Shown: piece after piece, positions 1 through 52,838 of the stretch | How positions within the stretch are numbered: position 1 is the stretch's first letter | How the letters are laid out: each line of letters begins with the position of its first letter | Origin: a virus | DNA length: 52,838 nt | Direction: 5' to 3' (one strand) | IMG/VR virus record: IMGVR_UViG_3300046533_000456 | Span: 1-52,838 of that record | Notes under the pieces: model-generated | Told to the model about the DNA's origin: nothing | Databases searched by the model: none | The model's input: the letters and a program-made list of their open reading frames with translations, nothing else | Made by a program: the position numbers and the translations under genes

Positions 1-350
1 CCGTGGCCAGTGCTCCGACCCGTGGCCCGTGCTGGCCCGTGCTCCGATCGCGACCCGTGCCCGTGCTGGCCCGTGGTGCCCGTGGTGCGGGTCGTGGTGC
101 TCCGACCCGTGGCCCGTGGCTGTGGCCCGTGCTGCAGTGCGGGTCGTGGTGCCCGAGCTGGCCCGTTGGCCCGTGCTGGCCCGTGGTGCCCCGTGCCCGT
201 GGTGCCCCGTGCCCGAGCTGGCCCGTTGGCCCGTGCTGGCCCGTGGTGCCCGTGCCCGTGCTCCGACCCGTGGCCCGAGCTGGCCCGTTGGCCCGTGCTG
301 GCCCGTCGTGGTGCCCGTGCCCGTGCTCCGACCCGTGGCCCGTGCTTTTT
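1..350. repeat. GC-rich low-complexity repeat block at the left end
   Basis: The block is made almost entirely of the words CCCGTG, GGCCCGTG, CTGGCCCGT and CTCCGACC. A longer unit beginning GCCCGAGCTGGCCCGTTGG occurs at 151 and again at 211, exactly 60 bp later, and a third copy starts near 274. All reading frames stay open only because of the biased composition, and the translations are Pro/Arg/Ala/Trp low complexity, so no gene is called. It may be a recombination-prone end or part of an origin region; the function is unknown. Confidence 0.75.
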
Positions 351-397
351 GGTGCGTTTTCGGAGCATGCGACATTTTGTCCAATGCCGCGCGTCGA

Positions 398-540
398 CAA
401 TACGCAAAACGGCAGAAAACGGGCCGAAACGGGCCGAAATTGCCCCGAAACGGGCGGAAACGGGCAGAAAACGGGCAAAACGGGCAAAACGGGCCAGAAA
501 ACGGGCCGAAACGGCCAAAAACGGGCCGAAAACCGCGGAA
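398..540. repeat. AAACGGGC short direct-repeat array
   Basis: At least nine exact ACGGGC cores, each preceded by two to four A residues, follow one another at 9-22 bp spacing, with ACGGCA and ACGGCC variants among them. All copies point the same way. The array sits between the GC-rich block and the TAGTGGYGAC cluster, and no start codon with a ribosome binding site opens a frame through it. Short, phased, same-direction repeats resemble the iterons of replication origins, but no cognate initiator was recognised, so this role is inference. Confidence 0.6.
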
Positions 541-570
541 TCGCTGGGGACGTCCGCCGGCACGGCCCGC

Positions 571-712
571 CACCCCCCTATAGTGGTGACACCCCCTTAT
601 AGTGGTGACGTCTCAACCCCCCCCTGTAGTGGTGACCTCACCCCCTGTAGTGGCGAGGCCTGTAGTGGCGACCCCACCCCTTGTAGTGGTGATCCGCCCT
701 TATAGTGGCGGC
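571..712. repeat. TAGTGGYGAC element cluster A (7 copies)
   Basis: Seven same-direction copies of a CCCCYTRTAGTGGYGAC element have their TAGTGG cores at about 581, 600, 627, 648, 663, 684 and 703. Spacings of 15-27 bp cluster near two helical turns. Three more copies occur at 1.92-2.01 kb, on the other side of the small rightward cassette, so the element brackets those genes. It could be an iteron set or an operator array for the XRE-type protein encoded at 1340. The repeats themselves are seen directly; the role is inference. Confidence 0.75.
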
Positions 713-756
713 GCAACAACTGTGGCGTTTCGCACATTTTTATTTCCATTCGAGGC

Positions 757-785
757 TTGACGGCTAGGCGTTTCGCCCACATTTA
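757..785 (+). promoter_or_regulatory. Candidate promoter of the left rightward cassette
   Basis: A TTGACG -35-like hexamer at 757-762 is followed after 17 bp by CATTTA at 780-785. It lies between the repeat cluster and the first gene at 842, where a promoter is expected, and no alternative of similar quality was seen. The -10 match is weak. Confidence 0.4.
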
Positions 786-841
786 ACCGGGACCGGCGCG
801 GAACGCCCCGCCACCATAACCCCCGCGTAAGGAGTCAGCAC

Positions 842-1099
842 ATGGCACAACAACGTCACGAATTCGGCATGCGGTGGGACGCTCGCGTCCCGCGCAACGC
901 CATCCGCCACCACATGGGCCGCATCCATGTCGGCGTGTCCGACGAAGCGATCGCTGCCGAGATCACCGCGGCAGTCCAACGCTCGAAGGACGCGGACGCT
1001 TTCACCCCGGCGCTCGTGCGTCAGTCGATCCGCTTCGCGCTGATCTGCCACGCCCGCAACCGCGACCTGTTTCGCCGCGTCCAGGCTGGGAGGCTCTGA
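842..1099 (+). CDS. Hypothetical protein, first gene of left cassette
   Basis: An 85-residue basic protein of unknown function. The start is well supported: AAGGAG lies 8 bp before the ATG. The sequence has no membrane segment. Its pattern of alternating acidic and basic helical stretches, with a His-rich segment near residues 23-27, resembles many small phage DNA-associated proteins, but no family is recognised. It is the first gene of a four- to five-gene cassette with overlapping stops and starts; its TGA overlaps the next ATG as TGATG. It lies directly downstream of the repeat clusters and the candidate promoter. Confidence 0.7.
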   Translation: MAQQRHEFGMRWDARVPRNAIRHHMGRIHVGVSDEAIAAEITAAVQRSKDADAFTPALVRQSIRFALICHARNRDLFRRVQAGRL

Positions 1100-1308
1100 T
1101 GATCGCCAGCTACATCGTCTCCTGGGACAACCAGTACGGCACCCAGCAGTACCGCAGATACTCGCTCGACCAAGCGACACGCATGGCAGCGACGATCTAC
1201 AACCGCCCTGACGCCTACGGCATCGTAACCAGCGTCAGCATCATCCTCTCCGACGAACCACTTGACGAGCGCAGCGTCGAGGAGATCGAAGCACAGGTAA
1301 TCACATGA
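1099..1308 (+). CDS. Hypothetical small protein (69 aa)
   Basis: A 69-residue acidic protein. It begins with an aromatic-rich strand (SYIVSWDNQYG, residues 3-13) and continues with a helical middle and an acidic C-terminus (residues 52-64). Start chosen because the ATG overlaps the upstream stop as TGATG, implying translational coupling. No family recognised. Its own stop overlaps a 12-codon mini-ORF (ATGA), which in turn overlaps the XRE gene. Function unknown; probably co-expressed with the regulator downstream. Confidence 0.65.
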   Translation: MIASYIVSWDNQYGTQQYRRYSLDQATRMAATIYNRPDAYGIVTSVSIILSDEPLDERSVEEIEAQVIT

Positions 1309-1343
1309 CCATCGACAGCTTCATGCGGGTCATGCGGCCATGA
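1305..1343 (+). CDS. 12-codon bridging mini-ORF
   Basis: The peptide would be MTIDSFMRVMRP. Its ATG overlaps the stop of the gene before it (ATGA at 1305-1308), and its own TGA overlaps the ATG of the XRE gene (ATGA at 1340-1343). A mini-ORF tied in at both ends would carry ribosomes across the gap and couple translation of the regulator to its upstream neighbour. It may have no function as a peptide. Confidence 0.4.
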   Translation: MTIDSFMRVMRP

Positions 1344-1624
1344 CGACGGACGAACTTCGCGCAGCGATGAGGGAGCTTGGCATCAGCCAGGCTGACCTCG
1401 CCGCGCGGCTCGGCATCGATGTCGGGACGCTCAGCCGAATGATAAACGGTCATTCGCGGATCGCGGGCTATCTCGCGCTAACCCTGGAACTGATAAGGGA
1501 GACTAAGGCCTTAAAGGCCGAGATCGGCGACCTTCGCGAAACGATCGACCTACTGAGCCGCGCGCACCGTGCGCTCGACGCCTACGCCGTTTCCGGCGAA
1601 CTAGAAACCAGAGGATTGGTGTGA
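1340..1624 (+). CDS. XRE/Cro-type HTH regulator
   Basis: A 94-residue protein with a Cro/C1-type helix-turn-helix near residues 12-40. It carries the hallmark ISQADLAARLGI followed by the recognition-helix region VGTLSRMINGHS. A second, Leu/Glu/Lys-rich helix at residues 50-80 (LRETIDLLSR) could support dimerisation. Start chosen from the ATGA overlap with the mini-ORF before it. As the only clear DNA-binding protein of the left cassette, and one flanked on both sides by TAGTGGYGAC elements, it is a reasonable candidate to bind them; this is inference. It is shorter than typical CI repressors and lacks a cleavage domain, so Cro-like is more likely. Confidence 0.85.
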   Translation: MTTDELRAAMRELGISQADLAARLGIDVGTLSRMINGHSRIAGYLALTLELIRETKALKAEIGDLRETIDLLSRAHRALDAYAVSGELETRGLV

Positions 1625-1956
1625 TGGAAAACAGCTTTCAGTTTATGGGCGTCCTGTACCCGACGCGCACGGCCATGCTGCATGCGATCGCCCGCGAGTG
1701 GATCACGGGTGGCGGGTCGATCGCCGTCAACAGCCCCGAGGCGCGGCAGGAGTTGGCCGCCTCGCACCCGGCAGCGCTCGCCGCGGAATGCGCGCGGGAG
1801 TGGCAGCTTGACGACCGCGGCGACTTCGACGAGCCGGACGCGCCGACGCACATGGCAGAGCACGGGTACAGCCTTGCCGACCTGGCGGACGCGTTTAAGA
1901 CGGTCGCCGGTCGCACCCCCCTTGTAGTGGCGTCGCCACCCCAACCCCCCTTGTAG
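1624..1956 (+). CDS. Hypothetical protein, last gene of left cassette
   Basis: A 110-residue protein from the ATG at 1624, which overlaps the XRE stop; a GTG one codon earlier is also possible. The N-terminal half (FMGVLYPTRTAMLHAIAREW) looks like a compact helical domain found in small phage proteins, and the middle is Ala/Glu/Asp-rich. The last dozen codons (PLVVASPPQPPL) are encoded by the TAGTGGYGAC repeats, and the stop TAG is itself the TAG of a repeat copy. So the repeat cluster has either grown into the gene end or provides its terminator region. Function unknown. Confidence 0.65.
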   Translation: MENSFQFMGVLYPTRTAMLHAIAREWITGGGSIAVNSPEARQELAASHPAALAAECAREWQLDDRGDFDEPDAPTHMAEHGYSLADLADAFKTVAGRTPLVVASPPQPPL

Positions 1957-2012
1957 TGGGCGTCATAGGGGGGATTTAATACCCATTATTTCCCCCCTGT
2001 AGTGGCGACGTC
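1914..2012. repeat. TAGTGGYGAC element cluster B (3 copies)
   Basis: Three copies in the same orientation as cluster A have TAGTGG cores at about 1925, 1954 and 2000. The first two overlap the 3' end of the preceding gene. The last reads CCCCCTGTAGTGGCGACGTCACC, with a GACGTC palindrome as in one copy of cluster A. The cluster fills the space between two convergent operons and contains a long stem-loop between its second and third copies. Confidence 0.7.
1968..1997. terminator. Stem-loop between convergent operons
   Basis: GGGGGGA at 1968-1974 pairs with TCCCCCC at 1991-1997. Inside it TAAT pairs with ATTA around an ACCC loop, leaving a symmetric TT/TT internal loop. The position between the ends of a rightward gene (1956) and a leftward gene (2028) fits a bidirectional terminator. 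There is no clean U tract beyond the stem, so termination is only inferred; it could also be part of the repeat-based origin. Confidence 0.45.
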
Positions 2013-2027
2013 ACCCTGGATCAGCCA

Positions 2028-2387
2028 TCACCGTCGTCGCGACCCAACCGTCTCAGGGTCGGGCCACGGTTCGGCGGGCGCATCGGGGAGATACCTGCGG
2101 GCGAACAGCTCGCGATGCCCATAGGCCGCCTTCGTCCCCTCATCCTTTTTCTTCGGCGGCGGCTCCCACCGCGGCGGCAGCTTCCCGCGCTTCTTGAGCA
2201 CCCGGTAGACCGCGAAGAGCTGCGCCAGCGACGCGGCGAGCATCGCCTTGCCGTTCGGCAGGGCGTCGAGCCTGGTGACGTACTCGAGATGGGGGATTGG
2301 CGCGCGGGGCAGCTCGTCCCAGTAGATCGCCGGGGTCGACCGGCCCATCACCGTGGCGACGACGAAATAGGCGGCCCGGTCAGTCAT
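2028..2387 (-). CDS. Hypothetical protein, last gene of leftward operon
   Basis: A 119-residue protein. Start taken at 2387 because that ATG overlaps the upstream stop as ATGA; longer frames reaching upstream run through the neighbouring gene. The first half (residues 1-60) looks globular, with alternating hydrophobic strands and helices (YFVVATVMG, AMLAASLAQLFAVYRVLKKRG). The second half is basic and proline-rich (PPRWEPPPKKKDEG). No family recognised. It closes the leftward operon that begins at 8061 and faces repeat cluster B. Confidence 0.6.
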   Translation of the reverse strand: MTDRAAYFVVATVMGRSTPAIYWDELPRAPIPHLEYVTRLDALPNGKAMLAASLAQLFAVYRVLKKRGKLPPRWEPPPKKKDEGTKAAYGHRELFARRYLPDAPAEPWPDPETVGSRRR

Positions 2388-2533
2388 CGCTCGCACGACC
2401 TCCCCAACGGGCATGGCGGCGGATAGCCGTTGCAGATCGGGCACGGCGGGAGCAAGCCGGGACGCTCGCCCTTCTCGTCTTCCTTCGGTGCAGAGGTATT
2501 GGGGCATTCTTGGCGGGAAGAATCGTCAGGCAT
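2384..2533 (-). CDS. Small cysteine-rich protein
   Basis: A 49-residue hydrophilic protein with a CPICNGYPPPCPLGRSC stretch near the C-terminus, four Cys that could bind one zinc. Start at 2533 is supported by AAGGAG 7 bp upstream. Its stop overlaps the next gene (ATGA). No family recognised. This operon has an unusually high density of such tiny cysteine-containing proteins. Confidence 0.6.
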   Translation of the reverse strand: MPDDSSRQECPNTSAPKEDEKGERPGLLPPCPICNGYPPPCPLGRSCER

Positions 2534-2550
2534 GGAACAGCTCCTTGACA

Positions 2551-2814
2551 TTACGAGCAGCCGCCGCTTGACGACCCGCAGTTCTGGCACGTCATGCACG
2601 TCCCCGTGCGTACCATCGCTGCTGAGCCGCAGTCTTGGCAGAGGTCGCCACTGAACGCCACCCGCCGCTCAAACCCTCCCTTTCGGACGGGGAGGGGTGG
2701 GCACGGGAGCCAACCGCCGCCGTTCTCGCGGTCCCACGGTCGGATGCGGCAGAGCGTGCAGTCGTGGATGCGCCGCCCAACGGCGCGGTGGCAGATCTCG
2801 ACGATCCCATCCAT
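2551..2814 (-). CDS. Small zinc-ribbon protein with ribonucleotide-reductase-like tail
   Basis: An 87-residue protein with three cysteine groups: HDCTLC near residues 18-22, a WLPCPPL segment near 36-41, and a C-terminal ribbon from about residue 59 that reads DLCQDCG, then VRTGTC, CQNCG and SSSGGCS. From memory, the last 30 residues resemble the C-terminal cysteine tail of class II (B12-dependent) ribonucleotide reductases, but no reductase catalytic domain is present. The start at 2814 overlaps the stop of the YkgJ-like gene (TGA/ATG). It may be a free zinc-ribbon or redox partner. Function is inference. Confidence 0.6.
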   Translation of the reverse strand: MDGIVEICHRAVGRRIHDCTLCRIRPWDRENGGGWLPCPPLPVRKGGFERRVAFSGDLCQDCGSAAMVRTGTCMTCQNCGSSSGGCS

Positions 2815-3488
2815 CAGGCGGCCTGCTTGGTGAAATATTCTTCGATGTGGCTGATGATCTTCTCCCGCTCGGCGGGCGGGAGGTTTTCGAACCGGGCGAT
2901 CAGCACCTCGGCCTTTGGCAGCATCTCGGCGAAGCCGCCGAACGCCGCGACCAGCACGGTGTTCGAGTTCCAATTCGCCTCGGTCGCCATGTGCTTTGCC
3001 GCGGCCAAGCGGAGCGCCATTTCGTAGACGCGCTCGCCGACGGTGGTGCGATCGAAGCCCCAGGCCGGGCTGTGGCGGTCGCCGTCGTAGGTGTCGATGA
3101 CGCCGATGGCCGAATAGACCCGGCAATCGTAGCAGCGGCAGGCGCGGGGCCGATGGGCGTAGACCGTGCAGCCGCTCGGGCCGAGGTGGAAGCAGGCACC
3201 ATCCTCGCGCTTGCGCAGGGCGAGGCCGCCGGTTGGGTAGGGGACCAGCTCGAGGTGCGCCAGATCTTCCGCGCGTTCCTTGGCGGGGTCGACGTCGATG
3301 TGGCTGTGATAGCAGCAGGCATTGCAGCCGTTGCACGGGACCGTGTTGGGCTTGTCGAGCTTCAGGCCGGACAGGAACTCGCTCAACCGCCCGCCGTAGC
3401 GTGCGCGCAGGCTCGCGCCGGACGTCGTGTCGATCGCGGTCCCGATTTCCTTACCGATCGCATCCCTGCGCCGTTTGGCTTCACCCAT
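2814..3488 (-). CDS. YkgJ-family cysteine cluster protein
   Basis: A 224-residue protein. It starts MGEAKRRRD, a leader seen on many phage and bacterial proteins, then has C-x2-C-x2-CC at residues 52-59 (CNGCNACC), followed by ACFHL, SGCTVY and HRPRACRCYDC near residues 98-125. This set is the metal-binding pattern of the YkgJ/Fli-B-like cysteine cluster family, thought to bind zinc or an Fe-S cluster. The C-terminal 80 residues are helical. Start from the TGATG overlap with the gene upstream. Its role in a phage is unknown; modification of host protein or metal-dependent chemistry are both possible. Confidence 0.8.
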   Translation of the reverse strand: MGEAKRRRDAIGKEIGTAIDTTSGASLRARYGGRLSEFLSGLKLDKPNTVPCNGCNACCYHSHIDVDPAKERAEDLAHLELVPYPTGGLALRKREDGACFHLGPSGCTVYAHRPRACRCYDCRVYSAIGVIDTYDGDRHSPAWGFDRTTVGERVYEMALRLAAAKHMATEANWNSNTVLVAAFGGFAEMLPKAEVLIARFENLPPAEREKIISHIEEYFTKQAA

Positions 3489-3991
3489 CAGAGAGATTCC
3501 TCGACAAAGGCGAAGTGCTCCTCGGTGTCGAACCGCCACGCCGCAATCCGGCTGCTCGGGCGCTTTCCCGGCACCACAGCCCATTGCCCGTCTGCTCGGC
3601 GGGCCACGGTGTCGACCAGCACCACATCTTCCCCAACCGATCCGATCCGCAGATGGCGATCGCTGTGGTTGCGGCGATGGCGATCGAACCAGATTTGTCC
3701 CTCGGCCAGGGGTGGCGCCTGCGGGTCTTCGGCGTCCGCGTCCCAGAACAGCCTCGGCGTCGACGGCGTCGTCACCTCTCCCAGGATGACCTGGCGCACC
3801 CGTTCGGCGCGCGCGCGGTCGGGATAGGGCATCGTCAGGCGCTCGCGGACATGACACGGGCAGACGCGCATCACGTACCAGCCGCGCCCAAACCCCGGTC
3901 CCTGCGCGCTGCAGAGGTAGCGCACCACCAGCCACTGCGGCCCGTCGTGATCGTCGACCTGGGGTGCCTGTTCCGGCCACGATCTGCTCAT
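3488..3991 (-). CDS. Hypothetical protein with small beta-barrel-like C-terminus
   Basis: A 167-residue protein. Start at 3991 overlaps the upstream stop as ATGA. The N-terminal half carries VMRVCPCHVRERL and is followed by an Arg-rich helix. The C-terminal 70 residues (GQIWFDRHRRN, LRIGSVGEDVVLV, SSRIAAWRF) show a strand pattern that recalls a widespread small domain annotated in actinobacterial and phage proteins, in which a W-x-D-x2-x-R-N opening is followed by a short barrel. That resemblance is from memory and is weak. Function unknown. Confidence 0.6.
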   Translation of the reverse strand: MSRSWPEQAPQVDDHDGPQWLVVRYLCSAQGPGFGRGWYVMRVCPCHVRERLTMPYPDRARAERVRQVILGEVTTPSTPRLFWDADAEDPQAPPLAEGQIWFDRHRRNHSDRHLRIGSVGEDVVLVDTVARRADGQWAVVPGKRPSSRIAAWRFDTEEHFAFVEESL

Positions 3992-4275
3992 AGCGGATCG
4001 ATCCCGATGGCAAAGGCCTCGTACAGCCACAAATCGATCGCTTCGCTGGTCAAAAGCCGGTCGATCGCTTGGCGCAGCTCGGCGAGAAGTTCCCGATCGG
4101 TATCGGTAGCGTGGGGGTTCTGATCCCATGCCTCCGCCATGACCCACTGGCGCAGGTAGGCGCGCAGCGCGGCGATCTGGTCGCCCGACAAGTCGATGCC
4201 GTTCAGATACGCCTCGACCGCCGGGCGCAGCACGCCGGATGTCTCGTGCAGCCAGAAGCCGGGCGCGCCGGTCAT
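3988..4275 (-). CDS. Hypothetical helical protein
   Basis: A 95-residue acidic, helix-rich protein (AALRAYLRQWVMAEAWDQ; LLAELRQAIDRLL). It opens with FWLHETSGVLRPAVEAYLNG. Start at 4275 is coupled by ATGA to the upstream stop, and the stop is coupled to the next gene in the same way. The helical periodicity with few charged breaks suggests a small soluble helical bundle. No family recognised. Confidence 0.6.
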   Translation of the reverse strand: MTGAPGFWLHETSGVLRPAVEAYLNGIDLSGDQIAALRAYLRQWVMAEAWDQNPHATDTDRELLAELRQAIDRLLTSEAIDLWLYEAFAIGIDPL

Positions 4276-4505
4276 CGCGACCACACTCTCGGCGGCGAGG
4301 CCTGTGACGTGTGTCGCCACGCCCACCGTGCCTCGACGACGTGTGCCCCGGTGACGAGAGCGCAGTCGCGGCACCGGAAGGCGATCCAGATCGCGCCGTC
4401 GGACCAGCCACTGACGACGTACCCCCGCTGCCAGTGCAGCCGATGCGCCCAGCGGTGCCGGTACTCACGCAGACGCTGGATCGATCTGATGATCAATCCT
4501 TGCAC
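4272..4505 (-). CDS. Hypothetical basic protein
   Basis: A 77-residue Arg/Trp/His-rich protein from a GTG start at 4505 that lies within the end of the upstream gene; a GGGGGG run precedes it as a weak ribosome site. The middle (VVSGWSDGAIWIAFRCRDCALVTG) has a CRDC pair and strand-like segments. No family recognised. Because the start is GTG and overlaps the upstream gene by 13 bp, the exact N-terminus is uncertain. Confidence 0.5.
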   Translation of the reverse strand: MQGLIIRSIQRLREYRHRWAHRLHWQRGYVVSGWSDGAIWIAFRCRDCALVTGAHVVEARWAWRHTSQASPPRVWSR

Positions 4506-4789
4506 GGGTTGCCCCCCAGCAGGCGGATCGCGTCCTCGAACTCGCCCCTGATCCGCATGTACTCGCTGACAACCTGATCCCTGACAGCGACCGCAATATC
4601 GAGGCCGTAGCTGAGCACCAGAATCTTGTGCGCGGTCCCGAGCTGCCGGGTCAGTTCTTCACGTAGCGCCGCCGCCTGCTCTCTAGTGATGGTAATCGGG
4701 ATCTTGAGGACGATGACGTCATCGGGTTCCAGATGAAGGTTGTCGACCCGGTGCTGCAGCTCGTGACCGTTGATGGTGATGGTGCTCAT
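4493..4789 (-). CDS. Hypothetical acidic protein
   Basis: A 98-residue protein starting at an ATG (4789) that overlaps the GIY-YIG gene stop as ATGA. The layout is beta strands first (TITINGHELQ; DDVIVLKIPITITREQ), then a long helix (AAALREELTRQLG), a strand (KILVLSYGLDIAV) and a C-terminal helix, giving an alpha/beta fold of unknown family. The pattern DxVIVLK…T.EQAAALRE…ILVLS…LDI recurs in small phage proteins of unknown function. No catalytic motif is visible. Confidence 0.65.
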   Translation of the reverse strand: MSTITINGHELQHRVDNLHLEPDDVIVLKIPITITREQAAALREELTRQLGTAHKILVLSYGLDIAVAVRDQVVSEYMRIRGEFEDAIRLLGGNPCKD

Positions 4790-5478
4790 GCGGCGATCCT
4801 CCCGCGCAACGGCGTCGGGTCGTCGATGCCAGCAAATAGCGGCAGCTGTGCCACCGCAATCCTTCCTCCTGGCAGTATCCGATCTAACCAAACGACCGCA
4901 TCGGATTTTTCACCAAAGAGCTTGGTGCGGCGGCTTCCGCGCTCGTCAAGCCATTTGACAATCCAACGAGCGTCTCGCTTTTTCGCCGAGAGTCGGTAAA
5001 TTTTCTTCCATCCTGGGCGCTTACCGTACTTGGCGGTCCAGGCCGCGTGCATCTGGTCGAGTTGCGTTGAGGGGAGACCTCGCTGCTTGCGTTCCGCCGA
5101 CATTTTTGCGCGCGATGCTAAGCTGTGCGTTTTTCCGAGCGCCAGGGTCCGCAGCTTTGCTTTTGTGGCTTCGGTCCGGCGGACGCCAAATTGCGTAGGA
5201 CCACCCGGCGCTATGTTGTATCCCCGATGACGTGATGTGGCATCAAGGCGAGCGATAAATTCAATCTCTAACTCCCCTAATTCCTCAAGCGAAGAGGCGG
5301 TAGCTAACAAACGAATGGAAAATTGCTTTTCCCCATATTTGATAATTGCCCGCCCGAGGGCTGTATTTAATCGGCGCGCATGTTTTAGGTGTTCTTGAAA
5401 TCGCTGTTTGATTCGGCGCGCAGTCACCCCAACGTAGACCTTGCCGTTCACGCTATTGGTGATGCAATAAACAAACAT
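4786..5478 (-). CDS. GIY-YIG endonuclease, homing-type
   Basis: A 230-residue protein. The N-terminal catalytic motif is present as VYCITN (3-8) and VYVGVT (14-19), followed by the family's conserved Arg (near R22-R26), a Glu in the second helix and GYN near residue 85. After it comes a basic spacer (RTEATKAKLRTLALGKTHS) like the NUMOD3 DNA-binding motif of phage homing enzymes, then an AP2-like C-terminal segment. The gene is clearly more A/T-rich than its neighbours, so it is probably a recent mobile insertion into the operon. It cleaves specific DNA sites to promote its own spread; the target is unknown. Confidence 0.85.
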   Translation of the reverse strand: MFVYCITNSVNGKVYVGVTARRIKQRFQEHLKHARRLNTALGRAIIKYGEKQFSIRLLATASSLEELGELEIEFIARLDATSRHRGYNIAPGGPTQFGVRRTEATKAKLRTLALGKTHSLASRAKMSAERKQRGLPSTQLDQMHAAWTAKYGKRPGWKKIYRLSAKKRDARWIVKWLDERGSRRTKLFGEKSDAVVWLDRILPGGRIAVAQLPLFAGIDDPTPLRGRIAA

Positions 5479-6005
5479 CAGGCCACAGCCCTATATCGCA
5501 GAGGGATCTGCCACCTTTCGAGTGTGTCGATCACGCCGTCAACCGAGTAGCAGATGGCGCCGTCGATCACCGCGCCAGTTTCTTTCAGTTGCTTGAACCG
5601 CTCCCGTTGACCGACGACCTCGCGCAACGCGCCGTGCTTTGTCTTCACGATCTTCGTTTGTGACAGTTGTCCGCCGCGTCGCTTCAGCTCGATCAGATAC
5701 ACGCCCCGGTAAAAGATTAGGAAGTCGGGCATCCCGGTTTTTAACCCGCAGCGCACATAGCGTGCCGCCTGTTGTGGTGACAGTTCGACGATGCCGGCGG
5801 GATAACAGACGGCGAAGGCGGGCGGTCGCAGCAGTCCGCCCTTCTCGTCGAGGATGGACGCTACAGCCTCGTGAATGTCGCGCTCGCGCGGCTCGGGCAT
5901 GGTGAGCTTGAAGTCAGCCGGCATACCGTCTCCCCAACGCCGACCGATGTAACAACCCATACGCGGGCATTCCTCGGCGCACTGCTCGAGGCCGCAGGTG
6001 TTCAT
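5478..6005 (-). CDS. VRR-NUC (PD-(D/E)xK) nuclease
   Basis: A 175-residue protein with the VRR-NUC signature GLKTGMPDFL…YLIELKRRGGQLS, giving active-site Asp near 94, Glu near 106 and Lys near 108, and a Gln soon after. Two starts are possible. The ATG at 6005 overlaps the stop of the 19-codon membrane ORF and adds a 27-residue cysteine-rich leader (CGLEQCAEECPRMGC). The ATG at 5924 has a good GGGGAG site 8 bp upstream and gives 148 residues. VRR-NUC enzymes cut branched or flapped DNA; here a role in recombination or removal of replication intermediates is likely. Confidence 0.85.
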   Translation of the reverse strand: MNTCGLEQCAEECPRMGCYIGRRWGDGMPADFKLTMPEPRERDIHEAVASILDEKGGLLRPPAFAVCYPAGIVELSPQQAARYVRCGLKTGMPDFLIFYRGVYLIELKRRGGQLSQTKIVKTKHGALREVVGQRERFKQLKETGAVIDGAICYSVDGVIDTLERWQIPLRYRAVA

Positions 6006-6061
6006 CGATCGGCAAGCCACATGCCGACGACGAGCGCCAGGATCACCAGCGCAGTGGTCAC
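6002..6061 (-). CDS. 19-residue membrane peptide
   Basis: A GTG-started ORF (GTG overlapping the upstream TGA as GTGA) encodes MTTALVILALVVGMWLADR, essentially one membrane-spanning helix. Its TGA overlaps the next ATG as ATGA, so it is coupled at both ends. The exact fit into the chain of overlaps and the pure transmembrane composition make it more likely real than chance. Function unknown; tiny phage membrane proteins can modulate host membrane proteins or lysis. Confidence 0.5.
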   Translation of the reverse strand: MTTALVILALVVGMWLADR

Positions 6062-6297
6062 CGCCCCTTCTCCTGGGCGCGGCGGCGCCGGATGAAGTAC
6101 TCGTAGTCGTCCTTCGCCCTACGCCGCTGCACGAGGTCGAAGTAGCCGGTCTTGGACGCGGTGAAGGTGAGGCAGCGCACCTCGTTGACAGGCTCGCTAT
6201 CGGCCTTGGCGAGCATGCCCCGGTAGTAGGTAAGGCTCGCGCCCGGTACGGCGTCGGTGATGAACTTGGCAAGTTCGGCAAGATCCACGCAGAGCAT
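6058..6297 (-). CDS. Hypothetical protein, basic tail
   Basis: A 79-residue protein. Start at 6297 is chosen because GGAGG lies 10 bp upstream; an in-frame ATG at 6321 would overlap the gene before it. The N-terminal half is an alpha/beta segment (DLAELAKFITDAVPG, LTYYRGMLAKAD) and the last 25 residues are strongly basic (RRRAKDDYEYFIRRRRAQEKGR), suggesting nucleic acid contact. Unknown family. Confidence 0.6.
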   Translation of the reverse strand: MLCVDLAELAKFITDAVPGASLTYYRGMLAKADSEPVNEVRCLTFTASKTGYFDLVQRRRAKDDYEYFIRRRRAQEKGR

Positions 6298-6301
6298 TCC
6301 G

Positions 6302-6616
6302 TCACATCCTCCCTCGGACATACACCCGGTAGCGATGCCCGTGGTTGCGCCGACCCTCGGCTTTTTCGAACCGTTCGGTCGGTCGAATGATCCCCACGCG
6401 CAAGGCTTCGCGGACCAACTGTCCCCACCAGCTCGGGTCGCCCGGCTGGCTGACGGGGAGACGCTTGAACTCCTCCCCCATCAGCTCGCCATAGGGCAGA
6501 TGCCGCTCCGCGATCACCAGGCCGTTTGCGATCCAGTCAGTGACCGTCGCGTCCAGTGTGATGTCGCGCTCAGCGGGCGGCACTGCGCCCATGAACAGGC
6601 TGAACTGGTGGGCCAT
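6302..6616 (-). CDS. Hypothetical winged-helix-like protein
   Basis: A 104-residue protein. The helical N-terminal half (ATVTDWIANGLVIAERHL) precedes a segment PSWWGQLVREALRVGII followed by RRNHGHRYRVYVRGRM, that is, a helix pair and then a basic hairpin, as in winged-helix DNA-binding folds. That reading is from the pattern only. It lies between GapR and the small basic protein in the same leftward operon, with 6 bp separating it from the GapR-like gene upstream. Function unknown; a DNA-binding or replication accessory role would suit the neighbourhood. Confidence 0.6.
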   Translation of the reverse strand: MAHQFSLFMGAVPPAERDITLDATVTDWIANGLVIAERHLPYGELMGEEFKRLPVSQPGDPSWWGQLVREALRVGIIRPTERFEKAEGRRNHGHRYRVYVRGRM

Positions 6617-6622
6617 CGGACC

Positions 6623-7057
6623 CTATGCGTCGAACATCGGCTTGCTGCCGGGGGCATCCTTCCGCGGTCGACCGCGGCGAACCGGCTGCGTGGCGAACGG
6701 CACCGGGCGCACGACCATCGGCTCGGCATGGCCGGTCATCGGCTGCTCGACCGCCGGCTCGGCGCGGACGATCGTCTCGACGATCGCTTCCTCGGCAGCT
6801 TGGCCGAGCGGGGTGTCGACGAAGATCCCGACCGCCGATCGGTACTCGTTCAGCAACTGGTAGCGCGACGCCCGCGCCTCCGGTTCCATCTGCAGCTCGC
6901 GGACGATCTCGCGTAACGTGGTGGTGTCGAAACCGGCGTCCTTCGCTTCGCCGTACACCTCGCGGATCGTGTCGTTCAGCTCTTTGCGCTCTTTGTGCAG
7001 GTTCACTACCCGGTCAGCGTAGCCGCGAAGTGCGTGGCCAATGTTGTCACCGTCCAT
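6623..7057 (-). CDS. GapR-like (DUF2312) nucleoid-associated protein
   Basis: A 144-residue protein. Residues about 10-78 match the GapR/DUF2312 pattern: RV…L..ER.EL…IREVYGEAKDAGFDTTTLREIVR, then a second helix ending in LLNEY. In Caulobacter, GapR is a coiled-coil clamp that binds AT-rich, overtwisted DNA ahead of replication and transcription forks and helps topoisomerases. This copy is longer than bacterial GapR: it adds a Pro-rich tail ending RRGRPRK (127-133), an AT-hook-like motif. It sits with replication-type genes, so a role in phage DNA topology is likely. Its start overlaps the gene upstream by 11 bp. Confidence 0.85.
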   Translation of the reverse strand: MDGDNIGHALRGYADRVVNLHKERKELNDTIREVYGEAKDAGFDTTTLREIVRELQMEPEARASRYQLLNEYRSAVGIFVDTPLGQAAEEAIVETIVRAEPAVEQPMTGHAEPMVVRPVPFATQPVRRGRPRKDAPGSKPMFDA

Positions 7058-7547
7058 CTTGTGTCACTCCCTCTTGTTGAAGCTCTCGTAGTCGCTGGCG
7101 AGCCCCGGCCAGCCGTTCACCGTTGGCGGCTTCCCATTCGGCGAGGGCGCCGCGCCGCCAAGCGTCACCACGCGCATATCGCGCCTCGTTGATCTCGACA
7201 TCGAGGCGGCGCGCCTCGGCTTCGTCGATTTGGCGCTGGGTCAGCATGGGAACCGGCGGCGGTAGAGCGCGGGTCGCTCGCCATGCTCGGGCGTCCCGTT
7301 CCTCGACGCACAGAGCGCGGATGTCGGACGGCAGCGGTCGCCGATGTTCACCTCGACGCCATTCGGTGCAAGCCGTCTCGACCACTGCGGGACCAAACTC
7401 GGCGAGGTCATCGATCCAGTCCTCAATCTGCGCCTGTCGTGCGGCGGCGTGTTCCTGGCCCGTCCAGTAATGGCCCAGCAGTTTTGTCACCAGCGCTGCC
7501 ACTTCCCGCGCTGCGTTCCTGTCGAGCGATCCAAGCGTCAGCGGCAC
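7047..7547 (-). CDS. Putative helicase-loader-like replication protein
   Basis: A 166-residue, helix-rich protein with a GTG start at 7547 preceded by GAAGGAGG. Residues 10-75 (AAREVAALVTKLLGHYWTG…LAEFGPAVVETACTEWRR…LPSDIRALC) follow the pattern of phage helicase loader/inhibitor proteins, in which a bundle is followed by a short P-S-x-x-E/D-I-R motif. The C-terminal half is a long Arg/Glu/Ala helix. It is next to a DUF1376 protein, as in many phage replication modules. Moderately confident about a replication role, less about the exact biochemical function. Confidence 0.6.
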   Translation of the reverse strand: MPLTLGSLDRNAAREVAALVTKLLGHYWTGQEHAAARQAQIEDWIDDLAEFGPAVVETACTEWRRGEHRRPLPSDIRALCVEERDARAWRATRALPPPVPMLTQRQIDEAEARRLDVEINEARYARGDAWRRGALAEWEAANGERLAGARQRLRELQQEGVTQDGR

Positions 7548-8061
7548 GCGCGCCTCCTTCGTGCAACGTCGTCATCGGTCCTTGCCGTGATTTGCGAAAT
7601 CGCAAAGGGGGGATGCCCCCCCCATTCGTGGGGGGGGCTAAAGGGGGGGCTCTTTTCTTTTCTTTTCCCTTCATCGCGCGCGGAGCGTTTCCGCCACCGT
7701 TCACGTTTAGTTTGCTAGAAACTTTTTCAATGTTTGCCGAATTAATGATCAAACTGATTAACGGGTGATAGAGCCGATCGTCGTCGCACAGTACCCAGCC
7801 GTGGAGCGCCATCGGCTTGATCCGGTGCCATGTCCGCAGGTTGCCCTTCACCTCGGTGAGCCGCCACAATTCGATGTCGTCATTGGGCAGCGAGCCGCTC
7901 GGCAGTTGGTCGTAAGACTTTATCCAGAGTGTCACTCCCGCGCGCCATTCGGTGTCGGTTGCCTTGGCGTTAAACGACGAATTGAACAACCGCGTGCGCA
8001 AGATCGGGAACCACGGGAAATGCCCGAGATCAGCATCAGGTGGCACCATTGGCGCGGTCAT
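7423..8061 (-). CDS. DUF1376/YdaU-like replication protein, possible frameshifted end
   Basis: A 212-residue frame. Residues 14-75 carry the DUF1376 pattern (HFPWFPILRTRLF…SLPNDDIELWRLT…HGWVLCDDDRLYHP), a winged-helix domain common in phage replication initiators. After residue 110 the sequence turns low complexity and crosses an eight-base C/G run (7616-7637). Past that run the frame overlaps the next gene by 125 bp. A one-base slip there would give an alternative ending (…ASPLCDFANHGKDR) that stops just before the next gene's ribosome site. The true end is therefore uncertain. It is the first gene of the leftward operon. Confidence 0.7.
   Translation of the reverse strand: MTAPMVPPDADLGHFPWFPILRTRLFNSSFNAKATDTEWRAGVTLWIKSYDQLPSGSLPNDDIELWRLTEVKGNLRTWHRIKPMALHGWVLCDDDRLYHPLISLIINSANIEKVSSKLNVNGGGNAPRAMKGKEKKRAPPLAPPTNGGGIPPLRFRKSRQGPMTTLHEGGARAADAWIARQERSAGSGSAGDKTAGPLLDGPGTRRRTTGAD
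7591..7638 (-). other. Tandem hairpins inside the DUF1376 gene end
   Basis: Two hairpins sit side by side. TTTGCG pairs with CGCAAA (7591-7606), and an ATGC-flanked run of eight C (7616-7623) pairs with eight G (7630-7637). On the + strand the second closes a TTCG tetraloop after one A-T pair. Both G/C homopolymers are prone to slippage in sequencing and in vivo. They lie near the 3' end of one gene and just upstream of the ribosome site of the next, so they may also control translation between them. Confidence 0.5.
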
Positions 8062-8144
8062 TTTATTGGGCTGACATCTCGAGGCGCTCGCCCATCACGC
8101 GAACGCGAGTCGACGGTGCGGTTAGAACGCGCTAATGAGGGTTG

Positions 8145-8831
8145 ATGCTGGCAACCAGCAATCGCCTTCTTCGCGTGCTGACACCGGATCAGCGTGCCTT
8201 GCTCGAACCGCTTGAGCTGGTGGAGTTGCGTGCCGGTGAGGTCATCTACCGGATGGAAGACCCGGTGACGCATTTCATCTTGCCCGAAAAGATGTTGGTT
8301 TCGCTGGTATTTACGTTGAGCGACGGGCAACGGGTCGACATGATGGAGGGCGGTAGAGCGCTGCTCGGCGGGCATACACTCTTTCAAGTCCCAGAGGGGC
8401 TGCACGAATTGTTGGTCCGCATCGGCGGGTTCGGTTGGCGCGTGCCGCGCGAGCGCGTATTGGCTGCAATGGAGCAGAATCCACCGCTGTTTGCTCGGCT
8501 CCGGGCATTGGTGCATCTGATGGACCGAACGATGGCTCAATCGATGGCGTGCCGCAGCGTTCATTCGATCGAGCAGCGTTTCGCCCGCTTGATGCTGCAT
8601 ATTTTCGACACGATCGAAGATGCCCACATCCAGCTTTCGGTGCCGGTTATCGCGCAGATGCTCCCGGCGAACCGGAGCTATTTGCAGCGCTTGATGAGGG
8701 GCTTGGCCGCGCAGGGGATCATAACGACCAACCGGCAGCATATTGAATTGAACGATCTGCGAGCGCTCGCTGCGATATCTTGCCGGTGCCACCGCGAACT
8801 CGTGGTCCAACGGGAACGGGTGTTCGGTTAA
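8145..8831 (+). CDS. Crp/Fnr-family transcription regulator
   Basis: A 228-residue protein. Residues about 10-115 form the cyclic-nucleotide-binding-like beta-barrel (LRAGEVIYRMEDPVTHFIL…GGHTLFQ), followed by a long dimerisation helix and a C-terminal winged helix with SVPVIAQMLPANRSYLQRLMRGLAAQGII. Start at the ATG preceded by GAGG. No cysteine motif for Fe-S or classical cAMP contact was noted, so the ligand is unknown. It is divergently transcribed from the leftward operon, with an 83-bp intergenic region, and could be the switch controlling both directions. Crp/Fnr proteins are more common in hosts than in phages, so it may be host-derived. Confidence 0.85.
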   Translation: MLATSNRLLRVLTPDQRALLEPLELVELRAGEVIYRMEDPVTHFILPEKMLVSLVFTLSDGQRVDMMEGGRALLGGHTLFQVPEGLHELLVRIGGFGWRVPRERVLAAMEQNPPLFARLRALVHLMDRTMAQSMACRSVHSIEQRFARLMLHIFDTIEDAHIQLSVPVIAQMLPANRSYLQRLMRGLAAQGIITTNRQHIELNDLRALAAISCRCHRELVVQRERVFG

Positions 8832-9111
8832 AATTCCGCCGATTTTTTTTGCCGAATATCGCAATTTTTTGTCGAGTTCGTGACTTAGGCGACAACGCAG
8901 CAGCAGCGCTTCTGCTAGCCTTACTTTTGCGTCAAGTGCGGCAGGGCGCTGCACGGCGGATTTCATGGCGGTTCCCCCCGCCTAGAGTGGACGGCGTCAA
9001 AGACTTCGCCAGTCCAATCTCCCCGTCAATGCCAAATTTCGGCCCGATACCCCGCTCGGAGACTAATTTTGAGCATCACGGGAAGTTGTTAAATTTTTTT
9101 TCCAAATCACC

Positions 9112-9241
9112 CAACGTAACATTAGGCCGAAAAAGCTGTGAATTTTCGGTGGCTTTGCCACTCCGTCATATTATTAACAACGTAACATTGACGTAACGTA
9201 CCTTAAAGGTAGTTGACATAGTTCGTTACGCGAAAAAAAAT
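9112..9241 (+). promoter_or_regulatory. Promoter with CGTAAC repeats upstream of HTH gene
   Basis: CAACGTAACATT occurs at 9112-9123 and again at 9178-9189. A further GACGTAACGTACC begins at 9190, and an inverted GTTACG lies near 9225. TTGACA at 9213-9218 is followed after 17 bp by AAAAAT at 9236-9241, a plausible promoter, so one inverted half-site lies between the -35 and -10 elements. The arrangement looks like an operator array over a promoter. The whole gap from 8832 to 9387 is A/T-rich compared with its surroundings and no coding frame was found in it. Confidence 0.5.
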
Positions 9242-9282
9242 GCATATGTTTCCCGCCGGATCGGCAACAGGCCGAGGTGTTG

Positions 9283-9387
9283 GGGGGAAATCGAAGCCAG
9301 CAGCGAGCACCCCTTAAGGCTGGCAACCCCGTGATGGGGCATTGGAACCGGAGCCTGGAATCAACGAATTCCGGGAAGGGAGGTGGC
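9283..9387 (+). promoter_or_regulatory. Structured 5' leader of the HTH gene
   Basis: Downstream of the candidate promoter, GCCAGC at 9296-9301 can pair with GCTGGC at 9319-9324, and CCCC at 9327-9330 pairs with GGGG at 9336-9339 around GTGAT. The leader then reaches GGGAGG before the ATG. The order of two stems ahead of a ribosome site could act as a translational control element. No known riboswitch class was recognised. Confidence 0.3.
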
Positions 9388-9717
9388 ATGGCTCAAGCCG
9401 ACATCATGTTCCAACGCATGGATGCGAAAGGGAAACTCGTACAGACCTGGCTGTTCACCAAGAACAACGGAGGCGCGGGCATGATAACGCCACAGGCATA
9501 CGGCATGAACGCGCTGAAGAAATACTACCGTGACAGCCACATGAATGTGGATCAGTTCTCCGATTTCCTTGGGATTTCCCGCAAAACCGTCTGGTCATGG
9601 TTCAAGCCCGAGGATCCGGTCAAAACCTACAAGCGGGAGAATGTGGTCCGCGTGCTGGAGAAGACCGGCATTGACCTCGGCCCGCGCCCGCGCTCGCGCC
9701 GCAGCAGGGGGCCGTGA
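9388..9717 (+). CDS. HTH DNA-binding protein, candidate early regulator
   Basis: A 109-residue protein whose ATG follows GGGAGG. Residues about 45-95 (MNVDQFSDFLGISRKTVWSW, then a short loop and KRENVVRVLEKTGIDLG) form a classic helix-turn-helix with a following helix, similar to phage repressor or Cro-type domains. The last 12 residues are Arg-rich. It is the first gene of the long rightward early operon and lies behind a promoter with CGTAAC repeats, so autoregulation at those sites is a reasonable inference. The frame extends further upstream but with no ribosome site, so the shorter start is used. Confidence 0.8.
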   Translation: MAQADIMFQRMDAKGKLVQTWLFTKNNGGAGMITPQAYGMNALKKYYRDSHMNVDQFSDFLGISRKTVWSWFKPEDPVKTYKRENVVRVLEKTGIDLGPRPRSRRSRGP

Positions 9718-9872
9718 TGGACCCCGGGTGGGCGAACATGCGGAACGGGCTGAGCCGCCTGCCGTCGCGCCGCAGCCGGTGGAACTGGTGGCGGGTGTGG
9801 GGCGTGGGTGTCGCTGTCGCGATCTCTGTCGCCGTGTGGTGTCTCTTCGCCATCTTGACGTTGAAGTTATGA
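9717..9872 (+). CDS. Small single-pass membrane protein
   Basis: A 51-residue protein from an ATG that overlaps the upstream stop (TGATG). The first 26 residues are basic and Trp-rich (LPSRRSRWNWWR), and residues about 27-47 form one transmembrane helix (VGVAVAISVAVWCLFAIL). Topology would place the basic N-terminus in the cytoplasm. Its stop overlaps the next ATG (ATGA). No family recognised; possible roles include superinfection exclusion or membrane anchoring, both speculative. Confidence 0.6.
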   Translation: MDPGWANMRNGLSRLPSRRSRWNWWRVWGVGVAVAISVAVWCLFAILTLKL

Positions 9873-10093
9873 ACGACGACCCGCGCCAACACGCCCGCAG
9901 GGCGATGGAGCGGGACGAGGTACGCGCTGCGATCACGAGGTCCGGCGCGACCGAGAGCATTGGGCGCAAGCTTGGCGACGAGCTGATCACCGCCAGCCGT
10001 GAAGCCATCGCAGCATGGCACGAACGGCGCAACAGCGAGCACCGCATGGCGAAGGCGATCGCGCGATTAGAAGAACTGGTAGGTAAGCCATGA
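9869..10093 (+). CDS. Hypothetical helical protein
   Basis: A 74-residue charged helical protein (RRAMERDEVRAAITRSG…AIAAWHERRN…AKAIARLEELVGK). Both ends are coupled to its neighbours by ATGA overlaps. High Arg/Glu content with evenly spaced Ala/Leu suggests coiled-coil or helix-hairpin structure. Function unknown. Confidence 0.6.
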   Translation: MNDDPRQHARRAMERDEVRAAITRSGATESIGRKLGDELITASREAIAAWHERRNSEHRMAKAIARLEELVGKP

Positions 10094-10434
10094 ACAGGAT
10101 CCGCAACGTCCGGACGATCGAGGGGGCCGAGGCCGGGCGCAGGATGGCGTCATACTGCGACGAGGCCGAACCGAAGGCGCGGCTGCTCTTTCCCGAAATA
10201 CCGCCGCGGTGTAGCTCGTGCGCCTTCCGTCTCGGGCCGCACCTGGCGAACGGCTCGCCCGCGACGCAGTTGGACGCGCTGAAGTGTGTGATTGAGGGAG
10301 AGGCGTTCTACTGTCACCAGCACGATCGCGACGGTGAAGTGTGCTCGGGCTGGGCGATGTGCATCCTCGGCTTCGATTACCCGGGCAAGTTCGGCGCCGC
10401 ATGGTGGGAGTTTTGCGGAGGGGAGGAAGTATGA
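10090..10434 (+). CDS. Cysteine-rich protein related to DUF6283
   Basis: A 114-residue protein with CSSCAFRLG (C41, C44), EAFYCHQH and GEVCSGWAMC. This order, C-x2-C-x-F-R, then F-x-C-H, then C-x-G, is the pattern of the phage DUF6283-type zinc protein also present at 12621, but diverged (CAFR instead of CPFR). Four invariant Cys/His positions could bind one metal. ATGA-coupled at both ends. Having two members in one phage is notable. The biochemical function of the family is not known to me. Confidence 0.65.
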   Translation: MNRIRNVRTIEGAEAGRRMASYCDEAEPKARLLFPEIPPRCSSCAFRLGPHLANGSPATQLDALKCVIEGEAFYCHQHDRDGEVCSGWAMCILGFDYPGKFGAAWWEFCGGEEV

Positions 10435-10640
10435 ACAACGACGAAGTGCGCGCGCTGCTGCGCGAGTGTCGCGAGCGGCTGAAAAGCGCCTACCCGATCC
10501 CCGAGGGGAGCGACGTCGACGCCAGGTTGGCGATGACGATCGGTCTGTGTCTCGGCGCGATTTATGAGGGACTCGCCGCCGAGCGTGAGGGGCGTCCGAT
10601 GCAGATCGGGATTACATCCGCACATGGGATCAAGTGGTAA
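10431..10640 (+). CDS. Hypothetical small protein
   Basis: A 69-residue protein. N-terminal helix NNDEVRALLRECRERLK, then a segment with an acidic loop (EGSDVDARLAMTIGLCLGAIYEGLAAERE) typical of small phage helical-hairpin proteins. Start overlaps the upstream stop (ATGA). No family recognised. Confidence 0.6.
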   Translation: MNNDEVRALLRECRERLKSAYPIPEGSDVDARLAMTIGLCLGAIYEGLAAEREGRPMQIGITSAHGIKW

Positions 10641-10657
10641 ACAAGTGAGGCGCTCAC

Positions 10658-11023
10658 ATGAACACCACCTACACCGTCTATCACACAGACAGCTCGGTCA
10701 GCGCGGGCAGTATCGACTGGCCCGAGAACCCGACAGTCGACCAGATCAAGGCGCTGGTTGAGCCGATCGTTGGCGGCCCGCTGGAGCATGTCCGCGTGCT
10801 CGCCCCGGCGATGGCGCAGGCCGTGATGGTTTCGCACGCCGACTACCGCGACATGTTCGTCGACGAGCTGGGCCATGTCCGCGCGGGCGGTCCCAAGCCG
10901 CGGAACGATGCCGCGACCGCGATCTATCGGGCGAACTGGTTGCGCGCCAAGGGCGGCGACCCGGAAGATGTACCTTGGATCGCCGGGACCGCGATCGTGT
11001 TTGATCGGCAGATCTGGAGGTGA
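10658..11023 (+). CDS. DUF3846-like protein
   Basis: A 121-residue protein preceded by TGAGGCG. Residues 20-45 (WPENPTVDQIKALVEPIVGGPLEHVRVL) and 62-117 (DMFVDELGHVRAGG…NDAATAIYRANW…WIAGTAIVF) follow the DUF3846 pattern: a helix leading to G-G-x-x-E-x-V-x-V, a mid-chain D-E-x-G, an N-x-x-A-T/A-x-x-Y, and a final I-x-G-x-A-I-V. The family is found on mobile elements and phages; its activity is unknown. Followed by a 3-bp gap and another small gene. Confidence 0.65.
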   Translation: MNTTYTVYHTDSSVSAGSIDWPENPTVDQIKALVEPIVGGPLEHVRVLAPAMAQAVMVSHADYRDMFVDELGHVRAGGPKPRNDAATAIYRANWLRAKGGDPEDVPWIAGTAIVFDRQIWR

Positions 11024-11026
11024 CAG

Positions 11027-11257
11027 ATGCGCATCAATATCTATGAGGAAGAAATGGGCGAGGGTTGCCAGATCATCCCGGCGACCTCGCGCAATGGCGA
11101 AGCATTTATCGGTCTGCGCATATGGCTGCACAGCCCGCAGGAACTGCTCGACCACTCGACACCGGAGGATGACGATCGCAACGCGGTGACGTTCTATTTC
11201 CGCGGCGAACAGCGGCTGATCGATTTTGTCGAGCAGCTCAATCAAGTGCTCGAATGA
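11027..11257 (+). CDS. Hypothetical acidic protein
   Basis: A 76-residue acidic protein preceded by TGGAGGTGACAG. Mixed strand/helix layout: RINIYEEEMG, FIGLRIWLHSP, AVTFYFRGEQ, ending in a helix (RLIDFVEQLNQVLE). The four-strand-plus-helix pattern suggests a compact ferredoxin-like fold. Its stop overlaps the exonuclease start (ATGA), implying co-expression. No family recognised. Confidence 0.6.
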   Translation: MRINIYEEEMGEGCQIIPATSRNGEAFIGLRIWLHSPQELLDHSTPEDDDRNAVTFYFRGEQRLIDFVEQLNQVLE

Positions 11258-12114
11258 CCGTAACCGTCATCCGGTGCTCGGCGCTGACCGGCTATCCCGA
11301 CTGCCCGCGACGCGGCGCGTCGAAACTGTTCTGGCAAGAGATCCGCGCCGCCGGCTTCATGCTGCGCTACATCGTGCGCGGCATCGGCGCGATTGCCGGG
11401 ACTTCGGTTCATCGAGGCAGCACCTCGGTCCTCGGTGTCAAGGCGAGGACCGGGACGCTGCCGTCGCGCGCCGACGCCCTCGAGATCAGCCGCGAGATGC
11501 TCGACTTCCAGCTCGAAGAGGGCGACATCCAATTCGACGGGCCGAAGGGCGTCACGCACAACATCGGCGAGGCGGTCGATCAGGTGGCGCGCATGACCGG
11601 CGTCTATTACGACACCGTGGCGCAGACCATTAACCCGATACAGGTCGAGGAACGCCTGGAGGCCGAGGTCGAGCCGGGGCTCGTGCTGACGGGGCAACCC
11701 GACCTCATCTGTCGCGAGCCTGGGGCAATCCGCGATCTCAAGACCGGCGCCCGCCCGCCGATGTCGTTCGCTCCGCAGCTCGGCGGCTATTCCCTGCTCG
11801 CGCGCAGCCACAACCTCAACATCGAGCGCGCGTCGATCGATTACGTTCCCCGCGTCCGCAAGGGCAAGCCGCAGCCGGCGCCGCAGTCGACCCAGACGAT
11901 CATCGCCCACGCCGAGTCAGCGGCGGCGAACATCATCCGCCACATTCAGGCCGACCTGAACACCTTCCGGCACGGCGACGAGGCGCGGCGCATCAAACCG
12001 GGCGACCCGTGGGCGTTCCTCGCGAACCCGGCCTCGATGTTGTGCTCGCCGAAGTATTGCCCGGCTTTCGGCAGTGACTTCTGCCATGAAGGTCGAAGGG
12101 AAAAAGATGACTAA
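11254..12114 (+). CDS. Cas4/RecB-like PD-(D/E)xK exonuclease
   Basis: A 286-residue protein. The active-site core is GQPD (147-150) and RDLKTG (160-165), giving Asp150, Asp161 and Lys163 as the D-D/E-x-K set. Cysteines at C8/C17 in the N-terminus and a C-terminal group CSPKYC…FC (about 264, 269, 277) match the Fe-S-cluster layout of Cas4/AddB-type nucleases. Together with the protein at 12979 it probably makes a phage recombination pair, resecting DNA ends. A homing-type HNH gene begins inside its last codons, and the tail sequence FCHEG(R/K)R is duplicated at the end of that HNH gene. Confidence 0.8.
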   Translation: MTVTVIRCSALTGYPDCPRRGASKLFWQEIRAAGFMLRYIVRGIGAIAGTSVHRGSTSVLGVKARTGTLPSRADALEISREMLDFQLEEGDIQFDGPKGVTHNIGEAVDQVARMTGVYYDTVAQTINPIQVEERLEAEVEPGLVLTGQPDLICREPGAIRDLKTGARPPMSFAPQLGGYSLLARSHNLNIERASIDYVPRVRKGKPQPAPQSTQTIIAHAESAAANIIRHIQADLNTFRHGDEARRIKPGDPWAFLANPASMLCSPKYCPAFGSDFCHEGRREKDD

Positions 12115-12631
12115 GATTATCGCCATTTCCACGGGACAGGAAGTCCTCGTATCTGACGAGGACTACCACTGGCTGTCACAACGGACGTGGTATCTCCACG
12201 GTAATGGTTATGCGATGTGCGACCTGTGGGGTCGGCGCGGCGGAATGAAGGTGTTGATGCACCGTCTCATTCTGCTTGCGCCCGATACATCCACGGTCGA
12301 CCACGCCAACGGCAACAGGCTCGACAACCGCCGCGAAAATCTTCGGTTAGCGACCCAATCGCAGCAGAACGCCAATCGCCCGAAAATCACCGGACTGTCA
12401 CAATACAAGGGCGTCCATAAACGACAAGACAACCTGAAATGGGTAGCACAGATTAAAGACCCTAACAGGCGCACGATACACCTTGGCTCATTCACTTCTG
12501 AGGTCGCCGCCGCTATCGCTTATGACACCGCTGCGATACGGCTCTATGGTCAATTTGCGCGACTGAATTTTCGGGCGCCCGGCACCGAGTTTTGCCACGA
12601 AGGCAAGAGGGGAAGTGACAATGATGTTTGA
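12107..12631 (+). CDS. HNH-AP2 homing-type endonuclease inserted at exonuclease 3' end
   Basis: A 174-residue protein. Residues 48-82 hold the HNH nuclease core (LMHRLIL…VDHANGNRLDNRRENLRLAT). Residues about 93-155 form an AP2-type DNA-binding domain (YKGVHKRQDNLKWVAQI…LGSFTSEVAAAIAYDTAAIRLYGQFARLNF). After the normal AP2 ending (ARLNF), 19 residues follow that include TEFCHEGKRG, near-identical to the tail of the exonuclease just upstream. It starts within the exonuclease stop region and is more A/T-rich than flanking genes. Probably a mobile gene that inserted into the exonuclease end. Confidence 0.85.
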   Translation: MTKIIAISTGQEVLVSDEDYHWLSQRTWYLHGNGYAMCDLWGRRGGMKVLMHRLILLAPDTSTVDHANGNRLDNRRENLRLATQSQQNANRPKITGLSQYKGVHKRQDNLKWVAQIKDPNRRTIHLGSFTSEVAAAIAYDTAAIRLYGQFARLNFRAPGTEFCHEGKRGSDNDV

Positions 12632-12986
12632 CCTAAAGCGTCCATGCTCAAACTGTCCGTTTCGGATCGGGCAGGGGCGCTTGTTTGGCATGACGAAACG
12701 ACGGCTCGACGAGATTTTCCGGTCGCCTGCTTTTCAGTGTCACAAGACGCTACTTTATGACGATGATGGGCAACCAGTTGTCAACGGGCCAAAGACGCAG
12801 CAATGCGCCGGGCTGATGGCGGTTCTTCACCGGGAAGGTCAGGCCAACACGATCATGCAAGTTGCGGAGCGTCTCGGATACCTCGACCCGAAAACGCTTG
12901 ATCCTGATGGCGAAGCCTATGCGTCGATTGACGAGGCCCAGGCTGCGCATAGCGACATCGTAGAAGGACGCAAAAGATATGGCTGA
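12621..12986 (+). CDS. DUF6283-type zinc protein
   Basis: A 121-residue protein with PCSNCPFRIG (C9, C12), FQCHKT and TQQCAGL, a clear DUF6283-type metal site. The start is placed at 12621, where AGGGGAAG precedes two consecutive ATG codons. The C-terminal half is helical and ends in an acidic stretch. It is the better-preserved of two such proteins in this phage. Family function is unknown to me; its position between the nuclease and the annealing-like protein suggests a link to DNA metabolism. Confidence 0.75.
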   Translation: MMFDLKRPCSNCPFRIGQGRLFGMTKRRLDEIFRSPAFQCHKTLLYDDDGQPVVNGPKTQQCAGLMAVLHREGQANTIMQVAERLGYLDPKTLDPDGEAYASIDEAQAAHSDIVEGRKRYG

Positions 12987-14022
12987 CAACACCCCCGCCG
13001 CGCGGCCCACGCTGCTCCCGCCACGCGAAGCCAACCCGTTCTCCGCGGGCGAGATTGCCGTCAATGCGTCCGGCAACCGCGGGATCGTCGCCGTCGAGCA
13101 GCAGAAGGCTATCGCCGAAATTCAGGCCCGGCTGATTGTCGCCAGAGCCAACCCGCGCGACCCGATCCGGTCGATGGAGCTGATCCTCAACGACTGCACG
13201 CGGACCTCTCTGGCGAACAATGCGGTCTACCAGTATGCGCGCGGCGGGACCGATATCCGCGGTCCCTCGATCCGGCTCGCCGAGGCGATTGCCCAGAGGT
13301 GGGGCAACATCGCGTCAGGCCTCAAGGTGATGTCGCGATCGGGCGAGTATTCGGAGTGCGTCGCCTACGCGTGGGACTTGGAGAGCGGCTACTACGACGA
13401 GCGCCAGTTCCCCGTGCGGCACTGGCGCGACACCCGCCAGGGCGGCTACCAGCTCACCGACGAGCGCGATATCTACGAGCTGATCGCGAACATGGGCCAG
13501 CGCCGCAAGCGCGCCGTGCTGCTGACCGTAATCCCTGGCGACGTCACCGAGGCCGCCCTCGAGCAGTGCGAGCGGACGATGCATGCCGCCGCCGACGTCA
13601 CCCCCGACGGCATCAAGAAGCTGGTCGAGGCGTTCGCCGAAATGGGCGTCACCCAGCCGCAGATCGAGGCGCGGATACAACGCCGCCTCGACGCTGTGCG
13701 ACCGGCGCAGATCGTGATGTTGCGCAAGGTCTTCATGTCGCTGAAGGACGGCATGAGCGAAGTCGCGGACTGGTTCGAAGCCGTGGTGTCCCAGCCCACA
13801 GGCGAAGGTGACGCCCCGTCGGGGCAGCAGCAGCAGCAGCAGGGAACGCGGCGCCGCACGCGCCGCACCCGGGACGCGGATCCGCCGCCACCGTTGGCGA
13901 CCCCGGCAACCGAGGACAACAAGCCGGCGCCTACGACCGAGGACAACAAGCCGCCACCAGAGGAGGGGCGGCAGCAACAACAGCAACCGAGCGGTCGCCG
14001 ACAAGTCCAGTTCGAGGTGTGA
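12979..14022 (+). CDS. Putative phage recombination (annealing-like) protein
   Basis: A 347-residue protein overlapping the upstream gene by 8 bp. Residues 35-255 are a conserved globular region with the hallmark RGGTDIRGPSIRLAEAIA (about 87-104), then a strand-rich part (YSECVAYAWDLESGYYDERQFPV) and NMGQRRKRAVLLTVIPGDV. This family is common next to phage exonucleases, so a RecT-like single-strand annealing role is inferred from context. I do not see RecT or Erf signatures directly. The C-terminal 85 residues are disordered, with Gln runs, Arg clusters and a repeated TEDNKP, which could bind DNA or SSB-like partners. Confidence 0.65.
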   Translation: MADNTPAARPTLLPPREANPFSAGEIAVNASGNRGIVAVEQQKAIAEIQARLIVARANPRDPIRSMELILNDCTRTSLANNAVYQYARGGTDIRGPSIRLAEAIAQRWGNIASGLKVMSRSGEYSECVAYAWDLESGYYDERQFPVRHWRDTRQGGYQLTDERDIYELIANMGQRRKRAVLLTVIPGDVTEAALEQCERTMHAAADVTPDGIKKLVEAFAEMGVTQPQIEARIQRRLDAVRPAQIVMLRKVFMSLKDGMSEVADWFEAVVSQPTGEGDAPSGQQQQQQGTRRRTRRTRDADPPPPLATPATEDNKPAPTTEDNKPPPEEGRQQQQQPSGRRQVQFEV

Positions 14023-14034
14023 GGAGTAGTTCGG

Positions 14035-14316
14035 ATGCCACACGCTGTTTACGCCAAGATCGACGAAGAGCAATTCCAAGCCCTGGTGCGCGGCGAGGCG
14101 GTCGAGATCGAGAGCGTCGCCGGTCCCAAGGTTGTCGTCATCCTCGCCGACATCGGCTGGGCGTCGATGATGCGCGCGATCGAGGTCGCGATGAAGGGGG
14201 CGCGCGGCGGCGGGACCGACATCCGCGGCGGCTCAATGCGTCTCGCCGAGGACATCGCGGAGCGGTGGGGCAAGATCGGGACCGACCGCGACAAGTTCAG
14301 GTTCGACGAGGTGTAG
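14035..14316 (+). CDS. Small protein sharing the TDIRG module
   Basis: A 93-residue protein preceded by GAGGAG. The first 50 residues are an alpha/beta segment of unknown family. Residues about 57-82 (GGGTDIRGGSMRLAEDIAERWGKI) repeat, with about three quarters identity, the signature region of the annealing-like protein 0.9 kb upstream, and the DNA similarity is also high. It probably arose by a partial duplication or recombination and may bind the same partner or substrate. Function unknown. Confidence 0.65.
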   Translation: MPHAVYAKIDEEQFQALVRGEAVEIESVAGPKVVVILADIGWASMMRAIEVAMKGARGGGTDIRGGSMRLAEDIAERWGKIGTDRDKFRFDEV

Positions 14317-14318
14317 TG

Positions 14319-14546
14319 ATGTCGGGTTACGTCGCGTCGCCGAAGCCAAAGCCCGAGAAGCCGCCGGTCCCGTCGACGAAGGAACGGCTGTTCGTCGCCT
14401 TGTGGAGGTTCAAGATGGAGGTCGACTCGCTGGATTGGTCGACGCTCGCGATGAGCGAAGACGACAAGGCGGAAATTCGCGCCGATTGGGCGAAGGTCGT
14501 GACCAGCCTGCGCGACGGGTTGGCGCGGGCGAGGGCGGGACAATGA
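14319..14546 (+). CDS. Hypothetical small protein
   Basis: A 75-residue protein. A Pro/Lys-rich leader (KPKPEKPPVPSTKE) precedes a helical domain (RLFVALWRFKMEVDSLDW…AEIRADWAKVVTSLRDGLARA). Start two bases after the preceding stop; the stop overlaps the next ATG (ATGA). No family recognised. Confidence 0.6.
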   Translation: MSGYVASPKPKPEKPPVPSTKERLFVALWRFKMEVDSLDWSTLAMSEDDKAEIRADWAKVVTSLRDGLARARAGQ

Positions 14547-14743
14547 CCGAGCTATTCCCGATCGGCATCGACGAGCAGATCGCGTGCGTGGAGCGCGAGA
14601 TCGCGCTGCGCCGCCGGGTCTACCCGCGCCGGATCGCCGACCGGAAGATGACCCAGCAGCTCGCCGACCGACAGCTCGCGGCGATGAGCGCCGCGCTCCA
14701 TACGCTTCTTTTCGTGAGGGACAACAATGGTCACCAGCGTTGA
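14543..14743 (+). CDS. Hypothetical small phage protein
   Basis: A 66-residue basic helical protein (IDEQIACVEREIALRRRVYPRRIADRKMTQQLADRQLAAMSAALHTL, shown in part). The pattern V-x-R-E-I-x-x-R-x-x-V-Y-P-R, then a Met-x2-Gln helix, is familiar from many phages, usually close to recombination or ATPase genes. It likely forms a helical hairpin. It overlaps the ATPase gene by 17 bp. Function unknown. Confidence 0.65.
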   Translation: MTELFPIGIDEQIACVEREIALRRRVYPRRIADRKMTQQLADRQLAAMSAALHTLLFVRDNNGHQR

Positions 14744-16412
14744 TGTAGCCGTCCGCAATTTCCGCGGTTGCGCAGACGGGCGGTTCTCGTGTTCGCCGAT
14801 CGCGCTGATCGGCGGGCTGAACGCGGCGGGCAAAAGCTCGATCGCCCAGGCGGTCGGCTCGGCGCTCACCGGCAACACGCTCCCGATCGAGGGCATGCGG
14901 GCCAATGCCGCGGGTGCGCTCGTTCGTATCGGCGCGACGATGAGCGTCGTCGAGGTGTCAACCAACGACGGCTCTTGCTCGGTCGAATGGCCGTCTGCGC
15001 GCGCCACGACCGGCGGTGGTCGCCCTCCGCAGGCGAGCGAGTTCGCCGTCGGCCTGCAGTCGATCGTCAAGATGGCTCCGAAGGATCGGCTGCGCGTCCT
15101 TGCCGATTATCTGCACGCCGACCCGACACGCGAGGATCTGGCGGCAGCGCTAGGCGAGGCCGGGCTGGACCCCGAGGTCGTGCTCAAGTCCATCTGGCCG
15201 ATCATCGAGCAGAGCGGCTGGGATGGCGCGGTGCAGGCCCGGCGCGAGCGCGGCGCCGAGATGAAGGGGCAATGGCGAGGGGCGACCGGCGCGAATTACG
15301 GCTCGCGTGTCGCGGGGTCATGGCGGCCCGATCTGGCCGAGCTGGACGAGGCCGAACTCGCCACCGTTGTCAGGAACGCGCAGGCCGAGCGCGATCGCGC
15401 GCTGAGCGCCCAGGCGGTCACCGCAGCCGAGCGGACACGGCTCGAGGAGGAAGCCGACCTTCTCGACGTCCGCCACGATGCGCTCGCTCGGGCCAACACG
15501 CGGGTCGAGGAGTACACCGCGGCCTATCAGCAGGCGCAGCAGCATCGCGCCGCGCTCCCGCCAGCGGGAAAGCCGGAGACGATCCCGTGCCCGTACTGCG
15601 GCCAACCGATCCTCATCAACAAGGTGTCGTTGGTTGAGACGAGGTATGAGAAAGCCGACGATATCGCCTTGGATAGCAAGGAGCTGCAGAAGCGACGTGA
15701 CGCAATTGCCACAGCGGACGGAAAGCTATCGCACGCCAACGATGATCTGCAGCAGGCCCGCAAGGATGTGGCAAACGCCGAGGCCGCGGTGCGCGGCTCG
15801 AATGACGCGAAAGAACGAATCGCTAACTGGCCCCGTGCCGTCGAAACGGGCGTGGACATCGCGACCGCCGAGCAGCAGCTCCAACGGGCCGAGAAGCGGC
15901 TCGCCGAGCACCGCACCAAGATCGAGGCCGATCGGCTGCACCGGCTGATCGAGGGCAACGAGATCGTGATCGATCTACTCGCCAGCGACGGGCTGCGCGC
16001 CAAGAAGCTGGGCCGGGTGATCGACGTCTTCGATGCGCAACTGGCCGACCTCTGCCGGGCCGCCGGGTGGCTCGCGGTGCGCGTCGACGACGCAGGCAAT
16101 ATCGGCTACGGCGACCGCGCCTATGGGCTGCTCTCGACCTCGGAGCAGTACCGGGTGCGCGCCATTCTGGCGGTCGCTATGGCGCAGCTTGACGGCTCGC
16201 AGCTCGTCGTCCTCGACGGCGCCGACGTTCTCGACGCGCCGTCGCGCGGCCAACTGTTTTCGATGCTCGGCACGATCGACGTTCCGGCGCTCGTCACCAT
16301 GACGCTGGCCCGGCGCAGTCTGATGCCGGACCTCGCCGTCGCAGAGCTTGGCCGCTCCTACTGGCTGACCGGCGGGGTTGTCGAGCCGATCGACGATCGC
16401 GTCGCAGCTTAA
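14727..16412 (+). CDS. Rad50/SbcC-like AAA ATPase with zinc hook
   Basis: A 561-residue protein of the SMC/Rad50 type. Walker A is GGLNAAGKSS (29-38). Two coiled-coil arms rich in Ala/Arg/Glu/Gln flank a hook CPYC near residues 288-291. The C-terminal lobe has the signature LSTSEQYRVRAIL and Walker B LVVLDGADVLD. No SbcD-like nuclease gene is recognised next to it, so it may work with the phage exonuclease or recombinase or with host partners in holding DNA ends. It is much shorter than bacterial SbcC (about 1000 residues), as usual for phage versions. Overlaps the preceding gene by 17 bp. Confidence 0.85.
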   Translation: MVTSVDVAVRNFRGCADGRFSCSPIALIGGLNAAGKSSIAQAVGSALTGNTLPIEGMRANAAGALVRIGATMSVVEVSTNDGSCSVEWPSARATTGGGRPPQASEFAVGLQSIVKMAPKDRLRVLADYLHADPTREDLAAALGEAGLDPEVVLKSIWPIIEQSGWDGAVQARRERGAEMKGQWRGATGANYGSRVAGSWRPDLAELDEAELATVVRNAQAERDRALSAQAVTAAERTRLEEEADLLDVRHDALARANTRVEEYTAAYQQAQQHRAALPPAGKPETIPCPYCGQPILINKVSLVETRYEKADDIALDSKELQKRRDAIATADGKLSHANDDLQQARKDVANAEAAVRGSNDAKERIANWPRAVETGVDIATAEQQLQRAEKRLAEHRTKIEADRLHRLIEGNEIVIDLLASDGLRAKKLGRVIDVFDAQLADLCRAAGWLAVRVDDAGNIGYGDRAYGLLSTSEQYRVRAILAVAMAQLDGSQLVVLDGADVLDAPSRGQLFSMLGTIDVPALVTMTLARRSLMPDLAVAELGRSYWLTGGVVEPIDDRVAA

Positions 16413-16459
16413 ATGCCGCACCGGAAAAGTTTGCAAACCTCATATGTGGACAACTAGTT

Positions 16460-16678
16460 ATGGCCCGCGATCGACTAACCTTCCGGCAACGAGACGTAAC
16501 GGCGGCGATCAAAGCCGTCGAGGCGGCAGGGAAGTCTGTCCACCGGGTCGTGGTCCGCAAGGACGGAGTCGAAGTCATTACCGGCGACGACGTCGAGCAC
16601 TGCACCGATCGCCCGACAGACGCCGATAAACGCATCTTGGAGCGCATGAAGAATGCTTTACCGCCAAAGAAGGTCTGA
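16460..16678 (+). CDS. Hypothetical small protein upstream of integrase
   Basis: A 72-residue basic protein. The layout FRQRDVTAAIKAVEAAGKSVHRVVVRKDGVEVITG (shown in part) is helix-strand-strand, a pattern often seen in small phage proteins encoded next to integrases. A GTTTGCAAAC palindrome lies 22 bp before its start. It overlaps the integrase gene by 26 bp. It could be an excisionase-like or accessory factor by position; there is no HTH motif to support that directly. Confidence 0.6.
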   Translation: MARDRLTFRQRDVTAAIKAVEAAGKSVHRVVVRKDGVEVITGDDVEHCTDRPTDADKRILERMKNALPPKKV

Positions 16679-17807
16679 AGCTGACAAAAAGCTCTGGCCG
16701 CACCTTCACCCCTTCACCGACCGCCACGGGAAGAGACGATGCTACTACCGCTACAAAGGCCGCAGCGTGCCGATCACCGCGGACCCGGTCAAACAGCCCG
16801 AGCTGTTCAAGGCGCAGTACGAGGCCGCGCGTGATGGCAAGCCGATGCCCATCGAGCCGGATCCCGGCGCGCCGAAAGGTCGGCACCCCGCGGGAACGTG
16901 GAACGCCGCGATCGACGACTACCTCGGGACCAGCAAATATGCCGTCAAGGCCGACAACACGAAAAAAGCCTACCAGCCGTGGATCGATCTTCTCCGCGCC
17001 GTCGTCGGCGACGAGCTGATGAAGAACACCACCCGCTGGTCGATCTTCAAGCTCCACGACGAGGTCGTGAAGTCCGATCGCAAGCCGCAGGCGAACACCT
17101 TCCTGTCGGTTCTCAGCAACGTCATCCACGTCGGCAAGATCCGCGACTGGTTGAAGGACGATCTGCTCATCGGCATCGAGCATCAGGAGGTCGAGAGCAA
17201 CAGCCATCGCCCCTACACCCAGGACGAGGTCGAGGCGTGGAGGAGCACCTACCCGATCGGCACGATGGCGCGCGCCGCGTTCGAATTCGTCTATCAGTTC
17301 GCGCTTAGCCGGGCCGAGCTGATCGTGCTCTCGCCGGCCCACATCACGGGCGGCGTGCTCTGGATCACCCGAGTGAAAACCGGCGCACCGCAAGTCGCCA
17401 ACGTCTATGGCGATCCGATCATGTGCGAGGTGTTGGAAGCCTTCCCGCAGGCCGACGACAGCGTCGTCAATCTGCAGGGACGAGCGACAATGCCGTTCCT
17501 ACGCAACCGCTCTGGCAGGCCGTGGCTGTCCAGCGCCTTTGGCAAGCAATGGCGGCGATGGGCCGAGGCCGCGGGACTGCCCAGCGATTTCACGATACAT
17601 GGAGGGCGCAGCACATTCGTTACCGACGCTATGGATACCGGCGTCGCCAATCAGGACGCCATGCGGGTCACCGGGCACCTCGACGAGCGCGTGTTCTCGC
17701 GGGTCTATGGCAAGAAGCACAACAAGGAACGGGCCGCAGCGCGAGCGCAAAAGGCCGTGCTCGCAGAGCGGCAGAAGCGTGCGGCGGCGCTGAAGGTGGT
17801 CGCATGA
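16653..17807 (+). CDS. int: Tyrosine-family phage integrase
   Basis: A 384-residue protein. The N-terminus has an arm-binding-like part (RRCYYRYKGRSVPI), then a core-binding segment (residues about 85-170). The catalytic half keeps Arg in ALSRAEL (near 219), Lys in VKTG (near 242), HGGR (near 317-320, where most relatives have H-x-L-R), the second His in TGH (near 344) and the Tyr in RVYGK (near 352). It is therefore a divergent but intact recombinase, and the phage is probably temperate. GCAAACC-type sites on both sides of the gene are candidates for arm-type binding sites. Confidence 0.85.
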   Translation: MLYRQRRSEADKKLWPHLHPFTDRHGKRRCYYRYKGRSVPITADPVKQPELFKAQYEAARDGKPMPIEPDPGAPKGRHPAGTWNAAIDDYLGTSKYAVKADNTKKAYQPWIDLLRAVVGDELMKNTTRWSIFKLHDEVVKSDRKPQANTFLSVLSNVIHVGKIRDWLKDDLLIGIEHQEVESNSHRPYTQDEVEAWRSTYPIGTMARAAFEFVYQFALSRAELIVLSPAHITGGVLWITRVKTGAPQVANVYGDPIMCEVLEAFPQADDSVVNLQGRATMPFLRNRSGRPWLSSAFGKQWRRWAEAAGLPSDFTIHGGRSTFVTDAMDTGVANQDAMRVTGHLDERVFSRVYGKKHNKERAAARAQKAVLAERQKRAAALKVVA

Positions 17808-18136
17808 GCGAGTCCCGCGTCTGGATCGCCCAGTGCCTCTGCCCCGACCGGCACTGCATCATCGGGGAGATCGGCCTGGCCGAAAGCGACGCCGAGGCCG
17901 AGACGAATGTGCGCGCCCCGCTGCGCCGAAAAGTCGTCGAATTATTAAAGAGCGGCGAGATCAATCCTTGGTGCGCGATCTGCGACGCGAACCGCGCGAC
18001 GTGGCGCTACGAGGTGCGCCGCACCGCGTTCGGCTCAGTGGAAGAGGCAATCCCGAAGCTGCGGGAAACCGAGGCGAAGAATGCTCTCACGAACCTGATT
18101 TACGGCGATCTGCACCGGAACACCAAACCGAACTGA
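17804..18136 (+). CDS. Hypothetical cysteine-containing protein
   Basis: A 110-residue protein coupled to the integrase by ATGA. Contains CLCPDRHC (residues 11-18) and WCAICD (56-61), two CxxC-like groups that could hold a zinc, followed by a strand-and-helix C-terminal half. The order QCLCPDRHCIIGEIG…INPWCAICDANRATWRYEVRR (shown in part) is familiar from phage proteins of unknown function. It could be a small zinc-binding regulator or a partner of the integrase; no direct evidence. Confidence 0.65.
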   Translation: MSESRVWIAQCLCPDRHCIIGEIGLAESDAEAETNVRAPLRRKVVELLKSGEINPWCAICDANRATWRYEVRRTAFGSVEEAIPKLRETEAKNALTNLIYGDLHRNTKPN

Positions 18137-18151
18137 AGGGGGAGGAAGATC

Positions 18152-18484
18152 ATGCCGACAGTATTTGCCATCGTCGACAACGACGAGGAGCTGCTTAAGC
18201 TGGTCTGGAACACCATGTGGGCCTGGCGCAACAGCAAAGTCATCGCGCGCCTCGACCAGCATCGCGTCCGCCTCAAGATCTCTGTCAGCAGGAGAGAGGA
18301 CGGATTGTCGGCATCAATCCAGAGCCTGATGACCGGGATGAGCCATCCTCTCGGCGACCGGGTGATCGTCCGATCGACCCCGCCAGACAAGGATTCGCAT
18401 TTTCGCAACGTGGTGCCACCGGGCGCCGTTCCTGGGCATGTTTTGCAAACCACCAACGAAAAGGTTTGCGAACTGCTGCCGTAA
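18152..18484 (+). CDS. Hypothetical protein
   Basis: A 110-residue protein with a strong ribosome site (GGGGGAGG). First 50 residues: TVFAIVDNDEELLKLVWNTMW and an Arg-rich strand region; then a loop-rich segment. The final 20 codons run through two GCAAACC-type motifs (18441-18473), so the protein's C-terminus (VLQTTNEKVCELL) is constrained by or derived from those sites. Function unknown. Confidence 0.55.
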   Translation: MPTVFAIVDNDEELLKLVWNTMWAWRNSKVIARLDQHRVRLKISVSRREDGLSASIQSLMTGMSHPLGDRVIVRSTPPDKDSHFRNVVPPGAVPGHVLQTTNEKVCELLP

Positions 18485-18630
18485 CTATTTGATTTTGCAA
18501 TGGCGGTGATATGGTTTACCGACATCGCGGGATTAACGCGAAACGCCAGTAAATCAATCACTTAGCCTTGCAAACCACCCCCAAAGGGCACATAGCGCAA
18601 TCAACGGCTTAGTTGGGCGCTCGCAAACCC
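18441..18630. other. GCAAACC sites next to integrase (candidate att/arm region)
   Basis: TTTTGCAAACCACC at 18441-18454, an inverted GGTTTGCG at 18463-18470, CTTGCAAACCACCC at 18567-18580 and CGCAAACCC at 18622-18630 lie just after the integrase-linked genes. A perfect GTTTGCAAAC palindrome stands at 16429-16438 on the other side of the integrase. The direct repeat TTGCAAACCACC occurs twice, 126 bp apart. Between them is the only long non-coding space near the integrase (18485-18660). Arm-type integrase sites around attP, or operators, would look like this; which one is inference. Confidence 0.45.
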
Positions 18631-18660
18631 GAGGGGATAACCGCGAGGAGAAGTGAAACC

Positions 18661-19137
18661 ATGATTAGCATGCTTCAAGTCGCCGAGGAGATAAAAAGCC
18701 TCGAGCGAGAAAACGGGAACCTCGACCCCAACGACGTGGTCGAGCGGGCGCGCGATGTTAACTCGCCCATGCACGGCTTCTTCGAATGGGACGACAACGA
18801 AGCCGCGAAGCAGTACCGCATCAACCAGGCTTGCCTGCTCATCCGCCGCGTCAAGGTTCAGGTCACGGTGCGCGACGTCGACCTCGATGTCGTCCGCTAT
18901 GTCCGCGACCCGGAGGCGTCCGGTCAGTACAGCAACATCCTGCGGGTGCGGGGCGAGGAAGCACGCTCACGGGACGTCGTCGTCGACGAGATGGCTCGCG
19001 TCAAGGGTGCCGCCAAGCGCGCCCGCGCCGTCGCCACCGTCCTCGGCACCACGGCGCAAGTCGACGAGATCATCCGCTTGGCTGAGATCGTCGTCCGGCA
19101 AGCTGGCATCCAAGACCAGCCTCAAGGCGAAGCGTAA
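18661..19137 (+). CDS. Hypothetical conserved phage protein
   Basis: A 158-residue soluble protein. The start at 18661 has GAGGAG 10 bp upstream. The N-terminal region (MLQVAEEIKSLERENGNLDPNDVVERARD…HGFFEWDDNEAAKQYRINQACLLIRRVKV, shown in part) is a pattern I recognise from other phage proteins of unknown function: an acidic helix pair, then W-D-D/E-x-x-A-A-x-x-Y-R-x-x-Q-A. The second half has strands, then a helix containing RAVATVLGTTAQVDEIIRLAE. Upstream of a structured intergenic hairpin and another conserved phage gene. Confidence 0.65.
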   Translation: MISMLQVAEEIKSLERENGNLDPNDVVERARDVNSPMHGFFEWDDNEAAKQYRINQACLLIRRVKVQVTVRDVDLDVVRYVRDPEASGQYSNILRVRGEEARSRDVVVDEMARVKGAAKRARAVATVLGTTAQVDEIIRLAEIVVRQAGIQDQPQGEA

Positions 19138-19144
19138 ACCAAAA

Positions 19145-19179
19145 GGCGAGGCCAGTCGGTGCAAACGACCAGCCTCGCC
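19145..19179 (+). promoter_or_regulatory. Intergenic hairpin between two phage genes
   Basis: GGCGAGGC (19145-19152) pairs with GCCTCGCC (19172-19179). Inside, GTCG pairs with CGAC around GTGCAAA, leaving a symmetric CA/CA internal loop. The stem is perfect. No U tract follows, so it is more likely an mRNA processing or control element between 18661-19137 and 19218-20126 than a terminator. It carries the GCAAAC word seen in the integrase-flanking sites. Confidence 0.45.
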
Positions 19180-19217
19180 CACTTCGAAGCTTTAATCCCC
19201 AAGGAAGGAACAAAGCA

Positions 19218-20126
19218 ATGGCACGTACAACTAAAGCTGCTGCAGCACCAGTCGAAATCGACATCATGGATTTGAAGCAGGGGAGCGGCTCGTATTGCTT
19301 AGTCGGCACCACGCCCTTCTACTGCAACCGGATGGCGGCCAAAGCAAAGCGCGAGCTGTTATTGCCGCACGGCCCGATGAGCAAGACGCAAAAGGCGACT
19401 CGATTAAAACATGCGCCTTACGCGGAATATCGGGACTCGCCTTACATCTGCCAGTTCGCAGCGGGCGAGACGCTTCTTGAAATGATCGGCTCAGCGCCAA
19501 AGATGTCGGTCGCTTCGGCGGCGCTGAGAATGCCGACGTCGGCGAGCAAGACCGAGATCAAGCAACTGGTCAGATCGCCCGCCGAGAAGGTGTCGCTGTG
19601 GGGGCTTCCTCGGCTCGATATGTCGGTCGTGCGGATGGCTGGAATTAGCCGAACGCCAGACGTCAGGACTCGCGCCAAGCTCGATCGCTGGGCGATGAAA
19701 ATCACCCTGCTTTGGGCCGAACCGATGCTCTCCGCGACCAAAGTCACGCAACTCCTCGGTGCTGCTGGCTTTATTTGCGGGCTTGGTGACTGGCGGGTGG
19801 AGAAGGGCGGTGAATATGGCGCGTTCCGCCTCGCCGATCCTGACGACGCGGAGCTGCTCGACATCATGCGCGAGGGTGGCTTCCTGGCGCAACAGGAGGC
19901 GCTAAAAACCCCGATCTGCTCTAACTCCGAAAGCGAAGAGCTGATGGGTTGGTATCTCGAAGAGTTGGGCCGCAGGGGCATCGACCCGGAGAAAGAGAAG
20001 CCGGAAGACATCGAGACGGATGACGAGGAGATGCTCTTCCGCGCGGGCGATGAAACCTTGGTAGCGCCCGGTAGTGTTACCGAGGCCTTGCCGGTTCAAC
20101 AAAATGGGGAGGACTTTCATCCTTAG
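19218..20126 (+). CDS. Hypothetical conserved phage protein
   Basis: A 302-residue protein preceded by AAGGAAGGA. No recognised catalytic motif. The middle portion (residues 60-225) is the most conserved-looking: KHAPYAEYRDSPY, LRMPTSASKTEIKQLVRSPAEKV, TPDVRTRAKLDRWAMKITLLWA, ICGLGDWRVEKGGEYGAFRL. The C-terminal 70 residues are acidic and probably disordered. The pair formed with the gene before it looks like a unit. It is the last gene before the 2.2-kb repeat array. Function unknown. Confidence 0.7.
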   Translation: MARTTKAAAAPVEIDIMDLKQGSGSYCLVGTTPFYCNRMAAKAKRELLLPHGPMSKTQKATRLKHAPYAEYRDSPYICQFAAGETLLEMIGSAPKMSVASAALRMPTSASKTEIKQLVRSPAEKVSLWGLPRLDMSVVRMAGISRTPDVRTRAKLDRWAMKITLLWAEPMLSATKVTQLLGAAGFICGLGDWRVEKGGEYGAFRLADPDDAELLDIMREGGFLAQQEALKTPICSNSESEELMGWYLEELGRRGIDPEKEKPEDIETDDEEMLFRAGDETLVAPGSVTEALPVQQNGEDFHP

Positions 20127-20149
20127 ACACCGATTGGTGCGTTTTATGG

Positions 20150-22325
20150 CTGACCACCGGGTGCCCGCTGCGCCCGGTGGCAGCGTCACGGAAGCGGCGG
20201 TCATGGCTCGGTAGCGACTGGTGGGGCACGGCCCGCTCCAGACAAGGTTGGGCACGGCTTGGCGGTCATCGTAAGGATCGATTCGGCAAGGCGTTGTACG
20301 CCTCGGGGTGGAAAGGCACGGCTTGGCCCGGCCCGGTACGGCGGTAATGGTCGGTTGGGAGGGGTGAGGATGTGGCCTGGTGAGGGATGGCCCGGCGGGG
20401 TTCGACCCGGCGGTAGCGTTCTGTGTTTGGCAGTTTCAGGTTAGGCGCGATCGTGAAAGGCGGGGTGCGGTGCGGCGGTCGTGGCCAGACAGGGAATGCA
20501 TTGGTCTGGGCAGGCTAGGCCGGACGAGGTCTGCCGTGGCGTGGCGGTCGCGGTGGGGCGTGGTTGGCCAAGGATCGGCTTGGTGCGCCCAGGAGTGGCA
20601 GCGCGGGCGGTCGTGGCAAAGTCGGTTTGGGATCGGCTCGGTGATGTAAGGCGTGCCGGGCGGTAACGGTCGGGCTAGGCAAGGTAAGGAACGCCTCGGC
20701 GACGGCTAGGTTGGGCGCGGCCCGGTGTGGCGCGGCGGTCGTGGCGAGCGACGCAGAGGCTTGGAATGGCGCGTTCGGGTCCGTTCGGGGCGAGGCCGGG
20801 TCCGGTGATTTCCGGCGTGGCTGGCATGGCTGGGCGGTTGCGGCCAGACAGGGATGGGTGCTGTGCGGCGGCGCCGGTCAAGGCTCGGTCGTGCAGGGCA
20901 TGACTTGGTTCGGCGGTTGCGATCGTGGCTGGGTTTCGAAGGAAACGGTCTTGGATCGGCGGTCCAGGCCAGGTCTGGCGGGGCGGGGCGGGGAGTGGAC
21001 CGACTTGGCGGTTGTGGCGCGTTTTAGGCTAGGAGCGTTACGGCGGTCGAGGCTGGGTGGGGCTGGTCTTGTTTCTGATGCAGTCTGGCGGGGCTGGGTC
21101 CGGCGGTCGTGATTGGGCTTCGTTCGCATCGGCCCGGCCTGGCGCGACGTGGCGCGGCTAGGCGGTCTAGGCATGTTCTGACGGGGATGGGCTGAGCTGG
21201 GAGAGCTTTGGACGGGCGGTCGTGGCTGGGACGGGCAGCTTGCGGATAGACATGACGTGGCTCGGCGGTCGTGGTCGGCCACGGCTCGGTAAGGAGCGCT
21301 AGGCGCGCTTGGCAGGCCGCGGCGGTCGTGGTCGGGGATAGATCGTGTCTGTGACGGGTTGGGAGAGGCTTGGGCCGGCGGTCCCGGTTTGGCCGGTTGA
21401 GGCGTGGTTGGGCTGCGCTGGATGAGGCTCACAGAGGTTAGGTTTGGCCCGGCGGGGCGGTCGTGGTCGGTCCAGGCGGGGCACGATCGTGAAAGGCGGC
21501 GTCAGGCGGTCGAGGAGCGGCGGGGTCTGGGCTGGATCCGGCAAGCTGGGGCGGGGCCGGTTGGGGTCTGTCAGGGTGCGTCGCGGTCAGGCGTGGCGGT
21601 CGTGGTCGGTCAAGGAATGGTTGGGTGCGGCGCGCAAGGCGAGGTCCGGCGGTTACGGCGGGGTCAGGCATGGTCGGTTTCAGGTCGGGCAGGCCACGGT
21701 GGGGAAGGTCTGGGCGAGGCATGACCGGGTTAGGACAGGCGGTCATGGCAAGGTGACCCAAGGTTTGGCCGCGCCGGTTCCGGCATGGCACGGCGGTCAT
21801 GGCGGGGAACGACCGGGCTGCGAACGGACGGTCTTGCCTGGGTTTGGCGTGGCGTCGCTCGGAGGCGCGGTCGGGGTCAGCCTACGTGTGGAGTGAAACG
21901 GCGGGGTTAGGCTTGGCGGTCGTGGCTAGACCAGGCATGGGGCGGCATGCTCGAGGTTCGGCGCTTCGTGGCGCAGCGGTCGTGACGTGGCTAGGTCTGC
22001 GGATGGCCAGGTTAGGTCGGCGCGGCGGTCAGGGCGGGGATCGGCTCGATCGAAGGCAGGGCTGGGCGCGGCTAGGACTGGGCACGGTCATGGTGTGGCT
22101 CGGCGGTCTAGGCAGGTTCCGCCTCATCCCGGCTCTGTGAGGTTGGGCATGGCCCGGCGGTTGAGGCGGGGTGGGTTGTGGCTGGCTCGCGGCAAGCCAA
22201 GGCCCGCTGTGGCGGTAGAGGCAAGGCTGGGCCGGGCGCCGGAGTGGCTTGGGCGGCATGGCGCGGCGGTCATGGCCCAAAGTTTTGATATGGCCAGGCC
22301 GGGCCGCTTGCTCGGATGGCGGTAA
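20150..22325. repeat. 2.2-kb G-rich, gene-free array with ~34 GGCGGTCGTGG-like cores
   Basis: A core close to GGCGGTCGTGG recurs about 34 times from 20196 to 22318 (for example 20261, 20474, 20606, 20734, 21102, 21215, 21264, 21321, 21456, 21595, 21915, 22024, 22264), always in the same orientation. Spacing is mostly 48-80 bp and averages about 64 bp. Spacers differ from each other but share a strong G-over-C bias and words such as TGGTTGGG and GGCATGGC. Spacing is not a multiple of three, ribosome sites are absent, and open frames on both strands are compositional, so it is treated as non-coding. It ends at a hairpin near 22343. Confidence 0.8.
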
Positions 22326-22334
22326 CCCCCTAAA

Positions 22335-22365
22335 AGCAAAACGCCGGTCAGAGTGGCTGACCGGC
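22335..22365 (-). terminator. Hairpin terminator facing the repeat array
   Basis: GCCGGTCAG (22343-22351) pairs perfectly with CTGACCGGC (22357-22365) around a five-base loop. Read leftward, the stem is followed by GTTTTGCTTTTAG, a U-rich tail, so it fits a rho-independent terminator for leftward transcripts before they reach the array. Read rightward it stands 19 bp before a small peptide ORF and may serve as its leader. Confidence 0.6.
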
Positions 22366-22384
22366 ATCTGGAAGGAGGACTGCG

Positions 22385-22453
22385 ATGCGCGAACATCGCA
22401 AGCTCCTGATACGGATACTCGTCGTCTTACGGATCATCGTCAAGAGGACATAG
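22385..22453 (+). CDS. 22-residue hydrophobic peptide
   Basis: MREHRKLLIRILVVLRIIVK plus two residues, preceded by an excellent GGAAGGAGG site. The peptide is a basic, membrane-active-looking helix (alternating Leu/Ile/Val with Arg/Lys). It lies directly after the hairpin that ends the repeat array. It may be a leader peptide, a toxin-like membrane peptide or simply a translated leader. Not long enough for family recognition. Confidence 0.45.
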   Translation: MREHRKLLIRILVVLRIIVKRT

Positions 22454-22466
22454 GTCTGTATTAGGG

Positions 22467-22505
22467 GGGAGTCAACCGGGTCCAAACCGGCTGGCTCCTC
22501 CCATC
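22467..22505 (+). promoter_or_regulatory. Stem-loop leader before a small gene
   Basis: A G-rich strand (GGGGGGAG) near 22467 can pair with CTCCTCCC near 22498-22505 over eight positions, one of them G-U. Inside, CCGG can pair with CCGG around a short loop. It lies between the 22-residue peptide and the gene at 22536. Could be a translational control leader. Confidence 0.3.
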
Positions 22506-22535
22506 CCGCTCCTCTTACCGCCATAGGAGGATTTT

Positions 22536-22778
22536 ATGACGGAATGTAGTAATGATCATGCGCCAGGGCGCAGTTATATTCATGTGGACATTAGATCGGC
22601 AGGCGAGAGCGCGCCGGTAGATATAACTAAAATCCACGGCACCTATGTAAGTATATGCGGACGGTGTGGCGCCTTCCTGCTGCAGGACTTTCCCGGCGAC
22701 GAATTCCGCCCGATGACCAGAGAAGACTATGCCGAGTGGTATGCGACTATTTCGCAGCCTAAGCACAAGCCACGCTGA
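22536..22778 (+). CDS. Hypothetical small protein
   Basis: An 80-residue protein preceded by AGGAGG. Includes SICGRCGAFLLQDFPGDEF (residues about 47-65) with a C-x2-C pair and a conserved-looking acidic segment. An N-terminal Ser/His/Gly-rich part suggests an exposed arm. No family recognised. A second, overlapping frame begins within its last codons. Confidence 0.6.
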   Translation: MTECSNDHAPGRSYIHVDIRSAGESAPVDITKIHGTYVSICGRCGAFLLQDFPGDEFRPMTREDYAEWYATISQPKHKPR

Positions 22779-22942
22779 TGAGCTGGTGGACAAGCTGACC
22801 ACGGCGATGCGGAGAGTGCTCGAGGCCGAGGATCGCTGACGGGCTGTTCTCTCATGCCCTCGCAGCAATGGGCGATGCCAGTGCCGCCGCAGTCGAGGCA
22901 GATGACTGGCGGCGGGTTCTGATAGCGGCAGGGGCAGATCAT
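22727..22942 (-). CDS. Possible cysteine-rich protein on opposite strand
   Basis: A 71-residue leftward frame opening CPCRYQNPPPVICLDCGG then TGIAHCCEG, a zinc-binding-like pattern that resembles small phage proteins I have seen with C-x-D-C-G-G-x-G. The start codon has no ribosome site, and its far half overlaps the two rightward genes at 22536 and 22741. The N-terminal 30 residues look real, the rest do not. It may be a decaying gene. Confidence 0.4.
   Translation of the reverse strand: MICPCRYQNPPPVICLDCGGTGIAHCCEGMREQPVSDPRPRALSASPWSACPPAHQRGLCLGCEIVAYHSA
22741..22839 (+). CDS. Possible 32-residue helical protein
   Basis: MRLFRSLSTSHADELVDKLT continues into a charged amphipathic helix (TAMRRVLEAEDR). 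The start lies in the 3' end of the preceding gene with a weak GAGTGG site. Composition looks like a real small protein, but nothing else supports it. Confidence 0.35.
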   Translation: MRLFRSLSTSHADELVDKLTTAMRRVLEAEDR

Positions 22943-22953
22943 GGGGGGATAGG

Positions 22954-23172
22954 ATGACAGACTGGGTCGTGTGGAGCGAGGAGCATGGCGCGTGTAAGAA
23001 GTGCAACGGGCGCGACCCGGTCGATATGATCTGGTGTGTCCAGTTTGGACACGCGAGCGGCGACAGCCGGGAGTTCGTACCTTACGACGGCCCGCTGCCC
23101 GACAGTGACGCCTACAAAGCGAGGCAGGCTCAGTTCGATGGCGTCTTGGCAAACGGGGGCGGTCATTCGTAA
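22954..23172 (+). CDS. Hypothetical small protein with CxxC pair
   Basis: A 72-residue protein preceded by GGGGGGATAGG. Has WSEEHGACKKCNGRDP (C14, C17) and WCVQFGH, then an acidic loop (PLPDSDAYKARQAQFD). A small zinc- or metal-binding protein is possible. Its 3' end overlaps the convergent gene at 23163 by 10 bp. No family recognised. Confidence 0.55.
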   Translation: MTDWVVWSEEHGACKKCNGRDPVDMIWCVQFGHASGDSREFVPYDGPLPDSDAYKARQAQFDGVLANGGGHS

Positions 23173-23339
23173 TCCCAATCAGTAGCGATATCGTGCGCGA
23201 GGTCTTGGATAATTTCGTTGACCTCAACCAGCGGATCGCGCCCAACACTAAGCCGCACGATTACTCTCTTACTGACCCGCTGCGCTATGCGCTCACGCTC
23301 GGCGGCGACCGCCTCGGCGATAGCCTCAAGCTGTGTCAT
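23163..23339 (-). CDS. Small helical phage protein
   Basis: A 58-residue protein (TQLEAIAEAVAAERERIAQ and a second segment DPLVEVNEIIQDLAHDIATDW). Helical, with the E-x-E-R-x-R-I-A-Q pattern common in small phage proteins of unknown role. The ATG overlaps a stop in another leftward frame (ATGA), so it belongs to a leftward mini-operon that starts at 23765. Absent from simple length-filtered gene calls because it is short. Confidence 0.6.
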   Translation of the reverse strand: MTQLEAIAEAVAAERERIAQRVSKRVIVRLSVGRDPLVEVNEIIQDLAHDIATDWDYE

Positions 23340-23355
23340 GGCGTGGCACCCCCGT

Positions 23356-23487
23356 CTAGTTGTCGTTGCTTGGGCGCGGCGGACGCATCACTAGCCAAAC
23401 CCACCAAAAACGCGACTGGATCATTCTTGTGCAGCGCCAACTCGATATTAAAGGCGGGCCAGCCAAGGCGACAAGGCTGGTGGTCAT
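23356..23487 (-). CDS. Uncertain 43-residue ORF in a dual-frame segment
   Basis: This ORF starts at an ATG that overlaps the upstream stop (ATGA) and ends …RPPRPSNDN, an ending common in alphaproteobacterial proteins. A second frame through the same DNA encodes WPAFNIELALHKNDPVAFL…, also protein-like, and its stop overlaps the next gene's ATG, but it lacks an ATG or GTG. Either one frame is real and the other residual, or a small insertion/deletion has split one gene. Confidence 0.4.
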   Translation of the reverse strand: MTTSLVALAGPPLISSWRCTRMIQSRFWWVWLVMRPPRPSNDN

Positions 23488-23765
23488 GGCCGCATCCTCA
23501 CAGTCGGCTTATCAGCGGCGAATTGCAGATCAACGACAAAGCCGCAGATCGCGCAACGCCGCTTTAACGACTCGTCTGGCTGGCACGCCTCGCCGCTGGC
23601 GAGCGCCGACAAGCAGGGCGGACCCTCCCTATCGATCAAAGCGGCGGCACATGCTGCCACCATCGCGTCGCGCATCGATATTTTGTGGATCAGCCCAAAT
23701 TCGCGAAGCACAACATCGACGATCCGCTCCGCGCGCGCCGTTCGGTTGCGATTGGGGTGGTTCAT
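23484..23765 (-). CDS. Hypothetical protein
   Basis: A 93-residue protein with AGGGAG 7 bp before its ATG. The first half (NRTARAERIVDVVLREFGLIHKISMRDAMVAACAAAL) is a helical segment typical of small phage proteins; the second half has a CAICGF pair and a basic tail. First gene of a short leftward mini-operon (23765 to 23163). Its position and A/T-rich upstream region (about 23770-23850) suggest its own promoter. Confidence 0.6.
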   Translation of the reverse strand: MNHPNRNRTARAERIVDVVLREFGLIHKISMRDAMVAACAAALIDREGPPCLSALASGEACQPDESLKRRCAICGFVVDLQFAADKPTVRMRP

Positions 23766-23845
23766 GTTGGCTCTCCCTCATCGTGTTCCCTGCGACAAAT
23801 TGGGTCATCGCGCTTAACGACCTTTAATAATTTATCGATTATATA

Positions 23846-23881
23846 AAAGCGCGACGCCGCCTTGCTGGAAACAGGGCGGCG
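23846..23881 (-). terminator. Weak leftward terminator
   Basis: CGCCGCC (23855-23861) pairs with GGCGGCG (23875-23881). Leftward, the stem is followed after six bases by TTTTATATAA. It could back up the stronger terminator at 24.13 kb or separate the late region from the mini-operon beginning at 23765. Confidence 0.4.
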
Positions 23882-23917
23882 CCACTTTCCACCCCGATCG
23901 CGTTGGAGGCGACCGAG

Positions 23918-24109
23918 ATGAACAGCATCAATAATACGACTAAACGCACGCCAAAGGGCGAAAGACGCACCCGGCAGAGTTGGGCGCGGTTTTTTATGCT
24001 CGCCGCGTTCTGCGCGGCGGCGGTGCTTTCGATCAACTGCAATCCGATTATCTGCGATTCCAATTTAGCCGTCGGCGTCGCTGCGGCACGCGCCGATACC
24101 GCGCGGTAG
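23918..24109 (+). CDS. Small membrane or exported protein
   Basis: A 63-residue protein preceded by GGAGG. A basic N-terminus (residues 1-24: NTTKRTPKGERRTRQSW) precedes a hydrophobic helix (FFMLAAFCAAAVLSI, about 27-41), then NCNPIICD and a short tail. It could be a membrane-anchored or secreted small protein. The SINC sequence is not a proper lipobox. It points rightward between leftward mini-operon and late operon terminators. Function unknown; lysis-related or superinfection roles are possible. Confidence 0.55.
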   Translation: MNSINNTTKRTPKGERRTRQSWARFFMLAAFCAAAVLSINCNPIICDSNLAVGVAAARADTAR

Positions 24110-24120
24110 CTATCAAGTTT

Positions 24121-24157
24121 AAAAAAAACCCTCGGCGCCGATTTGGAAACGCCGAGG
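24121..24157 (-). terminator. Strong terminator of the late region
   Basis: CCCTCGGCG (24128-24136) pairs perfectly with CGCCGAGGG (24149-24157). Read leftward, the stem runs directly into seven U residues (24121-24127). This is a textbook rho-independent terminator at the end of the leftward late genes. Confidence 0.8.
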
Positions 24158-24236
24158 GCGAAGAACGTAGGGAGGTACGATTCATCAACCGCCGCCACTT
24201 TAACCGAAGCCCGACCCGCTTGTCAGCAAGGCCGGC

Positions 24237-24392
24237 TTAGACCAGCCCGAGCAGCAGCAGCACCAGCAGGATCACGAGGACGACGCCGAGCGCGCTGCTC
24301 GGGTAATAGCCCCAGCCCCGGCTGTACGGGTACGCCGGGAAGGCGCCGACCAGCAGCACGACCAGCAAGACGATGAGGACCGGGGTCAGCAT
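24237..24392 (-). CDS. DUF3309-family small membrane protein
   Basis: A 51-residue protein with two transmembrane helices (PVLIVLLVVLLVGAF and GVVLVILLVLLLLGLV) separated by the loop PAYPYSRGWGYYPSS. The Y-S-R-G-W-G-Y-Y-P loop between Leu/Val helices is the signature of DUF3309, common in Bradyrhizobium, Methylobacterium and relatives. Its start is 4 bp downstream of the endolysin stop, so it may be a holin-like or membrane-modifying part of the lysis set, though in bacteria it is of unknown function. Likely acquired from the host. Confidence 0.8.
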   Translation of the reverse strand: MLTPVLIVLLVVLLVGAFPAYPYSRGWGYYPSSALGVVLVILLVLLLLGLV

Positions 24393-24396
24393 CGCC

Positions 24397-24996
24397 CTAC
24401 GCTTCGTTCGTCGATACCGCGCCGGATGCCGTGACGTAGTAAGGTCGCACGCTTTCCGGTGGCTCGGTCATCGGCGCGCGACGAATGGCAATGCACCGCG
24501 CTTTGGCGACCCGCGTGATCGTCACGGAATCGGACTGATTGCCGCCGAGCGTGTGATAGTGGGCGCCGTCCTCGGCGATATAGAACCCGACATGCCCGCC
24601 GCCGTCGCGGACGTAGACGAGGATGTCGCCGAGGCTCGCCTCGCGATCGTCGACAAAGCGCAGTCGCGGATTGCGATCGGTGCCTTCGTTCACCGCGACC
24701 GGCTCACCGAACAGCGCCCAATTCCTCGCCCACAAGGGATTGAGGATAGGACCGTGACCGGCTCGATGCGTGACGATCGCGGCGAACAGCCCGCACCACG
24801 GCACGCTGTCATCGGAGAAGCCTTGGATCGCTTTTGGATGAGCCGCGTTGATCTCGTCGCGCCAACCGTCGATCACGTCGTTCGATGCGCGCCCCGGCTC
24901 TTCGTCGGTGCCTAAGAGATCGAGCGCGTGCAGGATCGTCGGCGGGTGAACGCCCACGGTACTGAGAAACGCATATTTCGCCGGGATGCTCGCCAT
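24397..24996 (-). CDS. TIGR02594-type peptidoglycan hydrolase (endolysin)
   Basis: A 199-residue protein. The catalytic core shows VPWCGLFAAIVTHRAGH (Cys near 69), then NPLWARNWALFG and GDILVYVRDGGGHVGFY with the active-site His, followed by LGGNQSDSV. This is the TIGR02594/NlpC-P60-like arrangement of Cys-His hydrolases found as endolysins of alphaproteobacterial phages. It has no signal peptide, so export would need a holin or pinholin. The start at 24996 is the first ATG after the upstream gene; longer frames are low complexity. Confidence 0.85.
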   Translation of the reverse strand: MASIPAKYAFLSTVGVHPPTILHALDLLGTDEEPGRASNDVIDGWRDEINAAHPKAIQGFSDDSVPWCGLFAAIVTHRAGHGPILNPLWARNWALFGEPVAVNEGTDRNPRLRFVDDREASLGDILVYVRDGGGHVGFYIAEDGAHYHTLGGNQSDSVTITRVAKARCIAIRRAPMTEPPESVRPYYVTASGAVSTNEA

Positions 24997-25010
24997 GTTC
25001 GTGATCCTTC

Positions 25011-25643
25011 CTATTTGCTGACCAGCGTTCGGGCGACTTCGCGCGCGGCGCCGACCGCCACGTCTTCCGCCGTCGCTCCCGGCGGTTCCCGCCACGCAAG
25101 ATAGATGACGCCCACGAACGCCTCGGGCGAGGGCGGGATCGGCATCGCGCAGGCGCGCTTCATGCCTCGGTCGGCGAGGCGTCGCATCAGCGGCGACTCT
25201 CGAGGTCCGGTATCGCCGCAGGCTGGGTGACCGGCGAGGACGTTCACGACCGCCTGGATGTCGGAGGTCGATACGATGACCGGCAATCGCCTCGGGCTCG
25301 GGATGATCGGACGCTGCCCATCGGAGCGGCGCGCGGCGAGGAAGCGCTGGCTGTTGGCGCCGAGGTCGACCGCCCAGATCTGCACTAGGTCGGCGCCGCT
25401 ATCCTCGACCAGCTTGTCGAGCGCCGCCGGGACGCCGCCTGTGTCGAGTGCCGCCGCATCCGGTGTCAGCCACGCCTCGAACAGCTCGTCGCGCTGCTCG
25501 TAGACGATCCACCCGGCGCCGCCGACGACGAACAGCGCGATCACCGCGCCGACCTTCCACGGCTTGTCAACATAGGCGAGCAGCTGCGCCAGCAAGCCCG
25601 AGGTGCCGCCGCCAGCGGGCGGGCGCGGCGGCTCGCCGGTCAT
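25011..25643 (-). CDS. Membrane-anchored protein with possible GAF-like domain
   Basis: A 210-residue protein. A Pro/Gly-rich N-terminus (1-28) leads to one transmembrane helix (about 31-49, VGAVIALFVVGGAGWIVY), then a soluble domain whose order (VEDSGADLVQIWAVDLGANSQRF…IIPSPRRLPVIVSTSDIQAVV…ACAMPIPPSPEAFVGVIYLAW, in part) resembles a GAF fold. Located between fibre genes and the endolysin, so it could be a lysis regulator, holin partner or spanin-like protein. The start overlaps the small gene upstream (ATGA). Confidence 0.65.
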   Translation of the reverse strand: MTGEPPRPPAGGGTSGLLAQLLAYVDKPWKVGAVIALFVVGGAGWIVYEQRDELFEAWLTPDAAALDTGGVPAALDKLVEDSGADLVQIWAVDLGANSQRFLAARRSDGQRPIIPSPRRLPVIVSTSDIQAVVNVLAGHPACGDTGPRESPLMRRLADRGMKRACAMPIPPSPEAFVGVIYLAWREPPGATAEDVAVGAAREVARTLVSK

Positions 25644-25840
25644 CGCTTCGGCTGCGGTATCCCCTGCGCCGACCCGCAGATGAGCAGGCGAGGGGTCTGC
25701 TGCTTCATCGCCGCAATGACCGTGGCGCGCGGCACATTGGCCGCGAACTCGGTCAGCCGCTCGACGATGTTGTCGTCGTCATATTTGATCGTCGCGTGCC
25801 AGCGCGTCCCGACGATCGACAGCTCGGTTAGCTCGGGCAT
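25640..25840 (-). CDS. Hypothetical small protein
   Basis: A 66-residue alpha/beta protein (LTELSIVGTRWHATIKYDDDN; ERLTEFAANV) with a hydrophobic C-terminal strand (RLLICGSA). It begins two bases after the fibre gene's stop and its own stop overlaps the next ATG. Likely a fibre-adjacent accessory or assembly protein. No family recognised. Confidence 0.6.
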   Translation of the reverse strand: MPELTELSIVGTRWHATIKYDDDNIVERLTEFAANVPRATVIAAMKQQTPRLLICGSAQGIPQPKR

Positions 25841-25841
25841 C

Positions 25842-28355
25842 TCAGTGAACCGTCGCGCTTTCGAGCGCGGCGATCCTGGCGACCATCTCTTTCCCCTGGT
25901 CGTTCAGTTCCTTCACCGCGTTGATGAGGGCATAGATCAAGTTGCCCGGTTCGAGCGTCGACAGCTCGACATTTTCCTTTTTGCCGATCGTCGTCTTGAC
26001 GGTCCCGACGATCTCGGGAACGTGCGGTTTTACATCGTCGGCGATCAGCCCGAAGAGCTTGTGTGACGGCTTGTCGCCTTCGGTGAACGGCGTCCCGGCG
26101 ACATAGCGAAACTGCACCGGCTTGAGTGCGACGATAGCGTCGAGGCCGCGCGTGTAGGGCTGCACCTCTTGCTTGACGCTGGCGTCGGAGATTGTCGTCC
26201 ACGCTCCGGTGATGTTGGCGCAAGAGCCGTTGACAGTGAACGCGCCGGACTGCGTGCCGGTGTTGATGATCACCTGTCCACCGGAAAGGATCGTCATCCG
26301 CTGAGAATTTCCGGCATAAAAGAGTAAAGACCCCAAGTTGCCATTGCCGTCAGGTGAGGCGGCAATGGTGGGGCTGTTGCCGTTGGTGCCAGAGCCTAAG
26401 AGGATGCCCGAATAGTTAATATTACCAGACAGTCCGGCATAGAAGCTGGGGTTTGGCATCCCAGCATTGCGAGCGGCGACCCCGCCGCCGACATCGAGCT
26501 TCACGAGCGGCGTCGCCGTGCCGATGCCGACGTTGCCGCCGCCGTCAATCGTCACCCGCGCCGCGTTGGCCGTCCCAAGTTGCAGCCCGTGACCGTCCGC
26601 GTCGTTGATAATGAGAGCATAGGGCAGAGACCCGCCCATGCTGGCGCCAGAAGTATTGCCCTCGACCCCAAATAGCGCCCGCTCTTGGGTGACGCTGCCG
26701 TTCGATACCAAGATCCCGACCGGGCTGGTCGTGGTCGCGGTCACCACTGCCAGCTTCTGGCTCGGCGCCGCCGTGCCGATGCCGACGTTGCCGCCGGATT
26801 GGTTCAGCAAAAGGTTCGTGAAGCCGACATTGCTCTGAGCCGACTGTATCTCACTCCAGTGCGAGGCTTGGTTGACGCCGAAGTTCATCATCTGCGGGTT
26901 CACAACGCCGCTGCGCTGAAGGATTAGCGGAGCGTTACCGTCATTGGGCGCGGTGAGTAAAACCGTCGAGCCTAGGTTCTCCTGCCCGCCCGAGGTCGCC
27001 GACGCGCCGACGTGCAGCCTTGCCCCCGGCGCCGTCGTGCCGATGCCGACGTTGCCGTTGCCGTCGATCACCATCCGCTGCGTGACGCTGGTTTGCCCAA
27101 TCCCAGCAGTATTAAAATTCAGGATGCCGCCAGCGTTGGTCGATGTCGTGTTTTCTGCCGCAGTCACGTTGATCGTGGCGGCTTGATGTTCGGCTGTGCC
27201 GTCGAAGTTGTTCCAAGTTATGAATCCCACATTGTCGCCGAGTTGCGTCGCGGTCGGCGCGGCCCCGGTGCCGCGTTTTTTGTGAAGGACGACACCCGGC
27301 GCCGAGCCGCTAGCCGCGCCAGAAAACGAATATGCGCCGACTATGCACGCCGTGCTATCGGCGGCGGCGAAACGAGTCACTTCCGCTCCGGTGTACAGCG
27401 CCGGGTTCGCGGCGTTCTGGTTGACTTCTAGCTTCGCCTGCGGCGTCGCCGTCCCGATACCGACGTTGCCGTTGTGGTCGATCCGCACCCGCTCGGCGGC
27501 CCCGGTCGTGCCATTGGCAACTGTCGAAAAAACCAACAAAGAGCCGTTTGAGGTCGCTGACCACGCTTCTGCCGTCAAGGTTGAAAGAGAAGTCGCTACC
27601 GCATAAGCCGAGCCATTCCAACTATACGATTGCCATGCACCGATAAATTGTCCGAGCGGAGGAGTTGCCGGCGCCGCTGCCGTGCCGCCGGCATGATGCA
27701 GTCCAAAGGTCGGGGCGGCACCAAACGCGGTCGACGAGACAGTAGTAAACTGGCCGTCCGCGCCGATCGCCCGCACACCGCAAAAGTTGCTGATTGGCGG
27801 AAAGGTCGCCGCCGCGTTGGCGTTGAGGATCAACCCGCCCTGGCCGGGGTCGGGCGCCGGGTTGCCGATGACGACGCCTTGGCGGATTGCCATCCTGTTC
27901 GCTAGCGTTGCCGTGCCGAGGCTGGTCGTCAGAAAGCCGAACTGTGTTCCCTGTGCCGTGTCGGTCCAGTTTTCCAACGCCGACAAAATGAGCTGACCCT
28001 TGGTGCCGAAGTAACCTGTCGCCCCACGCCCCCACGCGCCCAGAAAAAGCAGGCTGTCACCGGATTGCACAGCGGTCGGCGCCGCTGCCGTGCCTCGCGC
28101 CCTCCGCGACACAAATCCCGGTGAGGCGGTTCCGTAAGTGTCGGCGAGAACGAAGGAACCGGCTTCGCTGACCACGTTTAATTGCGCCGTCACCGGGAAG
28201 GGCTGCGGCGCCGAAGCCGCATTCGAGATGATGACCGGACCCGGCGAGATCGTGCCGCCCGCAGCCGAGAACGGCGTCGTCGTCAGCGATATGGTGCCGT
28301 CAGCCGCGACGGTGAATTGGTTGTTGAAGTTGTCGGGACCGTTGAGCGTCGGCAT
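25842..28355 (-). CDS. Tail fibre with S74 self-cleaving chaperone domain
   Basis: An 837-residue protein. A short N-terminal attachment part is followed by repeated beta-helix-like segments with the recurring word GNVGIGTATP (several copies between residues about 290 and 660). The C-terminal 110 residues are an intramolecular chaperone of the endosialidase (peptidase S74) type. They begin near ISDASVKQEV, where the conserved Ser-Asp marks the expected self-cleavage point, and end with a coiled-coil trimeriser (LINAVKELNDQGKEMVARI). It would trimerise, cleave off its chaperone and serve in receptor binding. The start has AGGAG upstream. Confidence 0.85.
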   Translation of the reverse strand: MPTLNGPDNFNNQFTVAADGTISLTTTPFSAAGGTISPGPVIISNAASAPQPFPVTAQLNVVSEAGSFVLADTYGTASPGFVSRRARGTAAAPTAVQSGDSLLFLGAWGRGATGYFGTKGQLILSALENWTDTAQGTQFGFLTTSLGTATLANRMAIRQGVVIGNPAPDPGQGGLILNANAAATFPPISNFCGVRAIGADGQFTTVSSTAFGAAPTFGLHHAGGTAAAPATPPLGQFIGAWQSYSWNGSAYAVATSLSTLTAEAWSATSNGSLLVFSTVANGTTGAAERVRIDHNGNVGIGTATPQAKLEVNQNAANPALYTGAEVTRFAAADSTACIVGAYSFSGAASGSAPGVVLHKKRGTGAAPTATQLGDNVGFITWNNFDGTAEHQAATINVTAAENTTSTNAGGILNFNTAGIGQTSVTQRMVIDGNGNVGIGTTAPGARLHVGASATSGGQENLGSTVLLTAPNDGNAPLILQRSGVVNPQMMNFGVNQASHWSEIQSAQSNVGFTNLLLNQSGGNVGIGTAAPSQKLAVVTATTTSPVGILVSNGSVTQERALFGVEGNTSGASMGGSLPYALIINDADGHGLQLGTANAARVTIDGGGNVGIGTATPLVKLDVGGGVAARNAGMPNPSFYAGLSGNINYSGILLGSGTNGNSPTIAASPDGNGNLGSLLFYAGNSQRMTILSGGQVIINTGTQSGAFTVNGSCANITGAWTTISDASVKQEVQPYTRGLDAIVALKPVQFRYVAGTPFTEGDKPSHKLFGLIADDVKPHVPEIVGTVKTTIGKKENVELSTLEPGNLIYALINAVKELNDQGKEMVARIAALESATVH

Positions 28356-28370
28356 CGGGCGAACTCCTAT

Positions 28371-28559
28371 CTACTCTGCCGCCGGGACCGGCTCGACGAG
28401 CGTCGGCTTGGTGACCGAGCGCGTCTCGTCCTGCGGCTGGTTGGCGATCTCGGCGAGAAGCTGGCAGCAGCGGAGATACTCGTTCGCCTCGCGCGGCCCG
28501 GTGACCGTCACCCGCTCCAGAAACGCCAGGATGTTCTGCGCGTCGAGCTGTTTAAGCAT
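28371..28559 (-). CDS. Hypothetical small protein in tail-fibre cluster
   Basis: A 62-residue protein (LKQLDAQNILAFLERVTVTG, REANEYLRCCQLLAEIANQ), helical, of a type often found between phage structural genes. Preceded by AGGAGG. Probably a fibre or tail accessory factor. Its C-terminal 15 residues are Pro/Val/Glu-rich and likely flexible. Confidence 0.6.
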   Translation of the reverse strand: MLKQLDAQNILAFLERVTVTGPREANEYLRCCQLLAEIANQPQDETRSVTKPTLVEPVPAAE

Positions 28560-28572
28560 TCGGTTCCTCCTT

Positions 28573-29013
28573 CTAGAAGCGGCGATACCAAGTGTTATCG
28601 GCGCTGTGGTAGCGGAAAGCGATGCCGCCGCTGGCAGTCAGCGTCCCGGTGCCGCCGGATACGGTTAAGCCCGGCGCGGTGACCGCGATGGCGGTGATGG
28701 TCTGCGTCGTCGACATCTCGAATATCTGCCCGTCTGTCGGTCCCGGTGGTAGCACCACGTTGAGCGTGGCGATTGGCCCCGCAGGCTGGAGAACGAAAGC
28801 CCCGAGGCCGGTCGTCGCCGTCAGGGTCGCCCCGGTTAACGGGCGCTGGAAGCTGAAGCTGATGGTGAAGGAACCGCCGAGCAGGGCGTTGATCGTGACC
28901 ATCAGATCGGAGATCATCGGCAGCAAGTGCTGGCGATGCCCGCCATGCTGCATGTCATTACTTGTGCTGCCATCATCACTGTACAGGTTGCCGTTGACGA
29001 GGACTTGGGTCAT
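28573..29013 (-). CDS. Probable virion protein, tail region
   Basis: A 146-residue beta-rich protein with a Gly/Thr/Ala composition like phage tip or decoration proteins. Residues 1-40 include VLVNGNLYSDDGSTSNDMQHGG, a sequence familiar from phage tail-tip genes; the rest shows short strands (FTISFSFQRPLTGATLTATTG). Its ATG overlaps the stop of the upstream gene (ATGA). Likely a tail or fibre-linked structural protein; the exact role is unknown. Confidence 0.6.
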   Translation of the reverse strand: MTQVLVNGNLYSDDGSTSNDMQHGGHRQHLLPMISDLMVTINALLGGSFTISFSFQRPLTGATLTATTGLGAFVLQPAGPIATLNVVLPPGPTDGQIFEMSTTQTITAIAVTAPGLTVSGGTGTLTASGGIAFRYHSADNTWYRRF

Positions 29014-29873
29014 CCGATCACCTCTTCCAATGCGATCGGCACCTCATCGATGTCGACGACCGCATAACTGAACATGCCGGGGTCGGTGAACTGGGCGAGC
29101 ATCGCGGTTCGCACCCAATGCACGCGCTCGTCTGGATTGGGCAACCAGATCACCGGGTCGCAGATGTCCCGCTGCCGGTACATCTCGAACTGCTTCGCCA
29201 ACGCCTCGTTGTGCGGCAGGCGGAAGCTACCCTTGAAGACGCGGGGCTTGGCCCGCTCGTCGAAGTATTTCGCGCCGCCCAGCGCCTCGGTCGCGATCGT
29301 GCGGAATCTGAACCCGTACTGCGCACCGTACTGGAAATTATAGGTCACCTGATATTGGGCCGCGATCTCCAGATAGCCGGCCTGGATATAGCCCGCCGGG
29401 TTGGTCGGGTCGGACATGTCGATGCGGATGCCGGCGGCGTTGTAGTCGATCCCCACCCACCAGAGCCACAGCCAGGTCGTGCCCGCCAGCTCCTCGTCGG
29501 TGTACTGCCCGGTCCAGTAGTTGTCGTCTTCCCACTCCAGCGTGTCGTAGGGGTAGACCTCGGGCCAAACCGGCATCACGGCGCTGTCGTAGAGGAGCGT
29601 GCTCATCGCCGGTTCGAGAAAGAGCCGGATGCGGATCGTCGCCTGGAGCGAGAAATTGTGCCGCGCCAGGGCGATCAGCCCGACCCGCCGCGTATTGGTC
29701 GAGGTCGCGGTGATGACGGTGTCGATCGCGTTCAAGCTGATCGATCGCGCCACCTTGGACAGCGGCATCGCCTGGAGGTTCGAGCGCGGATAGTTGGTCT
29801 GCCAATTGCCGCCGGCAAGGGCGAAATTATCGGTGGCGCTGGGCCAGCCTAATATCGCGGAGGTGTTCGGCAC
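29010..29873 (-). CDS. Tail distal/minor tail protein
   Basis: A 287-residue aromatic-rich protein. The opening (ATDNFALAGGNWQTNYPRSNL) and the middle beta-sandwich portions, with conserved KARSISL- and RVHWVRTA-like segments, resemble siphovirus distal tail or tip proteins. A W/Y-rich stretch, TTWLWLWWVGIDY (about residues 139-151), is striking. It lies between the tail hub and the fibre genes. It starts 1 bp after the hub gene's stop and its own stop overlaps the gene after it. No catalytic motif seen. Confidence 0.65.
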   Translation of the reverse strand: MPNTSAILGWPSATDNFALAGGNWQTNYPRSNLQAMPLSKVARSISLNAIDTVITATSTNTRRVGLIALARHNFSLQATIRIRLFLEPAMSTLLYDSAVMPVWPEVYPYDTLEWEDDNYWTGQYTDEELAGTTWLWLWWVGIDYNAAGIRIDMSDPTNPAGYIQAGYLEIAAQYQVTYNFQYGAQYGFRFRTIATEALGGAKYFDERAKPRVFKGSFRLPHNEALAKQFEMYRQRDICDPVIWLPNPDERVHWVRTAMLAQFTDPGMFSYAVVDIDEVPIALEEVIG

Positions 29874-29874
29874 G

Positions 29875-31428
29875 TCAGCCCCACAGCGCCAGGATCAGGA
29901 TGTTGCGAATGGAATTGTACTCCATGCCGGTGATGATCATGTTCCGCCCGGTATCGTAGCCGAAGCGCGGGATGACGACCTTTACCGTCAACCCAAGGTC
30001 GAGCGAAGCCAGTGCCTCGGGACGCAGCGGGGTGTCGACCTCGATGAAGTCGCGGCGCTCCTTGAACAGCGCGAGCAGGCGATCGGCCTCGGCCTGGGCG
30101 TCGGCCTGCATGGCGAAGAGCGTCGCCACAGTCTTCTGAACCGCCAGGGGGTTCGCGATCTGCACCGAAGTATCGGTCGAGACGACGTTGCGCGTGGCGG
30201 TCGCCAGATAGGTTCGGTCGACATCGCTGACCGATCCGGCGACGGTGGTCCCGGTCAGCACCGTGTAATTGACCGCGTAAGTCAGGCTTACGCTGTACGT
30301 CGGCACGCCCTTGTCGGCGTCATTGGTCGAGAGGAACCGGCAGTCGACCATATCGAAATCGCCGACCTGGGAGTCGCTCTCCAGCCCCATCCGCCGCACG
30401 GTCGCGACCGGAACGCCCGGCGCTTCGAGTCGCTGCATCCGAAACTGGCCCGTGCGGTCGAAGCCGTACCACGCGCCAACGCTGCCAAGGATCTGATCGA
30501 GCGCGGCGCCGAAGCTCGTGTCGCTGTCCAGCCAGATGCCGACCTGGCCGGAATTGTCGGCATCGAGGGCGGTGACATCGGCCATGTTCACGTCGCCAGC
30601 CGGGATGCCGCCCGTGCCGGTGACGAGAGACAGAGCGACTTGAGCCGCCGTGCGCCCCGCCGCCCCCAGCCCCTGGGTGACGTCCGCGGACACGCCGCCG
30701 ACGGGGCTGGTGCGGATGCGGAAGTACCCGCCAGCCGGCCACAGTCGGTATTGACCGGGCGACGGCTGGTTTCCCTCCATGTCGGCCTGATCGTTATAGT
30801 TCGCGCCGCGCGACAGCGTCGCCCCGGCATCGCGAACCGCCAGGACATCCTGCACCGGACCATCGTTGACTTGAAACTCCAGCCGGGCGGTATTGACCGG
30901 GAGCGCGGTGGCGTTGCCGACCTGGCCGAACGCCAGTGGCTTGGGTTTGCCCGCGATATTGTCTGCTCCCTCCAACCCATCCGGCAGCACGTTGTTGCCG
31001 AGATACTTGTTCGGCTGGATGAGCTGCTGCAAGTCTTGCAGGCGGTCCTTCAATTTGAAGCGGACCACGGCGAAGTCGAACAGCGCCTGCTCCACCCGCC
31101 CGACGATGAACGGCACGAAGCTCGGGTACGGGTCTTGATCATCCCCGAGCAGGATCGTGCAAGCCTGCCCGGCGAGGCCGAAATCGCGGAGGTTGTCCAG
31201 CGCGCCGTCAGGGTTAGCGATGCCCAGGTCGCCCTGGCTTACCGATCCAGCGCCGCCAGTCGTGCCCTTCGCAAAGATATCCCGGCGAAAGGTCGGCAGC
31301 TCCAGCACCCGGTTGTCGTAGGGACCGGGGGCGGTGGGATCGAGGTATGGCTGCGAGCTGTACCGCAGCATCGTCAGCGCGTCCGCTCCGGTGTCATAGG
31401 CCGCGATCTCGATCAGGTAGGTCAGCAT
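29875..31428 (-). CDS. Tail hub / central tail-tip protein
   Basis: A 517-residue protein. It follows the tape measure gene by 4 bp, where the hub or tail-associated protein is expected. The domain pattern (LRYSSQPYL…LPTFRRDIF, DLGIANPDGALDN, RLQDLQQLIQPNKYLG, LDQILGSVGAWYGFDRTGQF) resembles baseplate-hub-like proteins of alphaproteobacterial siphophages and gene transfer agents. Beta-strand-rich, no signal peptide. It likely closes the tail tube at the host-facing end. Confidence 0.7.
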   Translation of the reverse strand: MLTYLIEIAAYDTGADALTMLRYSSQPYLDPTAPGPYDNRVLELPTFRRDIFAKGTTGGAGSVSQGDLGIANPDGALDNLRDFGLAGQACTILLGDDQDPYPSFVPFIVGRVEQALFDFAVVRFKLKDRLQDLQQLIQPNKYLGNNVLPDGLEGADNIAGKPKPLAFGQVGNATALPVNTARLEFQVNDGPVQDVLAVRDAGATLSRGANYNDQADMEGNQPSPGQYRLWPAGGYFRIRTSPVGGVSADVTQGLGAAGRTAAQVALSLVTGTGGIPAGDVNMADVTALDADNSGQVGIWLDSDTSFGAALDQILGSVGAWYGFDRTGQFRMQRLEAPGVPVATVRRMGLESDSQVGDFDMVDCRFLSTNDADKGVPTYSVSLTYAVNYTVLTGTTVAGSVSDVDRTYLATATRNVVSTDTSVQIANPLAVQKTVATLFAMQADAQAEADRLLALFKERRDFIEVDTPLRPEALASLDLGLTVKVVIPRFGYDTGRNMIITGMEYNSIRNILILALWG

Positions 31429-31432
31429 GTGC

Positions 31433-34400
31433 CTAGCCGAAGGCTTGCCGGCGCAGGGTGTCTTGGATCTGGTTCATAATGTCGGTATTGGCCCCCTGAC
31501 TGCCCGCCATGAACTCGTCGAAGTTGATCGTGACCTCAGTCAGCAACTGCATGTATTCGTGGATGATGTGCAACTCATTCCAGAGGTTCTGGTTCCAGCC
31601 GACGATGTTGTTAAGTATTTCTTGCAGCTTGTTGTAAAGGTTCTGGTTCCACGCGACTTCGTTCGAATTGATCCCGTTCAACGTGCCGTTGATCGTGCCG
31701 AGCCACCAATTGTTGTCGTTCCTCGCCTGATCGACATAGGCCGGGATCACGCCGGTCTGGCCGACGATGCTGTTCGCCGAGCCGTAGATCGCGGCGATGT
31801 TGGCGACGCTCATCGAGCCGATCGCGCCGATGATCGAGTTGCCGTTCGCGAAGGTGGCGCCGATCTCGTTGCTGCTCGAACCATAGGTCGCGGCGATCTG
31901 GGTGCTGCCAGAAGAGAAGATCGAGTTCGAGATCGCGTTGGCGACCGCCGCCAGCATGTTGATCGTATTGTTCGCGTTGTTGTTGGCGTTGCCGACCTCG
32001 GCATTGCCCCAGGCGGCGATGTTCTGGCACGTCGCGTTGCCCCACGCGGCGACCGTCCCGGCGACGGCGTTGCCCCACGCATCGACTGTCCGCCATGTCG
32101 TATCGAGCCCCGCCCACGTCGTCGACGCGATTAGTTGGCTCCAGGCGGCGACGGTGCGGGTGACCGAGTCGCCGGCAAACCAAGTCTGGTAGTTGATCGC
32201 GTTGCCCCAGTAACCGATCGTCTGGACGATCGCGTTCGACCACGCCTCGCTGCTCTGAACCGCCCAAGTTCCATAGGCGGCGATCTGCCCATAGATCGCG
32301 CTCGACCACGACGCCGCGCTCTGCGTGATCTCGTTGCCGATGTTGTAGATCGCGGTCCCGACCTGAACGTCGCCGACGGTTACCCCCGCGATCGACTGAA
32401 GCGCGGCGATCTGGGCGTCGCCCTTGGCGACCAGCGCGTTCGTCCCGGCTTGCGTTGTCGCCGCGATATTGGCGGACGCCGCCTCTGTCCGCGTCCCGAG
32501 AATATCGGTCGTGTTATAGGCCGCGCCGACGGTTGCCGTGGTCGCGCTTTCCGCCTGCGCCGCCTGCGCCGCCTGGACGTCTCTCCCCTGCGCCAGCAGC
32601 GTCGTAGTGCCGGCCTGCGTCGAGACATCAAGCGCGTGGACCGACGCCTCGTTCCGCGCCGCCACCTCGGCAGATGTCGCGTTGGCCGTCCAGATCATGT
32701 CGGTGGTATTGGCATTCGCCGTGGCGACGCTGGCGTTTCCGGTTGCGGTCGCGGTGTCGATGATCTGTTTTGAGGCATTGTCGTTCTGGGCGACGATCGA
32801 CGCGGCGGTGGTGTTGGTGGTCGCCACGACCGCCGCGGCGTCCCGGCTGTTTTGGTCGACTAGAGCCGCCGATTGCACGGCGTTGGCGGTCAGCAGCGCA
32901 CCCGAGTTCGCCTCTTGCTGGGCAAGCAGGTTCAGGGTGTCTTCCTTCGACCCCGCGATCAGCGTTGCCGCGTTGGCCGCATTGGAATCGAGCAGAGCCA
33001 TCGTCCCGCTCTTCGTGACATCGGCGGCGATGTTGACTGCCGTCGCCGTGTTGTTGCTTGCCGCCGTGATCTGAGCGGCGCTGGTGAGGGTCGCGCCCGT
33101 GGCGAGGTCGAGGCCGGTTGTGGTCGCCCCGACGATGCTGGCGGCCCCCGCGATGCCGTTGGCGACGATGCTGTTCGAGGTGTCGATCGCCGTGGTGACG
33201 ATCCGCGTGCTGCTGTCGCCCGTCGCGGACACGATGTCCCGTGACGTCGCTCGGGCGTTGTCGACGATCGCTTGGTTGGTCGCGATGGTCGTGCCGATGA
33301 TCTGTTGCGCGGTGGCGGTGGTCACGTCCGAGATGGTCGAAACGGTCGCCGTGCCGTTGTCGTTGATCGCGTCCACGATCGCGTTGGTCGCTGTATCTTG
33401 GGCATTGGGCACGCCGGGTAGAGCCGCCAGCGCCGCCTTGGCCGCCTCCCACTCAGCCGCGCCCGGTGCCGAGCTGGCGAACCAGCCCTGCAAGGCCGCC
33501 TTCAATTGATCGGCGATGCCGGTGATCCCCTGGAGCGCGTTGACGTCGCCGCCTTGGGCCAGCCCGAGCTGGGTCTGGAACTGGCTCCGCGCCGCCTCGA
33601 GCCGGCTCTGCGGGCTGGTGTAATCCGGCCCCGTCTCCTGAGCGTTGAGGTATTGCCGGATCTGCAGCCCCGCTGCGAGGATCGCGTTCGACCGGGCTTG
33701 GGCGTCGGCCTGCTGCTGCGTTGCGATCGTCGCCGCCTTTGCCTCGTCCACCCATTGGGCAAATGCCGGGTTTAGGTCGGCGAGAACCTTGCGCGCCGCC
33801 TCGAGCTGGTCGTTCGTCAGCGCCTGCAAAATATTCAGCGCGGCGCGATGCTCCGTTTCCTGCACCTGGGCATCCTGATCGGAGCCGAGGCCAAGCGACT
33901 TGTTGGTCGCTTGGGTGGCGATCCGCGCCTTGTCCAGATCGCGAAGCTGCGCCAGGAATCCTTGGTTGGCCGCCGTGTAAGAGTCCTGTTGATTTTGATA
34001 AATCTGGGCTTGCTGGTTCTGAGCAGCGATCAATGCCTCAGACGCCAGAGCCGCATCCCGCGCCGACGTTGCCAGAGCCGGGAGGTCATTACCAAGATCG
34101 CCAAACGCAGCAATTACCGCATTAAGCTGCGTGCTGTTGAGTTGGGCAAACATCGTCTTCAAAGAAGCGTCAAATGTCTGACCCAATTTGTCGAAAACAG
34201 TAGTGCTGGCACCGATCGCCGACGCTTCGCGAGCCATCGATGCATAATTATCCACTAAAGACTGAACACCGTTCAGGAAGTCATTTCCGGTCGCGGTGTT
34301 GTACGCCGCGTCAACCGCCTTGGCGAAATCGACATTGATCCGCTTCGTCGCCTCGGCCAACGCCGCGTTGATTGGGTCGATCGACAGCCCGTATTGCTGG

Positions 34401-37400
34401 GCCTGCGTGGTCAACTGAGCGAACGTATCGGTGATCTGCGACATCGCTTGTTCAAACGGCCCCGCCTGCTGGGCTCCACTCTCGATGCTTTGGAAGGCAG
34501 AGTCGGCAGCGGTTACGATGGTGTCGTAAATCTTCGAGAAATTTACCGCCGTCGTTAGCTGGGTCGTATCTTGGATTTGGTTGATGTCGAGCGACCCGAC
34601 AGCCTTCTGCAACGTCGGGCTCAAGGCGGATAGGTCGCGATGCTCAAAAAGGAACTTAGCGACTTCTTGAACGACCGCACCCGCGTCCGAGCCGGTGAAA
34701 CTTTTCACCCCTTCGCCCGACGCGATGTTCACCTTGATGCCATCCCGCGACCCGGCCTGCGCGATCAACGTCGCCTGGGGCAGGACCGACGCACCAAGAA
34801 TCTGGGTGATGTTAGCCAACGTCGTCGAAATCGGCTGAAGGATGCCCTGCGCCGCCTGATCGTTGGCGGCCACACCGCCGCTGGTGAACGCGCCCAATTG
34901 GCCGGTCGCCAGGTTGAGTGAACCAGAACCCGCATTGTTGGCAGGCTTGGGGCCAAAAAAGCCACCGAGCAAGCCGCCGCCCGCGCCGCCGATAATGCCG
35001 CCGAGCAAGGTGCCGATACCGGGAACGATCGATCCGATGATTGCGCCCGCCAGCGCGCCGCCGGTCGAGCCGATCATGCCGCCGGTCGACTTTCCGCCGC
35101 CGATCATCGGGCCGATGAACATATTGGCGAGCGACCCCACGGTCGCCCCGGCGCCGACGCCGCCGAGGAAGCCGCCGAGCGTGGTCCCGCCGAAGAGCCC
35201 GCCCGCGACACCACTGCCAGCAATATCCGACGTGGCTCCCGTCGCCGCGTTCGTAAAAATGCCCGCCCCGGCACCGCTGCCAGGAAGCAAGCCAGAAGGG
35301 GCAAAGCCGAGCGAGGTGCCGATCGTATTGTTGACGAAGCCGCTGATGCCGCCGCTGCCGAAGAGCCCGCCGCTGCCGCCGCCGCCAAAAAGGCCCGACC
35401 CGGTATTTGCCAGCGAGCCGACGCTCGAAACGGTGCTGAGCGTGCCGGTGAGATTGCCCTCTTTGTCTCTTTGCTCCAGGGTTATCGGAGCGCCAGTGGC
35501 ACCGCTAGTACCTTGGCCCCCACCACCAAGGCTACCTCCGAAGATACCGCTCAACAAACTCGCGCCGCCGCCACCGCCAAAGAACGTCCCGAAATTCGAC
35601 GCCGCGCCGCCAAAGTCCAGCATCCCCAGTAGCGACCCGATGGCGGGCTTGATGACCGACATCGAAATAAGCTGCGACTCAAGCTGCACCAAGGCATCCT
35701 TGAAGATCGTGTGCCACGCAGTGATCTTCTTCCCGCTGAGTGCGTTGGAGACGTTCTGAGTAATCGCTTGATCGACGGTCTGACCGACACTGGTCAGCAC
35801 ATCGTTCAGTCGCTGCGCGGCGCGCTGTTGTTCGGCGAGAGCAATGTTGGACTTCCCCAAAGCATCGACGCTCGCGAGGTAATTTTTGGCCTCATCACTC
35901 GACAGGTCGACGTTCTTGCTGATCAAAAACTGCTTTGCCTGCAACAGCGAAACCTGGCGTTGGATTTCCTCACTGGTCTGGAAGGCGTACTGCGCCTCGA
36001 CCTTATTAACCTCGATCTGATCCTTGTTGGAGTTGATCTGCTTTTGGAGTTCCAGCGCGGTCTGGGCTGCGTCGTTCTTCTTGATCAGCGCCAGCGTGAC
36101 CGCTTCAAGCCGTTTTGCTTCCTCGATATAGGCCGCATTGCCGGTCGCCTCGGCCTTGGCGACCACGTCATGCGTGGCCGCGGTCGCCTGGTTCTGAAGC
36201 TCCATCTCATGCTGGGCCGCCGCGCCACCCTTGGTGGCTTCGGCCAGCCTTGAAGTCTCGGTGTACTGCAACTGGAGCGCCGGGATCGCCTTGGCGCTGG
36301 CGGTCAGCGCCTCGGCGGCTTGCTGAGATAGAATCCTCTGAGTCTGTTGCGCGACATCGCCGCCGTGCTCGAGCACGTCAACACGAGCCTGTTCCGCCGC
36401 CGCCGCCTTGATCCCGGCTTGTTCGCTCTCCAGATAAGCGTTCGCGACACCTTCCTGCCCCTTGATGGTAAGGTCAACCTTCTGATTGGCAGTATCGAGC
36501 GCGACATTTTGTTCTATCAGTGAATTTTTATACGCATTAAGTCCGGCAGTTTGTGCCAATTGGTCATTATGACTAGTATTAAGTTCTTGGTTATATGCAG
36601 CGTAAGCTGCGGTTCTTGCTGTGGCGATTGGGCCGCTCAGCGTTTGATTAACCGTAACATTTTGACCAAGCAACCTATTCTGCTCGGCCAAAACAGCGTC
36701 AAGAGCAGCGACAGCTTTCGGGTCTTGACCTTGAAACGGCCCACCACTCACAGACGTAGCAAGACCAATTTGCGGTGCGCCCCTAAACCCGATGTGACCA
36801 ATGTCGGCTGGCGAGCTTGGGCTGATCGGCCCGCCCATCGAGCCGAACAGCGCACCGTTTTCCATGAACGGCAGAAGCTGCGGATATTTCTGTGCAATAA
36901 ATGCTGCCGCGTTTTTAAACGTCTGCCCGTAAAGACCGCCAGGTGTCGTGTCGGTCCCGGTATTCGGGTATTCCTGCCCGGTCGTCGTATTGATGATCTT
37001 GTAATCGAACGCGCCGCCAGCAGCTGGATTGTGTGCCGTGCTTGCGCCAACTGAAGAATTTGACTTCTGGCGACCGATGCTGGTGATCACAATCCCGAAA
37101 CCGGGCGGAAGCTGAGTGACCACATTCGACATCGTGTCGATGTAAGCCGGGGCATTTGGTGTCATAACCACACCCGGCCTGACCGAAAACTTGTTTCCAG
37201 AGAGGAGTGTCCCGTAGTCACCGCCGTAAGTCGGTGTCGTCGTTCCTAAGCCGGGTTGCGGGACACCTGTCGCGCTAGGCACCGTCCCTGTGGCTAACGG
37301 CGCACCCGCCCCTGACAGCCCGTGCGCTTCCATAAACTTGTCACTAAAAATCTGACCCTTGGTGATCAGATTGGTCAGATCAACCGCTAACTGCGTCAGG

Positions 37401-39400
37401 TTTTCTTGTGCCAGCTTAAACGCGCCGCCCTTAGCAAGAGCATCGAGAAGACCGTTCCACGCCGAACGGAACTTCTCAGCCGCTTTGGTCGATTCATCGG
37501 TATTGGCGGCGAAACCTTTCGACGTGTCTCTAATATCCCTAAAGACGCGATTCAGCGCGTCACCACCCCTGCCCTCCTGGGCCATAGTGAGCACAAGCCC
37601 TGCTTCCGCCTTGTCGATCGCGTGGATATTGAAGGCAAAGTCGACCATCGTCTGAATGCCGCCATCCATAGCGGCCTGAAAATCCTTCATGCCCTGCGCC
37701 ACGTCGACATTGCGAAGCCTGGAAGTGGCAATCGCGACATCGGTGATCTCTTTGGCGAAGGCAGGATCAATCTTTGTGTTACGAGCAAGGTCAGCGACAA
37801 ACTTATTGGCATCCTCTGCCGCTACACCGACGTTCCGCAACGCCAACGCAGCATCTTCCATCCCCTTGATGGTCTTGCTCGAATCGTCGCCGATCGTGCC
37901 GAGCGCGTTGTTGAACTGCTTGATGGTCGATGTATTGGCGGCGGCCCGTGCCAAGACAACCGCGAACCCGACAGCAAGAGCCGCCAGCGCCGTCACCGCG
38001 AGGGTGGTCGGCGTGATCATCCCCGCGATAGCTTCCTTGACGCCCTTCAGAACCGGCCCGACGCCGCCGCCTTGGGCAAATGCCTGGATGACCTGGCCGC
38101 CCTGCTGAACGAGGATCGTGAACGGGCTTTGCCCGCTGAGCAGCCCGCTCGCGATGTCGTTAAGCTGGAACCCCATGTTGGTAACGGCAGCATTTAGCTG
38201 CCCGGTTGTTTGGGTCGCTTTGCCCTGTATGTTACTGGTGTGATCCAAGTTGCTGCTGACACTTTTTAGCGCAGAGTCATATCTCTGCGTTTCGATCAAC
38301 AGCGCCGCCTCATGCTCTTCTTGGGTTTTAAAGACGGTATTGCCCAAAGCAGCGGCTTTGGCGATCGCAGCTAGTTCCGCTTCGTGCTGCTTTTCGAGCG
38401 CAACCAGCGGCACATACTTCAAACGAAGCCCGTCGACCTCCTTCTCGTAAGCCTTAAGCTGATCGACGAATTCCGCATAGGAGGGAGGGACAGCATCTTT
38501 CGCGGCTCTCGCTGCATTGCCAGCCGCGGTGGCGACCTTGTCGTAAGCGTCAGCGGCTTCCGCAAGCGCTGCCGCCGCCTGCGCTTCGCTAATTCTTCCA
38601 GCACCGACAAGCAGATTTACTTCTTGCTGAACCTGCTTGTACCGCAGCCCAGCCGCGTACACCTTGTCGTAGGTCTGCGCTAAGCCTTCGACCTTTGTCT
38701 CGTAAGCCGCGACCTCGGTTAGGAACTCGGCATAGGATGGCGGAACCGCGCCCTTTAAGGCTCTCGACGCATTGCCAGCCGCCGTCGCTACGTCGTCGTA
38801 AGCCTTCGTCGCGGCTGCAAGAGACACCGCGGCCTGGTCGGCGGTGAGTTCGCCGGCTCTCAGGAGTAAGTTAATCTCCTTCTGGGCCTGGCCGAACTTC
38901 AGTCCAGCGGCGTACACCGTGTCATATATCGGTTTGATCCGCGCAATCTCTGCGACATACGCAGCAATGTGCTCAGAAGATTGCTGAACAGTCTCACCAT
39001 ATGCTTTTGTCGCATCCGCAGCTTTATTCGCAGCAGCGATTTCTAGATTATATTTATCAATCACCAACTGCTTGACAGCCGAGGATTGCGCTTCGTCAAG
39101 CTGCAATTCCCTGGTGAAGCGCGCGACCCTGTCCAGGCCGTTCGCTAACTTAAGCGCCGCCCCCGACGCCTTGTCTTGCGCACCAACAAATTTGGCGAAC
39201 TCGTTAGTTGTCGTCCGTATTGCCCTGGTGACTCTTTCATTGGTGGCGGCGTTCTCGTTGCTGGCACCCGTCGCTTTTTGCGTCGACGTCGTCAGTTTCT
39301 TTGTCGTCGCGTCAAGCAACGCAGCCGCAGCTTCAGCGTCAGTGAGCTGCTCACGCCCCTGAACCAGTAGTTTGACGACTAAGGTGTCAACTAAAGCCAC
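31433..39400 (-). CDS. Giant tape measure protein with embedded peptidase motif
   Basis: 2655 residues, among the longest tape measures. Visible parts: tandem ~75-residue helical repeats with YDTVYAAGLKF/PPSYAEF (about 130-330); a hydrophobic pair near 450-490; an M15-like peptidase motif TAHNPAAGGAFD…DIGHIGF (about 785-870); a long Gly-rich, membrane-inserting-looking stretch (about 1270-1500); Thr/Ala/Asn-rich repeats (about 2000-2330); and a Trp-periodic segment (AAWGNA words, about 2350-2480). Roles: sets tail length, enters the host envelope, trims peptidoglycan. Scaled from lambda (853 residues, ~135 nm), the tail could be ~400 nm; this is inference. Confidence 0.9.
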   Translation of the reverse strand: MALVDTLVVKLLVQGREQLTDAEAAAALLDATTKKLTTSTQKATGASNENAATNERVTRAIRTTTNEFAKFVGAQDKASGAALKLANGLDRVARFTRELQLDEAQSSAVKQLVIDKYNLEIAAANKAADATKAYGETVQQSSEHIAAYVAEIARIKPIYDTVYAAGLKFGQAQKEINLLLRAGELTADQAAVSLAAATKAYDDVATAAGNASRALKGAVPPSYAEFLTEVAAYETKVEGLAQTYDKVYAAGLRYKQVQQEVNLLVGAGRISEAQAAAALAEAADAYDKVATAAGNAARAAKDAVPPSYAEFVDQLKAYEKEVDGLRLKYVPLVALEKQHEAELAAIAKAAALGNTVFKTQEEHEAALLIETQRYDSALKSVSSNLDHTSNIQGKATQTTGQLNAAVTNMGFQLNDIASGLLSGQSPFTILVQQGGQVIQAFAQGGGVGPVLKGVKEAIAGMITPTTLAVTALAALAVGFAVVLARAAANTSTIKQFNNALGTIGDDSSKTIKGMEDAALALRNVGVAAEDANKFVADLARNTKIDPAFAKEITDVAIATSRLRNVDVAQGMKDFQAAMDGGIQTMVDFAFNIHAIDKAEAGLVLTMAQEGRGGDALNRVFRDIRDTSKGFAANTDESTKAAEKFRSAWNGLLDALAKGGAFKLAQENLTQLAVDLTNLITKGQIFSDKFMEAHGLSGAGAPLATGTVPSATGVPQPGLGTTTPTYGGDYGTLLSGNKFSVRPGVVMTPNAPAYIDTMSNVVTQLPPGFGIVITSIGRQKSNSSVGASTAHNPAAGGAFDYKIINTTTGQEYPNTGTDTTPGGLYGQTFKNAAAFIAQKYPQLLPFMENGALFGSMGGPISPSSPADIGHIGFRGAPQIGLATSVSGGPFQGQDPKAVAALDAVLAEQNRLLGQNVTVNQTLSGPIATARTAAYAAYNQELNTSHNDQLAQTAGLNAYKNSLIEQNVALDTANQKVDLTIKGQEGVANAYLESEQAGIKAAAAEQARVDVLEHGGDVAQQTQRILSQQAAEALTASAKAIPALQLQYTETSRLAEATKGGAAAQHEMELQNQATAATHDVVAKAEATGNAAYIEEAKRLEAVTLALIKKNDAAQTALELQKQINSNKDQIEVNKVEAQYAFQTSEEIQRQVSLLQAKQFLISKNVDLSSDEAKNYLASVDALGKSNIALAEQQRAAQRLNDVLTSVGQTVDQAITQNVSNALSGKKITAWHTIFKDALVQLESQLISMSVIKPAIGSLLGMLDFGGAASNFGTFFGGGGGASLLSGIFGGSLGGGGQGTSGATGAPITLEQRDKEGNLTGTLSTVSSVGSLANTGSGLFGGGGSGGLFGSGGISGFVNNTIGTSLGFAPSGLLPGSGAGAGIFTNAATGATSDIAGSGVAGGLFGGTTLGGFLGGVGAGATVGSLANMFIGPMIGGGKSTGGMIGSTGGALAGAIIGSIVPGIGTLLGGIIGGAGGGLLGGFFGPKPANNAGSGSLNLATGQLGAFTSGGVAANDQAAQGILQPISTTLANITQILGASVLPQATLIAQAGSRDGIKVNIASGEGVKSFTGSDAGAVVQEVAKFLFEHRDLSALSPTLQKAVGSLDINQIQDTTQLTTAVNFSKIYDTIVTAADSAFQSIESGAQQAGPFEQAMSQITDTFAQLTTQAQQYGLSIDPINAALAEATKRINVDFAKAVDAAYNTATGNDFLNGVQSLVDNYASMAREASAIGASTTVFDKLGQTFDASLKTMFAQLNSTQLNAVIAAFGDLGNDLPALATSARDAALASEALIAAQNQQAQIYQNQQDSYTAANQGFLAQLRDLDKARIATQATNKSLGLGSDQDAQVQETEHRAALNILQALTNDQLEAARKVLADLNPAFAQWVDEAKAATIATQQQADAQARSNAILAAGLQIRQYLNAQETGPDYTSPQSRLEAARSQFQTQLGLAQGGDVNALQGITGIADQLKAALQGWFASSAPGAAEWEAAKAALAALPGVPNAQDTATNAIVDAINDNGTATVSTISDVTTATAQQIIGTTIATNQAIVDNARATSRDIVSATGDSSTRIVTTAIDTSNSIVANGIAGAASIVGATTTGLDLATGATLTSAAQITAASNNTATAVNIAADVTKSGTMALLDSNAANAATLIAGSKEDTLNLLAQQEANSGALLTANAVQSAALVDQNSRDAAAVVATTNTTAASIVAQNDNASKQIIDTATATGNASVATANANTTDMIWTANATSAEVAARNEASVHALDVSTQAGTTTLLAQGRDVQAAQAAQAESATTATVGAAYNTTDILGTRTEAASANIAATTQAGTNALVAKGDAQIAALQSIAGVTVGDVQVGTAIYNIGNEITQSAASWSSAIYGQIAAYGTWAVQSSEAWSNAIVQTIGYWGNAINYQTWFAGDSVTRTVAAWSQLIASTTWAGLDTTWRTVDAWGNAVAGTVAAWGNATCQNIAAWGNAEVGNANNNANNTINMLAAVANAISNSIFSSGSTQIAATYGSSSNEIGATFANGNSIIGAIGSMSVANIAAIYGSANSIVGQTGVIPAYVDQARNDNNWWLGTINGTLNGINSNEVAWNQNLYNKLQEILNNIVGWNQNLWNELHIIHEYMQLLTEVTINFDEFMAGSQGANTDIMNQIQDTLRRQAFG

Positions 39401-39419
39401 CGCTCACCGCGCTCCATTC

Positions 39420-39917
39420 TCAACGACGCCTTGGCAAAATCGGCCCGCGTAAAGCACCATTGCCGCCGCCCATCCGAGGCTGTGGTTTCGGTGTTCGATT
39501 TTCGGTTTCCGTTTTCTCGGCCTGGACACTGGCGCGCAGCATCCCGAGCTGTACCAACGTCCGCGATTCCCACGGCTCCAGCTCGCCGACCTGGCTCAGT
39601 GCCTGCCAGGATCGCAGCGCTTCCCAGGTGATGACCGGCGGGGCAAAGCCATTCGGGGCCAAGCCATACGAGATCTCTTGAAACCAGCCCCAGAGGTAAT
39701 CGAGCAGATCGGGGAACTCGGGACCGCTATCGATTTCCGGCACTTTGACCGGCTGATCGCGGCGGCTGGCGGGTCGCAGCGCAGCAGGGATCTTGGCCCA
39801 CTGCGCCGCACCAGAAACCAGATGGTCGCGCTCGGTCGACCCGTCTACGGTTTTGCGGCCCGCCCTGAACTCGGACTCGGCCCATTCGACGAGGTCGATG
39901 ACGAGGCCCGCGTAAAA
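39420..39917 (-). CDS. Tail chaperone T-frame (expressed by -1 frameshift)
   Basis: This frame has no acceptable start of its own (the first Met-like codon is an internal GTG) but is open from just before the slippery site in the upstream gene. It encodes about 165 residues. The first part KFYAGLVIDLVEWAESEF follows directly from the slip, then VPEIDSGPEFPDLLDYLWGWFQEISYG and EPWESRTLVQLGMLR. A slip on GGGAAAT or AAATTTT fuses it to the G-like protein to give a product of about 299 residues, as in lambda G-GT. It ends 20 bp before the tape measure gene, the expected position. Confidence 0.75.
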   Translation of the reverse strand, partial: FYAGLVIDLVEWAESEFRAGRKTVDGSTERDHLVSGAAQWAKIPAALRPASRRDQPVKVPEIDSGPEFPDLLDYLWGWFQEISYGLAPNGFAPPVITWEALRSWQALSQVGELEPWESRTLVQLGMLRASVQAEKTETENRTPKPQPRMGGGNGALRGPILPRRR

Positions 39918-40318
39918 TTTCCCCTATCAGCCGCAAACTCGTCGACTTGCTCCCTGATCCAAGTGACTTTGTCGTAGACCACCCGGGCGTTTTGCGCCGA
40001 GAACGGCAAGCCCAGCATCGAGCCGTCGAGCGCGACCAGCGACCAGCCGGCGGTCAATGCCACCAGAAGATCGGTCGCTTCCGCTTCCAACTCTTCCGGG
40101 GTCAACTTCCCCCTGCCTCGCATGTTCAACCGGCGGCGTTGGGTTTCCCGGTTATGCCGGCGGGCGATATCGGAGTCCGAGGAGTAAAGATCAACGTAGG
40201 CTTCCTCACCATTCGGCCCGCGGAGGGGCTGGCGGGTCTGGTAGTGAAGCAACGGCATTCGCTGCGGCTTTTCCACGTCGAGAGATAGCGCACTTAGCGC
40301 AGCGTCGATATCAGTCAT
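39845..40318 (-). CDS. Tail assembly chaperone, G-like (0 frame)
   Basis: A 157-residue protein in the position of lambda gpG: directly after the tail tube gene and before the tape measure. Residues 1-130 are globular (LSLDVEKPQRMPLLHYQTRQPL, EEAYVDLYSSDSDIARRHNRETQRRR, LTPEELEAEATDLLVALTAGW, in part). The last 25 codons after the slippery site read as Ser/Arg-rich low complexity (RASSSTSSNGPSPSSGRAAKP), as expected if only the -1 product carries conserved sequence beyond it. A conserved RNA hairpin and AAGGA precede the start. Confidence 0.8.
   Translation of the reverse strand: MTDIDAALSALSLDVEKPQRMPLLHYQTRQPLRGPNGEEAYVDLYSSDSDIARRHNRETQRRRLNMRGRGKLTPEELEAEATDLLVALTAGWSLVALDGSMLGLPFSAQNARVVYDKVTWIREQVDEFAADRGNFTRASSSTSSNGPSPSSGRAAKP
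39914..39923 (-). other. Programmed -1 frameshift slippery site
   Basis: The mRNA reads GGGGAAATTTTAC. In the G frame it is G-GGA-AAT-TTT, so two overlapping X-XXY-YYZ heptamers, GGGAAAT (39923-39917) and AAATTTT (39920-39914), are both in register for a -1 slip. Lambda uses GGGAAAG at the same point. The -1 frame is the tail chaperone extension. Confidence 0.75.
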
Positions 40319-40342
40319 AGGTGGCGGTCCTTCTGAGGGAAA

Positions 40343-40362
40343 GGCGCGCTTCGCAGCGGGCC
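40343..40362 (-). promoter_or_regulatory. Conserved GNRA hairpin, copy C (upstream of tail chaperone)
   Basis: On the transcribed strand GGCCCGCT pairs with AGCGCGCC around a GCGA loop, leaving one C-C mismatch. It lies 24 nt before the tail chaperone ATG and is followed by CTTTCCCT and then AAGGA. The same element precedes the capsid and tail-tube genes (copies A and B), with compensating changes in the stem. Confidence 0.7.
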
Positions 40363-40373
40363 GTTTTGGCGGG

Positions 40374-40411
40374 AAAAAGGGGACGCACCACCCGCCAGCG
40401 GCACGTCCCCC
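40374..40411 (-). terminator. Terminator after the tail-tube gene
   Basis: On the transcribed strand GGGGACG (40385-40379 side) and CGTCCCC form a seven-pair stem. Its loop contains its own CCGC/GCGG pairing, and TTTTT (40378-40374) follows immediately. It stands between the tail-tube stop (40477) and the copy-C hairpin of the next gene, so high tail-tube expression is probably partly uncoupled from genes beyond it. Confidence 0.7.
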
Positions 40412-40476
40412 GGTAGCGCTACCATCCGCTTACGCGGACAGCCTCCTGTGGCGGCAGGAATGGTGACGAAAGACGG

Positions 40477-41739
40477 TTAGACCGCCTCGGTGTCGGTCAT
40501 CATAATTGTGGTTTGCGGGACACCGACGGCGTTGCCCACATACTTCAACGCCGTGAAGGGCATCGTGAGCGTCTGCGCGCCCAAGCCGGTTACCGCGACG
40601 TCGGCGTCGGAGAACTTCACCCGCGGCAGGTAAATCGAAGTCGCCGCCGAACCTGGGTCGTTGGTCGTGGTCAGATACGCCAGGATATCCACCTCGTCTT
40701 CGTCGAGGAAATTCCTGACGAGGTCGAGGTCTTCCAGCATCGCAGTGACCTGTCCCGTGACCGCCGCGCTACCCAAAAACACTTCCGGCACGAAGTCCTG
40801 GCCCACGACCGCATCGGAACTGGGCGACAGCTCCATAGAGATATCAAGCCCGGTGACGACGCCGACCACGCTGCCGTTAACCCTCAACATGCCATTGACC
40901 GCGGCGAAAATGCCGGTGGTCGTCTCGGGGTCGGGCGAAGTGAAGAACGGTGCCGGAACGCTTGTCCCGGCATCGAAGACCTCCATGTCGCGACCCATCA
41001 TCGTAAATTCGATGGTCGCCAAGCCCGACGCAGGCAAGCCAAGCTTGAACCCGCCGACCCGCACCTCGGTGAACAGACGGCTGACCCCGATATCTTCATG
41101 GAATGTCTCGATCGCGAACTTACGAGAGACGAACCCGCTGGATGGGATGATCAGGTTCGACCCGATTGTGTGGAGCGAGAAGGTCAGGCCGGCGGCCATC
41201 GTGGCTGGCGCAGGAAAGACCTTTACCGTGCTGTTGGTGACGCCACTAAAACCGACAGCGATGAAGTTGACGCCATTATTCGCCGCGCCGCCGCCGCTCA
41301 GCCCACCGAGCCGGAAGATGCTGCCAACGTGAAGCCCGAGCGCGACCGGATCGCCCCCGCCAAAATCCAGCGTCGACGCCGACGCATCAGCCGTGACGCT
41401 GGTCAGTTGCGCCTCGGTCAGCGATACCCCGGGCGTGGCGGTCCCGCGCGTCGCCGCCTCAAAGAAGTCGAAGTACGTCGCGGGGCTGAACTCTCCGGTG
41501 ATCCCCCCGGTAACGCGACGGGTGCCATGCCGGAAATCCACGATCTGCCGATCGGAACGGATTTCGGTCGCCTGGTAGGTGTCCTTCGCGAGTTTTAGGG
41601 TCGAGGTCACGCGGCGAAGAACTTGCGCGCCGACTTGACCAGGGTCGGTCGCCGACACCGGCTGGGTGTTGGACTCGATCGCACCGTTTGCGTAGGGGAG
41701 GTACGCTACCCGTGCGCTTACGCCTTCAGCTAGAGACAT
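40477..41739 (-). CDS. Major tail tube protein
   Basis: A 420-residue protein from an ATG preceded by GGAGT. The order and content (VAYLPYANGAIESNTQPVS, VLRRVTSTLKLAKDTYQATEIRSDRQIVDFRHGTRRVTGGITGE, in part; later an Ig-like insertion and FTALKYVGNAVG) match siphovirus tail tube proteins of the type with an extended arm. Residues 120-230 look like an inserted Gly/Ala/Ser-rich decoration domain. The gene has its own upstream RNA hairpin and a downstream terminator, consistent with very high expression. The frame extends 20 codons upstream but without a ribosome site. Confidence 0.85.
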   Translation of the reverse strand: MSLAEGVSARVAYLPYANGAIESNTQPVSATDPGQVGAQVLRRVTSTLKLAKDTYQATEIRSDRQIVDFRHGTRRVTGGITGEFSPATYFDFFEAATRGTATPGVSLTEAQLTSVTADASASTLDFGGGDPVALGLHVGSIFRLGGLSGGGAANNGVNFIAVGFSGVTNSTVKVFPAPATMAAGLTFSLHTIGSNLIIPSSGFVSRKFAIETFHEDIGVSRLFTEVRVGGFKLGLPASGLATIEFTMMGRDMEVFDAGTSVPAPFFTSPDPETTTGIFAAVNGMLRVNGSVVGVVTGLDISMELSPSSDAVVGQDFVPEVFLGSAAVTGQVTAMLEDLDLVRNFLDEDEVDILAYLTTTNDPGSAATSIYLPRVKFSDADVAVTGLGAQTLTMPFTALKYVGNAVGVPQTTIMMTDTEAV

Positions 41740-41763
41740 AGTGGGCACTCCATCAAAGGGAGG

Positions 41764-41783
41764 GGCGCGTCTCACGACGGGCC
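41764..41783 (-). promoter_or_regulatory. Conserved GNRA hairpin, copy B (upstream of tail tube)
   Basis: On the transcribed strand GGCCCGTC pairs with GACGCGCC around GTGA, keeping the same C-C mismatch as copies A and C. The two pairs next to the loop read TC/GA here and CT/AG in the others, a compensating change that preserves the stem. CCTCCCT and then GATGGAG (the ribosome site) follow. Confidence 0.7.
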
Positions 41784-41812
41784 GATTCGCCTTGCCCAAG
41801 GGCGTTTGAGTT

Positions 41813-41887
41813 AACCTCGCGCGGGCTTCACGCGAGGGTTAGGATGGGTGCGGCTGTGCGGGAGTGGCTCCCCAATTAAGCGCACAG
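41813..41887 (-). promoter_or_regulatory. Two hairpins in the tail-tube leader
   Basis: CCTCGCG (41815-41821) pairs with CGCGAGG (41831-41837), extended by flanking AA/TT. CTGTGCG (41854-41860) pairs with CGCACAG (41881-41887), with GGGAG/CTCCC nested inside. Neither has a U tract. The tail-tube gene has a 185-nt leader in a region where genes otherwise touch, so processing or mRNA stability elements are likely. Confidence 0.4.
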
Positions 41888-41924
41888 ACCGAGCGGGTTA
41901 GGAGCGCCGCGGCTCGGGCTGCGA

Positions 41925-42386
41925 TCAGCCGATCAAGTCGAAAAACAGATCTACTTCGGCGGTCGCCCAGAAATAGTTGGTCACTTCCGATGGCAGGCCG
42001 ATCGGCTTCAACATCGAACCGTCCCCCCCGGGATAGACCGTAGCCGTCGAGCAGGACACGTCAGCGTCGCGGTAGGAACGAAACAGCGATGCTGCCGTCT
42101 CGGCATAATCCGTCGCTGGAGCCAGCCCCCAGCCCCTCGGCACGAACACCCAGATGTCGAGACGTGCCGGGTTGCGGTATCGATTGCGATATCGACCGCC
42201 GCCGAACGAGGCCAGCTCGCCAGGCTCGGCCAAAAACTCGGTGTAGAGAAACGGTGCCGGCGTATCAGGTAGCGTGACGTTGCCCGCGCTGTCCTCGTCC
42301 TCGTTCTGCCAGCGCAATGGCGGCAGCGAATTCGCGGCTTCCAATCGCGCTCGCAAGATCGCGTAGGCTTGGCTGACCGTGGTCAT
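41925..42386 (-). CDS. Tail terminator-like protein
   Basis: A 153-residue protein in the position of the tail terminator (after the tail completion gene, before the tail tube). The pattern VSQAYAILRARLEAAN…LYTEFLAEPGE, YRNRYRNPARLDIWVFVPRGWG and DYAETAASLFRSY resembles lambda U-like/DUF4128 proteins that cap the tail tube as a hexamer. Start overlaps the upstream stop (ATGA). Confidence 0.75.
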   Translation of the reverse strand: MTTVSQAYAILRARLEAANSLPPLRWQNEDEDSAGNVTLPDTPAPFLYTEFLAEPGELASFGGGRYRNRYRNPARLDIWVFVPRGWGLAPATDYAETAASLFRSYRDADVSCSTATVYPGGDGSMLKPIGLPSEVTNYFWATAEVDLFFDLIG

Positions 42387-43048
42387 AGCGGCTCGAAAAA
42401 GATGGCCGGCGCACGCACTTCAGTGCCGGCGATCTGCCTGCGCTTGCGCAGCGCGCCACCCTTGGCGATGTAATGGCTCGGCAACTTGCCCTTGATTTGA
42501 TAGGCCTCGGGCATCGTGACGTAACCGTAGGCGATCCGCGCCGCGTTGGCGTATCGAGCGCCCAGCTTCTTGGCGACCCGCTCGTAGATGTGGTTCGGCA
42601 CACTGATCAGGAAGTCGCGACCGCTCTCGGTTTTGCCGACCTCCAATCGGCGGGCATAGACCACCGGATTGGCGATATAGACGTCCTGGCCGATCGTTAC
42701 CGGGGTGTTGTCCGGTGCCGGGCGTCCGTCGATGTACAACGAGTGGGAGTTCTTGTAGCGCCCCGAGTCGGCGGGTGAAGCGGCACGCAGCTCCTTCAGG
42801 AACTCCGAGATCATCTCTTGCAGATAGGTGTACTTGAAGACGATCGTTTGCTTGGCGTTGTCGATCGGTCCACCCGGCGGGTTATCGCCGACGCCCGTCC
42901 AGCTCGGCTTAAAGCCCGTCCGCTTCTGCTGCTCGTCGAGAACCTTCATGTTCTCGAGCTTCGCCTGCGAAACGAAAATCTGGCGGGCTTGCTCGTCGAC
43001 CTGCTTCGCGACGATGGGGATCGTGCGCAGGAACGCGGTGAGCGCCAC
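42383..43048 (-). CDS. Tail completion / HK97 gp10-like protein
   Basis: A 221-residue basic protein. The C-terminal part DVYIANPVVYARRLEVGKTESGRDFL and the N-terminal long helix are typical of HK97 gp10-like tail completion or head-tail joining proteins. The middle SPADSGRYKNSHSLYIDG contains the S-P-x-D-S-G-x-Y-K motif common in this family. It probably attaches the finished tail to the head. It lies 4 bp after the connector gene and its stop overlaps the next gene. Confidence 0.75.
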   Translation of the reverse strand: MALTAFLRTIPIVAKQVDEQARQIFVSQAKLENMKVLDEQQKRTGFKPSWTGVGDNPPGGPIDNAKQTIVFKYTYLQEMISEFLKELRAASPADSGRYKNSHSLYIDGRPAPDNTPVTIGQDVYIANPVVYARRLEVGKTESGRDFLISVPNHIYERVAKKLGARYANAARIAYGYVTMPEAYQIKGKLPSHYIAKGGALRKRRQIAGTEVRAPAIFFEPL

Positions 43049-43052
43049 GACG

Positions 43053-43406
43053 CTATCCCTTCACCCGCAAATTGTACGCGATCAGCTCGGTCCCGACGCT
43101 CCGGGTGGCGTTGTCAGGGAAGCTGATGGTGAATTCTTTGCCCTGGAAGACCACCTTGTCCGACCCGGTGAGCGGCAGCGGGAACCCGGCGTTCTCCAGA
43201 TCCTCGACCAGCACGACCGCGTGATAGACCAGCTCCTTCAGCTCACCGACCAACGGCTCCTGGCGCAGAGGATCGGCTCGGATCCAGGCTCGGCACTGCG
43301 CCTCGGTCACGGTGCGATCTGGCCCGGCCTTGCCGGTGTATCGGCGGATCGCGACGCTGTTGGTGAGAAAGCGTCGGTAGACCGATTTGGCGTACTCCGG
43401 GGTCAT
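43053..43406 (-). CDS. Head-tail connector (head closure-like)
   Basis: A 117-residue protein in the usual head-closure slot between the gp6-like connector and the tail completion protein. Pattern: helical start (YAKSVYRRFLTNSVAIRRY), then RAWIRADPLRQEPLVGELKELVYHAVVLVEDL and a beta-rich end (DKVVFQGKEFTISFPDNATR). It probably forms a ring sealing the portal after packaging. Start overlaps the upstream stop (ATGA). Confidence 0.65.
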   Translation of the reverse strand: MTPEYAKSVYRRFLTNSVAIRRYTGKAGPDRTVTEAQCRAWIRADPLRQEPLVGELKELVYHAVVLVEDLENAGFPLPLTGSDKVVFQGKEFTISFPDNATRSVGTELIAYNLRVKG

Positions 43407-44047
43407 ACGGTCCAGCGCTTGTAAGGGCTGAGCCAGCTACGAACCCCCGCGGGCGGCCCATCGGAGGTCGCCCCGGCGCCAGAATTCGGGTCGCCATACT
43501 GGACCGTGAGGACGTCGAAGACCGCTTCGGAACGGATCGAAGGATCGCGCCCACGCATGAGCCAACGAGCCGTCAGCCATTCGTTCGCCGCCGCCTGCAG
43601 ATCGGCTGGGATCGGATCGTAGCCGGCGGTGTAATCCATCACGACCGCGGTGCCGCCCCAGCCTCCGTTGAGGCGGAAAGCGCGTCCGGTGTCGAGGTCG
43701 ACCTCGAAGAGCGTAGGGTCGAGAACGCCGCCGTCGATCGTGACGCCGAGCAACGGGACCGGCGGCGTGCTGTCATCGAGCAGGATCGGGTATTGCTGCG
43801 CCCGCAACGGTTCGGCGTAGCTCCAGTAGAATTGGCTGAACTGGTCACGGTACGTCTGCTTCGGGAACAAGCGGTCGCAGTAGTTGGAAATCGCCGCCGA
43901 CACAGCATTGATCTCGGCCTGGATAATATCGTCGTGGGATGTGTCTGACTCGGCTACGCCGAGCACGAGCTTGGCATCATCGAGGGTGATCAGCCCGGGA
44001 TCGGTGGCGGGGGTTATCACCCGCGAGATCAGATAGCCGTTGCCCAT
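43403..44047 (-). CDS. gp6-like head-tail connector
   Basis: A 214-residue protein whose N-terminal half carries LITLDDAKLVLGVAESDTSHDDIIQAEINAVSAAISNYCDRLF (in part), the helical signature of gp6-like/adaptor connectors (L-x-x-A-K-x-x-L…D-D-x-I-x-x-x-I-x-A-A-S-x-x-I-x-x-Y). A beta insertion follows, then a C-terminal helix with ANEWLTARWLMRGRDP. It binds under the portal. Start is 1 bp overlap with the stop of the collagen-like gene. Confidence 0.8.
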   Translation of the reverse strand: MGNGYLISRVITPATDPGLITLDDAKLVLGVAESDTSHDDIIQAEINAVSAAISNYCDRLFPKQTYRDQFSQFYWSYAEPLRAQQYPILLDDSTPPVPLLGVTIDGGVLDPTLFEVDLDTGRAFRLNGGWGGTAVVMDYTAGYDPIPADLQAAANEWLTARWLMRGRDPSIRSEAVFDVLTVQYGDPNSGAGATSDGPPAGVRSWLSPYKRWTV

Positions 44048-45120
44048 TATCGGACCACCTGAGTGAGCACCGGATAGAAGTCACAGGTCGTGGTCGCGCC
44101 GTCCTCGGCGGTCAGCGTCAGCAGCCCCTGGTTGTCGATCGTCGCACTGACGATCCGCCCAGCCGGGCCGCGATGACCGGGCTCGCCGCGCGGTCCCTGC
44201 TCGCCGGGTTTCCCCGAGCGCCCTTGTGCGGCGAGCAGTTGCCAGTCTGGGCCTGGGCACTCGCCAGGATCGTTGGAGCGGGCCACGAACGAGGCGCCAC
44301 CAGTGGCTACGATATCCAATGCCGAATAGCGCTTCTTCGCGTCGTAGGTGCCCCGCACAGCCAGCGAGCGCCCTTCGGCACCAGCCGTCGCGAGGCAGAG
44401 CCAGTCCGCGTGCGGCGGCGCTCGTCCGGTGTCGCACCGGGCCTGCCAGGTCGCTCCGTCGTGGCTGACAACAGTTCCCTCGTAGTGGACGCCGTCTTGC
44501 CACTGGACAACCACCGGCAGCTTGCCTTGCGGCCCTTCAGGCCCGCGGTCGCCGTCGCGGCCCGGCTGTCCCTGCTCACCCGGCGGCCCGCGCTCGCCTG
44601 GCTCACCGGGCGGTCCCACGAGCGGCAGCTTGGCCAAGGCGGCCTCGACCAAGCGCGTGATGGTCGCCTCATCGGGCGGCGGTCCTGGCGGTCCCTCGGG
44701 ACCACGCTCACCCGGCTGTCCCACACCCGGCGGCCCAGGAAGCCCAGGATCACCCGGAGGACCGACGATGGCTTCACCGTCCTTACCGGGCAATCCCCGC
44801 TCCCCAGGCTCGCCGCGCGCCCCCTGCAAGCCGGTTTCCCCGCGCTCCCCCTTATCACCGGGATAACCCGGTGGTCCCTGGATACACTCGCCGGGCGGCC
44901 CGCGCTCGCCGGGCGGACCCTGCTCACCGTTCTGCAGCGTCGTCAGCCGGGTCACGACGTGCAGCTCCAGCTCGGCTTTCAGCGCCTGCAGCGCGGACAT
45001 CTGCTCGCGCATTTCCGCCAAGGATGCCGCCACAGACAGCTTGACCTCGCGCTCGATCCGAGCAGCGATGGCACCAAGCAGCTCGCCCGCGACATCAAGC
45101 AGCGAGTCGGTGTCGGTCAT
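44047..45120 (-). CDS. Collagen-like protein in the head module
   Basis: A 357-residue protein. The first 60 residues form a coiled coil (LLGAIAARIEREVKLSVAASL…LQALKAELELHVVTRL). Two main G-x-y blocks follow (about 65-145 and 170-205: words such as GPPGERGPPGE, GPQGK), with a third near 310-335, giving a trimeric collagen helix. Between them lies a small beta domain with WLCLATAGAEG. Likely a trimeric spike or fibre on the head or neck. Overlaps the portal gene by 26 bp. Fibres here are unusual; most phages put collagen repeats in tail fibres. Confidence 0.8.
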   Translation of the reverse strand: MTDTDSLLDVAGELLGAIAARIEREVKLSVAASLAEMREQMSALQALKAELELHVVTRLTTLQNGEQGPPGERGPPGECIQGPPGYPGDKGERGETGLQGARGEPGERGLPGKDGEAIVGPPGDPGLPGPPGVGQPGERGPEGPPGPPPDEATITRLVEAALAKLPLVGPPGEPGERGPPGEQGQPGRDGDRGPEGPQGKLPVVVQWQDGVHYEGTVVSHDGATWQARCDTGRAPPHADWLCLATAGAEGRSLAVRGTYDAKKRYSALDIVATGGASFVARSNDPGECPGPDWQLLAAQGRSGKPGEQGPRGEPGHRGPAGRIVSATIDNQGLLTLTAEDGATTTCDFYPVLTQVVR

Positions 45121-46519
45121 AGGCGACGCGGAAAGCGGCGCGGAAGGCAGCACTCTGCTGCTGCTGTTCGTCTGCTGCATTTGGGTCGCCCGTATTAGTG
45201 CCTGTGCCGCCGCCATCGGCAGGAGCTGGCAGGGCTGGCGGCGTCGGTGAAGGCGGCTCCAATGCCGCGCCGTAGCTCAGCGGAACCACTTGCTGTTGCA
45301 CCCGGGGCATGTCGCCGTAGCCGTCTTCGACAGCCGGCAAATCCTCGGAGGCCCGCGCCTCGTCGGGGCTGTAAATGCCCGAGATGACACCGCGCGCCAA
45401 CGCCTCGATGCGCTCACGGTATGCGCTGCGCAACAGCGCCCGAGTGTCCAGCTCGAGGTACTCGTCGGGGACGCCCTTCAGCCCGAACAGCGCGCCGACA
45501 GCCTCCTCGATGTGGTTCAAGGTGAACCCGAGCCCCGAGGCGATCCACGACTGCATCAGCAGCTCGGTCGACGAATAGGTGTTGCCGCCGAGGCCGAGGA
45601 TCTGCAGCGGGATCCGCATCGCCAGCGCGATGTTCTCGTTGGTCATCTTCAGCATTTCGGCGAGCTGGGAATCGACGGCGTTCGTCGTGATCGGGTGCGC
45701 CTTCAATCCGCCTGTCAGGATCGGGGTGCGGCCCGCATTCTCGCCTTGTGTCTGGTCGTCCCACCACGCGCGGAGTTCCTGCGCCTGTTCCCGCTTCATC
45801 ACTGCATCGGTTTCGAGCGTGAAGCTGGGCCGTGCCTGGTTGAGGTAGAAGAAGACCTGTTGCTGGCGGGCCGCGCTCGCCATCGCCAGGTCGACCGTCG
45901 CCGCCAGGATCGGGCTTTCGCCCCGCAGCGGGTGCCGCGGCGTATGCAGCCTGACATGCAGGATATCGCGCGCCGGGATCGGCTGGGAGAGGTCGAACCG
46001 AAGCTGCAGAATCTCGTTGCCGTAGACCGAATAGAAGATCGACCCTTCCTCGGCGATGGTCGCGCGCCCGTCGCGCACCAAGTGCAGTTCGCCAATTTCG
46101 CCGCGGTTGTTGCGAATAGCGATGGCAAAGGCCTCGCCCTTCTCATAGAGGCGCCGGGTAAGGTTCAGGAGGAAATCGCTGATCGTTTGATAGTCGTTCG
46201 GCTGCTTGAGGATGCGCGACAGCGCGGAGTTGACCACCCGCTCACGACCGCCATTGTCGAGGCTGCGCCAGTGAGTGCCGGGGCACATGGGAACGGTTTG
46301 CGAATACGCCGAGACGCAGGCCTCGACCATCGCGCTACGCTCGCCGTAGGGCTGCGGGCGGTAGCCGGTCTGCCACCAATTCCAGTATCGACCGATATCC
46401 GCACCGAGCCACCCGTTGGGCGACGTGCCATCGGTGATCAGATACGGCCCGGGGCGGTACTGCCCTTCAGCAGCCCGCCCCAGCCATGACATGACTTTGG
46501 TGGTAAGCCAGTTAGCCAT
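45095..46519 (-). CDS. Portal protein
   Basis: A 474-residue HK97-type portal protein. Characteristic stretches are RILKQPNDYQTISDFLLNLTRRLYEKGEAFAIAIRN (in part), GEIGELHLVRDGRA, ILHVRLHTPRHPLRGESPI, and the helix with RIPLQILGLGGNTYSSTELLMQSWI, ending in a Pro/Gln-rich tail. Start by TGATG overlap with the small acidic gene. It forms the dodecameric DNA gate and binds terminase. Usual length for the family. Confidence 0.9.
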   Translation of the reverse strand: MANWLTTKVMSWLGRAAEGQYRPGPYLITDGTSPNGWLGADIGRYWNWWQTGYRPQPYGERSAMVEACVSAYSQTVPMCPGTHWRSLDNGGRERVVNSALSRILKQPNDYQTISDFLLNLTRRLYEKGEAFAIAIRNNRGEIGELHLVRDGRATIAEEGSIFYSVYGNEILQLRFDLSQPIPARDILHVRLHTPRHPLRGESPILAATVDLAMASAARQQQVFFYLNQARPSFTLETDAVMKREQAQELRAWWDDQTQGENAGRTPILTGGLKAHPITTNAVDSQLAEMLKMTNENIALAMRIPLQILGLGGNTYSSTELLMQSWIASGLGFTLNHIEEAVGALFGLKGVPDEYLELDTRALLRSAYRERIEALARGVISGIYSPDEARASEDLPAVEDGYGDMPRVQQQVVPLSYGAALEPPSPTPPALPAPADGGGTGTNTGDPNAADEQQQQSAAFRAAFRVAYDRHRLAA

Positions 46520-46695
46520 CAGCGGGTCTTGTAGCGATCCCGCACTTTGGCTGGGCGCATCTCGCGGGTGTGCTTGGCTTGCGCCTCCTGCTCTGCTGGT
46601 GCCGGATCGCCGCCTTCGCCTTCGCCTTCGCCTTGGTGTTCGCCTTCGTGTTCTTGCTCCTCTTCCTCGGGAGCAGGCTTCGGATCGCTCATCAT
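46519..46695 (-). CDS. Small highly acidic protein
   Basis: A 58-residue protein with EEEEQEHEGEHQGEGEGEGG (residues about 11-30) and a basic tail (RPAKVRDRYKTR). Two adjacent ATG codons follow GAGG; the first (46695) is used. Charge polarity suggests a flexible linker or scaffold-like accessory to portal or capsid. The encoding DNA is a GAA/GGA-rich stretch, so slippage-prone. Confidence 0.5.
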   Translation of the reverse strand: MMSDPKPAPEEEEQEHEGEHQGEGEGEGGDPAPAEQEAQAKHTREMRPAKVRDRYKTR

Positions 46696-46703
46696 GGCAG
46701 ACC

Positions 46704-47276
46704 TCACTTTCTGGACGTGGAGGGGTCGCTGCGGGCCGCCCGCGAAGCCGCGATCGCAACGGCATTCGACGGAGGCGCGGCGGTCCCGCCGATCGCGTTG
46801 GTCGCGGTGACCACGCAGCTAATGCTGTGCCCGACGTCGCTCTCGGTTACGACGTAGCTCGGGCCGGAGCCACATTGCTCCGTCCCATCACGCATCCATT
46901 GGCCGCTGTAATGGGTAGGCTCGCCGTTCCAATTCCCCATCGTGCAAGTCAGGGTGTCGCCCGGCCCGGCGGTCATCGGCTGCACGCTCGGCACATCGAC
47001 GTTTTCCGGCGCGGTTTCATCCTCACCGACACCGTGCGCGTCGAGCTTGAACCCGTCGGCCTCGTCCTGCGTCGGCGACGGCGGATCGGGGTCCGCGGGC
47101 GCGGCCAGCGCTGCGGTTTCAACCGCCGGGCTGTGCGACTTGAACCCGTTGGCCTCGGCCTGCGTCGGCGCTGGCGGATCGGCGACACCCGATCGAGTAT
47201 CCTTCGGCCTTGCCACGTCTCGATGCGCTGGCGGCAGCGGCGTGTCCCTGTGGGCCGTCTCCCTGGTGCTTTCCAT
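46704..47276 (-). CDS. Ig-like decoration protein
   Basis: A 190-residue protein preceded by AAAGGA. The N-terminal half is linker-like with a repeated word (APTQAEANGFK and SPTQDEADGFK). Residues about 95-165 form a bacterial/phage Ig-like beta-sandwich (PGDTLTCTMGNWNGEPTHYSGQW and YVVTESDVGHSISCVVTATNAIGG, in part) with two Cys that may bond. Located straight after the capsid gene and its terminator, so it is a probable capsid surface decoration protein that attaches to host or mucus glycans. Confidence 0.7.
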   Translation of the reverse strand: MESTRETAHRDTPLPPAHRDVARPKDTRSGVADPPAPTQAEANGFKSHSPAVETAALAAPADPDPPSPTQDEADGFKLDAHGVGEDETAPENVDVPSVQPMTAGPGDTLTCTMGNWNGEPTHYSGQWMRDGTEQCGSGPSYVVTESDVGHSISCVVTATNAIGGTAAPPSNAVAIAASRAARSDPSTSRK

Positions 47277-47303
47277 GTCTTCGTCCTTTCTCGGAAGCGG
47301 TCA

Positions 47304-47333
47304 GCAAAAGGACGGCGGGACCGAAGCCCCGCC
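47304..47333 (-). terminator. Terminator after the capsid gene
   Basis: On the transcribed strand GGCGGGGC pairs with GTCCCGCC (one G-U) closing a TTCG tetraloop at 47314-47333, followed by GTCCTTTT. It separates the capsid gene (stop 47351) from the decoration gene (start 47276). A leaky terminator here would set capsid protein above the minor head proteins. Confidence 0.65.
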
Positions 47334-47350
47334 GCCCACGCCGAAAACGC

Positions 47351-49288
47351 TTATGGCCCCCAGTTCACCCCGGTCATGTATTGCACCATGCCGGGCCGCC
47401 TCATCGCCCAGGTGACATTGGCCAACATCCTGATCGCGATCTGCGCGGTCTGGAACATCGACTGCACCGGAGCGGCGACAACCGGCGGGGTGCCAGCAGT
47501 GCCGATGTTGAGCGGGGTGGTGTCCTCCATGTGCACGGTCGCGACCTCGCTGATCTCGAATTCGGGCGCGCCCGAAACGGACACGAAGTCCACAGCATCG
47601 ATCATGTACACCGACCCTGACGGGATCGAGGTCGACTCGATGACCGCGAAGCGCTGGGTGAACTGACTGGCCCACCCGAACTGGACGCCGGTCGGACCTG
47701 GCGCAAAGATCAGTTGCTGCCCCTGCGCCGGGTTCATCAGCATCGCCAGCTTGCGACCCGCATTAACCGCGTAGAACGGGTTCGTCAGCGCCTGGATGTC
47801 GGCCAAGATCGCCGCGTAGCCCTTCGCGGTCGAAGCGGTAACCGCCACCACACCGTTGGTCAGGCCCGCTGGGCGGGTCGTGGACGTCGGAGCGGCATCG
47901 AGCAGCAGCGCATCGATGTTGATCGAGGTGTCGTCCGCGATAGCCTCGCGAATAATCCCTTCGATCGCCGGGTTGGAGTACATCGCGATTTCGCGCGAAA
48001 ACACCGACAAGCCGCCGACTTTGTGGGGATACAACGTGATGCTCGTCGTCCCCAACCTGCGCACCGGAATCGGCGCACCTTCGGCCACGAACGAGCCACC
48101 GATCGACGGGGTGGTCGTCCTCGAGGGGATCTTGATCGATCCCGCATTCGCGCCGAAAGTCAGCGACGTGCCCATGCCCGCAAGCGGCTGGAACACGCTG
48201 ACCGGCGTCAGCACTTGCAGGAAATCGGCCTGCCCGAGCTGAACCAAATCCATCGCCCATCCGGGTGTGGTCGTGGTCGCCCCTGCTATCGCGGCACGGG
48301 TGACGACTGCCGTCAGATCGTGGTCCGGGTAGCGTTCGTGCAGCACATCGTCGATCGAGCGATGGGTGACCTGGGAGATGAACTTGACCACCATCGCCCG
48401 GGCGAGAAGCTCGCCAGGAGCGAGATCCTTGACCGCCATGCCGAGCGGTGGGCGACGAGCAACTCCCGTCCCCGCCGCCTGCTGTTGCTGCTGCTGCCCC
48501 AGCCCCTGATCGACAGCCCGTTGCGCCAGCGCTTTTTCGGTGCGCTGTAGCGAGGCGAGCCGTTCCTCGTGTTCACCGATCTCCTCTTGCAGCAGATCGG
48601 CTTCCGCCGTGTCGTGATCTGGGTCGCGTGTAAGTTCGATAAGCGCATCACGGGCAGCGTTGAGCATGAGCTGCCGGTCCTCGATCTGTCTTCCGACAGG
48701 AGTTGGTTGTCCGTTCATCGGGATCGCCCTTCTGCTTGGCGATTGACGTTCGGCTTGCCCGCCGCGGTTTAGTGCCAGGCCGTCTCGGCTTCGTGCTTGC
48801 CCGCTGAAGACGAGGGACATGGTTTCATGTGAAACATGCAGTGACTTCGCCACTTGCAGTGCCGCCGGGTTGGCGGGCACGCTGACGATCGACGTTTCGA
48901 GCAGCTCCTGTTTGGTGTAGCGCTGCCCGCCGTAAGGGTCTTTCGGGTCGATAGCCTCAGACTCGATCGGGTAAAACCCGACCGACGTCGCGCGCAGGAT
49001 GTCCTGCTCGATCAGGTTGATGATTTCATCGACGCGTTGGGAGGTGCCGCGGGCCGCCGGGACAAAATCACCGAGCAGCTTGCCGCCCTCGGTGCGGACG
49101 TTCGCCCAGGTGCCGATCGGAAAGCTGCCCTGATGCCCGAACAGCGCGATCGGGTTGCGCCGAAAGTTGTCGAGCATCCAGCCGGTCGGCTCGATGATGT
49201 CACCGTAGCGGTCGACCGTCGCGTCGCTGAGAATATAGGTCATCGACCCCGCGACCTTGCCGGTCACGACTTTGCGGATGGTGTCCAC
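47351..49288 (-). CDS. Fused prohead protease-major capsid protein
   Basis: A 645-residue protein. Residues 1-150 are an S78-type prohead protease with His52 (LFGHQGSF) and Ser102 (RATSVGFYP). A Gln/Arg-rich linker (about 195-285, containing QQQQQQ) acts as delta/scaffold domain. Residues 290-645 are an HK97-fold major capsid (ITLYPHKVGGLSVFSREIAMYSNPAIE; FYAVNAGRKLAMLMNPAQGQQL, in part). The start is set at GTG 49288 rather than ATG 49300, because aligning the leader with those of the tail tube and chaperone puts GATGGAG in the ribosome-site position. Self-cleavage should release mature capsid protein. Confidence 0.9.
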   Translation of the reverse strand: MDTIRKVVTGKVAGSMTYILSDATVDRYGDIIEPTGWMLDNFRRNPIALFGHQGSFPIGTWANVRTEGGKLLGDFVPAARGTSQRVDEIINLIEQDILRATSVGFYPIESEAIDPKDPYGGQRYTKQELLETSIVSVPANPAALQVAKSLHVSHETMSLVFSGQARSRDGLALNRGGQAERQSPSRRAIPMNGQPTPVGRQIEDRQLMLNAARDALIELTRDPDHDTAEADLLQEEIGEHEERLASLQRTEKALAQRAVDQGLGQQQQQQAAGTGVARRPPLGMAVKDLAPGELLARAMVVKFISQVTHRSIDDVLHERYPDHDLTAVVTRAAIAGATTTTPGWAMDLVQLGQADFLQVLTPVSVFQPLAGMGTSLTFGANAGSIKIPSRTTTPSIGGSFVAEGAPIPVRRLGTTSITLYPHKVGGLSVFSREIAMYSNPAIEGIIREAIADDTSINIDALLLDAAPTSTTRPAGLTNGVVAVTASTAKGYAAILADIQALTNPFYAVNAGRKLAMLMNPAQGQQLIFAPGPTGVQFGWASQFTQRFAVIESTSIPSGSVYMIDAVDFVSVSGAPEFEISEVATVHMEDTTPLNIGTAGTPPVVAAPVQSMFQTAQIAIRMLANVTWAMRRPGMVQYMTGVNWGP

Positions 49289-49310
49289 CGCAAGCTCCAT
49301 CGTAGGGACA

Positions 49311-49330
49311 GGCGCGCTTCACAGCGGGCC
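49311..49330 (-). promoter_or_regulatory. Conserved GNRA hairpin, copy A (upstream of capsid)
   Basis: On the transcribed strand GGCCCGCT pairs with AGCGCGCC around GTGA, with the C-C mismatch shared by copies B and C. CTGTCCCT and GATGGAG follow, then the GTG start. Three copies upstream of three major structural genes point to a shared RNA-level control. Confidence 0.7.
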
Positions 49331-49352
49331 ACGGGAAGTTAGGTTTCGGCCT

Positions 49353-49466
49353 TTACGGCCAGTCGTCGTCGAACTCGCTATCGGGCGGCGGCGGCGGTCG
49401 CTCGAGCGCCCAGCCGATCAGCAACAGGAAAACGGCGCCGATCAGCGCCAGGAACAGCCACGTCAG
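49353..49466 (-). CDS. Small membrane protein with possible CTG start
   Basis: A 37-residue frame: TWLFLALIGAVFLLLIGWAL followed by ERPPPPPDSEFDDDWP. One transmembrane helix, then a proline hinge and an acidic tail. The frame has no ATG, GTG or TTG start. The CTG at 49466 overlaps the preceding TGA as CTGA, mimicking the ATGA coupling used elsewhere here. The protein-like sequence argues for translation. Could be a holin-like or capsid-proximal membrane protein. Confidence 0.45.
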   Translation of the reverse strand: MTWLFLALIGAVFLLLIGWALERPPPPPDSEFDDDWP

Positions 49467-49624
49467 CCGCGCAGCCCTGGCAGGAAGATGAACAAGCCGA
49501 GCAGTAACACCGCAGTAAACGCCAGAAAGATGTATGACGAGGCATACGGAGCCAGCGGCGGGATCGGCAAGATGGTCAAAAACCAGATGAACATCGTTAC
49601 CGTGAAAAGTATCTCGAGGATCAT
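49463..49624 (-). CDS. Small two-helix membrane protein
   Basis: A 53-residue protein: ILEILFTVTMFIWFLTILPI, a short PPLAPYAS turn, and SYIFLAFTAVLLLGLFIFL. It resembles a class II holin in layout, with two transmembrane helices and both ends on the same side, but sits between terminase and capsid genes rather than next to the endolysin. Preceded by AGAAGGA. Function unproven. Confidence 0.55.
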   Translation of the reverse strand: MILEILFTVTMFIWFLTILPIPPLAPYASSYIFLAFTAVLLLGLFIFLPGLRG

Positions 49625-49638
49625 TGCCCTATCCTTCT

Positions 49639-51177
49639 TCAAACGACCATCGAGTAGACGTCGAGTTCGGGTTCGCTGAGCGGCGCCACACCGACCGCCA
49701 TCAGCAGCGCGACCATGCCATCGATCCGCCTGGTGTTTTCGCTCTTGGTGAGCTTGCGTGAGCCTGCCGGATCGGTTTTGACGACGGCGTTCGCAGCGCA
49801 CATCTTCAACACGGGCTGGTCGCCGTGGGCCATGCGACCGTTCAGCAGCTCGGCCTCGAGGTCGCGCATGGCGGGCGACATCGACTGGAAGCCCTGCCCG
49901 AACTCGACGAAGATCTCGTCGATCTCGGCATCGTCGAATCCGGCTTTCAGCAACCAAGGCCGCAAGTGCCGGAAGCCCCACCGATCGAATGCTAATTTGC
50001 GAATATCTAATTCGCGGACCAGCTCTCGCAGGTAGATCGCGACGTACTCGTAGTCGACCGACTTGCCCGGTGCGGCCCGCAGATGCCCTTGCTTGTACCA
50101 AAGGTCATACGGCACCCGGTCTTTGCGGCTCTTCTCGGCCAGTCCTTCCTCGGGCAACCAGAAGGTCGGGTGGATTTGCCAAATCTCGTCGACGCGCCCG
50201 ATCAGCACCAGGGCGGTCAGATCGTTGACCGCCGAGAGGTCGAGGCCGCCGTAGACCGGCACGTCGTCGATCGGCAGAGCGTCGGCCCCGCAGCGCTCCC
50301 AGACGCTCAACGGGATGAACGGCGCGGAGGCCTCGACCCGCTGGTTGAGCACGTAGTTGCGATACTCGGCTTCCCGGCTCGGCATCCGCCGTGCATCCTC
50401 GGCCATCGCCAGCACTTCCACTGTGTTCTGGAACGCGCCATAGGCCGGGTTGGCCTTGCGGATTGTGTCCTCTTCGAACGGGTCGTCGTCGATCGGCGCG
50501 GTGTAGAGGCTGACGACAACGCGATCGTCGTTGCCGGCCACAGCGTCATCGATCAGTACCGAGAGCAGATCGCCGTCGTGCGGTGCCTGCGTGCTGATGA
50601 TGATCGTCAGCGGGGCGATCTGCGCGGCGGTCGCCGTCTCGAGCGCTTCGTACAATTGGCTGCGCGGTCCCCGCACCTGGCCGAGTTCGTCGTGGACCGA
50701 GAACACCGGGCTTAACCCGAAAGCGGTCGCGGCTTCCGCCGACAGTGCGCGGTAGACGGTTCCGAGGCTCGCGCAGACCAGTTGCTTGGGGGTTTCGTGG
50801 ATCGAAACGACCTCGCTAAGCGCAACGCCGCCATCGGGCGGCGGGGACTGGCGGACGATCTTCGCCGCCAAGTCGAACAGGATTGCGGCCTGCTGACGCG
50901 ACTGAGCGGTGCTGTAGAGCTGCGAGTTAGGCCGGGCCTCGGGACCGCAGAGGTGCAGCAGCAACAGGCAGCTCGCCAGGGCAGTCTTGCCGTTCTTGCG
51001 CCCGAAACTGAGGATCGCGCGCCGCGTGCCCGACGGGTTGTCGTAGATCCGCCGCAGTTCGTCCTTCTGCCAGCCCTGCAGCTTGATCGGTCGACCGCCG
51101 TACTGCCCCTCGGGGACGATGCAGTACTTCTGGATCCATTTGATGTTTCGTTCGGCCCGAGTCTCTACGCTTCCCAC
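49639..51177 (-). CDS. terL: Terminase large subunit
   Basis: A 512-residue protein. The ATPase half has the phage Walker A variant FGRKNGKTALA (58-68) and Walker B FSVHDE (159-164). The nuclease half carries GGLDLS (first catalytic Asp) and FDRWGFR further on. HK97-type TerL. Start set at the GTG 51177, inside the end of terS; an ATG at 51354 would add 59 low-complexity residues and overlap terS by 190 bp. The enzyme cuts and packages phage DNA with the portal. Confidence 0.9.
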   Translation of the reverse strand: MGSVETRAERNIKWIQKYCIVPEGQYGGRPIKLQGWQKDELRRIYDNPSGTRRAILSFGRKNGKTALASCLLLLHLCGPEARPNSQLYSTAQSRQQAAILFDLAAKIVRQSPPPDGGVALSEVVSIHETPKQLVCASLGTVYRALSAEAATAFGLSPVFSVHDELGQVRGPRSQLYEALETATAAQIAPLTIIISTQAPHDGDLLSVLIDDAVAGNDDRVVVSLYTAPIDDDPFEEDTIRKANPAYGAFQNTVEVLAMAEDARRMPSREAEYRNYVLNQRVEASAPFIPLSVWERCGADALPIDDVPVYGGLDLSAVNDLTALVLIGRVDEIWQIHPTFWLPEEGLAEKSRKDRVPYDLWYKQGHLRAAPGKSVDYEYVAIYLRELVRELDIRKLAFDRWGFRHLRPWLLKAGFDDAEIDEIFVEFGQGFQSMSPAMRDLEAELLNGRMAHGDQPVLKMCAANAVVKTDPAGSRKLTKSENTRRIDGMVALLMAVGVAPLSEPELDVYSMVV

Positions 51178-51608
51178 GGCATCGCCGCGGCCTTTGGTGC
51201 CTTTGCTGCGGCTCTGGCCGCCGCGTGCGGCACGTACCGGGACTGATTTGTCAGCCGTAGCTTGGTTGCCAGCGTCGCCGCGCCGCGAACCTCTTCGGCG
51301 CGCATTCGCAGCAGGAGCTGATAGCGCTTTACCGCCTGGATGTTTCGTGGCCATGAGGAGCTGGAGGTGTGCTTGTTGATGTGCTCGTTGATCCGCTCGG
51401 CGGCTTCACGGTGGCGACAGTAATCGGCGAGCATTCCGCGGAGGGCGCCACTGTTGAAGAAGGCGACATCCTCGCTGGCGACGACCTCGCGCCAGATGTC
51501 GGCTTGCCGCTCGGTGAAGTGCTCGGGCGGATCGGGCCGTCTACCGAACGCGCCAGTGACGATGACGGCGGCGGTTTCGGCGGCTGATCGGCGGCCTCGC
51601 GTCCTCAT
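51165..51608 (-). CDS. terS: Terminase small subunit
   Basis: A 147-residue protein with the P27-type small terminase layout: a basic, Ala-rich start, PPEHFTERQADIWREVVASED, then a central helix pair (LRGMLADYCRHREAAERINEHINKH, in part) and an Ala/Lys C-terminus. It recognises packaging sites and activates TerL. Its stop lies a few bases inside the TerL start, and its start overlaps the HNH gene stop (ATGA). Confidence 0.8.
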   Translation of the reverse strand: MRTRGRRSAAETAAVIVTGAFGRRPDPPEHFTERQADIWREVVASEDVAFFNSGALRGMLADYCRHREAAERINEHINKHTSSSSWPRNIQAVKRYQLLLRMRAEEVRGAATLATKLRLTNQSRYVPHAAARAAAKAPKAAAMPWEA

Positions 51609-52027
51609 CGCCGGTTCCAGTGGTGGTCAGGGTCCAACGGTGTCCCGTCTGGCCGTACACCCGTGATGACGATCCGTTCCTGCCGTTCGCCGGTCTTGTT
51701 CGTGCTGAATCTCTCCCGGTGAGCCTGGTTGTCGCACCGAGCGCAGAGCGTGCGCAGGTTGGACAAGTCCCTCGTCAGCTCCGGGTGCGTCGCCCGCGGC
51801 TTGATGTGGTCGACGCGAGACGCGCCGGGACGGCTGACATCGATGCCGCACTTCACGCAGCGGTAATGGTCGCGTTCAAGCGCGAGCGCGCGGAGACGTT
51901 GCCAGGCGGCTGTGTGCAGGAATGCTTTGCTCAATTGCGTCCGCAAGGACGGGGCAAATCGCCCTTGTCCACAAGATGTTGTATTCTGCTGCGCAAGGTT
52001 TCCCGCATTGTCAAGCGGAAACCGCAT
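51605..52027 (-). CDS. HNH endonuclease next to terminase
   Basis: A 140-residue protein. HNH core: HYRCVKCGIDVSRPGASRVDHIKPRATHPEL (in part) with CxxC zinc pairs at RCVKCG and LCARCDNQAH. An HNH protein just upstream of terS-terL is standard in HK97-type phages and is needed for cos or headful cutting with terminase. Start at 52027 is the first ATG near the end of the upstream NusG-like gene, which it overlaps by 17 bp. Confidence 0.85.
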   Translation of the reverse strand: MRFPLDNAGNLAQQNTTSCGQGRFAPSLRTQLSKAFLHTAAWQRLRALALERDHYRCVKCGIDVSRPGASRVDHIKPRATHPELTRDLSNLRTLCARCDNQAHRERFSTNKTGERQERIVITGVRPDGTPLDPDHHWNRR

Positions 52028-52553
52028 CCAGAGACGCAAGATGGAACGCCGCGGGCACCTGTCTTTTGAACAGACCGAGCAAGGTTCGCGCCCGTCCGCG
52101 ATCGTCAACCTCCTGCAATTCTGCGAGGAAACTCGCGAACGGCCCGTCCGCCACCCGCATCTTATCGCCAGGCTTCGCCAGCGGGAGCTTGATCGCGCCA
52201 GGACGCGGATCATCGAAGATCCCGGCTTCGCTTTCGGCGCGGATCGCCGCGACCAGATCAGGCGCTAGCATGGCCGGCAGATCCCGCTCGCCCGCGCGCC
52301 GCACCAGATCATAGACACCCGGCGTGTGCAGGATATCGATCCACGCCTGACCCGGGTGAAGCTCGACAAAGAGGTACGATTGGAACAGCGGGCGAAACAC
52401 CATCGCCCCTCGGCTCTTGCGCTTGCCGCGGAGCACCTTTCGGTAGACCGGCAGCACGACACGCCGACCGCGGCGCCGCAAGGCATCCTGCGCCAGGAAC
52501 TCGGCCATCGGCTTCGACATCACGACAGCCCAGCCCTCGCACAGTATTTCCAT
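52011..52553 (-). CDS. NusG/RfaH-like transcription antiterminator
   Basis: A 180-residue protein. The N-terminal NGN-type domain aligns as GWAVVMSKPMAEFLAQDAL…RRVVLPVYRK…MVFRPLFQSYLFVELHPG…WIDILHTPGVYDLV (in part). A KOW-like segment follows (KPGDKMRVADGPFASFLAELQEVDD). It is the first gene of the leftward late region, which contains at least two terminator-like hairpins in a 28-kb transcript, so processive antitermination is the probable role. A TATAAA at 52598-52593 upstream could be the late promoter -10; no clear -35 was seen. Confidence 0.85.
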   Translation of the reverse strand: MEILCEGWAVVMSKPMAEFLAQDALRRRGRRVVLPVYRKVLRGKRKSRGAMVFRPLFQSYLFVELHPGQAWIDILHTPGVYDLVRRAGERDLPAMLAPDLVAAIRAESEAGIFDDPRPGAIKLPLAKPGDKMRVADGPFASFLAELQEVDDRGRARTLLGLFKRQVPAAFHLASLDAVSA

Positions 52554-52838
52554 CCTCTTATCGCCCCAGTGGTCGTGACAGGTGGTCCCGACTTTATACA
52601 CCGACAGATGAGGCTCGCGGCAGGTTATCCACCGATCGGCTGGGGTGCGGGGAGGTCGGAAAAGGCGGGATCGGCCCCGGTTTGGACGAAAGGCCGACCC
52701 CGAAAGGTGTTTAAGGAGGTGAACGCTCGACAGGAGGTGGGGAACTTTAATACCTCCCGCCGAATGCCCGCCGCACGGTAGCATTTCTGGGTGGGTTTGA
52801 CACCACTGGCGAAATGTCACCGATTAGCAAACGAACGG
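52554..52838. other. Right-end non-coding region
   Basis: 285 bp without a supportable gene. It holds the presumed leftward late promoter and, on the other strand, a TTTAAGGAGGTG near 52711-52722 followed by a short frame of about 20 codons. GGAGGT and ACCTCC (near 52732 and 52753) form an inverted repeat, and TGACA/TGTCA flank the last bases. AGTGGTG-like words here distantly recall the left-end repeats. No overlap between the two ends of the window was seen, so circularity is unproven. Confidence 0.4.

Follow-up and report, generated by a model that had tools for sequence, protein, structure and literature searches.

The window, by which we mean the whole 52,838-nucleotide stretch of viral DNA analysed here, an IMG/VR record, carries on one strand an exonuclease gene, an HNH-AP2 endonuclease gene and two further operon genes, the coordinates of which are collected in Table 1 together with those of the smaller features that lie within them. 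The exonuclease reading frame, which matches phrog_69 (exonuclease) and gives a PDDEXK_1 match of 39.3 bits (Pfam cut-off 22), ends in GSDFCHEGRREKDD. Its cysteines C17, C264, C269 and C277 show the layout expected for a cluster, one being N-terminal and three C-terminal; these four, like D150, D161 and K163, are conserved without exception in the 31 relatives aligned. The AlphaFold2 model of the protein has a mean pLDDT of 94.1, and a fold search with this model against the PDB returned AdnA, ACE1 (the Argonaute-associated Cas4), Cas4, Dna2 and AddB, with VIA-align Z values of 11–16; a PDB sequence search with the exonuclease profile gave designed proteins only, the structural relatives named here coming from the fold search. 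By these invariant residues and the fold of the model, the protein is a Cas4/AddB-type nuclease with a predicted iron-sulphur site closed by the C-terminal tail. It shares with these nucleases the fold and the four invariant cysteines in the same layout, but differs from them in being a stand-alone phage exonuclease that adjoins a putative annealing protein, the cluster itself being predicted only. The latter protein is the product of the phrog_3657 gene, the position of which is held by a RecT-like annealing protein in two of the loci compared (L002 and L060, an Azospirillum plasmid), and which may, by position, be an annealing protein as well.

The HNH-AP2 protein contains HNH_3 at residues 59–88 (36.5 bits, cut-off 24.8) and a candidate AP2 domain at residues 99–148 (E 6.6e-5; 23.6 bits, which is below the Pfam cut-off of 33.3), and matches phrog_99 at 1.5e-35; its structure model, built from 4 sequences, is poor (pLDDT 57.5), with residues 154–174 falling below 50. 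The gene begins, as the sequence-only reading had noted, in the last codons of the exonuclease, with its ATG at 12107 and the exonuclease stop ending at 12114, so that the two frames share 8 nt. The purine run at 12095–12100, which likewise lies within the exonuclease tail, is by its sequence the likely ribosome binding site of the HNH gene. No stop of the gene's own precedes the displaced tail copy, and the frame accordingly continues through it to end in GTEFCHEGKRGSDNDV.

Table 1. Features of the exonuclease and HNH-AP2 region, in window coordinates
Feature	Coordinates	Strand	Basis and remarks
PD-(D/E)XK exonuclease, Cas4/AddB iron-sulphur type, 286 aa	11254..12114	+	ORF, Pfam, phrog_69, model; putatively the interrupted and restored gene
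In-gene exonuclease tail, starting one codon past C264 and ending with the stop	12046..12114	+	Contains C269 and C277; GSDFCHEGR at 12070-12096
GAAGGG purine run ahead of the HNH ATG, inside the exonuclease tail	12095..12106	+	Read from sequence
HNH-AP2 endonuclease ORF, 174 aa	12107..12631	+	ATG 12107, stop 12629-12631; Pfam, phrog_99
Displaced second exonuclease tail copy, GTEFCHEGKRGSDNDV, fused in frame to HNH-AP2	12581..12631	+	Six-frame score, alignment, survey of loci
Purine run AAGAGGGGAAG and, likewise within the displaced tail, the ATGATG with which the next gene begins	12605..12631	+	Read from sequence; function presumed
Small downstream gene, phrog_5443 (unknown function), weak DUF6283	12621..12986	+	ORF, Pfam, PHROG
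Next operon gene, phrog_3657 (unknown function)	12979..14022	+	PHROG

The second tail copy and its occurrence among relatives

The duplication of the exonuclease tail is most apparent at the protein level. When GTEFCHEGKR from the end of the HNH-AP2 frame was scored against the 86,179 stop-free 10-mers in the six frames of the window, it gave 60 with itself, 50 with the exonuclease tail and no more than 24 with any of the rest. The in-gene and displaced copies are identical at 18 of 27 nt, with 26 of 2,966 random 120-nt pieces of the window reaching an equal local alignment score. The FCHEG(K/R)R repeat, which had been proposed for both levels, thus stands for the protein and is weaker than claimed for the DNA, and the case for a duplicate therefore rests on the protein match and on its replication in a second phage, L030; with these, the duplicate tail in the window is confirmed. 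The accompanying proposal that the repeat includes the last likely Fe-S cysteine, C277, is reasonable as a prediction because of the invariance of the cysteines and the predicted AddB/AdnA/Cas4/Dna2 fold.

The relatives used for comparison comprise 50 distinct exonucleases, that of the window included, with identical sequences, L042 (the same as L026) and the mis-anchored L079 being left out. An HNH-AP2 gene lies directly behind the exonuclease in four of the 50, namely the window, L001/L030, L002/L026 and L012, and the site is therefore polymorphic for its presence, with the comparison of L026 and L024 being clean on both flanks. L001/L030 is IMGVR_UViG_3300045284_000220 and has the same architecture with a tail pair of its own: its HNH frame ends in ARLNF-Q-GTEFCREGAHGE and its exonuclease in GTSFCNEWQPK. 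Since L030 replicates the fused tail, misassembly of a single contig does not explain the arrangement in the window. The L002/L026 region is identical to that of Azospirillum oryzae A2P (L042), where it belongs to a prophage, and the HNH gene of L012, which is 40% identical, has no recognisable displaced tail. The start of the HNH gene overlaps the end of the exonuclease at all four occupied loci, by 8 nt in the window, 4 in L030, 8 in L026 and 4 in L012, and the HNH gene is the lower in G+C in all four (HNH/exonuclease 0.545/0.663, 0.540/0.659, 0.608/0.701 and 0.499/0.677), a compositional difference that is in line with a foreign origin of the HNH gene.

The tail motif [GS][ST]x[FW]CxE was looked for at 53 loci, in three frames and within 1500 bp of the exonuclease. 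It occurs downstream of the exonuclease in the window and L030 only, fused to the HNH gene in both, and upstream of it in none of the 53. Uninterrupted tails of the displaced-copy type are GTEFCHEGKKG in L049 and GTEFCHEGKRHHSPREV in L009, which are the uninterrupted relatives nearest to the window by exonuclease DNA (in a comparison without L076, which has no motif, and L077, which is on the opposite strand). In these relatives FCHEG runs on into KR or KKG, as in the displaced copy, so that uninterrupted genes do possess the FCHEG-type tail that the insertion reading calls for. The same tail was found at the end of no AP2 homologue among those read, which leaves that reading unrefuted: none of 18 phage HNH-AP2 records matches beyond residue 159, where the tail begins, none of the eight phage representatives opened among those 18 has the tail at its end, and an FCxE ending is found in none of the 14 readable bacterial HNH-AP2 homologues (16 loci, 2 of them with no readable match). 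The tail as a general property of HNH-AP2 proteins was rejected on these eight phage and 14 bacterial homologues. When other HNH-AP2 genes were compared with their upstream neighbours, a tail repeat above shuffles was seen in 0 of 8, and the tail duplication is therefore not general in the family. No further HNH copy with the tail occurs among the loci read in HNH searches of 385, 82 and 369 genomes.

In L054, which is uninterrupted, and in L012, which is occupied, the last two cluster cysteines are separated by four residues more than in the rest of the 50 tails. At L055 (3001–4153), the first ~54 exonuclease codons appear a second time ahead of the complete gene, with 160 bp in between, which is either a partial duplication in mirror image or an error of assembly.

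Origin of the in-gene tail

The clearest view of how a tail is exchanged comes from L026, which has uninterrupted relatives that are ~90% identical over both flanks. Against the uninterrupted L035, L022, L024 and L021, its exonuclease is 92–95% identical up to the C264 codon and 58–67% identical over the final 45 nt of the alignment. In all four pairs the C264 codon is where the best breakpoint falls, with Z values of 9.1, 9.0, 7.7 and 5.9 against shuffled maxima of 4.1, 3.9, 4.3 and 4.1; the start of the tail in the window (12046) is set at the codon of this breakpoint. Behind the HNH gene of L026, identity resumes at AGGAGTGA, which is the end of the relatives' exonuclease in the same frame, and the HNH frame stops on the relatives' own exonuclease TGA, again in the same frame. 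Because identity drops at C264 and resumes at the relatives' stop, it is shown that the element in L026 brought its own exonuclease tail together with the HNH gene and took over the host stop codon. The L026 HNH protein is without a displaced tail copy, with the relatives' stop codon being what remains at its end.

For the wider set, tail identity was regressed on body identity over 1,035 uninterrupted pairs, and residuals were obtained for the 50 exonucleases. The three lowest belong to L026 (-0.238), L012 (-0.229) and L030 (-0.191), that is, to three of the four occupied loci. Tails also differ where there is no HNH gene, as in the unoccupied L018, the residual of which is the fourth lowest (-0.176), and in L022/L021. 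In single pairs, the best breakpoint of L030 against L008 and L010 falls at the C264 codon, with values (3.1 and 2.9) that stay under those of the shuffles (maxima of 4.1 and 4.0), that against L014 lies at another position, and for L012 the best breakpoint ties with the shuffled maximum (3.8) at another codon against L013 and lies elsewhere, below the shuffled maximum, against L025; L030 and L012 fail to exceed the shuffles in single pairs because they are too far from their relatives. By the residuals, imported in-gene tails are supported for L030 and L012.

The in-gene tail of the window, with a residual of +0.037 (40th of 50), is not deviant, and no breakpoint in its exonuclease beats shuffles. 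The displaced copy of the window is nonetheless the one nearer to uninterrupted tails over the 27 nt compared, by 38 against 9 with the rest being ties, and that of L030 by 41 against 7, the rest again being ties; these counts come from 50 rows per locus, many of them related and one (L079) mis-anchored. No relative of the window exonuclease above 64% protein identity was found in scans of viral contigs with the exonuclease and with the HNH protein, or among genome contigs, phage and plasmid records and 82 plus 385 genomes. Since the in-gene tail is not deviant and no closer relative is at hand, we infer its import from the analogy with L026 and from the similarity counts (38 against 9 of 50), which suggest that this tail, too, may have come from elsewhere; as neither deviance nor a breakpoint is seen, it has to be supposed either that the donor belonged to the same phage group or that nothing was imported.

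If there was no import, the native tail would have been kept in place and the resident's tail copied downstream, with no foreign tail in the window. The fit of the in-gene tail to the body of the exonuclease and the lack of a breakpoint are what this would predict; we nevertheless consider it unlikely, given that the two copies are about as distant from each other as the tails of different phages, that the displaced copy is the one resembling the relatives' tails, and that L026 displays import directly.

Among uninterrupted loci, L021 and L022, which are of the Azospirillum type and 92% identical, differ by a tail patch from codon 262 onwards (AWGTS against AHGTA), with a maximum Z of 5.0 against a shuffled 4.2 for L022 versus L021. 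The patch amounts to a tail exchange with no HNH gene present today, and perhaps records an old visit.

A putative tail-carrying element and its alternatives

On balance, a free-standing homing-type HNH-AP2 gene probably invaded the 3' end of the exonuclease gene, carrying a spare 3' end with it. The mobile unit would consist of the exonuclease tail plus the HNH-AP2 gene, with the tail being physically part of the element because the HNH start codon and its likely ribosome site lie inside it. The HNH protein would cleave uninterrupted alleles at the conserved tail or close to it, double-strand-break repair would copy the tail and the HNH gene from another phage, and the left exchange would fall in the conserved NPxSxLC stretch. 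The arriving tail would complete the host nuclease, the last iron-sulphur cysteines included, and the host's own tail would be pushed behind the HNH gene, where, translated in frame, it would form the C-terminus of the HNH protein and supply the stop codon. The displaced tail would vary in length, extending from the GTEFC codons on in the window and L030 and being limited to the last few bases in L026. An insertion into the 3' end of the nuclease gene, with one tail restoring the nuclease and the other fused to the HNH frame, had already been suggested from the sequence of the window, and the relatives' tails and L026 support it. The broader proposition, on which we are evenly divided, is that phages harbour a self-restoring free-standing homing element, composed of a replacement gene tail and an HNH-AP2 gene, which lacks a stop codon and borrows that of the host gene, thereby keeping translation running into the next gene, and which would swap the cysteine-bearing nuclease tail between distant phages. 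In this self-restoring reading, the element could enter a conserved and functionally critical coding end because the new end comes along with it.

Tail-carrying insertion has to be weighed against a single fusion of tail and HNH gene in some earlier host, after which the tail would have travelled with the element, and the displaced copy would not be the present host's tail. This would account for the displaced copies of the window and L030 being identical at 23 of 27 nt, compared with 65% for the exonucleases and 70% for the HNH genes overall. Conservation is, however, just as high in the final block of the HNH gene (0.83) as in the tail, so that the similarity between the window and L030 is not special to the tail; moreover, the copies diverge straight after the motif (KRGSDNDV against AHGE), and L026, with an HNH protein 63–64% identical, ends on the stop codon of its own host. 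A single earlier fusion therefore appears to us no less doubtful than copying in place. That the HNH-AP2 protein has in the cysteine-bearing tail a functional part of its own, and no leftover, is very improbable: the tail is in frame and free of stops in two phages, but it is missing from all eight phage homologues opened, from all 14 bacterial ones and from L026, and the model, itself weak, has a pLDDT below 50 there. Chance likeness of two short peptides, which 26 of 2,966 random pieces would allow at the DNA level alone, has next to no probability and was rejected on the gap between a protein score of 50 and the next of 24 among 86,179, and on the recurrence in L030 of a feature that is absent from the other 51 of 53 loci.

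Known mobile genes and the downstream operon

The tail-carrying insertion favoured here works, as judged by comparing sequences, like the C-terminus-carrying mobile ORFs (mORFs) of fungal mitochondria, homing in the phage being putative. According to the accessible portion of the fungal source (PMC3630166), mORFs occur in atp6 of Allomyces macrogynus and in atp6, atp9, cox2 and nad3 of Glomus sp., with an endonuclease ORF lying behind an imported 3' end that completes the host gene and the native 3' end being displaced downstream; native ends are 91–98% like those of relatives, compared with 64–81% for imported ones. The outcomes described there are a displaced native end, a replaced native end (fully so in atp9) and an insert open into the native frame. 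Each has a phage counterpart: a duplicate of the host 3' end flanks the endonuclease ORF in the window and L030 (it is absent in L026 and L012), the native end is replaced in L026, and the HNH frame is open into the native tail. The in-gene end is foreign in L026, and a foreign one is favoured in L030 and L012, whereas in the window it is not deviant and the displaced tail is the one nearer to relatives. As far as the same portion extends (PMC3630166), the fungal systems differ in employing LAGLIDADG or GIY-YIG endonucleases, with a phage HNH-AP2 gene and a recombination exonuclease as host gene being found here, and in being accompanied by transcript data, the phage arrangement being known from sequence alone. 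The phage tail, moreover, is ~20 codons long, with the HNH start overlapping the restored stop.

Phages are also known to carry free-standing intronless homing endonucleases, such as the T4-like seg and mob genes and the IPA-HNH genes of ICP1, which, in the excerpts available (PMC2988022, PMC10448857), insert between genes and cut hundreds or thousands of bases away. The gene described here resembles them as a free-standing HNH or HNH-AP2 gene adjoining a conserved phage gene, but those excerpts mention no duplicated host-gene end (PMC2988022, PMC10448857). In the ShiLan-type case, as partially accessible (PMC11855218), an HNH gene is inserted out of frame in a phage methylase and the host frame reads through the insert; in both cases, then, a phage gene harbours an HNH gene and remains usable with no known splicing element, the difference being that the host gene here is closed by a replacement tail. 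The accessible parts of the phage homing-gene literature (PMC2988022, PMC12724721, PMC2248197, PMC10448857), most subscription papers falling outside this scope, yielded no phage case of such a tail-carrying insertion. If the interpretation is true, it would provide a phage route into protein-coding ends that we otherwise found described from fungal mitochondria only, and would explain how a homing gene can sit at the last iron-sulphur cysteines of a recombination exonuclease with neither intron nor intein. Gene ends would then be places of part exchange between phage enzymes, with the attendant warning that an odd C-terminus of an HNH gene, or an odd tail of the gene before it, can be the scar of an insertion.

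The end of the HNH gene in the window overlaps the start of the next gene by 11 nt, and the displaced tail may persist as the holder of that gene's ribosome site, an idea that fits the window and L026 but not L030, where the next gene seemingly has its own purine-rich site further down. The next gene in the window (12621–12986) is low in G+C (0.552), and its DNA relatives in the phage collection belong to Erythrobacter phages, where the surroundings are different and a DNA methylase lies nearby; by these sequence features, it seems to be mobile on its own. Behind the phrog_3657 gene, a short ORF at 14035–14316 resembles part of that gene (41.6% over 14068–14283), a partial duplication within the same operon.

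Follow-up and report, generated by a model that had tools for sequence, protein, structure and literature searches.

Organization of the locus

The window, i.e. the whole stretch of viral DNA analysed here (52,838 nucleotides, IMG/VR record IMGVR_UViG_3300046533_000456), contains a tract of direct cores which starts directly after the stop codon of a 302-aa gene (20126). The features of this region are the following:

18661-19137, + strand: candidate vap (Vipr accessory protein) gene, 158 aa from its ATG, PHROG 15946 (phrog_15946, E=2e-16)
19218-20126, + strand: vipr gene, 302-aa RAMP/Cas7-fold protein with the G-loop GLGDWRVEKGGEYGAF (profile, hhalign and AF2/Foldseek)
20149-20184, + strand: leader hairpin before the first core (MFE -31.1, z -4.8)
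20196-22323, + strand: array with 33 GGCGGT cores and 31 decoded YNNGG segments of 7-23 units, read below as a vrRNA guide array
22339-22369, - strand: hairpin at the right end of the array, terminator-like on the - strand only, with no U tract on the + side

A tyrosine integrase gene (16653-17807) lies three kilobases to the left of the array, thus the phage is temperate. The terminase, portal and fused protease/head genes are found on the - strand at the right end of the window. No DNA similarity between the window and cultured phages was detected. The leader hairpin is kept in the relatives with a compensatory change of a C-G to a U-A pair (alignment with L010 and L013), and a promoter scan gave no candidate.

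All 33 GGCGGT cores are on the + strand and none is on the - strand, while dinucleotide-preserving shuffles contained 5.1 +/- 2.2 of them; the longer core form GGCGGTNNNGG was observed 28 times against 1.1 expected from the same kind of shuffles. The core-to-core spacing is 35-123 with a mean of 66, and the G-over-C skew of the array (0.30-0.35) is far from that of the remainder of the window. An identical copy of the array, together with the whole locus, is present in another contig (L009), and diverged copies occupy the same position, downstream of the same gene, in the relatives L010-L013. The original prediction of about 34 cores in a one-directional, strongly G-biased array, bounded on the left by the end of a gene, could therefore be confirmed both by the shuffles and by the conservation among relatives, and the tract is not an assembly artefact. 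The hairpin terminator proposed for the right end held only in part, since the hairpin is present but resembles a terminator for - strand transcription only.

The Vipr protein and its neighbourhood

VIPR (Viral Interference Programmable Repeat) was defined in a recent preprint (PMC13142463; bioRxiv 2026.04.26.720920) as a RAMP protein acting with vrRNAs of 9-16 YNNGG repeats, which read double-stranded DNA via their NN pairs, one base being skipped between the pairs. When a profile of 37 relatives of the 302-aa protein was compared with the PDB, a single match was obtained, namely 36pp_D, the 'SUSP1 Vipr protein' (E=1.1e-6), and hhalign aligned the family, including the G-loop, with the Viprs of SUSP1 and LESphi2 (prob 97, E=9e-12). 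In the Foldseek search with the AlphaFold2 model of the protein (pLDDT 82.6), essentially all top hits were Csm3/Cas7 backbone subunits. Pfam gave no match for the protein itself and a relative showed a weak RAMP match. The 302-aa protein is thus established as a RAMP homologue with a G-loop, related to the SUSP1 Vipr; its closest relatives (74% identity) are encoded in L010-L013.

The candidate vap ORF, whose start may be at 18613, aligned with gp41 of Gordonia phage UmaThurman, and its homologues adjoin vipr in about 120 fetched loci, on either side of the array. Over 100 additional viral loci with this gene neighbourhood came from one pattern search and two protein searches. In 99 of 122 vipr-bearing relatives, i.e. 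those with at least 700 bases downstream, some of which had been fetched through the array itself, YNNGG runs were found directly downstream of vipr, so that the gene is flanked by long intergenic RNA-bearing tracts as in VIPR. A degenerate array pattern, applied to viral and genome contigs, lacked specificity and gave many matches in glycine-rich coding DNA, yet it surfaced the true relatives.

In the sister phage L012, a ResIII/DEAD helicase gene (7331-8911) follows the array directly, where the window has other small ORFs; it is possible that accessory genes are exchanged at this place. The - strand of a viral contig (G017; L426 3804-5429) encodes a distant Vipr of 270 aa, downstream of which YNNGG runs are found; this contig comes from a phage whose terminase is related to that of the window. 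Chromosomal Vipr relatives with YNNGG runs on the same contig were found in two Hyphomicrobiales-order genomes (L498 and L499, E=2e-34 and 2e-29).

Unit grammar and guide boundaries

The G residues of the array recur with a pronounced period of 5 nt (autocorrelation at 5 plus 10 of 0.48, compared with 0.00 +/- 0.03 and a maximum of 0.09 in shuffles). Aligned on the cores, the array takes the form ...YNNGG YNN GGCGGT C RN GG YNNGG... In 326 five-nt units, the Y position was C or T at a frequency of 0.86, the first G was kept at 0.90 and the second at 0.77, while the NN positions had an entropy of 1.98-1.99 bits. The array is thus a tandem series of YNNGG (GGY/NN) repeats in which GGY is conserved and NN is hypervariable. 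This strict 5-nt order, with little 3-nt signal, agrees with the non-coding nature assumed earlier, but it had been overlooked when the spacers were described as merely unlike. At the core the phase is shifted, with GG-to-GG distances of 3 and 6 rather than 5 and 5, and this accounts for the preference of the core spacings for values congruent to 4 modulo 5 (15 of 32).

The 11-nt core is the only constant element of the array, and the segments abut. The 31 segments have a median of 10 units, plus the RN unit within the core, which was counted as agreeing with the repeat number of vrRNAs. Units flanking a core-to-core segment matched the targets at chance level (0.20-0.35 upstream, 0.05-0.25 downstream), while addition of the core-internal RN (GGCGGTC-RN-GG) lengthened most of the best matches, e.g. 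that of an L334 guide to L304, which became 24/24. Thus one guide begins with RN, its first letter pair, and ends with the last NN ahead of the following core. In units of 4 or 6 nt it is the two bases preceding GG that are read. The arrays of the sister phages L013 (6990-7509) and L012 (4737-7321) have few segments in common and these stand in a different order, which suggests a rapid shuffling or replacement of guides.

The reading rule

From arrays beside vipr genes 608 unique guides were decoded and compared, with skips of 0-4 bases, to 3.3 Mb of phage and prophage DNA in which arrays had been masked and from which the loci fetched by guide patterns were excluded; six unit-shuffled guide sets served as the null. 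At a skip of 1, a matched run of at least 18 was reached by 8 of the 608 guides of the clade and by none in the six shuffled sets, and a run of 17 by 13 guides against 0-2 in the shuffled sets. Pairing across the clade thus follows a one-nucleotide skip and is not contiguous, and the reading rule of VIPR is recovered independently of the data of the preprint. The other skips stayed near their nulls, except for skip 3, where 3 guides had a run of at least 18; these matches, which count against the reading as a VIPR array, perhaps come from unmasked array remnants. In nearly all of the strongest matches, on either strand, the skipped base was codon position 3.

Identity of the tract

On the basis of the homology and fold of Vipr and of the YNNGG grammar, the tract is almost certainly the guide-RNA (vrRNA) array of a VIPR system in a temperate tailed phage. 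An RNA was among the possibilities listed in the original prediction, but a structured RNA, a replication or partition array and a decoy array found no support, and its remark that no described phage element has this layout no longer holds, VIPR having been described in April-June 2026 (PMC13142463).

One rival reading is a long RNA, structured or acting as a sponge, which would sequester a host factor that binds G-rich RNA and would target no DNA; the predicted G-rich periodic transcript and the leader hairpin would suit it. We consider it very improbable, since no Rfam family exceeded the gathering score (a single match, E=4.3, was due to chance), the letters at the NN positions vary to the maximum and nevertheless agree with target genes in codon register, and a guide common to two phages keeps 17 of 18 NN letters while several scaffold letters differ. 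Even less can be said for an array of DNA sites to which a replication, partition or recombination protein binds (iterons, a centromere or recombination sites). The direct cores in one orientation, their fairly regular spacing and the integrase gene nearby would suit such an array, but the information resides in the YNNGG units throughout and not in the core alone, the NN letters match the genes of other phages under the 1-nt skip, and the gene upstream encodes a Vipr homologue and not a Par or Rep protein. The Cas7 (RAMP) fold of the upstream protein might suggest a CRISPR array or mini-array, which is hardly credible because the tract lacks long identical or near-identical direct repeats and unique contiguous spacers, its matches appear at skip 1 and not at skip 0, and no cas genes were found beside it. 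Finally, protein-coding or low-complexity DNA mistaken for non-coding can practically be dismissed: mechanical ORFs of up to 184 aa exist in the tract and a tract of the same kind is annotated as gp40 in UmaThurman, but the period is 5 nt with little 3-nt signal (p3 about -0.04), and the 5-nt grammar is kept in L010-L013 while the letters diverge.

If the VIPR array works as the systems of the preprint do, its rightward transcription would give RNAs built of YNNGG units, along which copies of Vipr would bind; the protein would hold the GGY bases and display the NN pairs. These pairs would recognise double-stranded DNA by skipping one target base from pair to pair, and the gene at the bound DNA would be repressed. 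The core GGCGGT-C-RN-GG punctuates the array and separates the guides, and the RNA might be processed there. Assembly of the ribonucleoprotein and repression are taken over from PMC13142463, and that the array is transcribed and processed is likewise presumed by analogy.

VIPR, known for some months from a single preprint, breaks with the rule of contiguous guide-RNA pairing. From sequence alone, the present locus lends support to the VIPR reading code in a distant clade with multi-guide arrays and reveals how these arrays are punctuated.

Phage targets

Many guides of one related clade, from about ten VIPR loci, meet at a single conserved site in a gene for the terminase large subunit (L046 996-1030, region 960-1030); marine VIPR phages are predicted to converge on a single terminase site. 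A guide of the sister phage L011/L012 (L011 6641) reads I-G-T-P-G-T-P-P-I-V-A; in the major head gene of a relative (PHROG 617) 21 of its 22 letters match, and at the homologous site of a third phage 18 of 22. The phage of the window has the following site:

47474-47506, - strand: site within the major head gene of the window phage itself, to which the L011 6641 guide matches at 20/22

Since this guide matches the head genes of relatives, the phages of the family are predicted to carry guides against one another's head gene.

For most guides of the window no target was identified, and this too counts against the reading as a VIPR array; among its own guides there is one candidate target, described in the next section. 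Another guide had 0 matches in 101 genomes. The guide at 21648-21737, which has 15 of 16 letters in common with L011, gave 9 viral matches without a consistent codon register, which were taken as chance.

A candidate guide against CapV

The guide with the candidate target lies close to the right end of the array:

22156-22210, + strand: guide GA GG GG GT TG GC AA AA CC GT, candidate target CapV, 20/20 to DGGVWANNPV codons

It is the guide mentioned above whose decoded letters are kept, 17 of 18 being identical in L011/L012. A 17-letter gapped search of viral contigs with this guide gave 8 contigs, all of them at DGGVWANNP codons and 4 at 20/20. The target proteins tested (7 of 7) matched the PADLOC phospholipase effector models with E below 1e-79, as well as Pfam patatin. 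Proteins with the CapV motif adjoin cyclases in 5 of 5 tested contigs and E2 genes of CBASS operons in 2 of 2. With one more fixed base, the CapV pattern had 6 matches in 297 genomes against 0 for the backward control, and the sister-phage version, with one mismatch allowed, matched only the DGGVWANNP motif in 115 genomes. With up to 2 mismatches the pattern had 31 matches, still more than the control with about 10, but the majority of the 31 had no relation to CapV. The unit-reversed control pattern also matched a conserved viral motif, PKNTWVGGD, in 7 contigs; thus matches in codon register are not in themselves proof, and a chance match to a protein family is possible.

Taking these results together, we somewhat favour the view that the guide would silence the CBASS phospholipase effector CapV via its conserved DGGVWANNP(V) motif. 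If so, wobble skipping would let one guide fit many CapV genes irrespective of their synonymous codons, and VIPR would be an RNA-guided counter-defence weapon and not only a weapon of phage against phage. A phage guide which spells a motif conserved in a bacterial enzyme of anti-phage defence points to a possible use of VIPR against host immunity besides rival phages; fitting a family of CBASS effectors through their catalytic motif would be a candidate new role for such a guide.

Comparison with known systems

The SUSP1 and Pseudomonas fulva prophage VIPRs (type II; PMC13142463) resemble the window locus in having a RAMP Vipr, GGY/NN tandem repeats, the 1-nt skip and wobble-aligned targets in other phages, and their accessory gene may have its counterpart in the candidate vap gene, and the SUSP1 locus, read from its genome record, has the same YNNGG grammar. 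The window, however, has about 33 guides in a continuous array, punctuated by GGCGGTC-RN-GG, whereas the type II systems have four separate vrRNAs of about 100 nt, and the Vipr of the window is longer (302 aa vs 195). After the repeat tracts of the window there is no invariant 3' tail such as type II vrRNAs have; this also counts against the reading as a VIPR array, and since abutting segments leave no room for a tail, the array was not filed as type II. It may correspond to the 'staggered arrays with overlapping vrRNAs' (fig. S18, PMC13142463), a likeness drawn from this phrase of the preprint.

In the LESphi2 prophage of P. aeruginosa LESB58 (L401 2570-2870), P21_9 is a Vipr homologue with 38% identity to the SUSP1 protein, and YNNGG runs lie immediately upstream.

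Compared with Class 1 CRISPR-Cas, in which Csm3/Cas7 forms a backbone on the crRNA, the window locus shares the RAMP fold but differs in its noncontiguous guides and in having neither CRISPR repeats nor a cas operon.

UmaThurman (NC_031249) is a cultured VIPR phage related to the window locus. The annotated gp40 (L400 3619-3945) overlies its YNNGG guide array between gp39 and gp41, and is probably a spurious ORF. Its gp39 is a homologous Vipr (E=5e-14), gp41 is a homologue of the candidate accessory protein and a YNNGG array follows vipr directly, as in the window; the difference is that this array is only about 0.33 kb long and is located between the vipr and the accessory genes.
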